Assembly (NCBI GenBank): GCA_947172415.1
Contig: OX359201.1
Coordinates: 2,914,001 to 2,978,000 of the forward strand
Direction: 5' to 3'
Origin: Chondrosia reniformis
Lineage: Eukaryota; Porifera; Demospongiae; Chondrillida; Chondrillidae
DNA length: 64,000 bases
In this document: positions 1 through 64,000 of the stretch, piece by piece
Numbering within the stretch: position 1 is the first letter of the stretch
How the letters are laid out: each line of letters opens with the position of its first letter
Translations under genes and position numbers: made by a program
The notes under the pieces: generated by a model
The model's database searches: none
What the model was told of the DNA's origin: nothing
What the model saw: the letters and a program-made list of their open reading frames with translations, nothing else

Positions 1-126
1 TTTAAATAAGCCCTTCGATGTATACCAGTTTTAGTTAGCAAATCGTTTCTGTTAGAACGAAACTTGCTTTTAAAAGTGTTTATAAAAAAACGTAAAAGCA
101 CGCAGATCAGTCATATGGCACCTGTG
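1..126 (-). mobile_element. Terminal fragment of TIR transposon T1, left palindrome copy
   Basis: Inverted copy of 11740-11865. It ends with the terminus that reads CACAGGTGCCATATGACTG on the minus strand, followed by TA and then satellite. The rest of the element, if present, lies upstream of the window. Confidence 0.75.
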
Positions 127-3100
127 TAGTTGTAGGTACTATATGTATGTACTAGTTGTTGGTTCTTGTACTAGTTATACTAGGTAAAAGGTAGGTTGTA
201 GTTGTATGTACTAGATACTTGTTGCATGTACTAGTTGTATGTACTATTTATATATATACAAGTTATATGTACTAGTTATATTTACTAGTTTTATGTACTA
301 GTTGTATTTACTAGAAGTAAGTACTAGTTATATGTACAACTGGTATGTACTACTTGTATTGCGCACGGCCATTTTTTGTTCTCTCTCACTGTTTTAAACG
401 TTCTCACAATAGGACGGCCTTAAGCGCTCTTAGTTAGAAAGCTGCATGCTAGCTTCGTGGCTTCGTCAAAAACCTCCTTGGCCATTTTCATGGTTTCCGC
501 CATTTCCGCCGTTTCCACTGCCCCTGTTGTGTTTAATTGTTAAATGTACTAATTGTGTGTACCATTTATAATTACTAGGTATATGTGTAGGAAATGGTTA
601 TATGTAGCAGAGGTATATACAAGTTACATGTCCTCGTTTTTTGTACCAGTTGTATGTACTAGTTGAATGTACTAGTTGTATGTTCTACTTGTGTGTACTA
701 GTTGTGTGCACTATTTGGATGTACTAGTTGTACTTACTAGTTCCTTTTACTAGTTGTCTGCACAAGTTTTATGTACTAGTACTAGTTGTACTTACTAGTT
801 CCTTGTACTAGTTGTCTGCACAAGTTTTATGTACTAGTACTAGTTGTATTTACTAGTTTTATGTACTAGTTGTACGTACTAGTTTTACGTATACGCTAGT
901 TGTATGTAGTAGCTATGTACTAGTTGTATATACAAGTTTTAGGTTCTAGTATTATCTACTCATTCTATGAATTAATTGTATGTATTAATCGTATGTACTA
1001 TTTGTATGTACAATGTGTATGTACTATTTATTATAACTAGGTATATGTGTCTTTACTTGTTATATGTAGTAGGTGTATGTACTAGTTATATGTCCTATTT
1101 ATTTGCCGAAGTTGTATGTATTAGTTGAATGTACTAGTTAAATGTACTAATTGTATATAATAGTTGTGTGCACTATTTGGTGTGTACTAGTTGTATGAAC
1201 TAGTTGCATGTACTAGTTGTTTGTACTACTTATATTTACTAGTTGTATGCAATAGTTTTATGTACTAGCACTAGTTATATTTACTAATTGTAGGTACTAG
1301 TTGTATGTACTAATTGTTTGTACTAGTTGTATGTACTAGCTGTATGTATATACTAGTTATAAATGTTAGCTATGTACAAGTTGTATATACAAGTTGTATG
1401 TTCTAGTATTATGTACTCATTCTATAAACTAGTAGTATGTACTAGTTTTTAGTTGTATGCACTAGTTGTATGTACTATGTGTATGTACTAGTTGTTGAAT
1501 CTTGTACTAGATATACTAGGTACTAGGTAGGTTGTAGTTGTATATACTAGATACTAGTTGCATGTTCTAGTTGTATGTACTAGTTTTATGAACTAGTTGT
1601 ATGTACTATTTATATGTACTAGTTAAATGTACCAGTTATATGTACTAGTTATGTGTACTAGTATTGTGTACTAGTTATACATATTTAGTAATTGTAAGTA
1701 ATTGTAGGTACTAGTACTAGTTATATTTACTAGTTGTAGGTACTAGTTTTATGTGGTAGTTGTATGTAGTAGCTATGTACTAGTCGTATGTTCCAGTTGT
1801 ATGTACTAGTTATATGTACTGGTTGTATGTTCTAATTGTTTGTACTAGTTGTGTGTACTAGTTGTACGTCCTAGTTATATGTACTGGTTGTATGTTCTAA
1901 TTGTTTCTACTAGTTGTATGAATTAGTTGTATGTACGCCATACTAGTTTTGTGTACTACTTGTATGTACAAGTTATATGTACTAGTTGTATGTTTTATTT
2001 GTGTGTAATCGTTGTATGTAATGGTTATATTTAGTAGTTGTATGTACTAGTTGTATGTAGCAGTTTCATGTACTAGTTGTATATATGCACTATTTATATG
2101 TACTAGTTGTACTTATTATTTGTATGTACCAGATGTGTGTTCCAGTTGTATGTACTAGTTATATTTAGTAGTTGTATGTACTAGTTGAATGTACTAGTTG
2201 TCTGTACTTGTTGCATGTACTAGTTGTGTGTACTAGTTGTATGCACTATTTATATGTACTTGTTTAAGTACTAGTTGTATGTTCTAGTACGCGTTGTACT
2301 AGGTACTAGGTAGGTTCTAGTTGGATATACTAGTTCAATGTACCAGTTGTATATTCTAGTTTATGTTCTAGTTGCATACACTATTTATATGTACTAGTTA
2401 CCTGTGTATGAATTAGTTTTTTGTTGCAGTTGTATTTACTAGTTATATGTACTAATTGTGTGTACTAGTTGTAAGTACTAGTTGAACGTTCTAGTACTAG
2501 TTATACTAGGTACTAGGTTGGTTCTAGTTGTACGTACTAGTTGTATGGACTAGGTGTATTTACTACATGTTTGTACTAGTTGTATGTACTAGTTGTATGT
2601 ACTCGATACTCGTTGTATTTACTAGTTGTAAGTACTAGTTGTAGGTTCTAGTACTAGTTGTACTAGGTTTTAGATAGGTTCTAGTTGTATGTACTAGTTC
2701 AATGTGTTACTTGTATGTTCTAGTTTATGTTCTAGTTGTATATACTATTTATATGTACTAGTTCCCTGTGTATGGACTAGTTTTATGTAGTAGTTGTGTG
2801 TACTAGTTATATGTGTATGTAATAAGTATATGTAGTAGTTGTATGTACTAGCTGTATTGAATAGTTATAGGTTCTAGTACTAGTTATAGTGGTTACTAGG
2901 TGGGTACAGGTTGTATGTACTAGTTATATTTAGTAGTTGTGTGAACTAGGCGTATATACTAGTTGTTTGTACTAGTTATATGTACTAGTTGAATATACCA
3001 GTTGTATCCACCATTTATATGGACTAGTTGTATATACTAGTTGTAAGTACTAAATAGCTGTAAGTTCTAGTACTAGTTTATACTAGGTACTAGGTTGGTT

Positions 3101-4586
3101 CTAGTTGTACGTACTAGTTGTATGTACTAGTTGTTTGTACTAGTTTTATGTAATCAATACAAGTTGTATGTACTAGTTATATGTACTAGTTGTATGTACC
3201 ACTTGTGTGCAATTGTTGTATGTATTAGTTGTATGTACTAGATGTAGGTTGTAGTACTAGTTGGACTAGGTAATAGGTAGGTTCTAGTTGTTTGTACCAG
3301 TTGTTTGTACTAGTTGTATGTACTAGTTGCTTGTACTAGTTCTATGTACTAATGGTATGTTCTAGTTTTGTTGTTGTTTAATGTAGTAATTGTGTGTACT
3401 AGTTATATTTACTGGTTTTGTGTACTAGTTGTATGTTCAAGTACAAGTTATAACAAAGTATTAGGTAGGTACTAGTTGTATGTACTAATCGTTTGAACTA
3501 GTTCTATATACTAATTGTATATTACAGTTTTATGTACTAGTTGTATATATGTACTAGTTGTATGTACTATTTATATGTACTAGGTATATGTGTATGTGCT
3601 AGTTATATGTAGTAGTTGTGTGTACTACATGTATATACTAGTTGTATAAAGTAGTTATATGTACTAGTTGTATGTACTGGTTGTAGGTTCTAGTCCTAGT
3701 TATACTAGGTACTAGGTAGGTCCTAGTTGCATGTACTAGACACAAGTTGTATGTACTATTTGTATGTACTAGTTGTGTGTACTAGGTTTATGTACTAGTT
3801 GTGTGTAGTAGTTGTACGTATTACATGTACTTACGATGTATATGTACTAGTTGTATGCAGTAGTTATATGTACGAGTTGTAAGTACCACTTGTATGCACT
3901 AGTTGTATATATGTTCTGGCTGTATGTAATAGTTATAGGTTCTTTATAGTAGTAGTTATAGTGGGTACTAGGTAATTACAAGTTGTATGTACTATCTTTT
4001 TGTACTATTTGTATGTACTAATTATATGTACTAGTCGTATGTACCAGATATGTACCATTGTATGTAATAGTTGTATTTAGTAGTTGTAAGTACTATTTAT
4101 ATGTACTAGTTATATGTGTATGTACTAGTTTTATGTAGTAGGTGTATGTATTACTTGTAATTAATAGTTGTATGTACTAGTTGTAAATACTAGATGTATT
4201 TACTAGTTATATGTACACATTACTAGCTGAATGTGACAGTTGTACGTTTTAGTTGTATGGACTAATACTAGTTTTATTTACTAGTCATAGATACTAGTTG
4301 TTTGTAGTATTTGTATGTACTGGTACAAGGTATATTTAGTATTTGTAGGTACTATATGTATGTACTAGTTGTATGTACTAGATTTATGTTCTAGTTGTAT
4401 GTAGTAGTTGTATGTATTAGTTGTATGTATTAGTTTTTTGTACTCGTAAATTGTTGTTTGTACTAATTGTATGTACTACATTTCTGTACTCATAACTAGT
4501 TGTGTGTAGTAACCGTATGTACTAGTTTATGTATTAGTTGTATGTACTAGTTGCGTGTACTGGTTGCATGCACTAGTTATATGTAC
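127..4586 (+). repeat. 13-bp minisatellite array, forward orientation
   Basis: Degenerate tandem copies of GTACTAGTTGTAT. Frequent variants change TTG to TTA or CTA, or drop one or two bases. Short local duplications are visible, for example near 770-845. The array contains a non-satellite island at 361-545. There is no gene. Confidence 0.95.
361..545. other. Non-satellite island in the palindrome arm
   Basis: About 185 bp of mixed composition, starting gcgcacggcc and ending near cccctgttgtg, interrupts the satellite. It has a small run of gtttccgcc-type triplet-rich words. The other arm carries it at 11320-11505 with only a few base differences. I see no open frame or terminal repeats, and its origin is unrecognised. 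Confidence 0.6.
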
Positions 4587-6357
4587 TTCACATTGTATAG
4601 ATAAATAATTCGATACATACTAAACAGATTAAATAACAATGCATATAAGAAAAAAAAAGTTTTTATGTATAGTCAATAAAAGCCATGCAAGCATAGTTAC
4701 AATAGTTAGATTGAAGGCAGGACACATGACCTGCAGTCATTATTGGCAAGTGTAAATGAGTCAAATCTGACGGGTCTCCCTTGACGAGATCTGTATCCTC
4801 TGATTGCATTGATCGAGGATTTGAGGAGGGCAAAGTTGATCTTGATGCGAATCCATAAAATCACCTGACCATATGGTTCGCCTCGCTTCGCTGAGATCAG
4901 GTCAGCCAGATGCTTGTATGCCACTACTGTAGACTTGCTCATCCCTCCAAAGATCGAGAAGACAAGGGGAGTGAAGGAGCTCATCTCTACCTCTCTGATG
5001 CGTTCTTCATATTGCCTACGCTTTCCCTGCTCTTGCAATTGGTATACTGCTTCCAGGGAGGATTTGCGATAGCTTTGGGCAGTTGGATTACAGATCCTTA
5101 CGCCAAAATATGCCCTCTGACTATCGTTGCCCCAGAAGCCCTGGGCACAGATGTCTGATCTCGCATTGTCCTCAGTGATTGCACTTGAGTAGGAGAACCT
5201 CTCGCCACTCAGGGGTGGCAATGGCGGTTCAATAGCAACTCCCTCACACACTTCTGTCATAAGATTGGCTGTTATGTCACGAATGAGGTTGTGGCGCTTA
5301 CTTGGGAATCCTCCCCTTGGACAGTCCATGGCGTGTGAGACACTAAAGCCCTGCCCGCAAGCACATTGTGAGGGCAATCTAGGAGGTGTCCATTGGTATC
5401 GAATGCACAGTGCATCCCTGAAATCGCCTTTGTGCAGAGCAAAGTCATAGTCTGCCCTTGGAATTGCTGTTAGCCATGCTGATGCTCCCTTCTCCTGTGC
5501 CATGTCCACGTTTCGCTTCATCTCCTGGGGTATCTTCAATCTAACATCCGCAACTTCTTGCTCACGTTTCACTTTTCTTTGCTGTCTTAGTTTGTTCTTA
5601 GCTTCTTTCTGCTCAGCTTCAACCCGTGCATCATAATTCGACTCTTTGTTTATGATGGCTGCAACCAAGGGTTGAGTAACTGTTGTTGAGGCATCATACT
5701 CATCCTTTGATTTACGAGTGGGAATGGAGATGTCAAGTCCTCCCAATCTTGCAGGGAGGGCCAATAGCTCTCTGACTTCATCTGTGACTTCTCTTCCTAT
5801 TAATGCTGGCAGGAAATCTCCCACATTTGTTTCCTCAAGGGGATGCAGCAAATCTTCCAGGTCAGGTGTTGTTCTCATTAGATAGGACCATTGATTGCGG
5901 ATCCCATGAACAAACGCTGCATACGCAGCATGGGGCTGAATGTTGGCCATATCTGATAGCTTCTTCATGGTTCCTGACCACTTCCTCACTTCCCTTCTTA
6001 GCATGTCCTTAACTGAAGCCTCAGTACCCAAAGCTGACCCAAGATATCTGTTCACATCAGTTGTCACCTTTACTCCACTGTTCCTAAACAGGGCTCGTGC
6101 TTCTTCCAATTTCTCCTTCTTCACAATAATCACAGTCTTTGAGGGATTGGCATAGTAACCATACGATGGTCCCGATTCAATTATTTTATCCCACCATGAT
6201 CGAAGATTATTCAGGGATCCAGTTGCGGAAGCATCATCAGCAAACCATATCTGGTGTTGTTCATCACAGTCCACCTGCAATCTCCATATCAGGGGCATGA
6301 TCCCAACGGCATAGATGGCCATAGCCAAAGGGTCCCCCTGTGTAACACCCTCTTGTG
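4587..6357 (-). mobile_element. RLE-type non-LTR retrotransposon, 5'-truncated (copy A)
   Basis: A minus-strand element whose 3' end (reading acaatgtgaa, then gtacat of the satellite) is at 4587. Its 5' end is cut at 6357, where the inverted second copy begins. It has a 3' UTR of about 120 bp with an A-rich stretch near 4650-4660 and one open reading frame. The 5' two-thirds of the retrotransposon, including RT fingers and motif A, is absent. Confidence 0.85.
4706..6357 (-). CDS. Partial reverse transcriptase with C-terminal restriction-like endonuclease
   Basis: About 550 residues remain open to a stop at 4706. The open frame runs up to 6385, but its first ten residues are antisense of the other arm, so real coding starts at the 6357 breakpoint. 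Counting from 6385, RT motif B (EGVTQGDPLAM) is at 12-22 and motif C (FADD) at 48-51. A CCHC knuckle is at C341, C343, H351 and C355, followed by RHN at 364-366 and an endonuclease core with D411. The domain order RT, CCHC, RLE is that of the R2/CRE-type non-LTR group. The segment YFGVR at 426-430 has Gly where my memory of relatives has Asp (F-D-V-R), so the nuclease may be inactive. There is no start codon or RT N-terminus, so this is a fossil with an unbroken frame. Confidence 0.82.
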
Positions 6358-6981
6358 ATGGACTGTCCAAGGGGAGGATTCCCAAGTAAGCGCCACAACC
6401 TCATTCGTGACATAACAGCCAATCTTATGACAGAAGTGTGTGAGGGAGTTGCTATTGAACCGCCATTGCCACCCCTGAGTGGCGAGAGGTTCTCCTACTC
6501 AAGTGCAATCACTGAGGACAATGCGAGATCAGACATCTGTGCCCAGGGCTTCTGGGGCAACGATAGTCAGAGGGCATATTTTGGCGTAAGGATCTGTAAT
6601 CCAACTGCCCAAAGCTATCGCAAATCCTCCCTGGAAGCAGTATACCAATTGCAAGAGCGGGGAAAGCGTAGGCAATATGAAGAACGCATCAGAGAGGTAG
6701 AGATGAGCTCCTTCACTCCCCTTGTCTTCTCGATCTTTGGAGGGATGAGCAAGTCTACAGCAGTGGCATACAAGCATCTGGCTGACCTGATCTCAGCGAA
6801 GCGAGGCGAACCATATGGTCAGGTGATTTTATGGATTCGCATCAAGATCAACTTTGCCCTCCTCAAATCCTCGATCAATGCAATCAGAGGATACAGATCT
6901 CGTCAAGGGAGACCCGTCAGATTTGACTCATTTACACTTGCCAATAATGACTGCAGGTCATGTGTCCTGCCTTCAATCTAA
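6358..6981 (+). pseudogene. Endonuclease-domain fragment of the RLE retrotransposon
   Basis: About 207 codons are open from the breakpoint to the stop at 6981. They cover the end of the CCHC knuckle (MDCPRGG), the RHN motif and the rest of the restriction-like endonuclease. They differ from copy A at a few residues (QERG for QEQG, STAVAY for STVVAY), so the arms have diverged since duplication. Both copies have YFGVR, so that change predates the duplication. There is no RT domain and it cannot be functional. Confidence 0.85.
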
Positions 6982-7100
6982 CTATTGTAACTATGCTTGC
7001 ATGGCTTTTATTGACTATACATAAAAACTTTTTTTTTCTTATATGCATTGTTATTTAATCTGTTTAGTATGTATCGAATTATTTATCTATACAATGTGAA
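6358..7100 (+). mobile_element. RLE-type non-LTR retrotransposon, inverted second copy (copy B)
   Basis: Plus-strand duplicate of the 3' end of copy A, facing it head to head. It begins inside the CCHC coding region and ends at 7100, at the same satellite phase (gtacat follows). It belongs to the inverted duplication and was probably not inserted independently, because the flanking satellite is duplicated too. Confidence 0.85.
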
Positions 7101-10100
7101 GTACATATAACTAGTGCATGCAACCAGTACACGCAACTAGTACATACAACTAATACATAAACTAGTACATACGGTTACTACACACAACTAGTTATGAGTA
7201 CAGAAATGTAGTACATACAATTAGTACAAACAACAATTTACGAGTACAAAAAACTAATACATACAACTAATACATACAACTACTACATACAACTAGAACA
7301 TAAATCTAGTACATACAACTAGTACATACATATAGTACCTACAAATACTAAATATACCTTGTACCAGTACATACAAATACTACAAACAACTAGTATCTAT
7401 GACTAGTAAATAAAACTAGTATTAGTCCATACAACTAAAACGTACAACTGTCACATTCAGCTAGTAATGTGTACATATAACTAGTAAATACATCTAGTAT
7501 TTACAACTAGTACATACAACTATTAATTACAAGTAATACATACACCTACTACATAAAACTAGTACATACACATATAACTAGTACATATAAATAGTACTTA
7601 CAACTACTAAATACAACTATTACATACAATGGTACATATCTGGTACATACGACTAGTACATATAATTAGTACATACAAATAGTACAAAAAGATAGTACAT
7701 ACAACTTGTAATTACCTAGTACCCACTATAACTACTACTATAAAGAACCTATAACTATTACATACAGCCAGAACATATATACAACTAGTGCATACAAGTG
7801 GTACTTACAACTCGTACATATAACTACTGCATACAACTAGTACATATACATCGTAAGTACATGTAATACGTACAACTACTACACACAACTAGTACATAAA
7901 CCTAGTACACACAACTAGTACATACAAATAGTACATACAACTTGTGTCTAGTACATGCAACTAGGACCTACCTAGTACCTAGTATAACTAGGACTAGAAC
8001 CTACAACCAGTACATACAACTAGTACATATAACTAGAACATACAGCTAGTATATACACCTAGTACACACAACTACTACATATAACTAGTACATACACATA
8101 TACCTAGTACATGTAAATAGTACATACAACTAGTACATACAACTACTACACACAACTAGTACATAAAACTAGTACACACAATTACTACATTAAACTAGTG
8201 CATTCACAGAAAACTAGCACATATAAATAGTATATACAACTAGAACATAAACTAGAACCTACAAGTGGTACATAAAACTAGTACATACAACTAGAAGCTA
8301 CTTAGTACGTAGTACAACTGGTACTAGAACCTACAACTAGTATCTACACCTAGTCATACAACTAGTATCGAGTACATACAACTAGTACAAACAACTAGTA
8401 CATACAAAGACTTCATACAACTAGTACCTACTTAGTACCTAGTATAACTAATACTAGAACATACCACTAGTACTTACTACTAGTACATACAGTTAATACA
8501 TATAAATAGTGCACACAACAAGTGCATACAACAATAACACACAATTAATACATACAAATAGTATATACAACTTGTGTCTAGTACATTCAACTAAAATCTC
8601 CCTAGTACCTAGTATAACTAGTACTGGAACCTACAACCAGTACATACAACTAGTACATATAACTACTTTATACAACTAGTATATACATGTAGTACACACA
8701 ACTACTACATATAACTAGCACATACACATATACCTAGTACATATAAATAGTACATACAACTAGTACATATATACAACTAGTACATAAAACTGTAATATAC
8801 AATTAGTATATAGAACTAGTTCAAACGATTAGTACATACAACTAGTACCTACCTAATACTTTGTTATAACTTGTACTTGAACATACAACTAGTACACAAA
8901 ACCAGTAAATATAACTAGTACACACAATTACTACATTAAACAACAACAAAACTAGAACATACCATTAGTACATAGAACTAGTACAAGCAACTAGTACATA
9001 CAACTAGTACAAACAACTGGTACAAACAACTAGAACCTACCTATTACCTAGTCCAACTAGTACTACAACCTACATCTAGTACATACAACTAATACATACA
9101 ACAATTGCACACAAGTGGTACATACAACTAGTACATATAACTAGTACACACAACTAGTACATACAACTTGTATTGATTACATAAAACTAGTACAAACAAC
9201 TAGTACATACAACTAGTACGTACAACTAGAACCAACCTAGTACCTAGTATAACTAGTACTAGAACGTTCAACTAGTACTTACAACTAGTACACACAATTA
9301 GTACATATAACTAGTAAACACAACTGCAACAAAAAACTAATTCATACACAGGTAACTAGTACATATAAATAGTGTATGCAACTAGAACATAAACTAGAAT
9401 ATACAACTGGTACATTGAACTAGTACATCCAAATAGAACCTACCTAGTACCTAGTACCACGCGTACTAGAACATACAACTAGTACTTAAACAAGTACATA
9501 TAAATAGTGCATACAACTAGTACACACAACTAGTACATGCAACAAGTACAGACAACTAGTACATTCAACTAGTACATACAACTACTAAATATAACTAGTA
9601 CATACAACTGGAACACACATCTGGTACATACAAATAATAAGTACAACTAGTACATATATATAGTGCATATATACAACTAGTACATGAAACTGCTACATAC
9701 AACTAGTACATACAACTACTAAATATAACCATTACATACAACGATTACACACAAATAAAACATACAACTAGTACATATAACTTGTACATACAAGTAGTAC
9801 ACAAAACTAGTATGGCGTACATACAACTAATTCATACAACTAGTACAAACAATTAGAACATACAACCAGTACATATAACTAGGACGTACAACTAGTACAC
9901 ACAACTAGTACAAACAATTAGAACATACAACCAGTACATATAACTAGGACGTACAACTGGTACACACAACTAGTATCGAGTACATACAACAAGTACATAC
10001 AACTAGTACAAACAATTAGAACATACAACTAGTACATACAACTGGAACATACGACTAGTACATAGCTACTACATACAACTACCACATAAAACTAGTACCT

Positions 10101-11739
10101 ACAACTAGTAAATATAACTAGTACTAGTACCTACAATTACTTACAATTACTAAATATGTATAACTAGTACACAATACTAGTACACATAACTAGTACATAT
10201 AACTAGTACATTTAACTAGTACATATAAATAGTACATACAACTAGTTCATAAAACTAGTACATACAACTAGAACATGCAACTAGTATCTAGTATATACAA
10301 CTACAACCTACCTAGTACCTAGTATATCTAGTACAAATTCAACAACTAGTACATACACATAGTACATACAACTAGTACATACAACTAAAAACTAGTACAT
10401 ACTACTAGTTTATAGAACGAGTACATAATACTAGAACATACAACTTGTATATACAACTTGTACATAGCTAACATTTATAACTAGTATATACATACAGCTA
10501 GTACACACAACTAGTACAAACAATTAGTACATACAACTAGTACCTACAATTAGTAAATATAACTAGTGCTAGTACATAAAACTATTGCATACAACTAGTA
10601 AATATAAGTAGTACAAACAACTAGTACATGCAACTAGTTCATACAACTAGTACACACCAAATAGTGCACACAACTAGTACACACCAAATAGTGCACACAA
10701 CTATTATATACAATTAGTACATTTAACTAGTACATTCAACTAATACATACAACTTCGGCAAATAAATAGGACATATAACTAGTACATACACCTACTACAT
10801 ATAACTAGTAAAGACACATATACCTAGTTATAATAAATAGTACATACACATTGTACATACAAATAGTACATACGATTAATACATACAATTAATTTATAGA
10901 ATGAGTAGATAATACTAGAACCTAAAAACTTGTATATACAACTAGTACATAGCTACTACATACAACTAGCGTATACGTAAAACTAGTACGTACAACTAGT
11001 ACATAAAACTAGTAAATACAACTAGTACTAGTACATAAAACTTGTGCAGACAACTAGTACAAGGAAATAATAAGTACAACTAGTACTAGTACATAAAACT
11101 TGTGCAGACAACTAGTAAAAGGAACTAGTAAGTACAACTAGTACATCCAAATAGTGCACACAACTAGTACACACAAGTAGAACATACAACTAGTACATTC
11201 AACTAGTACATACAACTGGTACAAAAAACGAGGACATGTAATTTGTAAATACCTCTGCTACATATAACCATTTCCTACACATATACCTAGTAATTATAAA
11301 TGGTACACACAATTAGTACATTTAACAATTAAACACAACAGGGGCAGTGGAAACGGCGGAAATGGCGGAAACCGTGAAAATGGCCAAGGAGGTTTTTGAC
11401 GAAGCCACGAAGCTAGCATGCAGCTTTCTAACTAAGAGCGCTTAAGGCCGTCCTATTGTGAGAACGTTTAAAAACAGTGAGAGAGAACAAAAAATGGCCG
11501 TGCGCAATACAAGTAGTACATACAAGTTGTACATATAACTAGTACTTACTTCTAGTAAATACAACTAGTACATAAAACTAGTAAATATAACTAGTACATA
11601 TAACTTGTATATATATAAATAGTACATACAACTAGTACATGCAACAAGTATCTAGTACATACAACTACAACCTACCTTTTACCTAGTATAACTAGTACAA
11701 GAACCAACAACTAGTACATACATATAGTACCTACAACTA
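7101..11739 (-). repeat. 13-bp minisatellite array, reverse orientation (right palindrome arm)
   Basis: Reverse-complement counterpart of 127-4586 (units read ATACAACTAGTAC). It includes the non-satellite island at about 11320-11505. There is no gene. Confidence 0.95.
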
Positions 11740-12186
11740 CACAGGTGCCATATGACTGATCTGCGTGCTTTTACGTTTTTTTATAAACACTTTTAAAAGC
11801 AAGTTTCGTTCTAACAGAAACGATTTGCTAACTAAAACTGGTATACATCGAAGCGCTTATTTAAATGTTAGCGAAATCAAAAATTTGAGCGAGATTGAAC
11901 AACCAATATCGAAGGTATAACGTGTTAAAAAGGGCCGATTTTAAAACTCTTAGACACTATGCGCTTAGTCTAGGAAAAAGCTAGAACTATGTTCTATACT
12001 TTATTGGAAAGGTTATAATGTATTCTAACAAAATTAAAAATTCCGTTTCGATTCGCCCATCCGTTGAGAAGAAAACTGTGAAAATACACTTTTAATAGAT
12101 TAGTAAATGCTATTTAATCTTTCATATCTTGGGTAATAAAGCTCAGACGCAAACGGACTTCTTAATTCTTACTAAATGACACTCAC

Positions 12187-12275
12187 TGAATCCATTGAAG
12201 CTGACTACGTTACTATGAGGATCTTCTAACTTAAGCGCATAGGCAATTTTCCTTCACTTCTCCAACAGACGCCAT
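12187..12275 (-). pseudogene. Decayed divergent exon in T1
   Basis: Minus-strand ATG at 12275-12273 opens a frame that aligns with the T2 exon at 29025-29112. The shared nucleotide stretch around gaaaat, then cttag, then agaag ends at the donor-like gtgagt. A small indel puts stops in the T1 copy. Its ATG lies about 240 bp from the opposite-strand ATG at 12514, the same divergent layout as T2. Confidence 0.4.
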
Positions 12276-12513
12276 TTCTTAACATTTAAATCATATTCAT
12301 TAGCAAATAAGTTTATTCATGGGATGATTTACACATTTGAAACGCAAATGGTGAAATTTTATAGCCGGTTGTTAATATTGCGCAAATCCTAAGTTGTGTA
12401 ACTGGTATACATGTATGTGTGTATGTTGACGCAAGTGATCGAGGATCGCCGTAAGGTGTTATTCACACTAAGGATCGCCAATTTTCGAATTTTCGTCTAC
12501 AACAGAGAAGATT

Positions 12514-12631
12514 ATGCCCCCCAAAAAGGCAAGAGGGATATCAGTCGATAATCAGATTGCTCTAAAGTTCAACTGCGGCTTTGCAAGAGTTGCTGCATAC
12601 GAATTATTCGTTAACAAAAGATACGTAAAAA
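12514..12631 (+). CDS. Short first-exon-like frame in T1 (conserved in T2)
   Basis: It starts at ATG 12514 with MPPKKARG and continues through FNCGFARVAAYELF, then reaches a strong splice donor (gtaagt) at 12632. The T2 counterpart at 28716-28807 encodes MPRKAKAIRG and FNCRFARVAAYYLFANK and also ends at gtaagt. Shared protein sequence, with differences mostly between conserved blocks, suggests past selection on the peptide. The basic N-terminus resembles a nuclear or DNA-binding start, but I cannot assign a family. No acceptor or downstream exon is visible, so it may be a leftover of an internally deleted transposase gene or a captured host exon. Confidence 0.45.
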
Positions 12632-14181
12632 GTAAGTATTCGACGATAGCTAGAGAAGTGAATCATTTTATAGCTTTACATTAATTGTATAATACAATAC
12701 GTACAAAGTGAGACGATTAAATAAAACATTAATAGGATACGAAGTGAGACGATTATAAGACAATGATACGAAGCGAGATGATTATATACGATATGTAAAT
12801 CAATTAAGCCAAAGGATGCTATAACCAATTTAACAATGGACGATTTTAAATTCCTTCCGGTGTGTAACCGATAACATTAAATGACGCATTCACTCTTAAC
12901 GATTGAAAACGAAAATTCTTTATTAATTATCGCTTGTTACGTGTTGATCGCTTTAAGGCAGCCTATCCCTAAGGAACAGTCATAAGGTACCAGTGTAGTA
13001 CATACTACTAGTATATACAACTAGAAACTAGTACATACTACTAGTTCATAGAACAGTTACATAATACTAGAACATACAACTTGTAAATGCAACTACTACA
13101 TAGCTAATATTTATGTCTAGTATATACATGCAACTATTACATACAACTGGTTCATAACTATTACATAAAACTAGTACATACAACTAGTACAAACAATTAG
13201 AACATACAACTACTACAAACAACTTGTACATACCACTAGTACCTACAACTACTAAATATAACTAGGACTAGTACATAAAACTAGAACATGCAATTAGTAC
13301 TTGCAACTAGTACATTCAACTAGTACAAACAACTAGGACAAACAACTAGGTCATATAACTGTTACATATACCTACTACATATACCTAGTAAATACAGATA
13401 TACCTTGTAATAATAAATAGTACTTACAACTAGTACATACAGCTAGTGCATACAACTAGTACATATAACTAGTACATAAACATATAACTAGTACATACAT
13501 TAAAAACTGGTACTTATAAATAGTACATACACATAGTTCATACAACTAGTACATACAACTAGAAACTAGTACATACAACTAGTTCATAGAACGAGTACAT
13601 AATACTAGAATGTACAGCTTGTATAAACAACTGGTACATAGCTACTACATACAACTAGTACCTACAACTCGTACATAACTAGCACATACAACTAGTACAT
13701 AAATCTAGTACAAACAATTAGTATATACAACTACTACATACAACTACAACATAAAACTAGTACCTACCACTAGTAAATATAACTAGTACTAGTACATAAA
13801 ACTAGTGCACACAATTAGTACATACAACTAGTAAAAACAACTAGGACATAAAACTAGAACATACGCCTACTACATATGACTAGTACATACACATATACCT
13901 AGAAATTATAAATAGCTCATACAACTAATACATACAGCTAGTGCATACAACTAGTATATACAACTAGTAAATACAACTAGTACATACAACTAAAAACTAG
14001 TATATACAACTAGCTCATAGAACAAGTACAAAATACTAGTACGTACAACTTGTATATTCAACTAGTACATAGCTACTACATACAACAAGTAAAAACAACT
14101 AGGACATATAACTAGTACATACACCTACTAGCATATAACTAGCCCATACACATATACCTAGTAATTGTAAATAGTACATAA

Positions 14182-14260
14182 CTCTTCAGGTTTAGTTCCC
14201 TTATAGGCTCTTTACAGAATAGGCATAGCATGTAGGAAAATGGTATCTTAGATTTTTCAT
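14182..14260 (+). mobile_element. PLE tail fragment (short copy)
   Basis: About 79 bp starting ctcttcagg and ending atttttcat. It matches the distal third of the fragment at 14512-14764, and satellite resumes directly after atttttcat. It is a 5'-truncated end of the same retroelement family. Confidence 0.65.
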
Positions 14261-14511
14261 GTAACTAGTACATACAACTAGTTCATGAAATTAGTACATA
14301 CAACTAGTACATACAACTAGTACCTTCCTAGTACCTAGTATAACTAGTACAAGAACCTACAACTAGTACATACAACTAGTACATACAACTAGAACATACA
14401 ACTAATACATAGCTAGTACATACAACTAGTATATACATACAACTAGCATATATAACTAGTACACACACCTACTATATATAATTAATACATAAAAATATAA
14501 CTAGTACATAT

Positions 14512-14764
14512 GGATTCACAGCCAAGGATTCACAGAAGATCAAGATAAAGAAAAAGACAAAGACTCCCAGGATCACTGATGAAGGGTGGAATTCCCAGAA
14601 ACGGCTGTCTGACCCAGTGGAGAAGAAGATGAAAGAAGGGAAAAGAAGGAAGAAAAGACTACTGTATCTTCATCTAAAGCTCTCTTTAGGTTTAGTTCCC
14701 CTATAGGCTCTTTTTACAGAATAGGCATATAGCATGTAGGAAAATGGTATCTTAGATTTTTCAT
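14512..14764 (+). mobile_element. Solo tail of a third PLE family
   Basis: 253 bp, present again inverted at 42253-42482. It carries a hammerhead-like core at 14576-14601 and the same terminal atttttcat joined to satellite. Layout and core match the ends of PLE1 and PLE2, although the sequence is otherwise different, so I assign it to a distinct PLE family. No coding sequence remains. Confidence 0.6.
14576..14601 (+). ncRNA. Hammerhead-like core in the PLE tail
   Basis: CTGATGA, then a short stem (GGG with CCC) and GAAA. This is the box order of a hammerhead ribozyme core, with one extra A after the first box. The cleavage triplet and flanking helices were not established. Hammerhead motifs are known from PLE terminal repeats. 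Confidence 0.4.
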
Positions 14765-15037
14765 ATAAATTGTACATACACATAGTACACACAACTAGTT
14801 CATACAACTCTACATGCAACTATGACATAGAACGAGTACATAAAACTAGGACCTATAACTAGTACACACGCCTACTACATACAACAAGTACATAAATATA
14901 TAACTGGTACATATAAATAGTGCATCCATATAGTACATACAACTAGGACATAAAACTGGTGCATACAACTTTAAACTAGTACATACAGCTAGTATATACA
15001 TAAAACTAGTACATTTAACTAGTACATAAAACTAGTA

Positions 15038-16078
15038 TCAGGGAGTACGGTAGTACTCTCTATGTTGGGATGGTACCGGTTGTTTTGTTTTCCCTATAGA
15101 TTGGTATAGGAGCGAAAATCCGAAATAGGCAGAAAATCGCTGAAAAAAAGCTAAGTATAGTTAAAAATAGACCAGCCATGCTATAAACTGGCCTTAAAGG
15201 CAAGCGACAGTGTTCTGCTAGCAAATGAACGAACTTTGAAAAATGCCATTATGTTTTCTTCTTCATCTTCTTCCCTTGCTGTAACTAAACGAGGAAATAA
15301 GCTTTCGGCCTACTTTTGAAGCGAAAATACTCAAAATTTTCCGCGCCATATTCTTTTGTAGAAGCGAGAGTGATAACGTTATTATTGAGCATGACGGTTT
15401 TTGTCAAGGCTTCAATAAATTTGCCATTTGATGACGTCATATCAGCCTGAGATTGCGAAACCAAAATGGTCTCTTATATAATTACTTGCTTATGCTCCAT
15501 AAAAATTACAGAAACTAGAGAATAATAAAAATTTTATACAAAAATAGTAGAAGATGTAGGGATGGCACAAAAAGCACAGAAATAAGAAAGGGATGTTACA
15601 GAGTGAAGAATTATTTATGCTTGAGTCACCCAACACCCTTGCTTGTAGGATTCATGCATAAATAATTCTTCCTTGCAAGAGATTGCAACTAAAGTACGGT
15701 CGAAATCACTGGGAAAAGGATCAATTGCGGAACTGGGTATGGACTTGAAGTCCCTTGTGTTCATCGTCTGTACGGCCACAAAAGTACATTCAACGACTTA
15801 AAGAGTTCTGTCAAGACTCAGAGAAAAATCACTCTTGCCAGAATCATCTGACTGAAGTTTACACTTATTTATATAGTCTGCATTATAGAGTATATTTTCT
15901 ATAATAATAAATACATTGGGACCTATTTACATGTCCACAATACGGAATAAAGAGTTGTCCGTATTTAGGAGGGTGCCATTGTATCGTGGTTAATGGATTT
16001 TCAATAGGGACTGCAACAATGTGTCCGCACTAGCAAGGTATCCACTATCAGGAGGTGTCCGTTAAGGGAGGTTCCACT
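15038..16078 (-). mobile_element. pogo/Tigger-like element, one recognisable end
   Basis: About 1.04 kb of non-satellite DNA. The right end read inward is CAGTGGAACCTCCCTTAACG, followed by TA (16079-16080). This terminus is typical of pogo/Tigger-like TA-inserting transposons. Subterminal tgtccg words recur near 15957, 16021 and 16057. The left boundary (tatcagggagtacgg) does not match this terminus, so the other end is probably lost. A 16-bp inverted repeat sits inside at 15605-15671. I see no transposase frame. Confidence 0.55.
15605..15671. repeat. 16-bp perfect inverted repeat
   Basis: gaagaattatttatgc at 15605-15620 is repeated inverted at 15656-15671 with a 35-nt spacer. It could form a hairpin, or be the ends of a very short nested insertion. 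Confidence 0.7.
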
Positions 16079-17886
16079 GTAGTACTAGACCCTACAACTA
16101 GTACATAAAGCTAGCACATACAACTAGTACAGGCAACTAGTACATACAACTGTTACATACAACTACTACATATAACCAGTACATACACATATAACTAGTA
16201 TATAAAAGTAGTACATACACCTAGTACATACAACTAGTACATACAACTAGTGCATACAACCAGTATATACAACTAATACCTTATAGTAGTCCTAAAAATT
16301 AGTACATACAACTAATACCTACATAATACTTACTATAAGTAGTACTAGAGCCTATAACTAGTACATACAGCTAGCGCTTACAACTAGTACAAGCAACTAG
16401 TACATGCAACTAGTATATACAACTAGCACATATAACTAGTACACAGAACTACTACATAAAACCAGTACATACACATAAAACTAGTACATAGAAATAGTAC
16501 ATACACCTAGTACATAAAACTAGTACATACACATATACCTACAAAATATAAATAGTACATACAACTAGTACATACAGCTAGTGCATACAGCTAGTACATA
16601 TAACTAGTCCACACACATATAACTAGTACATCCAACCAGAACATACAACTAGTATCTAGTACATACAACTAGAACATACAACTAGTACTTAGCTAGTACA
16701 TACAACTACTATATACGTACAACAAGTACACAGAACTTGTACATATAATTAGCACATACAACTACTACATACAGCTACTACATACAACTAGTCCCTACAA
16801 CTAGTAAATATAGCTAGTTCTAGTACATACAACTAGCACATACAACTAGTACTTGCAACCAGTACATATAACTAGTGCACACACTTACTACATAAAACAA
16901 ATACATAACTAGTATATATGAATAGTACATAAACATGGTACATACAACTAGTACATTAAACTAGTATAAACAACTAGTAAATATATAAAATTAGTACATT
17001 TAACTAGTACATACAACTGGTATATACATACAACTAGTACATACAACTAGTTCATAAAACTAGTATATAGATAGTACAAAGAACTAGTGCATACATCTTG
17101 TACATACAACTGGTTCATATCCAGTATATACAACTAATACATACAACTAGTACATACAATTAGAACATACAACCAGCAAATACAGCTAGTACATAAAAGT
17201 ACAACATATACCTAGTACATACACATATAAATAGAACATATACATAGTTCGTACAACTAGTATATATAACTAGTACAAATAACTAATACAAACACCCAGT
17301 ACATACAAATGTAACGACTACATATAAGTAGTACATACAACTAGTACATATAACTAGTACATACAACAATTACACACTACTAATACATTCAACTAGTATA
17401 TATAACCACTACATCCGACTTGTACATACAAATAGTATTGAGTACACACAACTAGTACATACAACTAGTACACACAAATAGTACATTCAACTAGTAAATA
17501 TAACTAGTACATACTACTAGTACATAAAACTAGTTCATATAAATGGTACATATAACTGGTACATATAAATAGTACATACAGCTAGTTCATAAAACTAGTT
17601 CATATAACTAGTACATGCAACAAGTATCTAGGACATACAACTAGAACCTACCTAGTACCTGGTATAACTAGTACAAGAATCAACAACTGGTAAATACACA
17701 TAGTACATACAACTAGTAAAAACAACTAGTACATACAACTAGAAACTAGTAAATACTACTAGTTCATAGAACGATTACATAATAATAGAACATACAATTT
17801 GTATATACATCTATTACATAGCTAATATTTATAACTAGTATATACATTCAACTCTTACGTACAACTGGTACATAACTACTACATAC
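16079..17886 (-). repeat. 13-bp minisatellite array, reverse orientation
   Basis: Reverse-oriented satellite between the pogo-like segment and LINE-R copy 1. The last 13 bp (17874-17886) are one copy of the LINE-R target-site duplication. No gene. Confidence 0.94.
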
Positions 17887-20133
17887 TTGAAAAACAAAAG
17901 CCTTAACGGAGAACCTTGTTACTTCTTGCCTTAGTGTACTAAGGCAAGGAGTATCTGGCTTGGACAACCCTCAGTCAGTTATGTTTTCCTTTCTTTGGGT
18001 TTTTAGCCAGAAGCCTCGGCTTTGCCTCCTTCCGGCAGCAGCAGACAGGTGCGCATCGGGCCAAAGTTGACCGTCATAATAGGAGGGAGTACCTCCATAC
18101 ACAAATCCACCACTACTTTCCAGAGGTCGACAGGCAAGGACTGGGACAGGACTACTTATCGTCCAGGCCCCAATCCCTCAACAGATAGATGTCGCCTCAA
18201 TATCCTTACAGCCGAGCAGAGAACAGTTCTCTGCATCGCTCTCATCACTTCTACTGCACTTTTTGACAGCTTTGGAATTCCCCTAAGGTCTTCCAGGAGC
18301 GTGTCCACTGTCCCCAAAGCACCAATTATCATCGGGACTACCTTAATTCGGTAGCCCCTAAATTGTTTCCTCATATCAGCTGCCAGCTTCTGGTACTTTT
18401 GGAACTTCTCTTGCCATCTTCCATTAATATTGCTGTCAGTAGGAACTGACATCTCAATAATGAAGATGGACTTACATAGCCGATCCTCAACCACTAAGTC
18501 TGGCCTTCTTTCTGTCATTTCATCATCTGTAGGGATACTAGGATCCCACAAGATTTTGACAGACCTATTCTCATAGACTGGTTTTGCTTCTAGTTTGTAC
18601 CAGGGCTCTTCCTGCTTGAATCCATATTCTTTCAACAGTCTCCACAACACTATCAGTATTGCCCGGTCATGTCTCTCTTTGTAGAGAGAAAATCCCTTGG
18701 GCTCACACATGTTTAGTATGTGTTTGACCGTTTCCATAGCCTTGCCACATTCTCTGCACATTAGGAGGCTAGAATTCTTCAGAATCCTATTTTGGTACCA
18801 CCTAGTGTGCAGCACATCATCTTGGGCTGCAAGAATCAGAGCCTCAGTTTGAGGTCTGAGTCTCCCCTCAGAAAGCCACACATAAGACTCCCTATTTGTG
18901 ACTTGTCTGTGGTATGAGCCCTGGTGAGACTTTTCGGCTAGGTTACTTTTTAACCTTTCAGTCTGAGCCTCCCGAAGCTCACGTGCCACTCTCCTCCATT
19001 CTCTTACACTATTTTGTGAGGGATCTGTCTTCAGCCACATTTCCGGTTCTAGTTCTATTCCGTGGCTTCCCAGTATCAATCTGGCTTCTTTCAAGACAGT
19101 CCTCCTCTGCTTTGAGCACTCCAGCCACTTTTGGTGTTTAACCACAACAGCTGTGAGTGGATCATTGGCAGTATGGAGGTATCTTGCCAGATTCACAACA
19201 GCCCTGTCGTGATCCAAAGGAAAACTACAGAGCCCTCTACCACCTTGAGAGCGAGGCAAATTCACTCTTTCAATGGCAGAGTTATAGTGATGACACTGGT
19301 ACTTTCTCATGATCTTTCTCACCATTCGGTCCAGTTTTGGAAGCTCACTTTGAGTCCACTTCAAAACTGGGTAAGAGTATCTCATTAGAGAGGCACACAA
19401 CATGTTAGAGGCTTCTGCAGCATTCTTACCATTGAGGTGAGAGCCCCACACTTTGTGGAGTCTCCTCCTCAATTCATTGATCAAGCAAGCCTTGACCTTG
19501 CTGTCATCTACCTCAAACAGTTGTTCTAGCCCTAGGTACTTATAGGTAGTACCTTTTTCAAGGCTCCTTATGGATTCTTCACTGCGTTCAGGGTTGTCTG
19601 GGCCAGCCAGAACTTTCCCCTTTTGCATGTGAGCTGTTCCACACTTTCTCACTCCAAACCTCATGCCAATGGCATTTGAGGTTTTCTCCACACATTCCAT
19701 GGCTTCCCTGAGTTTATCAGGCCCTCCAGCATATATCTTAAGGTCATCCATGTACAACAAGTGTGACATGGTGTTCCTTTCCCCATCATGCCAGAGGGTA
19801 TATCCCTTGGTTCTGTTAAGAACTTGGGATATGGGAGCTATGGCCAGACAAAAGAGGAGTGGCGATAAGGAGTCTCCTTGGAAGAGTCCCCTGTTATATT
19901 TAACAGGGGTGCTCCTAACCACCTTCCCTGCGGTCCTCAACTCAAGCACAGTAGCCCAGTGTTTGGAGAAGAGCTCTATAGACCTCCTGATCCAACCTGG
20001 GCACTTGATGGTTTTTAGCACCTTCATCACCCACTTGTGAGGGACTCTGTCATATGCCTTCTCATAATCGATCCATGCCACACTAAGTGGCTTGCCCATA
20101 ATTTTGGCATCTAGACCAATTGATTGATCCAGC
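17887..20133 (-). mobile_element. LINE-R copy 1: 5'-truncated RLE non-LTR retrotransposon
   Basis: 2,247 bp on the minus strand, flanked by a perfect 13-bp duplication AACTACTACATAC (17874-17886 and 20134-20146). The 3' UTR (17887-18155) is shared with copies at 30530-31437 and 55662-60005, including a ccttagtttactaagg-type inverted repeat near 17923-17945. The 5' end is cut within RT just before motif A. The open frame and perfect duplication indicate a recent insertion. Confidence 0.9.
18156..20132 (-). CDS. Reverse transcriptase plus restriction-like endonuclease, 5'-truncated
   Basis: About 658 codons are open from the truncation point to the stop at 18156. There is no ATG at the start because the element is cut there. 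RT motif A (IDYEKAYD) is at residues 22-29, motif B (GLFQGDSLSPLLF) at 83-95 and motif C (YMDD) at 128-131, all intact. A CCHC knuckle follows (C460, C463, H472, C477). The restriction-like endonuclease has RRPD at 543-546, an acidic partner E561 and the K-rich KFQKYQKL segment at 577-584. Order and motifs place it in the R2-type RLE group, which typically cuts specific sequences for target-primed reverse transcription. It lacks the RT N-terminus and DNA-binding region that copy 3 still shows. Confidence 0.88.
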   Translation of the reverse strand: MDQSIGLDAKIMGKPLSVAWIDYEKAYDRVPHKWVMKVLKTIKCPGWIRRSIELFSKHWATVLELRTAGKVVRSTPVKYNRGLFQGDSLSPLLFCLAIAPISQVLNRTKGYTLWHDGERNTMSHLLYMDDLKIYAGGPDKLREAMECVEKTSNAIGMRFGVRKCGTAHMQKGKVLAGPDNPERSEESIRSLEKGTTYKYLGLEQLFEVDDSKVKACLINELRRRLHKVWGSHLNGKNAAEASNMLCASLMRYSYPVLKWTQSELPKLDRMVRKIMRKYQCHHYNSAIERVNLPRSQGGRGLCSFPLDHDRAVVNLARYLHTANDPLTAVVVKHQKWLECSKQRRTVLKEARLILGSHGIELEPEMWLKTDPSQNSVREWRRVARELREAQTERLKSNLAEKSHQGSYHRQVTNRESYVWLSEGRLRPQTEALILAAQDDVLHTRWYQNRILKNSSLLMCRECGKAMETVKHILNMCEPKGFSLYKERHDRAILIVLWRLLKEYGFKQEEPWYKLEAKPVYENRSVKILWDPSIPTDDEMTERRPDLVVEDRLCKSIFIIEMSVPTDSNINGRWQEKFQKYQKLAADMRKQFRGYRIKVVPMIIGALGTVDTLLEDLRGIPKLSKSAVEVMRAMQRTVLCSAVRILRRHLSVEGLGPGR

Positions 20134-22536
20134 AACTACTACATACAACTTCTAAATACAACTAGTACCTACAACTAGTAAATATAAGTAGGACTAGTAC
20201 ATAAAACTAGAGCATACAACTAGTACATACAATTAGTTCATACAACTAGTACATGCAACTAGTACATACAACTAGTACATACCAAAGAGTACACACAACC
20301 AGTACATACAATTAATACTAGTCCATACAATTAGGACAAACAACTAGGACATATAACTAGTACATACACCAACTACATATAACTAGTAAATACACATATA
20401 CCTTATAATTATAAATAGTACACACAATTAGTACATACAGCTAGTGATTACAACTAGTACCTATAACTAGTACACCAACATATAGCTAGTACATACACAT
20501 AAAACTGGTACTTATAAAGAGTACATACACATAGTACATACAACTACTTCACAAAACTAGTACATACAACTAGTACATACAACTAGAGACTACTATATAC
20601 AACTAGCTCACAGAACAAGTACATAATACTAGAACGTACAACTTGTATATTCAACTAGTACATAGCTACTACATACAACTAGGAAAAACAACTAGGACAT
20701 ATGACTAATACATACACCTACTGCATATAACTGGTACATACACATTTACCAAGTAATTATGAATAGTACAAACAACTAGTACATACAACTAGTTCATAAA
20801 ACTAGTACATACAACTAGAACATACAACTAGTACCTTCCTAGCACCTAGTATAACTAGGACAAGAACCTACCACTAGTACACACAACTAATAGATACAAC
20901 TAGAACATACAACCAGTACATAGCTAGTACATACAACTAGTATATACATACAACTTGTACCTACAACTAGTACCTACAAATAGTTAATATAGATAGTACT
21001 AAACCATACAACTAGTACATACAACTAGTACTTGCCACTAGTACATATGACTAGTACACACATCTAAAACCTATACCTAATACATAAAAATATAACAGGC
21101 AACTAGAAACTGGTACATACAACTAATATATACATAAAACTAGCACATTTAACTAGTACATACAAATAGTATATACATACAACTAGTACAACTAGTATAT
21201 ACAAGTAGGTCGTACAACTAGTTCATACAAGGAGTAACTAGTACATATAACTAGTACATGCAACTAGTACATACTACTGATACATACAACTAGTTCATAC
21301 AACTAGTACATACAACTATTTCATACAACTAGTAACTAGTACATACAACTAGTACATACATACAAATAGCACATACAATTAGTACATACAACTAGTGCAT
21401 ACAACTAGTACATAAAGGTAGTTCAATCAACTAGGACATATAACTGGTGCACACACCTACTACATATAACTAGTACCTACCCATAATCCTAGTTCGTATA
21501 AATAGTACATACAACTAGTATATACAGCGAGTGCATACAGTTAGTACATATAACTAATACATACAACTAGTACATATATCTATAGCACAATCATATAACT
21601 AGTCCATATAAATAGTACATACAACTAGTGCAAACCACTAGTACATACAACTAGCATATACCCACAACTACTACATTAAACTAGTACATATAACTAGTAC
21701 ATATAATTAGCACATATAACTAGTACATATGACTAGTGCATATAAATAGTACATACAAGTAGGAAGAACAAACTACAAGTACACACAACTAGTAAAACAA
21801 CCACAGTATATACAACTAGTTCATAAAACTAGTCCATAAAACTAGTTCGTACAACTAGTTCATACAACTAGTAACTAGTACATATAACTAGTACATGCAA
21901 CTAGTACATACAACTGGTACATTCAACTAGTACATTCAACTATGACAAACAACTAGGACATATAATTAGTACATACACCAACTACATATAACTAGTAAAT
22001 ACACATATACCTTGTAATTATAAAAGGTACATACAACTAGAACATACAACTGGTTTACAAACATATAACTACTACATTTAACTGATACTTATAAATAGTA
22101 AATACACATAGTATATACAAATAGTAGATACTACTAGTGCATACAACTGCTACACACAACTAGTACCTACAACTAGTAAATATAACTAGAACTAGTTCAT
22201 AAAACTGGTGCATACAACTAGTACATGCGATTAGTACATACAACTAGTACATCCTCACCGTACAGACAAATTGTACATACAACTAATACATACAACTAGT
22301 ACATTCAATTAGAACATACAACTAGTACAAACAAATAGGACATATAACTAGTACATACACCTACTATATATAACTAGTACATACACATATACCTAGTAAT
22401 TATAAATAGCACATAAAACTAGTATCCAGTACATACAACTAGTACCTTCCTAGAACCTAGTATAACTAGTACAAGAACCTACAATTAGTACACACAACTA
22501 TTACATACAACTAGAACATACAACTAGTACATAGTT
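20134..22536 (-). repeat. 13-bp minisatellite array, reverse orientation
   Basis: Reverse-oriented satellite between LINE-R copy 1 and PLE1. Its last 10 bp (22527-22536) resemble the right flank of PLE1. No gene. Confidence 0.94.
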
Positions 22537-22594
22537 GAAGGAATAAGGATTTCTTCTAACTGCATCGAACTTATCTTTGTAAGGTTCATTTTTC

Positions 22595-22674
22595 GACTTT
22601 GGGAGTGTCTAGAGACGCAGTTTTTTCTGACTCTTCTTTCTCCCAAACGTTTCTACCCTGGGGGTCTTCTTCAG
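22595..22674 (-). ncRNA. Hammerhead-like RNA element, PLE1 left end
   Basis: Minus-strand CTGAAGA, stem and GAAA (22650-22674), followed by the distal GTC at 22597-22595. Relative to the right end, the last stem base is changed (GGGTA for GGGTC) and the inner hairpin is interrupted, so this copy is probably inactive. Confidence 0.4.
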
Positions 22675-22797
22675 TGACTGATGTTGGTCTTCAAGGTGTC
22701 TTCATTTATAGGCATCTTTACCCGCCATTTTCGATTACCTCATCAGTGATGTCATCGGTTACATCATTTCCGGGGAAAGGAGAGATGAAGGGAGTAT

Positions 22798-23304
22798 TCA
22801 TAAAAATGGTTTCCAACCACTTCTTAGTACAATTCCTTGATCTAAGTTCATTCTCACCTGACATTGTTGGATCTTCAGGGCTTCTTTAATCCTTCTTCTG
22901 TACCAGTTCTCTTCCCTCTCCACCACTCTGGCTTGGTTCCACTCAATTGGAAGGCCAGTTTTTAGGGCGTGAACAGCTAAGCCATTGTTCACATACCCCA
23001 TCCTGACAGAACGTTTGTGCTCCACCATCCTGACTTTCAATGTTCTTCCTGTTTCTCCAGTGGACACTACAGGGAAACTAGAAAAGGGGATCTGGTAAAC
23101 GACACCTTTAATATCCATGGTAGGCTGTGGTTGTTTAGGCCTAGAGAGGATACTCCTCAGTGATCTCTGCTTTGTGAAGATGGTTTCAAGGTTCATCTTC
23201 CGGCATGTTCTGGAGATCATTTCACTGAGGCCTTTCACATATGGAATAGAACGTTTTCGTTTACCATCTACCCTACTTCCCTGGCTCCGTTGTCTCTTCT
23301 TCAT
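22798..23304 (-). pseudogene. GIY-YIG endonuclease fragment in PLE1, left arm
   Basis: A 168-codon minus-strand frame starting MKKRQRSQGS and ending WKPFL. It covers the PLE linker (YVKGLSEMISRTCRKM) and the GIY-YIG domain (GVVYQIP, TGETGRTLKVR). The YIG tyrosine is replaced: STG stands where PLE2 has YIG. The same substitution is in the right arm. It has no RT and is non-functional. Confidence 0.85.
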
Positions 23305-23342
23305 GTGCCTAGCAGCAACCTTACTGGGGTATCCGTTGGCCT

Positions 23343-24585
23343 TGTGAAGAAAATTAGGGGATTACACGTAGAGAATGAAGATAAGTTAATCAGCTTTGAT
23401 GTGAAGAGCTTGTTTACAAAGGTACCTATAGATCTCTCCTTGCAGATCATTGATAGGAGGCTGAGGGAAGACAACACCCTATCACACCGGACCACTCTGG
23501 ACCCTCCCACCATCACAACACTCACGGAACTCTGTCTTAGGAAAACGTACTTCCAGTACAGTAGCGAGTTCTTTGAGCAGAAGGATGGGGCAGCCATGGG
23601 CTTTCCTCTCCTTCCAGTGGTGGCAAATATCTTCATGGAAGAGTTTGAAAATGAAGACCTCCAGAAGGCTGGCTCCAAACCTAGGCTCTGGCTAGGTTAT
23701 GTAGACGAAACCTTTGTCCTCTGGAGCCAAGGTAGGGGTCAGCTGGAGAATTTCTGTCTCTCCTTAATGGAAGACATAGAAACATCCAGTACAACATGAA
23801 GGAGGAGACCGATAGATCTATCCCGTTCCTTGACGTGCTAGTGAAGAAGAACAAAGGAAGTTTTAGTACATCTGTGTACAGAAAACCAACCCACACGTAT
23901 AGATACCTTAACTTCTCATCTCATCTCCTACCTAGGATGAAAGCTGGCATTGCCCTCTGCCTCAGGGCAGAGTGGAGACGATCTGTAGTGCTGATCCAGT
24001 GTCCTCCAAGAGGAAGAAGAGCACCTGAAAGGAGTACTCCAGGCCAACGGATATTCCAGTAAGGTCGCTGCTAGGCACATGAAGAAGAGACAACAGAGCC
24101 AGGGAAGTAGGGTGGATGGTAAACGAAAACTTTCTATTCCATATGTGAAAAGCCTCAGTGAAATGATCTCCAGAACATGCCGGAAGATGAACCTTGAAAC
24201 CATCTTCACAAAGCAGAGATCACTGAGGAGTATCCTCTCTAGGCCTAAACAACCACAGCCTACCATGGATATTAAAGGTTTCGTTTACCAGATCCCCTGT
24301 TCTAGTTTCCCTGTAGTGTCCACTGGAGAAACAGGAAGAACATTGAAAGTCAGGATGGTGGAGCACAAACGTTCTGTCAGGATGGGGTATGTGAACAATG
24401 GCTTAGCTGTTCACGCCCTAAAAACTGGCCTTCCAATTGAGTGGAACCAAGCCAGAGTGGTGGAGAGGGAAGAGAACTGGTACAGAAGAAGGATTAAAGA
24501 AGCCCTGAAGATCCAACAATGTCAGGTGAGAATGAACTTAGATCAAGGAATTGTACTAAGAAGTGGTTGGAAACCATTTTTATGA
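23343..24585 (+). pseudogene. PLE1 reverse transcriptase and GIY-YIG remnant
   Basis: Homologous to PLE2 from its residue 305 onward. Motif A (FDVKSLFTKVP) and motif B (GAAMGFPLLPVVAN) are recognisable. Motif C reads YVDE instead of YVDD. The frame is open to 23799, shifts, continues as MKEETDRSIPFLDV from 23796, is lost again near 23960, and resumes at 24079 through the GIY-YIG domain to 24585. YIG is mutated to STG. At least two frameshifts plus two active-site changes make it inactive. It is 5'-truncated at the inverted junction near 23342. Confidence 0.85.
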
Positions 24586-24672
24586 ATACTCCCTTCATCT
24601 CTCCTTTCCCCGGAAATGATGTAATCGATGACATCACTGATGAGGTAATCGAAAATGGCGGGTAAAGATGCC

Positions 24673-24679
24673 TATAAAT
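24673..24679 (+). promoter_or_regulatory. TATA-like box in the PLE1 end
   Basis: tataaat about 36 bp upstream of the hammerhead-like core, at the position equivalent to the PLE2 TATA palindrome. Promoter function is inferred from position only. Confidence 0.3.
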
Positions 24680-24708
24680 GAAGACACCTTGAAGACCAAC
24701 ATCAGTCA

Positions 24709-24788
24709 CTGAAGAAGACCCCCAGGGTCGAAACGTTTGGGAGAAAGAAGAGTCGGAAAAAACTGCGTCTCTAGACGCTCCCAAAGTC
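24709..24788 (+). ncRNA. Hammerhead-like RNA element, PLE1 right end
   Basis: CTGAAGA (24709-24715), an extra A, stem GACCC/GGGTC around CCA, then GAAA (24730-24733). Downstream TTTGGGAG pairs with CTCCCAAA just before GTC (24786-24788), giving the A-U and C-G pairs expected next to a hammerhead cleavage triplet. Inside that loop is a hairpin GCGTCT/AGACGC (24765-24778). Helix I next to the core is weak. Activity is unproven. Confidence 0.5.
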
Positions 24789-24812
24789 GAAAAATGAACC
24801 TTTACAAAGATA

Positions 24813-24912
24813 ATACATAGCTAGTACATACAATTACTATATACATACATCTACTATATACATACATCTAGTGCACACAACCAGTACACACAACTAGTAC
24901 ATACAATTAGTA
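24813..24912 (-). repeat. Short minisatellite segment between PLE1 and T3
   Basis: About 100 bp of reverse-oriented 13-bp units. No gene. Confidence 0.85.
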
Positions 24913-26355
24913 TAGTGCATTTCACTGTAAATGTAAAAATCTCTTTTAAGGCGCTTTATGGAAAGTATCCTCAGTATATTTTCAAATTTGGTATCAAATG
25001 AAAGAGGAAACATTAGGAAATCCGTACCTTTTTTCGGTGTTGCAATAGCAGCTATCGTTTAGATGATAGGTGTTATTGAAAGAGGATACCTATTTCAGCC
25101 AATCAAATGGCTTCATTCTGTCACATTTGCATAATTAATAAGGTGAAATCGAGTTACAACGTTCCTGTGTATAACCATTATCGAAAAATGGATGTTTAAA
25201 AATAAACAAATGAACACTTACACATTTTAAGCTTTTTAGAGGTGTATACGCTTGTTAAGTTGACAACGCTTTATTCGAAGGATAGCTAAGGCAATTTAAA
25301 GACTAAAAAGCTTTTAAAGTAGGAAATTATGTCAGAAATCAACAGAGAATTGGCCGAAGTCGGCAATCGTGATAACGAGGAACTATCCAGTGAACAAATG
25401 ACTGAGGAATTCTGTATTTAAACTTGTTTGTGCCTTTGTCATGCACAGTTATAAGAACTGTATGGTAAGTTGAAATTGAATAATGTTTACATAACACTAT
25501 ATTATTTGAATAGAAAATGTGCTTTCAAATGTGTTTATCATTTGAGTCAGAAGGTAATAAAGTAAATAATCCCTTTCAAGACTGTCACTGCCTAGTTGTA
25601 TGTGAATCTCGAGGAGTCCTAATTGGTAAAAAATGTCAAATGAAAGTTATTACTGGTTGTCTATATTAACCCCACTTTTCTGCTAAATTTCTTTCCCAAA
25701 AAGTCTAGTAAGTTAAAATTAATATCTAAGTGTTTAAAATATTGCTGTGAATGGACACATACGAAGGCTAGGATCTATAGGATTCATTAAAAGACAACTA
25801 CACTTCATTAGCTGTTGAAAGTGTTGTTAAATAGACTATGAAAATTCAAACCTTTATATCTCATCACACTGAGCAAAACTTACAAAAAAGGCTACTTAAA
25901 GATTTAGCTTATTTCTTAAATATTCTTATACTAAAAGTGTGTATCGATTAGGCTAACTTGAAAGGAGTGCCGATTAAAAGCCGTCAAGGTACGGAAATAT
26001 GGAAACACGCAATAACTTTCTTATAAAATGTCATATTATAAAAAGCTACTTAAGTTTTGGAGTGCGTACAAGGGCTACCAGAAACCAGCGTTTTGGTCTT
26101 CTCTGTTTCTTCTTTAACAAGCAAGGATCACTTTTATCTTTAACTGCTGTCCTTCTTTTTCACGATTGTGCAATCGAAAATTTTGCCATAACAACGAATG
26201 TCGCAATATTTCTAGCCGTTTCCATGGTTACATGAGAATAATTATTTTGGTGGCAAGTTTGAAAAAGACTCACTTTTCACATTAATCACTTTTGTCACCC
26301 TATTTTGAACCAAACTATACACTTGGAAATTTTACATTTATGGTGAAATGCACTA
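24913..26355. mobile_element. TIR element T3
   Basis: 1,443 bp of non-satellite DNA with termini TAGTGCATTTCACTGTAAAT and, inward from the right, TAGTGCATTTCACCATAAAT (18 of 20 identical). TA flanks both ends (24911-24912, 26356-26357). The termini differ from those of T1/T2, so this is another family. The only coding hint is a 30-codon ATG frame at 25329-25421. It is probably non-autonomous. Confidence 0.75.
25329..25421 (+). other. Small acidic open frame in T3
   Basis: ATG-initiated, 30 codons, starting MSEINRELAEVG and ending EEFCI before TAA. It is Glu-rich and could be an exon or chance. No homologue is visible elsewhere in the window. Confidence 0.2.
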
Positions 26356-28523
26356 TACATACAACTACTACATACAACTACCAAATACAACTAGTACCTA
26401 CAACTAGTAAATATAGCTAGTACTAGTCCATACAACTAGTACATAGAACGAGTACATAAAACTAGGACCTATAACTAGTACTCACACCTACTACCTATAA
26501 CTAGTACATAAATAAATAACTAGTACATATAAATAGAGCATCCTTATAGTACATACAACTAATACATAAGAACTAGTACATACAACTGGTATATACATAA
26601 AATTAGTTCATTTAACTAATACATTCAACTAGTATATACATACAACTAGTACACACAACTAGTATTTACAGTTAGTACGTACAATTAGTTCATACAACTA
26701 GTAACTGGTACATATAACTAGCACATGCAACTAGTACATACAATTAGTTCATAAAACTAGTACATACAACTAGTACACACAACTAGTTCATACAACTAGT
26801 AACTAGTACATATAACTAGTACATGCAACAAGTACATACAACTAGTACATTCAACTAGTTCATACAACTAGAACAAACAACTAGGACATATAACTAGTAC
26901 ATACACCTACTACATATAACTAGTACATAAATATATAACTAATACATACAACTAGTATTTGCAATTAGTACGTACAACTACTTCATACAACTAGTAACTA
27001 ATACATACAACTTGTTCATAAAACCAGTTCATACAACTAGTACATGCAACTAGTTCATACAACTAGTACACACAACCAGTACATCCAACTAGTATCTAGT
27101 ACATACAACTGGTATATACCCAGTACCTACTATAACAAGTACAAAAATGTACAACTAGTACATACAACTAGCACTTACAACTAGTACATACAAGTAGTAT
27201 ATACAACTACTATGAACAACTAGTACATACAACTAGTACATACAACTAGAAACTGGTACATACAACTAGTAAATAGAATGAGTACATAAACCTAGCATAT
27301 ACAACTACTAAAGAAACTTGAAACTGCTACACACAACTAGTACATATCTAGTACAAACAAGTAGTATATACATACAAATAGCACATACAATTAGTACATA
27401 CAACTAGTACATACAACTAGTAAATACAATTATGGTATATACAACTAGGTCATACAACTACGGTACATACAACTAGTTCATACAACTTTACACACAACTA
27501 GTACATATAACCAATTCATACACATATAACTAGTACATATAACTAGTACATAAAACTAGTATATGCAACTAGTACATAGAACTATTACATATAACTAGTA
27601 TATACAACTGGTACACTCCACTAGTTCATGCAACTATTCCATTTAACTAGTTCATACAACGAGAACATATAACTAGTATCTAGTATCTGCAACTAATACC
27701 TACAGAACCTACAACTAGTACATACAACTAGTACATTAAACTAGAACATGCACCTAGTACATAGCTAGTACATAAAACTAGTACATACATACAACTAATA
27801 CACACAATTTGTAGATACAACTAGTACCTACAACTTGTAAATATAACTAGTACTAGTCCATACAACTAGTATTTGTAACTTGAACATATAACTAGTACAC
27901 ACACCTACTACATATAACTAATACATAAAAATATAACTAGTACATATAAATAGTACATAAACATAGTACATACAGCTAGTTCATACAACTACTACATACA
28001 ACAAGTACATAGAACGAGTACATAAAACTAGGACCTATAACTAGTACACACACCTACTACATATAACTAGTTCATAAATATATATATAACTAATACATAT
28101 AAATAGTGCATCCATATAGTACATAAAACTTGAACATACAACTAGTACAGGGCTAGTACATACAACTAGTATAAACATACAACTAGTACACACAACTAGT
28201 ATATACAATTAGTACATACAACTAGTACATACAACCACCACATACAACAAGTGCCTATACCTAGTAAATATAACTAGTACTAGTCCATACAACTAGTACA
28301 TACAACTAGGACTTGCAACTAGTACATATAACTAGTACACATTCTTACTACATATAACTAATACATATAAATATAACTAGTACATATAAATAGTGCATCC
28401 ATATATTACATACAACTAGTACATTTTACTAGTAAATACAGCTAGTATATACATACAACTAGTACATACAACTAGTATTTACAATTAGTAAGTACAACTA
28501 GTTCATACAACTAGTAACTAGTA
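26356..28523 (-). repeat. 13-bp minisatellite array, reverse orientation
   Basis: Reverse-oriented satellite between T3 and T2. Local duplications include blocks of the cacacctactacatataactag type around 26480, 26900, 27900 and 28050. No gene. Confidence 0.94.
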
Positions 28524-28715
28524 CACTGGTACCTTTTGGCTGTTCCTGAGGGATAGGTTGCGTTATAGCGATCACCACCTAACAATTGCTAATTCGTATA
28601 GAATGTTCGTTTTTTAATCGTTAGAGTGAATGTGTTATACAGCGTTGGTCCATACAGATTCTGCATTTTAAAGGCTCCCTAGTAATTCCCAATTCACCCA
28701 ATTCGAAACACTTAC

Positions 28716-28807
28716 CTTTTGTTGGCAAATAAATAATAAGCAGCAACGCGAGCAAATCTACAATTGAAGGTCAAACTTCCACGTATTGCTTTGGCTTTTC
28801 TTGGCAT
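28716..28807 (-). CDS. Short first-exon-like frame in T2
   Basis: Minus-strand ATG at 28807 gives MPRKAKAIRG and then FNCRFARVAAYYLFANK, ending at a splice donor (gtaagtg, read inward from 28715). I prefer this ATG over an in-frame one at 28978 because it aligns with the T1 start at 12514 and the upstream residues do not. Conservation with T1 is strongest in FNC-FARVAAY-LF-NK. The family is not recognised. Confidence 0.5.
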
Positions 28808-29024
28808 TTCTTTGAACGATTTTAGGCGATTTTCACTTGAGAAATAAAGTAACACTTTAGCCAAAGCTGTAAATATATGCATATGTACGCCCAGCCAATG
28901 ATCGCCGACTATTGCTCTTCCAAAAGTACCGTTAACTATATTTGCGTTAGACAAAACACGATAGGTTTCAAATGACAACGAATTTATTTAACTGTATTTA
29001 TGAATATCATTACAACTGCCGAAA

Positions 29025-29112
29025 ATGTCTGCGAAGTGTTGTTGTGAGGAAAATCGTTTTGTGCTTAGTCTAGAAGAACAGTTGGACAACGCCGATAGTT
29101 TCATAGTTATCA
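29025..29112 (+). CDS. Divergent short exon in T2
   Basis: ATG at 29025 gives MSAKCCCEENRF and then LSLEEQLDNADSF, up to a donor gtaagtg at 29113. Reading on past the donor gives a longer frame to 29273 that looks intronic. The T1 counterpart (12187-12275, minus) keeps the layout and donor but is frameshifted. It is acidic with a cysteine cluster, and the function is unknown. Confidence 0.45.
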
Positions 29113-29557
29113 GTAAGTGTTGCTATACAAAACTGTCCGCCTCGGTATGGATTCCTTCTTCATTAGTCAATTTATGGCCAAATTTGTGCTTGTTAATTAC
29201 ACTTAATAGTGACATTTTCTTTATTATCTCAAAAAGGAAGGCTGTATTAAAACCGAGGCTGACAGATTTTTAGTTTAACCTATAAGGATTCCAATGATGT
29301 ACAGAAATTGGCTGTAGCTCTTCCAAGAACTAAGCACAAACATTATGAGTGTTGTAAACGGGTGCTAATTTGGCAGAGAATTTCAAAGAAAACATTTTTT
29401 CGATGCCCTCCAGAATTTGTAAGACTATTATTCTAACCATAAAGACTTAAAATGTAAATTTTGAAAGGCATTAGTTATTCCTATGCTGAGAAATTAACTT
29501 GTAAAAGCGTTAACGGTTTAACGTAATTTAATGCGGAACAGCCATACGGCGCCTGTG

Positions 29558-30529
29558 TACATATAACTAGTACATGCAACTAGTACATACAGCTATATAG
29601 TACGTACAACAAGTTCATAAAACTAGTACATACAACTAGTACATACAGCGAATGAATACAGCTAGTACATTTAACCAATACATACAACTAGTACATATAT
29701 CTAGGACACAAACATATAACTATTACATATAAATGGTACATACAACTTACAAACTACTAGTACATACAACTAGTATATACACACAGCTACTACAATAAAC
29801 TAGTACATATTACTAGTAAAATATAATTAGTACATCTAACTAGTACATATAAATAGTGCATATAACTAGTTCATGCAACTAATGACTAGAACATATAACT
29901 AGTACATACAAGTAGTACACACAAATAGTACACACAACTAGTACATATAACTAGTTCATACAACTAATAACTAGAACATATAACCTGTATATGCAACTTA
30001 TACATACAACTAGTACATACAACTAGAACATACAACTAGTTCATAAAATAGTACTAAAAACTAGTACATATAACTAGTATCTAGTACCACAACTAATACC
30101 TACCTAGTACCTAGTAAAAGAACATACAGCTAGTACATACAACTAGTACATATAACTAGTATCTAGTACCACAACTAATACCTACCTAGTACCTAGTAAA
30201 AGAACATACAGCTAGTACATACAACTAGTACATACAAACAGTATTTACAACTACTACACACAACTAGTAGATACAACTAGTACATACAACTTGAAACTAG
30301 TACGTACAACTAGTACATACAATTAATACATGCAACTACTAAATCCAACTACTACATACAACCCGTACCTACAACTGGTAAATATAACTATTACTAGTAC
30401 ATACAACTAGTACATACAAGTATTACATACAATTAGCACATACGATTAGTACATACAACTAGTACATACAACTAGTTCGTTAAAGTAATACTAACAGCTA
30501 GTACACACAACTAGTACCTACATTGTACT
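29558..30529 (-). repeat. 13-bp minisatellite array, reverse orientation
   Basis: Reverse-oriented satellite with a local tandem duplication of about 75 bp (near 30062-30137 and 30138-30213). No gene. Confidence 0.93.
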
Positions 30530-31437
30530 TTAGAAACAAAAACCTTAACAGAGAGCCTTTTTACTTCTTGCCTTTGTTTACTAAGGCAAGGAGTATCTGG
30601 CTTGGACAACCCTCAGTGAGTTATGTTTTCCCTTCTTTGGGTTTTTAGCCAGAAGCCTCGACTTTGCCTCCTTCCGGCAGCAGCAGACAGGTGCACGTCG
30701 GGCCAAAGTTGACCGTCATAATAGGAGGGAGTACCTCCATACACCAATCCACCACTGATTTCCAGAGTCAACAGGCAAGGACTGGGACAGGACTACTTAT
30801 TGTCCAGGCCCCAATCCCTCAACAGATAGATGTCGCCTCAATATCCTGCCAGCCGAACAGAGAACAGTTCTCTGCATGGCTCTCATCACTTCTACCACAC
30901 ATTTTGACAGCTTTGGAATTCCCCTAATGTCTTCCAGGAGCATATCAACTGTCCCCAAAGCACCAATTATCGTTGGGACTACCTTAATTCGTAGCCCCTA
31001 AATTGTTTCCTCATATCAGCCGCCAACTTCTGGTACTTTTCCAATAATATTGCTGTCAGTAGGAACTGACATCTCAATAATGTAGATGGACTTACATAGC
31101 CGATCCTCAACCACTAAGTCTGGCCTTCTTTCTGTCATTTCTTCATCTGTAGGGATGCTAGGATCCCACAAGATTTTGACAGACCTATTCTCATAGACTG
31201 GTTTTGCTTCTAGTTTGTACCAGGGCTCTTCCTGCTTGAATCCATATTCTTTCAACAATTTCCACAGCACTCTCAGTATTGCCCTGTCATGCCTCTCTTT
31301 GTAGAGAGAAAATCCCTTGGGCTCACACATGTTTAGTATGTGTTTGACCGTTTCCATAGCCTTGCCACATTCTCTGCACATTAGGAGGCTAGAATTCCTC
31401 AGAATCCTATTTTGGTACCACCTAGTGTGCAGCACAT
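30530..31437 (-). mobile_element. LINE-R copy 2: short 5'-truncated fragment
   Basis: About 0.9 kb of the 3' end of LINE-R, including the 3' UTR and endonuclease coding. A deletion near 31040 removes the segment between TDSNI and KVPEV. The 5' cut at 31437 coincides with the switch of satellite orientation from reverse to forward, so a rearrangement has used or followed this junction. No matching target duplication is evident. Confidence 0.85.
31016..31435 (-). pseudogene. LINE-R endonuclease fragment
   Basis: About 139 codons starting at DVLHTRWYQNR-equivalent sequence (MLHTRWYQN in this frame). The CCHC knuckle (CRECGKAMETVKHILNMC) and RRPDLVVEDR are intact. After PTDSNI the deletion shifts the frame to an early stop. 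It is nearly identical to copy 1 over the shared part. Confidence 0.85.
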
Positions 31438-33064
31438 TATATAAGTACTAGCTGTATGTACTAGTAGTATGGACTAGTTATATATACTAGTTGTTTGTAC
31501 TAGTTTTATATACTCGATACTTGTTGTATGTACTAATTGTAAGTACTAGTTGTAGGTTCTAGTACTACTTGTATTAGGTGCTAAATAGGTTCTAGTTGTA
31601 TGTACTAGTTCAATGTTCTAGTTGTATGTTCTAGTTTGTGTTCTAGTTGTATATGCTATTTATATGTACTAGTTAGCTGCGTATGGACTAGTTTTATGTA
31701 GTAGTTGTGTGTACTAGTTATATGTGTATGTAATAAGAATGTGAACTAGTTGTATGTACTAGTTGTGTGTACTAGTTATATGTACTAGTTGTATGTACTA
31801 GTTGTGTGAACTAGTTGTGTGTACTAGTTATATGTTCTAGTTGTATATACTAGTTGTATATTCTAGGTTGTAGCACTAGTTTTATGTAATAGTTGTATGT
31901 ACTAGATGTATGTACTAATTGTAAGTACTAGTTCTATGTACTAGTTGTATGAAGTAGTTGTATGTACTAGTAACTCATTGTATGGTCTAGTTGTATGTAC
32001 TAGTTGTATGTACTAATTGGAAATAATAGTTCTATAAACTAGCTGAATGTACTAGTTGTATATACCAGTTGTATGTCCTGGTTGTATGTACTAGTAACTA
32101 GTTGTAGGGTCTAGTTGTGTGTATAAGCTGTGTGTACCAGTTGTATGCACTAGTTTTATGTACTGGTACTAGTTATATTTACTAGTTGTAAGAAATAGTT
32201 GTATGTACTAGTTGTTTGTACTATTTATACACACCAGTTGTATGTACTAGTTATATATACTAGGTTTATGTACTAGGTACATATACTAGTTATATATACT
32301 AGTTATGTACTTCCTGTATGTACTAGTTGTATGTAAAATTTTTTGTACTAGTTGTATGTACTAGTTGTATGTACTAGTTGTATGTTCTATTTATATGGAC
32401 TAGTTTTGTGTAGTAGTTGGATGAACTAGTAATATGTACTGGTTGTGTGTAATAATTGTATGTACTAGTATTATGTACTAGTTGTATGTACTAGTTGTAT
32501 GTACTAGTTGTAAATACTAGTCGTATGTACTAGTTGTTAGTAACAGTTATATGTACAAGTTGTATGAAGTCGTTGTATGTACTATTTGGATGAACTTGTA
32601 TGTACTCAATGCTAGTTTTATGTACTAGTTGGATGAACTTGTATGTACTCAATGCTAGTTTTATGCACTAGTTGTACGTACTAATTATTTATACTATAGT
32701 TGTGTGAACTAGTTGTGTGGACTAGTTATATGTACTAGTTGTATATACTAGTTTTATATACTAGTTGTGGCACTAGTTTTATGTAATAGTTGTATGTACT
32801 AGATGTATGTACTATTTGTAAGACTAGATTTATGTACTAGTTGTAAGTAGTAGATGTATTTACTAGGTGGAAGTAATCGTTCTATGTACTAGTTTTATGA
32901 AGTAGTTGCATATACTAGTTTTAGGTACAAGTTGTATATATTTGTAGCTAGTTGTATGTACTGGTTGTATGTACTCGTAGCTAGTTGTATGTACTAGTTG
33001 TATGTACTACTTATATGTACTAGTACTGGTTTTATTTACTAGTTGTAGGTACTAGTTGTAGGTA
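31438..33064 (+). repeat. 13-bp minisatellite array, forward orientation
   Basis: Forward satellite from LINE-R copy 2 to PLE2. Positions 32714-33063 are a close copy of 38748-39093, that is, a higher-order repeat unit. The last 10 bp (33055-33064, GTTGTAGGTA) are the left PLE2 target duplication. Confidence 0.94.
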
Positions 33065-33122
33065 ATAGAATGAGGATTCCTTATAACTGCGTCGAACTTA
33101 TCTTTGGGATGGTACATCCTTC

Positions 33123-33200
33123 GACTTTTGAGCGTTTAAAAACGCAGTTGGTTTCTTTCAATTCTTGGTCAAACGTTTCGACCCTGGGGGTCTTCCTCAG
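33123..33200 (-). ncRNA. Hammerhead-like RNA element, PLE2 inverted end
   Basis: Minus-strand copy of the element at 35055-35132, with intact core and stem sequence. It ends 25 bp inside the 34-bp extension. Confidence 0.5.
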
Positions 33201-33233
33201 TGACTGATGGTTGAGTGGAAGAATTGCCTCTAT

Positions 33234-34327
33234 TTATAGAGGATTTTTCCCGCCATTTCCACTTCCTGTCATGTGACCCTCAGCAGAATGAGAAAAACAG
33301 GAAGTATGAATATTAAATCGTCTCCAGGCTTGATGTAACACAATGCCTTGATCTAAATTCATTCTCACCTGACTCTTCTGGATCCTGATGGCTTCTTTGA
33401 CCCTTCTCCTTTGCCAGTGGGTTTCCCTGTCTGTAATCTGGGCCTTGTCCCAAGCAATTGAGTGGCCAGTCTTGAGGGAGTGAACAGCTATACCGTTGTT
33501 CACATCCCCCATCCTGACTGCTCGCTTGTGTTCTGCCAATCTCACTTTCAGGGTCCTTCCAGTTTCACCAATGTAGACTGCAGAACACTCAGAGCAAGGA
33601 ATTAGGTAAACTACACCCTTGATATCCATAGGTGGTTGTCGCTGTTTTGGGTTGGATAAAACGGTTCTCAGTGATCTCTGCTTGGAGAAAATGGTCTGGA
33701 TACCCATTTTTCTACAGCTTTTATCGATCATCTCACTGAGTCCCTTTATATATGGAATAAAGAGTTTGTGTTTACACTCATCCTCACTCCCCTTAGTCTG
33801 CCTTCTCCTGTTGAGCAGTCTATGAGCCTCCCATTTAGGGTATCCATTAGCTTGAAGTACTCCTTCCAGGTGCTCCTTTTCTTTTTCCAAGCTACTGGAG
33901 TTTGGTCCACAAATCTTTTCGGCTCTGTCTTTGAGACACAGTGCGATACCAGTTTTTACCCTAGGGTGGTGATGAGAGGTAAAGTGAAGGTACCTGTCTG
34001 TGTGTGTTGGTTTCCTATACACAAATGTGTCCAAACTTCCCATGCACTTCTTTACTTGCACATCCAGGAAGGGTAAGGAACCATTGGTCTCCTTCTCCAT
34101 GGTAAATTCGATGTTGCGATGTCTTCCATTGAGGAAACTCAAGAAGTCCTCCAGCTGCTCGTCACCATAATTCCAGATGACAAATGTGTCAGCCACATAT
34201 CTCAACCACAACTTAGGCCTTATCACAGCAGCACGAAGAGCTTCTGTTTCGAATTCCTCCATGAAGACGTTCGCTACCACCGGGGAGAGAGGAGATCCCA
34301 TGGCTGCCCCTTCCTTCTGCTCAAAGA
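33234..34327 (-). pseudogene. PLE2 inverted copy: partial RT plus GIY-YIG
   Basis: The frame is open from the inversion junction to the stop at 33234. It starts within RT motif B (FEQKEGAAMGSPLSPVVAN) and runs through the linker to an intact GIY-YIG domain (GVVYLIP, YIGETGRTLKVR). Motif C is YVAD instead of YVDD, which should abolish polymerase activity. The open frame continues upstream to 34487, but those residues are antisense of the neighbouring copy. Confidence 0.88.
34320..34327. other. Inversion junction with 8-nt microhomology
   Basis: ctcaaaga is shared by both parents of the junction. In the full copy the same word occurs at both parental positions: in tctcaaagacagag on the plus strand (about 36913) and in gctcaaagaactc on the minus strand (about 36525). 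Confidence 0.8.
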
Positions 34328-35021
34328 CAGAGCCGAAAAGATTTGTGGACCAAACTCCAGTAGCTTGGAAAAAGAAAAGGAGCACCTGGAAGGAGTACTT
34401 CAAGCTAATGGATACCCTAAATGGGAGGCTCACAGACTGCTCAACAGGAGAAGGCAGACTAAGGGGAGTGAGGATGAGTGTAAACACAAACTCTTTATTC
34501 CATATATAAAGGGACTCAGTGAGATGATCGATAAAAGCTGTAGAAAAATGGGTATCCAGACCATTTTCTCCAAGCAGAGATCACTGAGAACCGTTTTATC
34601 CAACCCAAAACAGCCACAACCACCTATGGATATCAAGGGTGTAGTTTACCTAATTCCTTGCTCTGAGTGTTCTGCAGTCTACATTGGTGAAACTGGAAGG
34701 ACCCTGAAAGTGAGATTGGCAGAACACAAGCGAGCAGTCAGGATGGGGGATGTGAACAACGGTATAGCTGTTCACTCCCTCAAGACTGGCCACTCAATTG
34801 CTTGGGACAAGGCCCAGATTACAGACAGGGAAACCCACTGGCAAAGGAGAAGGGTCAAAGAAGCCATCAGGATCCAGAAGAGTCAGGTGAGAATGAATTT
34901 AGATCAAGGCATTGTGTTACATCAAGCCTGGAGACGATTTAATATTCATACTTCCTGTTTTTCTCATTCTGCTGAGGGTCACATGACAGGAAGTGGAAAT
35001 GGCGGGAAAAATCCTCTATAA
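34324..35021 (+). pseudogene. PLE2 direct 5'-truncated copy: linker plus GIY-YIG
   Basis: It starts at CLKDRAEKICG (full-copy residue 510) and is open to 35021 with the whole linker and GIY-YIG domain. It is nearly identical to the full copy (KQPQPP for KQRQPP, NIHTSC for NINSSC). It lies upstream of the full copy in the same direction, as in tandem Penelope insertions, where such a copy supplies the promoter-bearing pLTR. The open frame extends upstream to 34119 only as antisense of the inverted copy. Confidence 0.87.
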
Positions 35022-35028
35022 ATAGAGG
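35013..35028 (+). promoter_or_regulatory. TATA palindrome upstream of the full PLE2 copy
   Basis: cctctataaatagagg, a perfect 16-bp palindrome around a TATA box, 110 bp before the first ATG of the full copy. The same sequence is at 37607-37622. Promoter role is inferred from position. Confidence 0.4.
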
Positions 35029-35054
35029 CAATTCTTCCACTCAACCATCAGTCA

Positions 35055-35132
35055 CTGAGGAAGACCCCCAGGGTCGAAACGTTTGACCAAGAATTGAAAG
35101 AAACCAACTGCGTTTTTAAACGCTCAAAAGTC
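35055..35132 (+). ncRNA. Hammerhead-like RNA element, PLE2 internal pLTR
   Basis: CTGAGGA (35055-35061), an extra A, stem GACCC/GGGTC around CCA, GAAA (35076-35079), then TTTGA pairing with TCAAA ahead of GTC (35130-35132). Hairpin GCGTTT/AAACGC lies at 35110-35123. Compared with PLE1, both the outer stem and the hairpin change on both strands together. Helix I beside the core is weak (CATC with GATG only at a distance). Confidence 0.5.
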
Positions 35133-35137
35133 GAAGG

Positions 35138-35329
35138 ATGTACCATCCCAAAGATAAGTTTGACGCAGTTATAAGGAATCCTCATTCTATTATCGATTGC
35201 TCAGAGCGAGCTACTATTTCATTATGCTACCAGCTTAGAAACATCAAGGAACGTATTGCCCGTCATCGCAACCATCTTGTTTTCTTTCTCAGATGTAGGG
35301 ACAAGAAGATTGTACCTAAGGGACTATGA
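35138..35329 (+). CDS. PLE2 polyprotein, N-terminal part before an in-frame stop
   Basis: 63 codons from ATG 35138 to TGA 35327-35329. It is in the same frame as the main open frame at 35384. It includes IKERIARHRNHLVFFLRC and KIVPKGL, which look like the N-terminal region of PLE proteins, and the residues after the stop (VQFQITTEKAKRLAF) continue naturally. The TGA is therefore likely a single nonsense change, or part of a region removed or read through. The ATG sits in the pLTR tail and its codons cross the 34-bp extension, which is unusual. Confidence 0.6.
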   Translation: MYHPKDKFDAVIRNPHSIIDCSERATISLCYQLRNIKERIARHRNHLVFFLRCRDKKIVPKGL

Positions 35330-35383
35330 GTTCAGTTTCAGATCACTACGGAAAAGGCCAAACGGCTCGCGTTTCGCACATCA

Positions 35384-37615
35384 ATGGCCTTAGTACGTGA
35401 ACGTATCGGTGCCACCCGCTGGACTCTCCATCGCTCTAGAACTTATTTAGCATCCTGTGAGGAGTCCTTAAAGATGTTAGTCAATGATGAAACCTTCTAT
35501 AAATTAGAAGAATGGAGCGACAGTATAGCTGAAAGGACCTTCCATGAGACTAAAAAGAGACAGAGGGAGAAGTTCCAGGCCCTGTTGGAAAAAACATCCA
35601 GGAAAGATAAGTTCACACCTATTGACATTAAGAAGGTGGTTGTCAATCTTAGCAAAAAAGAATTGACAACTCATCAGACAAATGTCTTATCTCTAGGACT
35701 AAACTTTATACCTACTCCATCTTCACTTCCACAGGAGGACATCATCACTGGAACTGAGACTCTGGCCCGAACCCTTCCAGGAACACTCGGTGAGAAACTC
35801 AGAAGTGAGGTACAACACTGCCTAGCCAAAGCTGAGGCCCCATGCTCCAACCTGACCAAAAGTCAGCAAGTAGCAATCAAGGAGCTTAGGTCTGATCCTG
35901 AAACCATCATTCTTCCAGCGGATAAAGGGAATGCCACTGTCCTTATGGATAGGAAAGACTATGACCAGAAGATAAGGGCACTCTTGGATGATACGAGTTA
36001 TCAAGCCATTAAGAGAAACCCCACAATGAAGATAGAACGGAAGGTAACTGAAGTTCTAAGGTCACTTGAGAAAAAAGGCAAACTCCCCTCTGATCTGAGG
36101 AAGAAGGTTCAGAACCAAAACAGCTCCACACCTCAGCTCTACGGATTACCAAAAATCCACAAGGCAAGTGTACCCTTGAGACCAATTGTTTCCTCCATTA
36201 ATTCCCCTACCTACAACCTTTCCAGGTACCTGGCAGGGGTATTGTCACCACTATGGGGGAAAACTTCTCACTTTGTGCGAAATTCTCATGACTTTGTCAA
36301 GAAGATCAGGGGAATGGATGTGAACACCGAAGATAAGTTGATCAGTTTCGATGTAAAGAGCCTATTTACCAAAGTACCCATTGATCTATCTCTACAGATC
36401 ATCAGGAGACGACTTGCGCAGGACCCTAACTTGGAGCAACGGACACCCTTGGATGTATCCACCATTGCGGATCTTACAGAACTCTGTCTCAGGACAACGT
36501 ACTTCCTGTACAGTGATGAGTTCTTTGAGCAGAAGGAAGGGGCAGCCATGGGATCTCCTCTCTCCCCGGTGGTAGCGAACATCTTCATGGAGGAATTCGA
36601 AACAGAAGCTCTTCGTGCTGCTGTGATAAGGCCTAAGTTGTGGTTGAGATATGTGGATGACACATTTGTCATCTGGAATTATGGTGACGAGCAGCTGGAG
36701 GACTTCTTGAGTTTCCTCAATGGAAGACATCGCAACATCGAATTTACCATGGAGAAGGAGACCAATGGTTCCTTACCCTTCCTGGATGTGCAAGTAAAGA
36801 AGTGCATGGGAAGTTTGGACACATTTGTGTATAGGAAACCAACACACACAGACAGATACCTTCACTTTACCTCTCATCACCACCCTAGGGTAAAAACTGG
36901 TATCGCACTGTGTCTCAAAGACAGAGCCGAAAAGATTTGTGGACCAAACTCCAGTAGCTTGGAAAAAGAAAAGGAGCACCTGGAAGGAGTACTTCAAGCT
37001 AATGGATACCCTAAATGGGAGGCTCACAGACTGCTCAACAGGAGAAGGCAGACTAAGGGGAGTGAGGATGAGTGTAAACACAAACTCTTTATTCCATATA
37101 TAAAGGGACTCAGTGAGATGATCGATAAAAGCTGTAGAAAAATGGGTATCCAGACCATTTTCTCCAAGCAGAGATCACTGAGAACCGTTTTATCCAACCC
37201 AAAACAGCGACAACCACCTATGGATATCAAGGGTGTAGTTTACCTAATTCCTTGCTCTGAGTGTTCTGCAGTCTACATTGGTGAAACTGGAAGGACCCTG
37301 AAAGTGAGATTGGCAGAACACAAGCGAGCAGTCAGGATGGGGGATGTGAACAACGGTATAGCTGTTCACTCCCTCAAGACTGGCCACTCAATTGCTTGGG
37401 ACAAGGCCCAGATTACAGACAGGGAAACCCACTGGCAAAGGAGAAGGGTCAAAGAAGCCATCAGGATCCAGAAGAGTCAGGTGAGAATGAATTTAGATCA
37501 AGGCATTGTGTTACATCAAGCCTGGAGACGATTTAATATTAATTCTTCCTGTTTTTCTCATTCTGCTGAGGGTCACATGACAGGAAGTGGAAATGGCGGG
37601 AAAAATCCTCTATAA
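35384..37615 (+). CDS. Penelope-like reverse transcriptase with GIY-YIG endonuclease
   Basis: 743 codons. The PLE signature LPADKGNATVLMDR is at 177-190 and LYGLPKIHK at 252-260. RT motif A (FDVKSLFTKVP) is at 322-332, B (GAAMGSPLSPVVAN) at 386-399 and C (YVDD) at 423-426. Then come LPFLDV at 464-469, RKPTHTDRYL at 484-493, a basic linker, and a GIY-YIG nuclease with GVVY 617-620, YIG 631-633, TGRTLKVR 635-642 and a late Glu in RRRVKEA. All catalytic residues are present. It would reverse-transcribe at a nick made by its own nuclease. The start shown is simply the first ATG after an in-frame TGA at 35327, and the ancestral protein probably began further upstream. This is the only RT in the window that could still be active. 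Confidence 0.93.
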   Translation: MALVRERIGATRWTLHRSRTYLASCEESLKMLVNDETFYKLEEWSDSIAERTFHETKKRQREKFQALLEKTSRKDKFTPIDIKKVVVNLSKKELTTHQTNVLSLGLNFIPTPSSLPQEDIITGTETLARTLPGTLGEKLRSEVQHCLAKAEAPCSNLTKSQQVAIKELRSDPETIILPADKGNATVLMDRKDYDQKIRALLDDTSYQAIKRNPTMKIERKVTEVLRSLEKKGKLPSDLRKKVQNQNSSTPQLYGLPKIHKASVPLRPIVSSINSPTYNLSRYLAGVLSPLWGKTSHFVRNSHDFVKKIRGMDVNTEDKLISFDVKSLFTKVPIDLSLQIIRRRLAQDPNLEQRTPLDVSTIADLTELCLRTTYFLYSDEFFEQKEGAAMGSPLSPVVANIFMEEFETEALRAAVIRPKLWLRYVDDTFVIWNYGDEQLEDFLSFLNGRHRNIEFTMEKETNGSLPFLDVQVKKCMGSLDTFVYRKPTHTDRYLHFTSHHHPRVKTGIALCLKDRAEKICGPNSSSLEKEKEHLEGVLQANGYPKWEAHRLLNRRRQTKGSEDECKHKLFIPYIKGLSEMIDKSCRKMGIQTIFSKQRSLRTVLSNPKQRQPPMDIKGVVYLIPCSECSAVYIGETGRTLKVRLAEHKRAVRMGDVNNGIAVHSLKTGHSIAWDKAQITDRETHWQRRRVKEAIRIQKSQVRMNLDQGIVLHQAWRRFNINSSCFSHSAEGHMTGSGNGGKNPL

Positions 37616-37648
37616 ATAGAGGCAATTCTTCCACTCAACCATCAGTCA

Positions 37649-37726
37649 CTGAGGAAGACCCCCAGGGTCGAAACGTTTGACCAAGAATTGAAAGAAACCA
37701 ACTGCGTTTTTAAACGCTCAAAAGTC
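37649..37726 (+). ncRNA. Hammerhead-like RNA element, PLE2 3' end
   Basis: Third copy of the 35055-35132 element in PLE2, with identical core and hairpin, ending 24 bp before the element boundary at 37750. Confidence 0.5.
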
Positions 37727-37750
37727 GAAGGATGTACCATCCCAAAGATA

Positions 37751-40700
37751 GTTGTAGGTACTAGATGTGTGTACTAGTTTTGTACTAGTTGTTTTTGTTA
37801 GTTACTAGTTGTAAGTACTAATTGTTTGTGCTAGTTTTATGTTCTAGTTGAATGTACTAGTTATATGTACTATTTATATGTTCTAGTTATGTGTGTATGT
37901 TCTATGTATTTTTGTTCTAATTGAATGTACTAGTTGTATGTACGTACTAGGTATATGTACTAGATATGTACCAGTTATATTTACAAGTACTATGAACTAA
38001 TTGTATGTAATGGCTATGTACCTGTTATATGTTCTAGTTGTATGTACTAGTTTTATATACCCATTCTATGTACCAGTTCTATGTACTAATTATAGAACTA
38101 ATTGTATGTGCTACTTGTGTGTACTAGTTGTATGTACTAGGTGTTTGTACTGGTTGTATGTGCTAGTACTGGTTGTATTTACTACTTCTAGGTACTCTTT
38201 GTATGTACTAGCTGTATGGACTAGTAATAGTTATATTTACTAGTTGTATGTACTAGTTGTATGCACTAAATGTAGGTTCTAGTACTGGTTTAACTATGTA
38301 ATAGGTAGGTCCTAGTTTTATGTACTAGTTGTATGTACTCGTTCTATGTACTAATTGTATGGACTAGTTGTATGTACTAGGTGTATGAACTAGTTATATG
38401 TAGTAGTTGTGTGTACTAGTTGTATGTACTAATTGTAAGTTTTAGGTGTATGTACTAGTTTTACGTACCAGTTGTATGTACCAGTTTTATGTGGTAGATT
38501 TATGTACACGTTCTGTGAACAAGCTGTGTGTATTAGTTGTATCTAATACTTCTATGAACTAGGTGTGTGTAATTGTTTATGTACAAGCTATATTTACTAG
38601 TTTTAGTTACTAGTTGTATATACTAGTTGTATGTACTAGTAACTAGTTGTTAGTACAAGTTATATGTACTAGTTGTATTTATTATTTGTATGTGCTAGTT
38701 GTATGTTTCAGTTGTATGTACTAGTTGTATGTTCTAATTGTGTGGACTAGTTATATGTACTAGTTGTATATACTAGTTTTATATACTAGTTGTGGCACTA
38801 GTTTTATGTAATAGTTGTATGTACTAGATGTATGTACTATTTGTAAGACTAGATTTATGTACTAGTTGTAAGTAGTAGATGTATTTACTAGTTGGAAGTA
38901 ATCGTTCTATGTACTAGTTTTATGAAGTAGTTGCATATACTAGTTTTAGGTACAAGTTGTATATATTTGTAGCTAGTTGTATGTACTAGTTGTATGTACT
39001 CGTAGCTAGTTGTATGTACTAGTTGTATGTACTAGTTATATGTACTAGTACTGGTTTTATTTACTAGTTGTAGGTACTAGTTGTAGGTACTAGATGTGTG
39101 TACTAGTTTTGTACTAGTTGTTTTTGTTAGTTACTAGTTGTAGGTACTAATTGCTTGTGCTAGTTTTATGTTCTAGTTGAATGTACTAGTTATATGTACT
39201 ATTTATATGTTCTAGTTATGTGTGTATGTTCTATGTATTTTTGTTCTAATTGAATGTACTAGTTGTATGTACATACTAGGTATATGTACTAGATGTGTAC
39301 CAGTTATATTTACAAGTACTATGAACTAATTGTATGTAATGGCTATGTACCTGTTATATGTTCTAGTTGTATGTACTAGTTTTATATACCCATTCTATGT
39401 ACCAGTTCTATGTACTAATTATAGAACTAATTGTATGTGCTACTTGTGTGTACTAGTTGTATGGACAAGGTGTATGTACTAGTTGTATGTACTAAGTGTT
39501 TGTACTAGTTGTATGTGCTAGTACTGGTTGTATTTACTACTTCTAGGTACTCTTTGTATGTACTAGCTGTATGGACTAGTAATAGTTATATTTACTAGTT
39601 GTATGTACTAGTTGTATGCACTAATTGTAGGTTCTAGTACTAGTTTAACTATGTAATAGGTAGGTCCTAGTTTTATGTACTAGTTGTATGTACTCGTTCT
39701 ATGTACTAATTGTATGGACTAGTTGTATGTACTAGTTTTATATACCCATTCTATGTACCAGTTCTATGTACTAATTATAGAACTAATTGTATGTGCTACT
39801 TGTGTGTACTAGTTGTATGGACTAGGTGTATGTACTAATTGTATGTACTAGGTGTTTGTACTAGTTGTATGTGCTAGTACTGGTTGAATTTACTACTTCT
39901 AGGTACTCTTTGTATGTACTAGCTGTATGGACTAGTACTAGTTATATTTACTAGTTGTATGTACTTGTTGTATGCACTAATTGTAGGTTCTAGTACTAGT
40001 TTAACTATGTAATAGGTAGGTCCTAGTTTTATGTACTAGTTGTATGTGCTCGTTCTGTGTACTAATTGTATGGACTAGTTGTATGTACTAGGTGTATGAA
40101 CTAGTTATATGTAGTAGTTGTGTGTACTAGTTGTATGTACTAATTGTAAGTTTTAGGTGTATGTACTAGTTTTACGTACCAGTTGTATGTACCAGTTTTA
40201 TGTGGTAGATTTATGTACACGTTCTGTGAACAAGCTGTGTGTACTAGTTGTATCTAATACTTCTATGAACTAGGTGTGTGTAATTGTTTATGTACAAGCT
40301 ATATTTACTATATAGTTGTAGTTACTAGTTGTATGTACTAGTTGTATGTACAAGTTATATGTACTAGTTGTATTTATTATTTGTATGTGCTAGTTGTATG
40401 TTTCAGTTGTATGTACTAGTTGTATGTTCTAATTGTGTGTACTAGTTATATGTACTATAGAGTTGTATGTACGCGATACTAGTTTGTGTACTAGTTGTTT
40501 GTACAAGTTATATTTAGTAGTTGTTTGTACTAGTTACATGTACTATTTGTATTTACTAGTTGTATGTTCTAATTGTTTGTACTAGTTATATAAAAAGTAT
40601 ATGTACTAGTTGTATGTACTAGTTGTATGTACTAGTAACTAGTTGTATGTACAAGTTATATGTACTAGTTGTATTTATTATTTGTATGTGCTAGTTGTAT

Positions 40701-42252
40701 GTTTCAGTTGTATATACTTGTTGTATGTTCTAATTGTGTATACTAGTTATATGTACTATATAGTTGTATGTACTCGATACTAGTTTGTGTACTAGTTGTT
40801 TGTACAAGTTATATTTAGTAGTTGTTTGTACTAGTTACATGTACTATTTGTATTTACTAGTTGTATGTTCTAATTGTTTGTACTAGTTATATAATAAGTA
40901 TATGTTGTATGTACTAGTTGTATGTACTAGTAACTAGTTGTATGTACAAGTTATATGTACTAGTTGTATGTACAAGTTATATGTACTAGTTGTATTTATT
41001 ATTTGTATGTGCTAGTTGTATGTTTCAGTTGTATGTACTAGTTGTATGTTCTAATTGTGTATACTAGTTATATGTACTATATAGTTCTATATATATATGT
41101 ACTATATAGTTGTATGTACTCGATACTAGTTTGTGTACTAGTTGTTTGTACAGGTTATATTTAGTAGTTGTTTGTACTAGTTACATGTACTATTTGTATT
41201 TACTAGTTGTATGTTCTAATTGTTTGTACTAGTTATATAATAAGTATATGTACTAGTTGTATGTACTAGGTGTATGTAATAGTTATAGGTTCTAGTACTA
41301 GTTATAGTGGTTACTAGGTGGGTACAAGTTGTATGTACTAGTTGTTTGTACTATTTGTATGTACTAATTGTATATACTTGTTGATTTTACAAGTTGTGTG
41401 TACTAGTACTAGTTATATTCATTAGTTGTAGGTACAAGTTGTATGTAATAGTTGTGTGTAATAGTTTAATGTAATTGTTATATGTACTAGTTGTATGTAC
41501 TAGTTGTATGTACTAGTTGTATGTATATAATACTTGTCTGTACTAGCTGTGTACTAGTTAAATATACTAGTTTTATGTGGTAGTTTTATGTTTACGTTCT
41601 ATGAACAAGCTGTATGTACTAATGTCTTGTAGTTCGTACTAGTTGTATGTATGAGTTTTATGTACTCTTTTTATGTACTAGTTTAGTTGCATACACTAGT
41701 ATCTAGTTGTATGTACTAGTTGTATGCCCTGGTTGTGTGTACTAGTTATGTATACTACTTGTATGTCCTAGTTGTATATACTAGGTGTATGTACTATTTA
41801 TATATACTAGTTATATGTTTATGGACTAGTTATATGTACTAGTTGTATATACTAGTTGTAGGTTCTAGTTCTAGTTATACTATGTACTAGGTAGATCCTA
41901 ATTGAATGTACTATATACAAGTTCATGTATTATTTGTAGTTATATGTGTATGTAATAAGTATATGTACTAGTGGTATGTACTAGGTTTATGTACTAGTTT
42001 TATGTACTAGTTGTATGGACTAGTATTAGTGATATATAATAGTTGTAGGTACAAGTTGTATGTACTAGTTGTATGTAATAGTTGTATCTACTAGTTATGT
42101 ACCAATTGTATGTACTAGTTGTATGTATATATAACTTGTATGTACTAGCTGTGTACTAGTTGTATATACTAGTTTTATGTGGTAGTTGTATGTTCACCTT
42201 CTATGAACTAGCTGTATTTACTAGTGTCTTGTTGTTGGTACTAGTTGTATGT
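37751..42252 (+). repeat. 13-bp minisatellite array with higher-order repeats
   Basis: Forward satellite. A unit of about 1.33 kb starting gttgtaggtactagatgtgtg at 37751 recurs from 39080 with high identity. A unit of about 0.3 kb recurs three times between about 40320 and 41270. A tatacccattctatg block appears at about 38048, 39385 and 39740. There is no gene. Long open frames here are translated satellite. Confidence 0.93.
39080..39089 (+). other. Empty-site paralogue of the PLE2 insertion
   Basis: GTTGTAGGTA occurs here once, joining the left-flank and right-flank sequences of PLE2 (copies of 32714-33064 and 37751 onward) without the element. This supports the 10-bp duplication call. Confidence 0.8.
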
Positions 42253-42482
42253 ATGAAAAATCTAAGATACCATTTTCCTACATGCTTTGCCTATTCTGTA
42301 AAGAGCCTATAGGAAAACTAAACCTGAAGAGAGCTTTGGATGAAGATACAGGAGTCTTTTCTTCCTTCTTTTCCCTTCTTTCATCTTCTTCTCCACTGGG
42401 TCAGACAGCCGTTTCTTGGAATTCCACCCTTCATCAGTGATCCTGGGAGTCTCTTTATCTTGATCTTCTTTGAATCCTTGGC
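42253..42482 (-). mobile_element. Solo tail of the third PLE family, inverted copy
   Basis: About 230 bp matching 14512-14764 in reverse orientation, with the atttttcat end joined to satellite at 42253. A short open frame across it on the plus strand is antisense and not a gene. Confidence 0.6.
42412..42437 (-). ncRNA. Hammerhead-like core in the inverted PLE tail
   Basis: Minus-strand CTGATGA (42437-42431), stem remnant, GAAA (42415-42412). It is the counterpart of 14576-14601, with one stem base changed. Confidence 0.35.
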
Positions 42483-42899
42483 GCTCTGTGCTAAATCTAG
42501 GGGCCTTATGTACACTATTTTGGCGCCAAAAGTTAAATAAGGTGTTAATTAAGACACATGATGAAATTTAATTTTATGAAAGTAATGTAAGTCAAATTAA
42601 ATTTTATGAATTAAATCTATTAGTAATCTTGCTTGTACAGGTAAAACAGATTCAGCCTAACCATAGACACAAGTATATAGGACATATTACATAAGTCTAC
42701 CTTTAGGTCTTATAGTAGTAACATTCCTTTGGAGGTGGGGTAACACAATATGGGGTAACACAAGACAGTCCTTAAGAATACTAGCTACTTTTTGTTTATA
42801 CTTGATTCTAACTAGAGGCTGCCGGGATAGGAAGGTTTTAAAGGTTGATTTTAGCTTAAAGTATTTGTAACCCTGCTTAATAAGCAGGGTTACAAATAC
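42483..42899. other. Unassigned non-satellite segment ending in a palindrome
   Basis: AT-rich, 417 bp. It may be upstream PLE sequence of the adjoining tail or a separate insertion. It contains a repeated tggggtaacaca word at 42735-42765 and ends in the palindrome at 42861-42899. No open frame is supported. Confidence 0.5.
42861..42899. repeat. 39-bp near-perfect palindrome
   Basis: gtatttgtaaccctgctta, one a, then its exact reverse complement (19-bp arms). It lies exactly at the boundary with the satellite. Confidence 0.9.
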
Positions 42900-45800
42900 G
42901 AGTTTTATGTACCCTTTCTATGTACTAGTTGCATGTACTAGTTTCTAGTTGTATCTAATAGTTGTATGCACTGGTTGTGTGGACTAGTTGTATAAATTAC
43001 TTGTTTGTCCTAGTTGTATGTACTAGGTGTATGTACTATTTATATACTAGTTATATGTGTATGTACTAGTTATATGTACTAGTTGTATATACTAGTTGTG
43101 GGTTCTAGTTCTAGTTATACTAGGTACTAGGTAGATCCTAGTTGCATGTACTAGATACAAGTTGATGAACTATTTGTATGTACTAGTTATATGTGTATGT
43201 ATTAAGAATATGTACTAGTTGTCTGAACTAGTTATATTGTACTAGTTTTTTGGACTAGTTGTATGTACTAGTTTTATGAACTTGTTCTATGAACTAGTGG
43301 TGTGTACTACTTGTATTTGCTAGTTGTATATACTACTAGTAATATATAACAGTTGTGTGTTCTAGTTATATGTACTAGTTGTATGAAGTAGGTGGATGTA
43401 CTAGTTTTATGAACTCGTATGTACTCATTGCTAGTTTTATGTACTAGTTGTATGTACTAGTTGTATGTATTAGTTGTATGTACTAGTTATATGTACTAGT
43501 TGTATGTACTAGTTGCATGTATTAGTTGTATGTACTAGTTGTATCTACTAGCTGTGTGAACTAGTTCTGTGTACTAGTTATATGAACTAGCTGTATGAAG
43601 TAGGTGTATGTACTAGTTTTATGTCTCGTATGTTCTCATTGCTGGTTTTATGTACTAGTTGTATGTACTAGTTGTATGTATTAGTTGTATGTACTAGTTA
43701 TATGTACTAGTTGTGTGAACTAGTTCTATGTACTAGTTCTATGTACTAGTTGTATGAAGTAGTTGTATGTATTAGTTGTGTGTACTAGTTATATGTATTA
43801 GTTGTGTGAACCAGTTCTGTGTACTAGTTATATGTACTAGTTTTATATACTAGTTGTATATACTAGTTGTAGGACTAGATTTATGTAATAGTTGTATGTA
43901 CTAGATGTATGTACTAATTGTAAGTACTTATTCTATGTACTAGTTGTATGAAGTAGTTGTATGTACTAGTAACTCATTGCATGGTCTAGTTGTATGTACT
44001 AGTTGTATTTCCTAAGTGTAAGTAATAGTTCTATGAACTAGCTGAATGTACTAGATGTAAATACTAGTTGTATGTCCTAGTTGTATGAACTACTAACTAG
44101 TGGTATGGTCTAGTTGTATGTATAAGTTGTATGTACCAGTTGTATGTACTGTTTTTATGTACTGGTACCAGTTATATTTACTAGTAATCAGAAATAGTAG
44201 TATGTAATAGTTGTTAGTACTATTTATACATACTAGTTATATGTACTAGTTATATATACTATGTGTATGTACTAGGTACATATACTAGGCATACATACTA
44301 GTTATGTACTTCTTGTATGTACTAGTTATATGTAATATTTTTATGTACTAGTTGTATGTACTAGTTGTATGTACTATTTGTAGGACTAGTTTTATGCACG
44401 AGTTGTATGTAGTAGATGTATTTGCTAGTTGTAAGTAATCGTTCTATGTACTGGTTTTATGAAGTAGTTGTATATACTAGTTTTAGGTACAAGTTGTATG
44501 TACTGGTTGTATGTACTCGTAGCTAGTTGTATTTACAAGTTGTATGTACTAGTTATATGTACTAGTACTAGTTTTATTTACTAGTTGTAGGTAATAGTTG
44601 TACGTACTAGTTGTAGGTACTAGTTGAATTTACTATCTGAATGTAATATTTGTATGTACTAATTGTGTGTACTCGTTCTATGTACTAGTTTTATGTACTA
44701 GTTGCATGTATTCATTCTATACACTAGTTGCATGGACTAGTTGTATGTACTAGTTTTATATACTAGTTTTATGCAGTAGTTGTGTGTACTAGTTGTATCT
44801 AATACTTCTATAAACTAGTGGTGTGTAATTGTTTATGTACTAACTATATTTACTAGTTGTATGTACTAGTAACTAGTTGTATGTACAAGTTAAATGTACT
44901 AGTTGTATTTATTAGTTGTATGAGCTAGTTGTATGTTACAGTTGTATGTACTAGTTGTATGAACTAGTTGTATGTACTCGATACTAGTTGTGTGTACTAG
45001 TTGTGCGTACTAGTTATATGTACTAGTTTTACGTATTAGTTGTATGTACTAGTTGTATGTACAAGTTATATGTACTAGTTGTATTTATTAGTTGTATGTA
45101 CTAGTTGAATGTACTAGTTGTTTGTACTAGTTCTATGTACTAGTTGCATGTACTAGTGTTATGCACTATTTATATGTACTAGTTGTAAGTACTAGTTGTA
45201 GGTTCTAGTACTCGTTGTAACAGGTACTAGGTAGGTTCTATAGTTGTATGTACTAGTTCAATGTACCAGTTGGATGTTCTAGTTTTTTTCTAGTTGCATA
45301 CACTATTTATATGTACTAGTTACCTTTGTATGAATTAGTTTTATGTAGCAGTTGTGATTACTAGATATATGTACTAGTTGTGTGTACTAGTTGTATGTAG
45401 TAGTTGTATGTAGTAGTTGTATGTACTAGTTGTAAGTACTAGTTTTATGTACTCAATACTTGTTGTGTGAACTAGTTGTATGTTCTAGTTTATGTTCTAG
45501 TTGTATATACTATTTATATGTACTTGTTACCTGTGTATAGACTAGTTTTATATAGTAGTTGTGTGTACTAGTTATATGTGTATGTAAAAAGTATATGTAC
45601 TAGTTGTATGTACTAGGTGTATGTAATAGTTATAGGTTCTAGTACTAGTTATTGTGGTTAACAGGTGGGTACAAGTTGTATATACTACCTGTTTGTACTA
45701 TTTGTATGTATTAATTGTATGTACTAGTTGATTTTACTTGTTGTATATACTAGTACAAGTTATATTTACTAGTTGTAGGTACAAGTTGTATGTAGTAGTT

Positions 45801-46221
45801 GCATGTGGTGGTTGTATGTACAAATTGCATATACTGGTTGTATGTAATAGTTGCATGTACTAGTTATGTACCAATTGTATGAATTAGTTGTTTGTATATA
45901 TAACTTGTATGTACTAGCTGTGTACTAGTTGTATATACTAGTTTTATGTGGTAGTTTTATGTTCACCTTCTATGAACTAGCTGTATGAACTAATGTCTTG
46001 TTGTTCATACTAGTTGTATGTATGAGTTTTATGTATTCTTTCTATGTACTAGTTGCATGTACTAGTTTCTTGTTGTATGTACTAGTCGTGTGCACTGGTT
46101 GTGTGTACTAGTTGTATATATTACTTCTTTGTCCTAGTTGTCTGTACTAGGTGTATGTACTATTAATATATACTAGTTATATGTGTATGGTCTAGTTGTA
46201 TGTACTAGTTGTATGTACCAG
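42900..46221 (+). repeat. 13-bp minisatellite array, forward orientation
   Basis: Forward satellite. The block at 44380-44610 is a partial copy of the 32714-33063 unit. A cttgttgttc block recurs near 42230 and 46005. No gene. Confidence 0.94.
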
Positions 46222-48765
46222 TAGTGCACACGACTGGAACATACAACTTGAACCTACAACAAGGAAATATTGCTAGTACCTACAACTAGCAAACATAACT
46301 AGTACTAGAACTTAAATCTAGTACACACAACTAGTATATACAACAATTGCATGCAACTAGTACATACAACTAGTACATAAGACTAATACACACAACTAGT
46401 GTATACAATTAGAACCTACAACTAGTAGATACAACTAGTACACACAACCTAAAACTATAGCTAGTACTAGTACATACAAATAGTACATGCAGTTAGTACA
46501 TACAATTAGTACAAACAACTAGGATATACATACAACTAGTACATACAACTAGGTCGTACAACTAGAACTACAAATATTATATAAAACTAGTCCAAAAATG
46601 AGAACATAAAACAAGTACATTCAACTACTAGTACATAGAACGAGGACATACAACAAGTACATACAGCTAATACATAAAACTAGTACATAGAACTAGTACG
46701 TACAACTAGTACATACAGCTAGATACTAGTACAATCAACTAGCACATACAAAGAGTAACTACAACTTATATACACTAGTATATACAAAAATAACACACTA
46801 CTTGTACATATAACAAGTACGTACACATATAACTACTACATATAAATATTACATACATATAGTATATACAACTAGTTCATACAACTAGTACATACAATTA
46901 GTGCATACACTTGTACATACAACAATTACCCACAACTAGTTCTTACACCTAGTACATACAACTAGTATCAATTACATACAACTAGTGCCTACCTAGTACT
47001 TAGAATAACCAGTACTAGAACCTACAACTAGTAAATATAACTAGTACATACAACAATTACACGCAACCAATACAATCAACTAGTAAATACAAATAGTACA
47101 AACAACTAGTACATACAACTAGAACCCACCTAGTACCAGGTACAACTAGCACTAGAACCAACAGCAATTGCATACAACTAGTACATAATACAATTATAAA
47201 TAACTAGTACATACAACTAGTACATACAACTAGAATCTAGTATATCTAGTACTAGAACCTACAACTAGTACATAAAACTAGTACATATAAATGATGCGTA
47301 CAACTAGTATATAAAACTAGTACATATAACTAGTACATACACCTAGTACATACAGATAGTAAATACAACTAGTGCATATAAATAGTACAGACAACTAGTA
47401 CATACAACTGGTAAAGACAACTAGTGCATACAACTAGTACACACAGCTAGTACATACAACTAGGACATACACTTAGTACAAACAGTATTACATACAACAA
47501 TTACACACAACTAGTTAATACACCTAGTATATACAATAATTACACACAACTAGTACATACAAATAGTACATACAACTTGTATCTAGTCCATGCAACTAGG
47601 ATCTACATAGTACCTAGTATAACTAGGACTAGAACCTACAACCAGTACATACAACTAGTACATATAACTAGTTCATACAGCTAGTATATACACCTAGTAC
47701 ACGCAACTACTACATATAACTAGTACATACACAGATAAGTAGTACATATAAATAGTATATACAACTAGAACATAAACTAGAACCTACAACTAGTACATAC
47801 AACTAGAAGCTACCTAGTACGTGGTACAACTAGTATTAGAAGCGACAACTAGTGTCTACACCTTGTAAAAAAACTATTATCGAGTACACACAACTAGTAC
47901 AAACAACTAATACATGCAACTATATAGTATATACAACTAGGACGTACAACCAGGACATGCTACTAGTATATACAACAAATACACACATCTAGTATATAAA
48001 ACTAGTACATACAACTTCTATCCAGAACATACAACTAGGATCTACCTAGGACCTAGTATAACTAATACAAGAACTAACAACTAGAGCATAGAACTAGTAC
48101 ATACAACTAATACATACAACTAGTGCCTACAACTAGTAAATATAACTATTACATACAACTAGTACAAACAATTAGAACCTAAAACTGGTATGTATATAAA
48201 ATACATACAATTAGTACATACAACTAGAACATACAACTAGTTACTGGTACAACAACTAGTACATACAACTACTAACTACAAATAGTAAATATAGTTAGTA
48301 CATACAACAATTAGACACAACTAGAACATATAACTAGTACATACACATATAACAAGTGTATATAAATGGTAAGTACACCTAGTAAATACAACTAGGATAT
48401 ACAAGTATTTTAAACAACTAGTACACACAACCAGTGCATACAACTAGTGCATAGAACTAGAAACTAGTATATACATACAACTAGTACATAGCTAGTACAT
48501 ACAAATAATATATAAATACAACTAGTACATACATTGGGTACATAACTAGTACATGCAACTAGTTCTTACAACTAGTACATAAAATTCGTACATGCAACTT
48601 CTACATCCAACTACTACCTACAATAATACCAACAACTATTAAATATAACTAATACTAGTACATACAACTAGTACAGAAAACTAGTATATACACCTAGTAC
48701 ATAAAATTAGTACATACAACTAGTACACAACTACTCCATATAACTAGTACATACAATTAGTACAT
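46222..48765 (-). repeat. Inverted 2.5-kb block of the minisatellite
   Basis: Units switch from forward to reverse near 46222 and back near 48765 with no transposon at either switch. No gene. Confidence 0.9.
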
Positions 48766-51700
48766 TCTAGTTGTATATAATAGTTCAATATACTAATTGT
48801 ATGTTCTAGTTTATGTTCTAGTTGTGTATACTGTTTATATGTACTAGTTACCTGTTTATGGACTTGTTTTATTAAGTAGTTGTATACACTAGTTTTAGGT
48901 ACAAGTTGTATGTATTTGTAGCTAGTTGTATGTACTGGTTGTATGCACTCGTAGCTAGTTGTATGTACTAGTTGTATGTACTAGTTATATGTACTATTTA
49001 TATCTTCTAGTTATGTGTGTATGTTCTATGTATTTGTTCTAATTGAATGTACTAGTTGTATGTACTAGGTATATGTTCTAGATGTGTACCAGTTATATTT
49101 ACAAGTACTATGAACTAATTGTTTGTAAGGGCTATATATATGTACTAGTTCTATGTACTAATTATAGAACTAATTGTATGTGCTACTTGTGTGTACTAGT
49201 TGTATGGACTAGGTGTATGTACTAGTTGTATGTACTAGGTGTATGTACTAGTTGTATGTGCTAGTACTGGTTGTATTTACTACTTCTAGGTACTATTTTT
49301 ATGTACTAGTTGTATGTACTAGTTGTATGCACTAATTGTAGGTTCTAGTACTAGTTTAACTATGTAATAGGTAGGTCCTAGTTTTATGTACTAGTTGTAT
49401 GTACTCGTTCTATGTACTAATTGTATGGACTAGTTGTATGTACTAGGTGTAGTTGTGTGTACTAGTTGTATGTACTAATTGTAAGTATTAGGTGTATGTA
49501 CTAGTTTTACGTACCAGTTGTATGTACTAGTTTTATGTGGTAGATTTATGTACACGTTCTGTGAACAAGCTGTGTGTACTAGTTGTATCTAATACTTCTA
49601 TGAACTAGTTGTGTGTAATTGTTTATGTACAAGCTATATTTACCAGTTGTGACTAGTTGTATGTACTAGTTGTATGTACTAGTAACTAGTTGTATGTAGA
49701 AGTTATATGTACTAGTTGTATTTATTATTTGTATGTGCTAGTTGTATGTTTCAATTGTATGTACTAGTTGTATGTTCTAATTGTTTGTACTAGTTGTATG
49801 TACTAGTTTTGTATGTACTCGATACTAGTTGTGTGTACTAGTTGTCCTTACTAGTTATATGAACTAGTGGTACGTATTAGTTGTTTGTACTAGTTGTATG
49901 GTACAGTTGTATGTACTAGTTGTATGTTCTAATTGTTTGTACTAGTTATATGTACTAGTTGTATGTACTCGATACTAGTTTGCGTACTAGTTGTTTTTAC
50001 AAGTTATATTTAGTAGTTGTTTGTACTAGTTACATGTACTATTTGTATTTACTAGTTGTATGTTCTAATTGTTTGTACTAGTTATATGTAGTAGTTGTAT
50101 GTACGCGATACTAGTTTGTGTACTAGTTGTTTGTACAAGTTATATATAGTACTTGTATGTACTATGTTTTATTTAGTACGTTCTAGTACTAGTTATACTA
50201 AGTACTCGGTAGGAACTAGTTGTGTGCACTAGTTGTATTTTCTAGTTATATGTACTTGTTGTATGTATTATATGTACTAGTTATTGGACTAGTTGTATGT
50301 ACTAGGTGAATGTACTAGTTGTATGTACTAGTTGTATTTACTATAGATGTATGTACTAGAATTGTACTAGTTGTATGTACTAGTTGTATTTACTATAGAT
50401 GTATGTACTAGAATTGTACTAGTTTATGTACTAGTTTTATGTTCTAGTTTTATGTATCAGTTGAATATAATATTTAATATTTGTCAGTACTATATGTATG
50501 TACTAGTTGTATCTACTATTAGAATGTGCTAGTTGTATGTATTAGTTGAATGGAATAGTTTTTATGTACTCGTTACTAGTTGTTTGTATGACTTGTATGT
50601 TCTACATGTATGTACTCAAAATTAGTTGCATGTTCAGACCGTAGGTACTAGGTGTATGTACTATTTGCATGAACTAGTTGTATGAACTGATTGTAAGTAA
50701 TTTACTAGTTGTATGTACTAGTAATAGTTTCATTAACACGTTGAAGATCCTAAACGTACGTTCTAGTTGTATGAACTAGTTTTATGGACTAGCTGAATGT
50801 ACTAGTTGTATGTACTGGTTATATTTGTTAGTTGCAGGAACTAGTTATGTTTACTAGGTGTATGGACTAGTTGTATGTACTAGTACTAGGTTTATTTACC
50901 AGTTGTAGGTACAAGTTGTATGTACAGGTTTATGTAATAGTTGTTTGTACTGATTGTATGGACTAGTTGTATGTCCTAGTTGTATGTACCAATTATGTAG
51001 TAGTTGTTTGTGCTAGTTGTCTTAACTAGTTTTATGCACTTTTATGTACTAGTTGTATGAACTAGTTGTATGAACTAGTTGTAGATACTATTATAGGTAA
51101 TATTAAATAGTTGTAGGTACTATTACAGGTAATATTATATAGTTGTAGGTACTACTTGTATGTACTAGTTATATGTACAAGTTGTATGTACTATTTACTA
51201 GTTGTATGTACTAGGTGTATGTACTAGTTATATGTACTAGTTATATGTACTAGTTGTATGTACAATTTGCTAGTTCTATTTACTAGTTGTATGGTCTGGT
51301 TGTATGTACTAGTTGTATGGTTCCATTGTATGTACTAGTTGTATGAACTAGTAATATGTACTACTTGTGTGTACTAGTTGTATGTACTAATGTTAGGTCT
51401 AGTTTTATGTACTAGTTGTAGATACTAGTCGTATGTACTAGATGTAAGTAATAAGTTATATGTACTAGTGGTATGAAGTAGTTTTATGTACTAGTTGTAA
51501 GTTATCGTGTGTACACGTTGCTAGTTTTATGTACTAGTTGTATGTACTAGTTGTATGAACTAGTACTCTTATATTTACTCGTTGTAGATACTAAATGTAC
51601 GTACTAGTTGTATGAACTAGTTTTATGGACTATTTTGATTGTACTAGTTGTATATATTAGTAATATTTACTAGTTGTATGTACTAGTACTAGGTTTATTT

Positions 51701-53562
51701 ACTAGTTGTAGGTAAAAGTTGTATGTACAGGTTTAATGTAATAGTTGTATGTACCAATTGTATGTTCTAGTTGTACATACTAGTTGTATGTAGTAGTTAT
51801 GTTGTAGTTGTTTGTGCTAGTTGTCTTAACTAGTTTTATGCACTTTTGACGTACTAGTTGTATGAACTAGTTGTAGGAACTAGTTGTAGGTACTATTACT
51901 GGTAATTTTAAATAGTTGTAGGTACTACTTGTATGTACTAGTTATATGAACTAGTTGTATGTACTATTTACTAGTTGTATGTACTAGTTGTATGTTCTGG
52001 TTGTATGTACTATTTTTATGTACTAGTTATATGTACTAGTTACTAGTTATAAGTTCTAGTTGTACCTTCTAAATGTATGCACTAGTTATACGTACTAGTT
52101 GTGTGTACTAGTTGTAGGCACCAGTTGTAGGTACTAGTACTGGTAATATTAACAAGTTGTAGGTACTACTTGTATGTACTAGTTATATGTACTAGTTTTA
52201 TGTACTATTTACTAGTTGTATGTACTAGTTGTATGGTCTGGTTGTGTGTACTACTTGTATGAACAAGTAATCTGTACTAGTTGTCTGTACTAGTTGTATG
52301 TACTAATTGTGGGTCTAGTTTTATGTATTAGTTGTATGTACTAGTTGTATGAAGTAGTTCTAGTTATATTTACTGGTTGAAGATACGAAATGTACGTACT
52401 AGTTGTATGAACTAGTTTTATGGACTAGTTGATTGTACTAGTTGTATGTATAAATTTCTTGTATGTACTAATAATAGTATGTAATAGTTGTATATACTAG
52501 TTTTATGTGGTAGTTTTAAATTCATGTTATATGAACTGGCTGTATGTACTAGTGTCTTGTTGTTCATACTAGTTGTATGTATGCATTTTATGTACTCTTA
52601 TTATGTACTTGTTGCATGTACTAGTTTCTAGTTGTATGTACTAGTTGTATCCACTGGTTGTGTGTACTAGTTGTATATATTACTCGTTTGTCCTAGTTGT
52701 TTGTACTAGATACAAGTTGATGAACTATTTGTATGTACTTGTTATTTGTGTATGTAATAAGTAAATGTACTAGCTGTATGTACTAGTTATATGTACTAGT
52801 TGTATGTACTAGCTGTTTGTACAATTTGTATGAACTAATTGTAGGTACTACTTGATTGTACTAATTGTAAGTACTAGTACAGGTTATATCTCTAGTTGTA
52901 GGTACTGGTTGTATGTACTAGTTGTATGTACTAGTTATGTACCAGTTGTATACACTAGTTGTATGTACTACCTTTATGTACTCCTTCTATGTACTAGTTG
53001 TATGTACTAGTTGTATGTACTAGTTGTTTCTACTAGTTTCTATTTCTATGAACTAGTTGTATGTACTAGTTGTATATACTCGATATTTGTTGTATGTACT
53101 AGTTGTAAGTATTAGTTGTAGGTTATAGTACTAATTGTACTAGGTACTAGATAGGTTCTAGTTGTATGTATACACTAGTTCAATGTACTAGTGGTATGTT
53201 CTAGTTTATGTTCTAGCTGTATATACTATTTATATGTACTAGTTTCCTGTGTATTGACTAGTTTTATGTAGTAGTTGTGTACTAATTATATGTGTACGTA
53301 ATAAGCATAGGTACTAGTTGTATGTACTAGGTGTATGTAATAGTTATGGGTTCTAGTACTAGTTATAGTGGGTACTAGATAGATACAAGTTGTATGTACT
53401 AGCTGTTTGTACTATTTGTATGTACTAATTGTATGTACTAGTTGATTGTACTAATTTTATATACTAATACAAATTATATCTACTAGTTTTAGGTACTAGT
53501 TGTATGTAGAACTTGTATGTAATAGTTATATGTACTGGTTATATGTACTAGTTGTATGTATA
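48766..53562 (+). repeat. 13-bp minisatellite array, forward orientation
   Basis: Forward satellite. Positions 48895-50160 resemble 38930-40500 (a higher-order unit). Local duplications occur at 50326-50412, 51090-51145 and across 51600-52400. No gene. Confidence 0.93.
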
Positions 53563-53672
53563 CAACTGGTACATACAACTAGTACATACAACTAGTACAT
53601 ACAACTAGTACATAGAACGAGTACATAAAACTAGTACATAAAACTAGTGCATACAATTGGTACATAACTAGT
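53563..53672 (-). repeat. Small inverted patch of minisatellite
   Basis: About 110 bp of reverse-oriented units within forward array. The left switch is a palindromic junction (gttgtat, gt, atacaac). Confidence 0.85.
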
Positions 53673-55661
53673 ACTAGTTGTAGTTACTAGTTACAAGTTT
53701 TATGTACTAGTTGTATGTTCTAATAACAAGATGTATGTTCTAGTTGCATGTACTAATTGTATGTACTAGTTGTATGTACTAGTTGTATGTACTAGTTGAA
53801 TGTACTTGTTGTATGTACTAGTTGTGTGTACTTGTTGTATGTAGTAGTTGTGTGTATTAGCTGTGTGTACTAATTGTAGGTATTAATTGTATGTAATGGC
53901 ATGTAGTTTTATGTACTAGTTGTATGTTCTAGTTGTATGTACTAGTTGTATGTACTAGTAACAATCTGTATTTACTAGTTGTATTTACTAGTTGTATGTA
54001 CTAGTTTTATGTACTAGTTTTCTGTAGTAGTTGTGTGTAATTGTTGTACGTACTAGTTATATTTACTAGTTGTAGTTACTCGTTGTATATACTAGTTTTA
54101 TGTATTAGTTGTATGTACTAGTAACTAGTTCTATGTACTAGTTCTATGTACTAGTTCTATGTACTAGTTTAATGTACTAGTTGTATGTACTAGTAAGTAG
54201 TTGCATGTACTAGTTATATGTACTAGTTGTATGTACTAGGTGTATGTACTAGTAACAATCTGTATTTACTAGTTGTATGAACTAATTGTATGTACTAGGT
54301 GTATGTAGTAGTAAGTAGCTGCATGTACTAGTTATATGTACTAGTTGTATGTACTAATTGCATGTACTAGTTTTATGTACTAGTAAGTAGTTGCATGTAT
54401 TAGTTATATGAACTTATTGTATGAACTAGTTGTATGTACTAGTTGTATGTACTAGTTTTGTGTAATTGTTATATGTACTAGTTTTATTTAATAGTTGTAG
54501 TTACTAGTTGTATGTACTAGTTGTATGTACTAGTAACTAGATGTATGTTCTATTTGTATGTAATAGTATTAGGTTCTTTATAGAACTAGTTATAGTGGGT
54601 ACTAGGTAAGTACAAGTTGTATTTACTACCTGTTTGAACAATTTGTACGTACTAATTTCATGTACTATTTGTATGTACTAATTATATACACTAATTATTT
54701 GTTCTAGGTGTCTGTACTACTTGTATGTACTTGTTATGTGCAAATTGCCTGTACTAGTTGTATGTACTAGTAAGTAGTTGCATGTACTAGTTATGTGTAC
54801 TAGTTGTATGTACTAGGTGTATGTACTAGTAACAATCTGTATTTACTAGTTGTATGAACTAATTGTATGTACTAGGTGTATGTGTTAGTAAGTAGCTGCA
54901 TGTACTAGTTATATGTACTAGTTGTATGTACTAATTGTACGCACTAATTTTATGTACTAGTTGTATGTACTAGTTGTATGTACTAGTTGTATGTACTGGC
55001 TATGTACCACTTGCATGCACTAGTTGTATGTAATAGTTGTAAGTACTATATATATGTACTAGTTATATGTGTATGTACTAGTTTTATGTAGTAGTTGTGT
55101 GTATTAGTTTTATGTAATTGGTGTATGTACTAATTGTATGTACTAGTGTTTTGAACTAGTACTAGTTGTATTAACTAATTGTTGGTACTAGTTGTGTGTA
55201 CTAGTTGTATGTGGTCATTATGAACCAATTGTATGTACTAGTTGTATGTATTAGCTATGTACTAATTGTATCTACTAGTGGTATGTAGTATTTTTATGTA
55301 ATAATTGTAAGTACTAGTTGTGTGTACTAGTCTTATGTACTAGGTGTGTGTACTATATATATGTACTAATGTTATGTGTAAGTACTGATTATATGTACTA
55401 ATTTTGTGTAATTGTTGTATATACTAGTTGTGTGTACTAGTTGTATGTACTACTTGTGTGTACTAGTTTTTATGTACTAGTTGTATGTACTAGTTGTATG
55501 TACTAGGTGTGTGTACTAGTTGTATGTACTAGTTGTATGTACTAGTTGTATGTACTAGTTGCTAGTTGAATGTAGTAGTTTTATGTTCTATTGAACTAGT
55601 TCTATATAATATTTGTAGTTCTAGTTGTATGAACTAGTTGTATTTACTAGTTGTATGTATA
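53673..55661 (+). repeat. 13-bp minisatellite array, forward orientation
   Basis: Forward satellite with a unit of about 0.58 kb (54191-54345 recurs at 54768-54930, with aacaatctgtatttac as landmark). It ends with GTATGTATA (55653-55661), the likely left target duplication of LINE-R copy 3. Confidence 0.93.
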
Positions 55662-55761
55662 GTTGTATGTCGTGGGAATTGGAGGCTGTGGTTCCGAGCT
55701 GGCAAGAGGATGGGTATTGTCCAGTTCAACCCCCCCGACAGAGCATGGTGCTTAGCCCTTC

Positions 55762-56484
55762 ATGTGGCATCCTGTGGCTAAATCAACCTTCCTGCCAGTA
55801 TGGGCTAACCCCCCGTCTGGCAGCTTCACTGGGTTACGTTACGTCACAAGAATTATAATTAGGCCTAGGTGCACCAGTGGTGAAGAAAACCCTGGGTCAA
55901 ACAGAATAGGTGATTCCACTAGTGCCTCGCAGGTAGATGTACCTGAATGTAATAGCCTTTCTTCAGTCCCCATGATGGGCCAACCATCCCTATGGACCGA
56001 GGAAATGGTTAGGGCACTAATTGATTGCTATGAGCGATCTGAACCCAAAAGAGGTGGCTATCAGAAGCGTTTAGAGCGGGAATGGCTGAGCAAATACCCA
56101 CATTTGCCTCAGACCGGTCGAACCCTTGCCTTCCAAGCCAAAAGGAACTTGGTAGGAGACTGAGTACTGCAAGTAACTGGTAGCCGAGATTTAGATTTGG
56201 TTAATGATGCACCGCAAGGTGCCTCTAGAAGGAGAAGGATCCAAGGGGTGATCTGGAACCTTCAGAGGGATAATATCCTCATGGAGCTCTACCGAGAAAG
56301 TAAGCCCATGGAAAAGGGGTATGTCGAGCGGTTGTACCGGGCTTGGAATGCTAAAATGCCAGACCATAAAACCACAAAGGTAGCGCTAACTACGAGAATT
56401 AGTAGAATCCAAAGAGGTCAAGGTCTCTCGAGACTAAACCTTGTGGAACCTGACTCTCCTGGTTTAGCCACCCTAACTAACTGA
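55762..56484 (+). pseudogene. LINE-R N-terminal region with two tandem DNA-binding-like repeats
   Basis: One reading frame broken by TGA at 56161-56163. Two segments share the pattern W-x7-L-x3-Y-x2-S-x-P-x3-GY-x2-RL-x3-W-x2-K-x-P: LWTEEMVRALIDCYERSEP before the stop and IWNLQRDNILMELYRESKP after it. The spacing of tryptophans and the helical, basic character suggest a Myb/SANT-like DNA-binding fold, but I have not matched a named family. In RLE elements the N-terminal DNA-binding region helps choose the target, so this is the likely target-recognition module. Upstream sequence from 55762 may be untranslated. The retrotransposon is inactive in this copy. Confidence 0.6.
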
Positions 56485-57214
56485 GACTGTGGAGGAAGGT
56501 GTGGGAGCCCAGGGAGAGGGGGAGTTTCACCAAGTTCAGGCTGTGACTGAACAAAATGGTGAGCCTCCTGCAGCCCCTGCTGAAACTCCTACAAATGATC
56601 ATCCTAGTCCAAGTACAAGTGGCAATGATCATCTATGCAACTTTTAGGCAAAGCAAAAGATGCCTGTCCCGAAAGAAACCTGGAGATTTCTCTGATAGAA
56701 AACCCTGTGGGGCGGTGCGGTTCAACCATGTTGATACGGCACTGCTTCAGGAGGCCCAATGATTGGGTGGAGAAAGAGTGGCAGGAAGGCCCTAGGTCGG
56801 CCTGGCACCTGAACTGCTGATCTACTCTGTTGCTATGGCTGTGAGGGGAAAAACAACCTACGAATCGCAGCCATGCAACCAGGGAAGGAAATCAGATAAT
56901 CAGAAGGGAAGTAAGAGACAGGAAGGTCATAAAAGTGACAGGAAGGCCAAGGGCCTAAGGTTTAGAAGACTGCTTGCCCGGTTGATGTGGAAATAGCGCG
57001 TCAACAGAATAATAATCCTATGACCAAATGCCAGAAAGTACTCCGAAGAAAGCTTAGGAGGGAGTTCCATTCATTAAACCTGAATGTGCTGATCAGAGCT
57101 CGAGACAAGACACTGGGGAAACTCAGGGTCTGGACCCTACAAGAGTGAAGATCGGTTGAACGCCGGAAATTCCAGGAACAAAACCACCTTTGGAATACTC
57201 AAAGGAAGTTCAAG
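56485..57214 (+). other. LINE-R internal region without a clear frame
   Basis: Between the N-terminal repeats and RT. Short frames in several phases, no recognisable domain. Probably decayed coding sequence linking the two. Confidence 0.5.
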
Positions 57215-59737
57215 ATGAATGGCAATGTTCCAACCTCCAATGAAGCTCCCTCAATTGAGGTAGTAAGAGACTTTGGGACAAAGATTCTAGGTACTGTTGG
57301 TAAGGTCAACAAAAACGACCCACGGGTGAAAGAATGGCTAAAGGAAACCAAAAAGAGGGTAGGTAGAACCCCCTCTGAAGGTCCCGATAGCATTGATGAA
57401 ACCAAAGAGAGGAAAGCCTTGAAAAAGGCAAAAAGCTGGTCAGCCCCTGGGCAGGATGGCATTCACACTTTTTGTGGAAAGCACTCCCCTCTGCACAGTC
57501 TGCCTTGGCCGATGTACTACGGAGGGTGGTGAGTGGAGATCTGTCAGTCCCAGACTGGCTCACAAGGGGTCGCAATCTACTCATCCCAAAAAGGTGACCC
57601 GAAAAGTGCAGCCAACTACCAACCTATTGCGTGTCTCAACACAATGTACAAGGCTGTCACAGCATACATTGCATCACAACTACTCACTCACACCTACACT
57701 ATTGATCTTTTGCCTATGGCCCAAAGGGCTATGAAATAAGGGAGGTTGGGCTGTGTGGACTGTCTACTGCTGGATCAATCAATCGATCTAGATGCCAAAA
57801 TTATGGGCAAGCCGCTTAGTGTGGCATGGATCGATTATGAGAAGGCATATGACAGAGTCCCTCACAAGTGGGTGATGAAGGTGCTAAAAACCATCAAGTG
57901 CCCAGGTTGGATCCGGAGGTCTATAGAGCTCTTCTCCAAACACTGGGCTACTGTGCTTGAGTTGTGGACTGCGGGGAAGGTGGTTAGGAGCACCCCTGTT
58001 AAATATAACAGGGGACTCTTCCAAGGAGACTCCTTATCGCTACTCCTCTTCTGTCTGGCCATAGCTCCCATATTCCAAGTTCTTCACAGAACCAAGGGAT
58101 ATACTCTTTGGCATGATGGGGAAAGGAACACCATGTCACACTTGTTGTACATGGATGACCTTAAAATATATTCTGGAGGGCCTGATAAATTCAGGGAAGC
58201 CATGGAATGTGTGGAGAAAACCTCAAATGCCATTGGCATGAGGTTTGGAGTGAGAAAGGGTGGAACAGCTCACATGCAAAAAGGGAAAGTTCTGGCTGGC
58301 CCAGACAACCCTGAACGCAGTGAAGAACCCATAAGGAGCCTTGAAAAAGGTACTACTTTTAAGTACCTAGGGCTAGAACAACAGTTTGAGGTAGATGACA
58401 GCAAGGTCAAACTTGCTTGATCAACTAATAGAGGAGAAGACTCCACAAAGTGTGGGACTCTCACCTCAATGGTAAGAATGCTGCAGAAGCCTCTAACATG
58501 TTGTGTGCCTCTTTATTGAGATACTCTTACCCAGTTTTGAAGTGGACACAAAGTGAGCTTCCAAAACTAGACCGAATGGTGAGAAAGATCATGAGAAAGT
58601 ACCAGTGTCATCACTAAAACTCTGCCATTGAGAAGGTAAACTTGCCTCGCTCTCAAGGTGGTAGAGGGCTCTGTAGTTTTCCTTTGGATCACGACAGGGC
58701 TGTTGTGAATCTGGCAAGATACCTCCATACTGCCAATCATCCACTCACAGCTGTTGTGGTTTAACACCAAAAGTGGCTGGAGTGCTCAAAGCAGAGGAGG
58801 ACTGTCTTGAAAGAAGCCAGATTGATACTGGGAAGCCATGGAATAGAACTAGCACCGGAAATGGGGCTAAGGACAGATCCCTCACTAAATAGTGTAAGAG
58901 AATGGAGGAGAGTGGCACGTGAGCTCCGGGAGGCTTAGACTGAAAGGTTAAAAAGTAACCTAGCCAAAAAGTCTCACCAGGGCTCATACCACAGACAGGT
59001 CACAAATAGGGAGTCTTATGTGTGGCTTTCTGAGGGGAGACTCAGACCTCAAACTGAGGCTCTGATTCTTGCATGATGTGCTGCACACTAGGTGGTACCG
59101 AAATAGGATTCTGAGGAATTCTAGCCTCCTAATGTGCAGAGAATGTGGCAAGGCTATGGAAACAGTCAAACACCGACTAAACATGTGTGAGCCCAAGGGC
59201 TTTTCTCTCTACAAAGAGAGGCATGACAGGGCAATACTGATAGTGTTGTGGAGACTGTTGAAAGAATATGGATTCAAGCAGGAAGAGCCCTGGTACAAAC
59301 TAGAAGCAAAACCAGTCTATGAGAATAGGTCTGTCAAAATCTTGTGGGATCCTAGCATCCCTAGAGATGAAAAAATGACAGAAAGAAGGCCAGACTTAGT
59401 GGTTGAGGATCGGCTATGTAAGTCCATCTACATTATTGAGATGTCAGTTCCTACTGACAGCAATATTAATGGAAGATGGCAAGAGAAGTTCCAAAAGTAC
59501 CAGAAGCTGGCGGCTGATATGAGGAAACAATTTAGGGGCTACCGAATTAAGGTAGTCTTGATGATAATTGGTGCTTTGGGGACAGTGGACACGCTCTGGG
59601 AAGACCTTAGGGGAATTCCAAAGCTGTCAAAAGATGTAGTAGAAGTGATGAGAGTGATGCAGAGAACTGTTTTCTGCTCGGCTGTAAGGATATTGAGGCG
59701 ACATCTATCTGTTGAGGGATTGGGGCCTGGACGATAA
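57215..59737 (+). pseudogene. LINE-R reverse transcriptase and endonuclease, heavily broken
   Basis: Homologous to copy 1 and extending further upstream. It contains the pre-motif region (KAKSWSAPGQDGIHTF), the YQPIACLNTMYKAVT block, motif A IDYEKAYD, motif B GLFQGDSLS, motif C YMDD, CCHC and the endonuclease through SVEGLGPGR at 59737. Visible breaks: frameshifts near 57470 and 57590, TAA 57737-57739, frameshift near 58411, TAA 58615-58617, TAA 58762-58764, TAG 58936-58938, and a small deletion near 59072. The region 57746-58420 remains open (RT core) and so does 59069-59737 (endonuclease). CCHC H472-equivalent is kept (VKHRLNMC). It supplies the family architecture that copy 1 lacks. Confidence 0.9.
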
Positions 59738-60005
59738 GTAGTCCTGTCCCATTCCTTGCCTGTCGACCTCTGGAAAGTAGTGGTGGATTTGTGTATGGAG
59801 GTACTCCCTCCTATTATGACGGTCTACTTTGGCCCGACGTGCACCTGTCTGCTGCTGCTGGAAGGAGGCAAAGCCGGGGCTTCTGGCTTAAAACCCAAAG
59901 AAAGGAAAACATAACTGACTAAGGGTTGTCCAAGTGAGATACTCCTTGCCCTAGTAAACTAAGGCAAGAAGTAACAAGGTTCTCCATTAAGGCTTTTGTT
60001 TCTAA

Positions 60006-60242
60006 GTATATATATCTTAGTTTTTTGTACTAATTGTATGTACTATGTGTATATACTATTTGTATGTACTAGTACTAGCTATAGTTTTAAGTTGTGTGCA
60101 CTAGTTGTTGCTTCTAGTTATATGTATATATTCTTTCTATTTACCAGTTGTATGTACCAGTTACTAGTTGTATATACAAGATTATACAATATTTTCTAGT
60201 TATATGTACTTGTTGTATGTATTAAGTATATGTACTAGTTAA
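60006..60242 (+). repeat. 13-bp minisatellite segment
   Basis: Forward satellite. The unit tcttagttttttgtactaa at 60015 recurs at about 61928 and, diverged, at about 62405. It ends in TTAA (60239-60242). Confidence 0.88.
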
Positions 60243-60728
60243 CCCTTTAATGACCGCAGACGATATACATCGTCATAATAATTATATGCAGCCGATAACC
60301 GTTGACGATATACATCGTCATAGATAGGCGGCAGGTTTTCCCGGCGAATTATTAGCATATGCGCGGCCAAAGCAAACTCTAACAGGTGTTAAGTGGTCGT
60401 CAGACAGTTGCACTTTACGATTAGTGCACACAGGTGGCAGGAACCTTCCCTCCGTGGCGAAAAAAGTCTTCGAATTAACCGTATACGTACCGTGTGAGTG
60501 AAGAGAACTGACCAGGCTCTGAATGCGACCGCATAGGGTTAGGGCTAGGTTTAGTGCCTGGTCCGTTCTCTTCACTTGATTCGAAAGGCTAAACTTGACG
60601 AGAATCCACTTCCTCAGTCGTAAAAACAACCTTACCTTACACGTAGGACTTACGTACATCACGTGGCCTTCGAAAAAGTCAGTCATAAGGTATAGGTCTG
60701 CCCACGCAATAAGTTGGCGCGGAAAGGG
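60243..60728. mobile_element. piggyBac-type MITE
   Basis: 486 bp flanked by TTAA on both sides (60239-60242, 60729-60732). Termini are CCCTTTAATGACC and, inward from the right, CCCTTTCCGCGCC. Subterminal gacgatatacatcgtc occurs twice (about 60259 and 60304). TTAA plus CCCTTT-type ends is the piggyBac hallmark. There is no transposase, and a minus-strand open frame across it is not convincing. It is GC-richer than the surrounding array. Confidence 0.85.
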
Positions 60729-62667
60729 TTAATGGACTAGTGGTATGTACTAGGTGAATGTACAAGTTGTATGTACTAGTTGTATGTACTATAGATGAAT
60801 GTACTAGATGTGTAGTTTGTACCAATTCTATGTATTATATACTTGCATGTCTTAGTTTTATGTCCTAGTTATATGTATTAGTTGTATGTACTATGTATGT
60901 GGACTAGTTTAATGTTCCAGTTGTATGAACTATTTGTATATACTAGTTGTATACACTAGTTGTGTGTACAAGTTCTATGTACTCATTAGTAGTTGTGTCT
61001 ACTAGTTGTGTGGACTTGTTGTATGTATTAGGTTGTATGTACTAATACTTGTTATACTTACTAGTCGCAGGTAAAAGTTGTGTATACAAGTTGTATGTAC
61101 TACTACTAGTTATATTTACGAGCTTTAGTTATTAGTTTTATGTATTATTTGTAATTAATAGTTGTATGTACTAGTTGTATTTGCTAGTTGTTTATACTAA
61201 ATATATGTACTAGTAACAATCTGTATATACTAGTTGTATGTACTAGTTGTGTGTAGAAGTTGTATATACTAGTTGTTTGTACTAGTAAATATCTGTATAT
61301 ACTAGTTGTATGTACTAGTTGTTTGTAGTTATATGTACTAGTTGTATGTGCTAGTTGTGAGTAATTGTTGTACGTACAAGCTATATTTACTAGTTGTAGT
61401 TACTAGTTGTATGTACTAGTAACTAGTTGTATATACTAGATCTATGTACTAGCTATATGTACTAGTTTTATGTACTAGTTGTATGTAGAAGTTGTATGTA
61501 CTAGTTATATGTACTAGTAACTATCTGTATGTACTAGTTGTAAGCACTAGTTATATGTTCTAGTTGTATGTAGTTATATATACTAGTTGTATGTACTAGT
61601 TGTGTGTACTAGTTTTATGTATTAGGTGTATGTCCTAGTAACTATTTGTATGTACTAGTTGTATGTACCAGTTCTATGTACTAGTTCTATGTACTACTTT
61701 AATGTACTAGTTGTATTTATATAGAAGTGGTATGAACTAGTTGTGTGTAATGTTTGTATGTACTAGTTATATTTGTTGGTTTTAGTGACTAGTTTTATGT
61801 ACTAGTTGTATGTATAAATTGTAGTACTAGTTTTATGTACTATATAGTGGTATGTACTTTTGTGTGTACTAGTTGTTTGGACTGGTTATATGTACTAGTG
61901 TTATGAACTAGTTGTATTTACTAGTTGTATGTATATCTTAGTTTTTTGTACTAATTGTATGTACTAATTGTATGTACTATTTGTATGGACTAGTACTAGC
62001 TATAGTCTTAAGTTGTGTGTACTATATAGTTGTATTTACTAGTTGTAGGTGCTAATTGTATACACTAGTTGTATATACTAGTTGCATGCAGTAGTTGTAT
62101 TTACTAGTTGTGCGTACTAGATTTAAGTACTAGAACTAGTTATGTTTTGCTAGTTGTAGTTACTTGTTAAATTTTGCTTTTTGTAGGTTCTAGTTGTGTG
62201 TACTAGTTGTACGTACTAGTTGTAGTTACTGATTGTATGTACTAGTTGTATGTACTTGTTGTGTGTACTAGTTCTATGTACTAGTTCTATGTACTGGTTA
62301 CTAGTTGAATGTACTAGTTTTATGTTCTCATTCTATGAACTAGTTCTATATAACATTTGCAGTTGTAGTTTTATGAACTAGTTGTATGTACTAGTTGTAT
62401 GTATATCCTAGTTGTTTGTACTAATTGTATGTACTAATTGTATATACTAGTACTAGCTATAGTTTTAAGTTGTGTGTACTAGTTGTATCTACTAGTTGTA
62501 GGTGCTAATTGTATACACTAGTTGTATGTATTAGTCTTATGTACTAGTCTTATGTACTAGTTGTATGTACTAGTTGTGTGTACTAGTTGCATGCACTAGT
62601 TGTATGTACTAGTTTTATTTAATAGTTGTATGTACTAATTGTATGTACTAGTTTTATGGACTAGTAT
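60729..62667 (+). repeat. 13-bp minisatellite array, forward orientation
   Basis: Forward satellite with a unit of about 0.47 kb (61918 and 62392). No gene. Confidence 0.93.
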
Positions 62668-62766
62668 ATACAGCTCTAGTACATACAACTAGTAGATACA
62701 ACAAGTACATACAACTAATACATCCAACTTGTACATAACTAGTACATACAACTGGTACATATAACT
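62668..62766 (-). repeat. Small inverted patch of minisatellite
   Basis: About 100 bp of reverse-oriented units in forward array, similar in size to the patch at 53563-53672. Confidence 0.82.
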
Positions 62767-63684
62767 AGTTGTTGGTACTAATTATATGTACTAATTTTAT
62801 ATAATAGTTGTATGTACTAGTTGTATGTACTAGTTGCATATAAAAGTTGTATGTACTAGTTCTAGGGACTACTTGTATGTACTCGTTACTAGTTGTATGT
62901 TCTAGTTGTAAGGACTAGTTTTATGTACTAGTTGAATGTGCTAGTTGTATAAAATAGTCTTATGTAATAGTTATATGTACTAGTGTTATGTACTAGGTAT
63001 ATATACTAGTTATATATATATAATAGTTGTATACTACTTGTATGTACTAGCTAAAATACTAGTTGTATGTACTAGTTGTATGTACTAGTTGTATGTACTA
63101 GTTGTAGGAACTGATTGTATGTAATTTACTAGTTGTATGTACCATTACTAGTTATATTTACAAGTTGAAGATCCTAAATGTACGTGCTAGTTGTATGAAC
63201 TAGATTTATGGATTAGCTGAATGTACTAGTTGTATGTACTAGTTATATTTATTAGTTGTCTTAACTAGTTATATTTATTAGTTGTATTAACTAGTTATAT
63301 TTACTAGGTGTATTGACTAGTTGTATGTACCAGTACTAGGTATATTTACCAGTTGTAGGTACAAATAGTATGTACAGGTTTATGTAATAGTTGTATGTGC
63401 TGATTGAATGTGCTAGTTGTATTAACTAGCTTTATGCACTTTTTATGTACTAGTTGTATGAACTAGTTGTATGAACTAGTTGTAGGTACTACTACTGGAT
63501 AATATTAAATAGTTGTATGTACTAGTTATATGTACTAGTTGTATGTACAAGGTATATATACTAGTTATGTACTACTTCTATGTACTAGTTTAAATACTAG
63601 TTATATGTGCTGGTTTTATGTGCTATTTGTATGTACTATTTGCATGTACTAGTTATATTTACTAGCTGTATGTACCGGTACTTT
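62767..63684 (+). repeat. 13-bp minisatellite array, forward orientation
   Basis: Forward satellite up to the RTE-like fragment. Part of it resembles 50790-51110 (the gatcctaaatgtacg landmark). No gene. Confidence 0.93.
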
Positions 63685-64000
63685 GACTACCGGGGTATTA
63701 GTCTACTAATTGTTCCAGGGAAGGTGTACGCTACTGTATTTGATAAGAGGATACGAGCCATCACTGAAGAGAGTGTACTAGAAGAAAAGGGTGCATTCCG
63801 GAGGCAAAGAAGTTGCATTGATCAGTTATTCACAGTGAGACAACTCGAGGAGAAGATAATTGAGAAGAACAAAACAATGAACATGGTATGCATAGTCCTA
63901 GAAAAAGCCTTTGACACAGTGAATAGGATGTTGCTATGGTTGGTGGTAGAGAGATATGGTGTCAAGAGGAGGCTGAAGGAAGCAGTGAAGTCTCTGTACC
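63685..64000 (+). pseudogene. RTE-like non-LTR reverse transcriptase fragment (runs off the window)
   Basis: 105 codons open to the window end, starting DYRGISLLIVPGKVYATVF, with GAFRRQRSCIDQLFTVRQ and KAFDTVNRMLLWLVVERYG. The block order matches the first half of an RT of the RTE/BovB-like type. The motif A aspartate (normally in VDLEKAFD) is valine here (IVLEKAFD, gtc), so this copy is catalytically dead. It starts directly against satellite, so it is 5'-truncated. Its downstream end is not seen. Confidence 0.8.

Follow-up and report, generated by a model that had tools for sequence, protein, structure and literature searches.

The window, by which we mean the whole 64,000-nt stretch analysed (C13:2914001-2978000 of a sponge genome searched over 117,379,552 bases in 15 contigs), consists for the most part of a 13-bp satellite, TAGTTGTATGTAC, arranged in blocks of both orientations. 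Contig 15 of this genome carries a COX1 with eight in-frame TGA codons that have to be translated and with AGR codons at positions where Arg is expected, a code in keeping with a demosponge mitochondrion. Set into this array is a composite insertion of three closely related parts, whose inverted arm, direct copy and full-length unit are 99.5-99.6% identical to one another (1223/1229 positions, or 6 differences, between inverted arm and full unit; 834/837, or 3 differences, between direct copy and full unit). The partial tandem (pLTR) organisation with inverted copies, the 34-bp tail at an outer end (an optional tail of 30-40 bp being typical) and the target-site duplication around the whole insert are all features by which PLEs are recognised (Table 1).

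Table 1. Features of the window, by position from its first base.
Feature	Position	Strand	Remarks
Second composite PLE insertion, family 2	22536..24812	.	Inverted arm and tail left, direct no-tail arm right
Left target-site duplication TAGTTGTAGGTA	33053..33064	.	In 7/7 paralogues the empty site is identical to the joined flanks
Whole PLE insertion	33065-37750		Inverted 5'-truncated arm with 34-bp tail, truncated direct copy, full unit
34-bp tail, outer end of inverted arm	33065..33098	-	33063-33098 including shared TA
Inverted 5'-truncated arm (tail arm)	33099..34327	-	Unit positions 1364-2592
Further hammerhead-like core	33167-33200	-	
8-bp microhomology CTCAAAGA, inverted/direct arm joint	34320..34327	.	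From the overlap of the arms
Truncated direct copy, upstream unit of partial tandem	34320..35156	+	Unit positions 1756-2592
Further hammerhead-like core	35055-35088	+	
PLE reading frame	35138..37615	+	ATG at 35138 (by eye); TGA at 35327-35329; 761 codons open to 37612
Full-unit start, stretch shared with tail	35157..35192	+	Template positions 0 to +36
Full-length PLE unit	35159..37750	+	No-tail outer end on the right (position 0)
Putative minimal type I hammerhead-like core	37649..37682	+	CTGAGGA-GACCC/GGGTC-GAAACGTTT; by eye
14-bp palindrome GCGTTTTTAAACGC	37704..37717	+	Arm-joining hotspot; family 2 equivalent GCGTCTCTAGACGC
Right target-site duplication	37749..37760	.	
Empty-site paralogue, same satellite array	39065..39089	.	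Aligned on both sides

Judged from its sequence, the insertion is a canonical EN+ GIY-YIG Penelope-like retrotransposon (PLE). The reading frame of the full unit holds an in-frame TGA; its open part matches RVT_1 at aa 278-476 (40.4 bits against a cut-off of 29.6), as expected of an RT, and GIY-YIG (PF01541) C-terminal to this at aa 634-704, a match that at 22.2 bits falls slightly below the Pfam cut-off of 22.6 and that we accept on its E-value (1.8e-4) and position. Because the ATG sits in the direct copy, position 0 falls after six codons of the frame, and the tail extends the frame by about eleven to twelve more. The core close to the right end is one we take to be a minimal type I hammerhead-like motif; an Rfam search for a hammerhead in the PLE gave no match up to E 1, and a similar core is carried by a second family of elements (family 2, below).

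A preliminary description of this locus proposed that a 10-bp duplication flanks the whole trio, that a satellite unit at 39060-39100 displays the junction without the element, and that the three-part structure probably arrived as one insertion. The 10-bp repeat, GTTGTAGGTA, is indeed found on both sides (33055-33064 and 37751-37760), but its length needs refining: the maximal flank repeat is 12 bp, including a TA common to the element ends and the target, and 12 bp is also the mode across insertions. The host being a 13-bp satellite, a 10-bp match between flanks is weak evidence by itself; what identifies the repeat as a true duplication is a set of seven empty sites that all have one unit less. 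At the first of these, in the same array, 300-bp flank pieces match on both sides (left 98%, right 99%), with the left flank aligning up to the very junction (query 1-373, 98%). Six more empty paralogues, on C4, C7, C9, C10, C11 and C12, show an uninterrupted junction, and the joined flanks without the element are identical across the junction in 7/7 paralogues (39078 and the six on other chromosomes). A chance flank match within the satellite is thereby ruled out, in conjunction with insertions outside satellite DNA. With a single outer duplication, and with 7/7 empty sites lacking every part of the trio, the earlier observation is confirmed: the insertion is one PLE insertion event. The 34-bp extension reported at the left end is likewise present; it recurs with one mismatch at the direct/full junction, where the same report had 34 bp joining the two copies. 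The stretch is the same, but it is no separate linker, being simply the start of the next unit with its early ORF codons.

The layout of the outer ends was then compared across the genome. The family-1 3'-end query, 27 bases long and ending two bases short of position 0, was matched 613 times in the genome with up to 3 mismatches; for the tail pattern there were 349 matches, and reversed-pattern controls for both gave 0. Family 2, which is 75-77% identical to family 1 over its start (six loci), gave 721 3'-end matches. Loci were drawn from the best 100 of 613 (family 1) and 100 of 721 (family 2) 3'-end matches, and outer ends were classified by fuzzy matching, the loci coming mostly from the family-1 3'-end list, plus others. 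They comprise the first 20 loci of that list (L031-L050), a set made up mostly of its remaining single ends (L071-L106), loci picked as pairs, some of them with a tail already listed (L051-L063, L107-L110), and the first loci of the family-2 list with one full-length cluster skipped (L121-L140); a few pairs of the family-1 list lie outside the sample. Loci showing one end only were left out: 28 in family 1 (5 of them 6-kb windows, 23 of them 520-bp windows), 9/20 in family 2, and 3.5-kb loci with one end. Among the 28, two have by eye a short no-tail second end (L042, L045) and one a partial tail at the other end (L044); all three are uncounted. One row (L031) is an insertion present twice in tandem, for which the outermost ends were taken, and six two-ended rows were dropped as their flanks duplicate those of another row.

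Every two-ended insertion so compiled carries the tail at exactly one of its outer ends. In family 1, 55/55 insertions with both ends in view have one tail (left 27, right 28, both 0, neither 0; five of the 55 rows were assembled from two loci at the two ends); in family 2, both ends are seen at 11/20 loci, with exactly one tail in 11/11. With duplicates removed, the two families yield 60 independent insertions, 60/60 with one tail (left 32, right 28), such that among these two-ended insertions a tail at both ends and a tail at neither end were each found in 0/60. Single-armed insertions of both kinds also occur (by eye, with tail at L043, L104 and L122, without at L088), indicating that each start is usable alone and that the rule belongs to the paired reaction rather than to the sites. 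The two-start rule looks enforced rather than random.

The longest exact repeat at the outer ends is exactly 12 bp in 31/60 insertions and at least 11 bp in 46/60, whereas among mismatched flank pairs (n=1077) it never exceeds 9; in 7/60 it is 6 bp or less. The suggestion in the preliminary description that other composites be examined for a single flanking duplication, pursued here in part, is upheld by an outer duplication of at least 8 bp in 53/60 independent insertions. By an approximate motif count, 39/60 insertions lie outside the satellite and 21/60 have satellite-like flanks. Read in the orientation of the tail, the 12-bp sites follow roughly AAS|WAST-nnnn-WSTW|STT, nearly equal on both strands, and the 21 non-satellite 12-bp sites show a dyad symmetry of r 0.66 against a permuted mean of 0.006, with 0/2000 column permutations as high. 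A partial resemblance of the satellite to this motif accords with both the site of the present insertion and the satellite-like flanks of 21/60. The tail-oriented base counts, near symmetric, hold nothing obvious by which target sequence would set the side of the tail. Since each outer end corresponds to a 3' end of the RNA facing outward, and since the target has been duplicated, we infer from the geometry that the break would have borne 3' overhangs; taken with the symmetry of the target and the constant stagger, the two outward-facing 3' ends point to a double-strand break with 12-nt 3' overhangs.

At their inner ends the two arms lie no more than 7 nt apart in 32/42 rows, so that no host DNA intervenes between them there; these 32 form the basis of the junction counts, from which three duplicates, the window insertion and six rows (with 18-321 nt gaps or alignment artefacts) are excluded. 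The arms overlap by at least 2 nt at 20/32 junctions (the 8-nt joint of the window insertion is outside the 32) and join by microhomology. Arm lengths cluster at 44-49 nt (13/64) and at 98-110 nt (11/64), the latter near the hammerhead-like core at 102 nt, and at 4/32 junctions a 14-nt overlap falls on the palindrome GCGTTTTTAAACGC, which lies 47 nt away from position 0, leaving two 47-nt arms. Arm length does not set the side of the tail, the tail arm being longer in 9/32, shorter in 18/32 and equal in 5/32.

Sequence variants bear on the origin of the arms. In the genome, the tail pattern in its C variant is matched exactly at only two places, both in the window element; among the matches listed (100 of 349), six one-mismatch places carry the tail C plus another change. 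The G at 37209 is common to the inverted arm and the full unit, with C in the direct copy and in 31/32 other arm rows (G in 1/32). Across 27 insertions chosen for usable overlap, the arm-to-arm difference is below the between-insertion median in 16, above it in 2 and the same as the median in 9. The rare tail variant, the shared G and the likeness of the arms together suggest that both arms probably stem from a single RNA or source locus; similar arms are also expected of any young insertion derived from one locus, hence this falls short of proving a single molecule. Private or rare changes (full unit 3, inverted arm 3) are consistent with a young insertion. Copying of the tandem from a circular RNA is not supported, the direct and full units differing at 3 sites.

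We consider it very probable that the whole structure results from a single insertion in which two 12-nt 3' overhangs acted as primers, with starts at 0 and +34, and the two cDNAs joined. In the satellite repeat, the PLE enzyme would cut the two strands with a stagger of 12 bp, and each of the resulting 12-nt 3' overhangs would serve as a primer for the reverse transcription of PLE RNA. The left-hand cDNA would start at template +34, thereby making the tail, and reach back for about 1.26 kb; the right-hand one would start at position 0, pass through the whole unit and continue into the unit upstream of it in a tandem transcript, covering about 3.4 kb. The tips of both cDNAs would then anneal over 8 nt and be joined, with fill-in of the overhangs creating the duplication. 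Counting against this explanation are the duplications of 6 bp or less in 7/60 insertions, the differences between direct and full units at 3/837 sites, the single-armed insertions of both kinds and, in an Anolis PLE studied in vitro, start sites that do not differ between the target strands and some that lack homology to the cut DNA (PMC11167929).

Beyond the joining of two cDNAs, we infer that each start would obligatorily be used once by one RNA-protein complex. How this might be arranged we can propose only tentatively: a symmetric dimer may act on a palindromic break with 12-nt 3' overhangs, engaging two positions of one RNA 34 nt apart. Were this so, the tail would be a permanent mark of a second template register, exactly one per two-armed insertion. 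The dimer sharing one RNA is the reading that we favour, and its main rival, which is possible if rather doubtful, is a fixed order of strands, wherein extension at the first cut invariably starts from +34 and at the second from 0, the RNA having meanwhile changed state (copied, or cleaved at 0). Such an order accounts equally well for one tail per insertion, and a predicted RNA pairing, AACUGCGU/ACGCAGUU, encloses site 0 in one copy of each family, such that the state of the RNA could choose the start; against it, the fold is unremarkable relative to shuffles (z -1.9 and -0.6), and with a near-symmetric target nothing obvious in the DNA marks first from second.

The four junctions lying exactly at the palindrome, with their two 47-nt arms, recall a different route, in which one cDNA begun at +34 folds back (for instance at the palindrome) and copies itself to generate the inverted arm; self-priming from palindromes at inverted junctions was proposed by the Adineta authors (PMC3846280). 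A fold-back copy predicts a tail at both ends, which is found in 0/60, and the no-tail arm exceeds the tail arm in 18/32, as it does in the window insertion (3.4 kb vs 1.26 kb), making this route improbable. Two unconnected RNPs, one per break end and each picking its start at random, are a very remote prospect: both starts do occur in single-armed insertions (by eye) and are used by a PLE enzyme in vitro (PMC11167929), but random choice predicts one tail in at most half of insertions, and 60/60 (at most 2^-60) refutes it for both families, provided that the 60 are representative. That the three copies accumulated through successive separate insertions or later rearrangement, to which the 3/837 direct-full and 6/1229 inverted-full differences might be ascribed, is scarcely credible given one outer duplication, 7/7 empty sites without any of the parts, and the same two-armed layout in 60 independent insertions.

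Returning to the favoured two-start reading, the composite architecture itself is already known in PLEs (Pen2a_Av of Adineta; two-site starts in an Anolis PLE), and what we add is the one-tail rule, counted. Penelope of Drosophila virilis has pLTRs, inverted copies and an optional tail of 30-40 bp, features that, as described, it has in common with the sponge PLE. In LINE-1 twin priming, a second primer invades the RNA internally to yield a 5' inversion; the sponge insertions are similar in having two primed cDNAs, an inverted part and a microhomology joint, but differ in that both arms begin in the same 3' template region, 34 nt apart, and both outer ends are 3' ends. Twin priming of the LINE-1 type was rejected on this absence of an internal start.

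The closest counterpart in layout, Pen2a_Av of Adineta vaga, comprises inverted pLTR, direct pLTR, ORF and pLTR as one insert with a 9-bp duplication, and a 31-bp tail is described there as optional on one inverted pLTR, which is close to the present rule but gives no count of it (PMC3846280). Its pLTR contains the first 12 ORF codons, or 22 with the tail (PMC3846280). The two systems agree in having inverted and direct copies as one insert, a duplication, a tail and early ORF codons in the repeat; we set the 1.2-kb inverted arm here as a difference, and whereas Pen2a_Av is single-copy, the sponge families have hundreds of 3' ends, which makes rule and motif countable. PAc, a Poseidon element of Anolis carolinensis, has RT and GIY-YIG domains and a minimal hammerhead ribozyme; in vitro, it cuts and extends both strands, starting at two neighbouring sites on the borders of the tail (PMC11167929), which speaks for the two-start reading. 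Its cut preference is ATT, some starts are not homologous to the cut DNA, and the start site is no different between the two target strands, linked ends not being reported (PMC11167929); pairing of starts is thus neither shown nor excluded there. The sponge PLE resembles PAc, as described, in RT with GIY-YIG and in two tail-bordering starts, and PAc differs in being an in vitro system with no reported pairing of starts and with its ATT preference.

Earlier work describes the PLE tail as optional and reports it from some of the copies (PMC11167929). Its occurrence exactly once per two-armed insertion (60/60) turns it into a quantitative constraint on the PLE enzyme, combining a symmetric DNA target, asymmetric template use and end joining of two cDNAs. 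We did not find the one-tail rule stated in any of the titles and abstract openings listed in searches of the literature, and it may have appeared in print earlier; any PLE-rich genome offers a test of it, as does the in vitro system already established, and it guides annotators in defining PLE ends and duplications. The window itself supplies a 61st one-tail case, outside the 60: the second composite insertion, of family 2, carries a tail at the left only (by eye), and its flanks have only seven bases in common, TACATAG.

A second composite insertion of a Penelope-like element (PLE), belonging to family 2, lies in the window in the same satellite as the main insertion; its inverted and direct arms are 98% identical across 773 bp, and the tail is present at the left end only. 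The 659-codon frame is another retroelement, and a Pfam search of the 564-codon frame at E 0.001 returned no match.

Further features of the window
Feature	Position	Strand	Domain
Open frame, 564 codons	4709-6400	-	
Open frame, 659 codons	18159-20135	-	Reverse transcriptase, RVT_1 (73.8 bits)
Composite PLE insertion, family 2	22536-24812		

Long blocks of the 13-bp satellite TAGTTGTATGTAC occur across positions 1-64000, flipping orientation around 5, 31, 46 and 48 kb. Among the matches listed for a 709-bp stretch, six other chromosomes carry copies of 94-98% identity, and every contig among those matches is represented by one or a few mid-chromosome regions; the satellite regions are possibly centromeric, and satellite copies may possibly be exchanged between chromosomes.

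Elsewhere in the genome, four loci (L032, L037, L052 and L054) hold minimal PLE insertions of 116 bp, comprising the tail and two 47-nt arms whose junction falls at the palindrome. An older insertion (L039:600-723), left out of the insertion count, lies next to a counted one; its left end bears a tail that has diverged, and its right end lacks a tail.

For one copy per PLE family (window 35046-35192 and another genomic locus, L115:46-195), the RNA stretch AACUGCGU, which lies upstream of position 0, is predicted to pair with the tail stretch ACGCAGUU, a pairing that would compete with a local hairpin at the palindrome. Between the two families this hairpin differs by one T-A to C-G double change.
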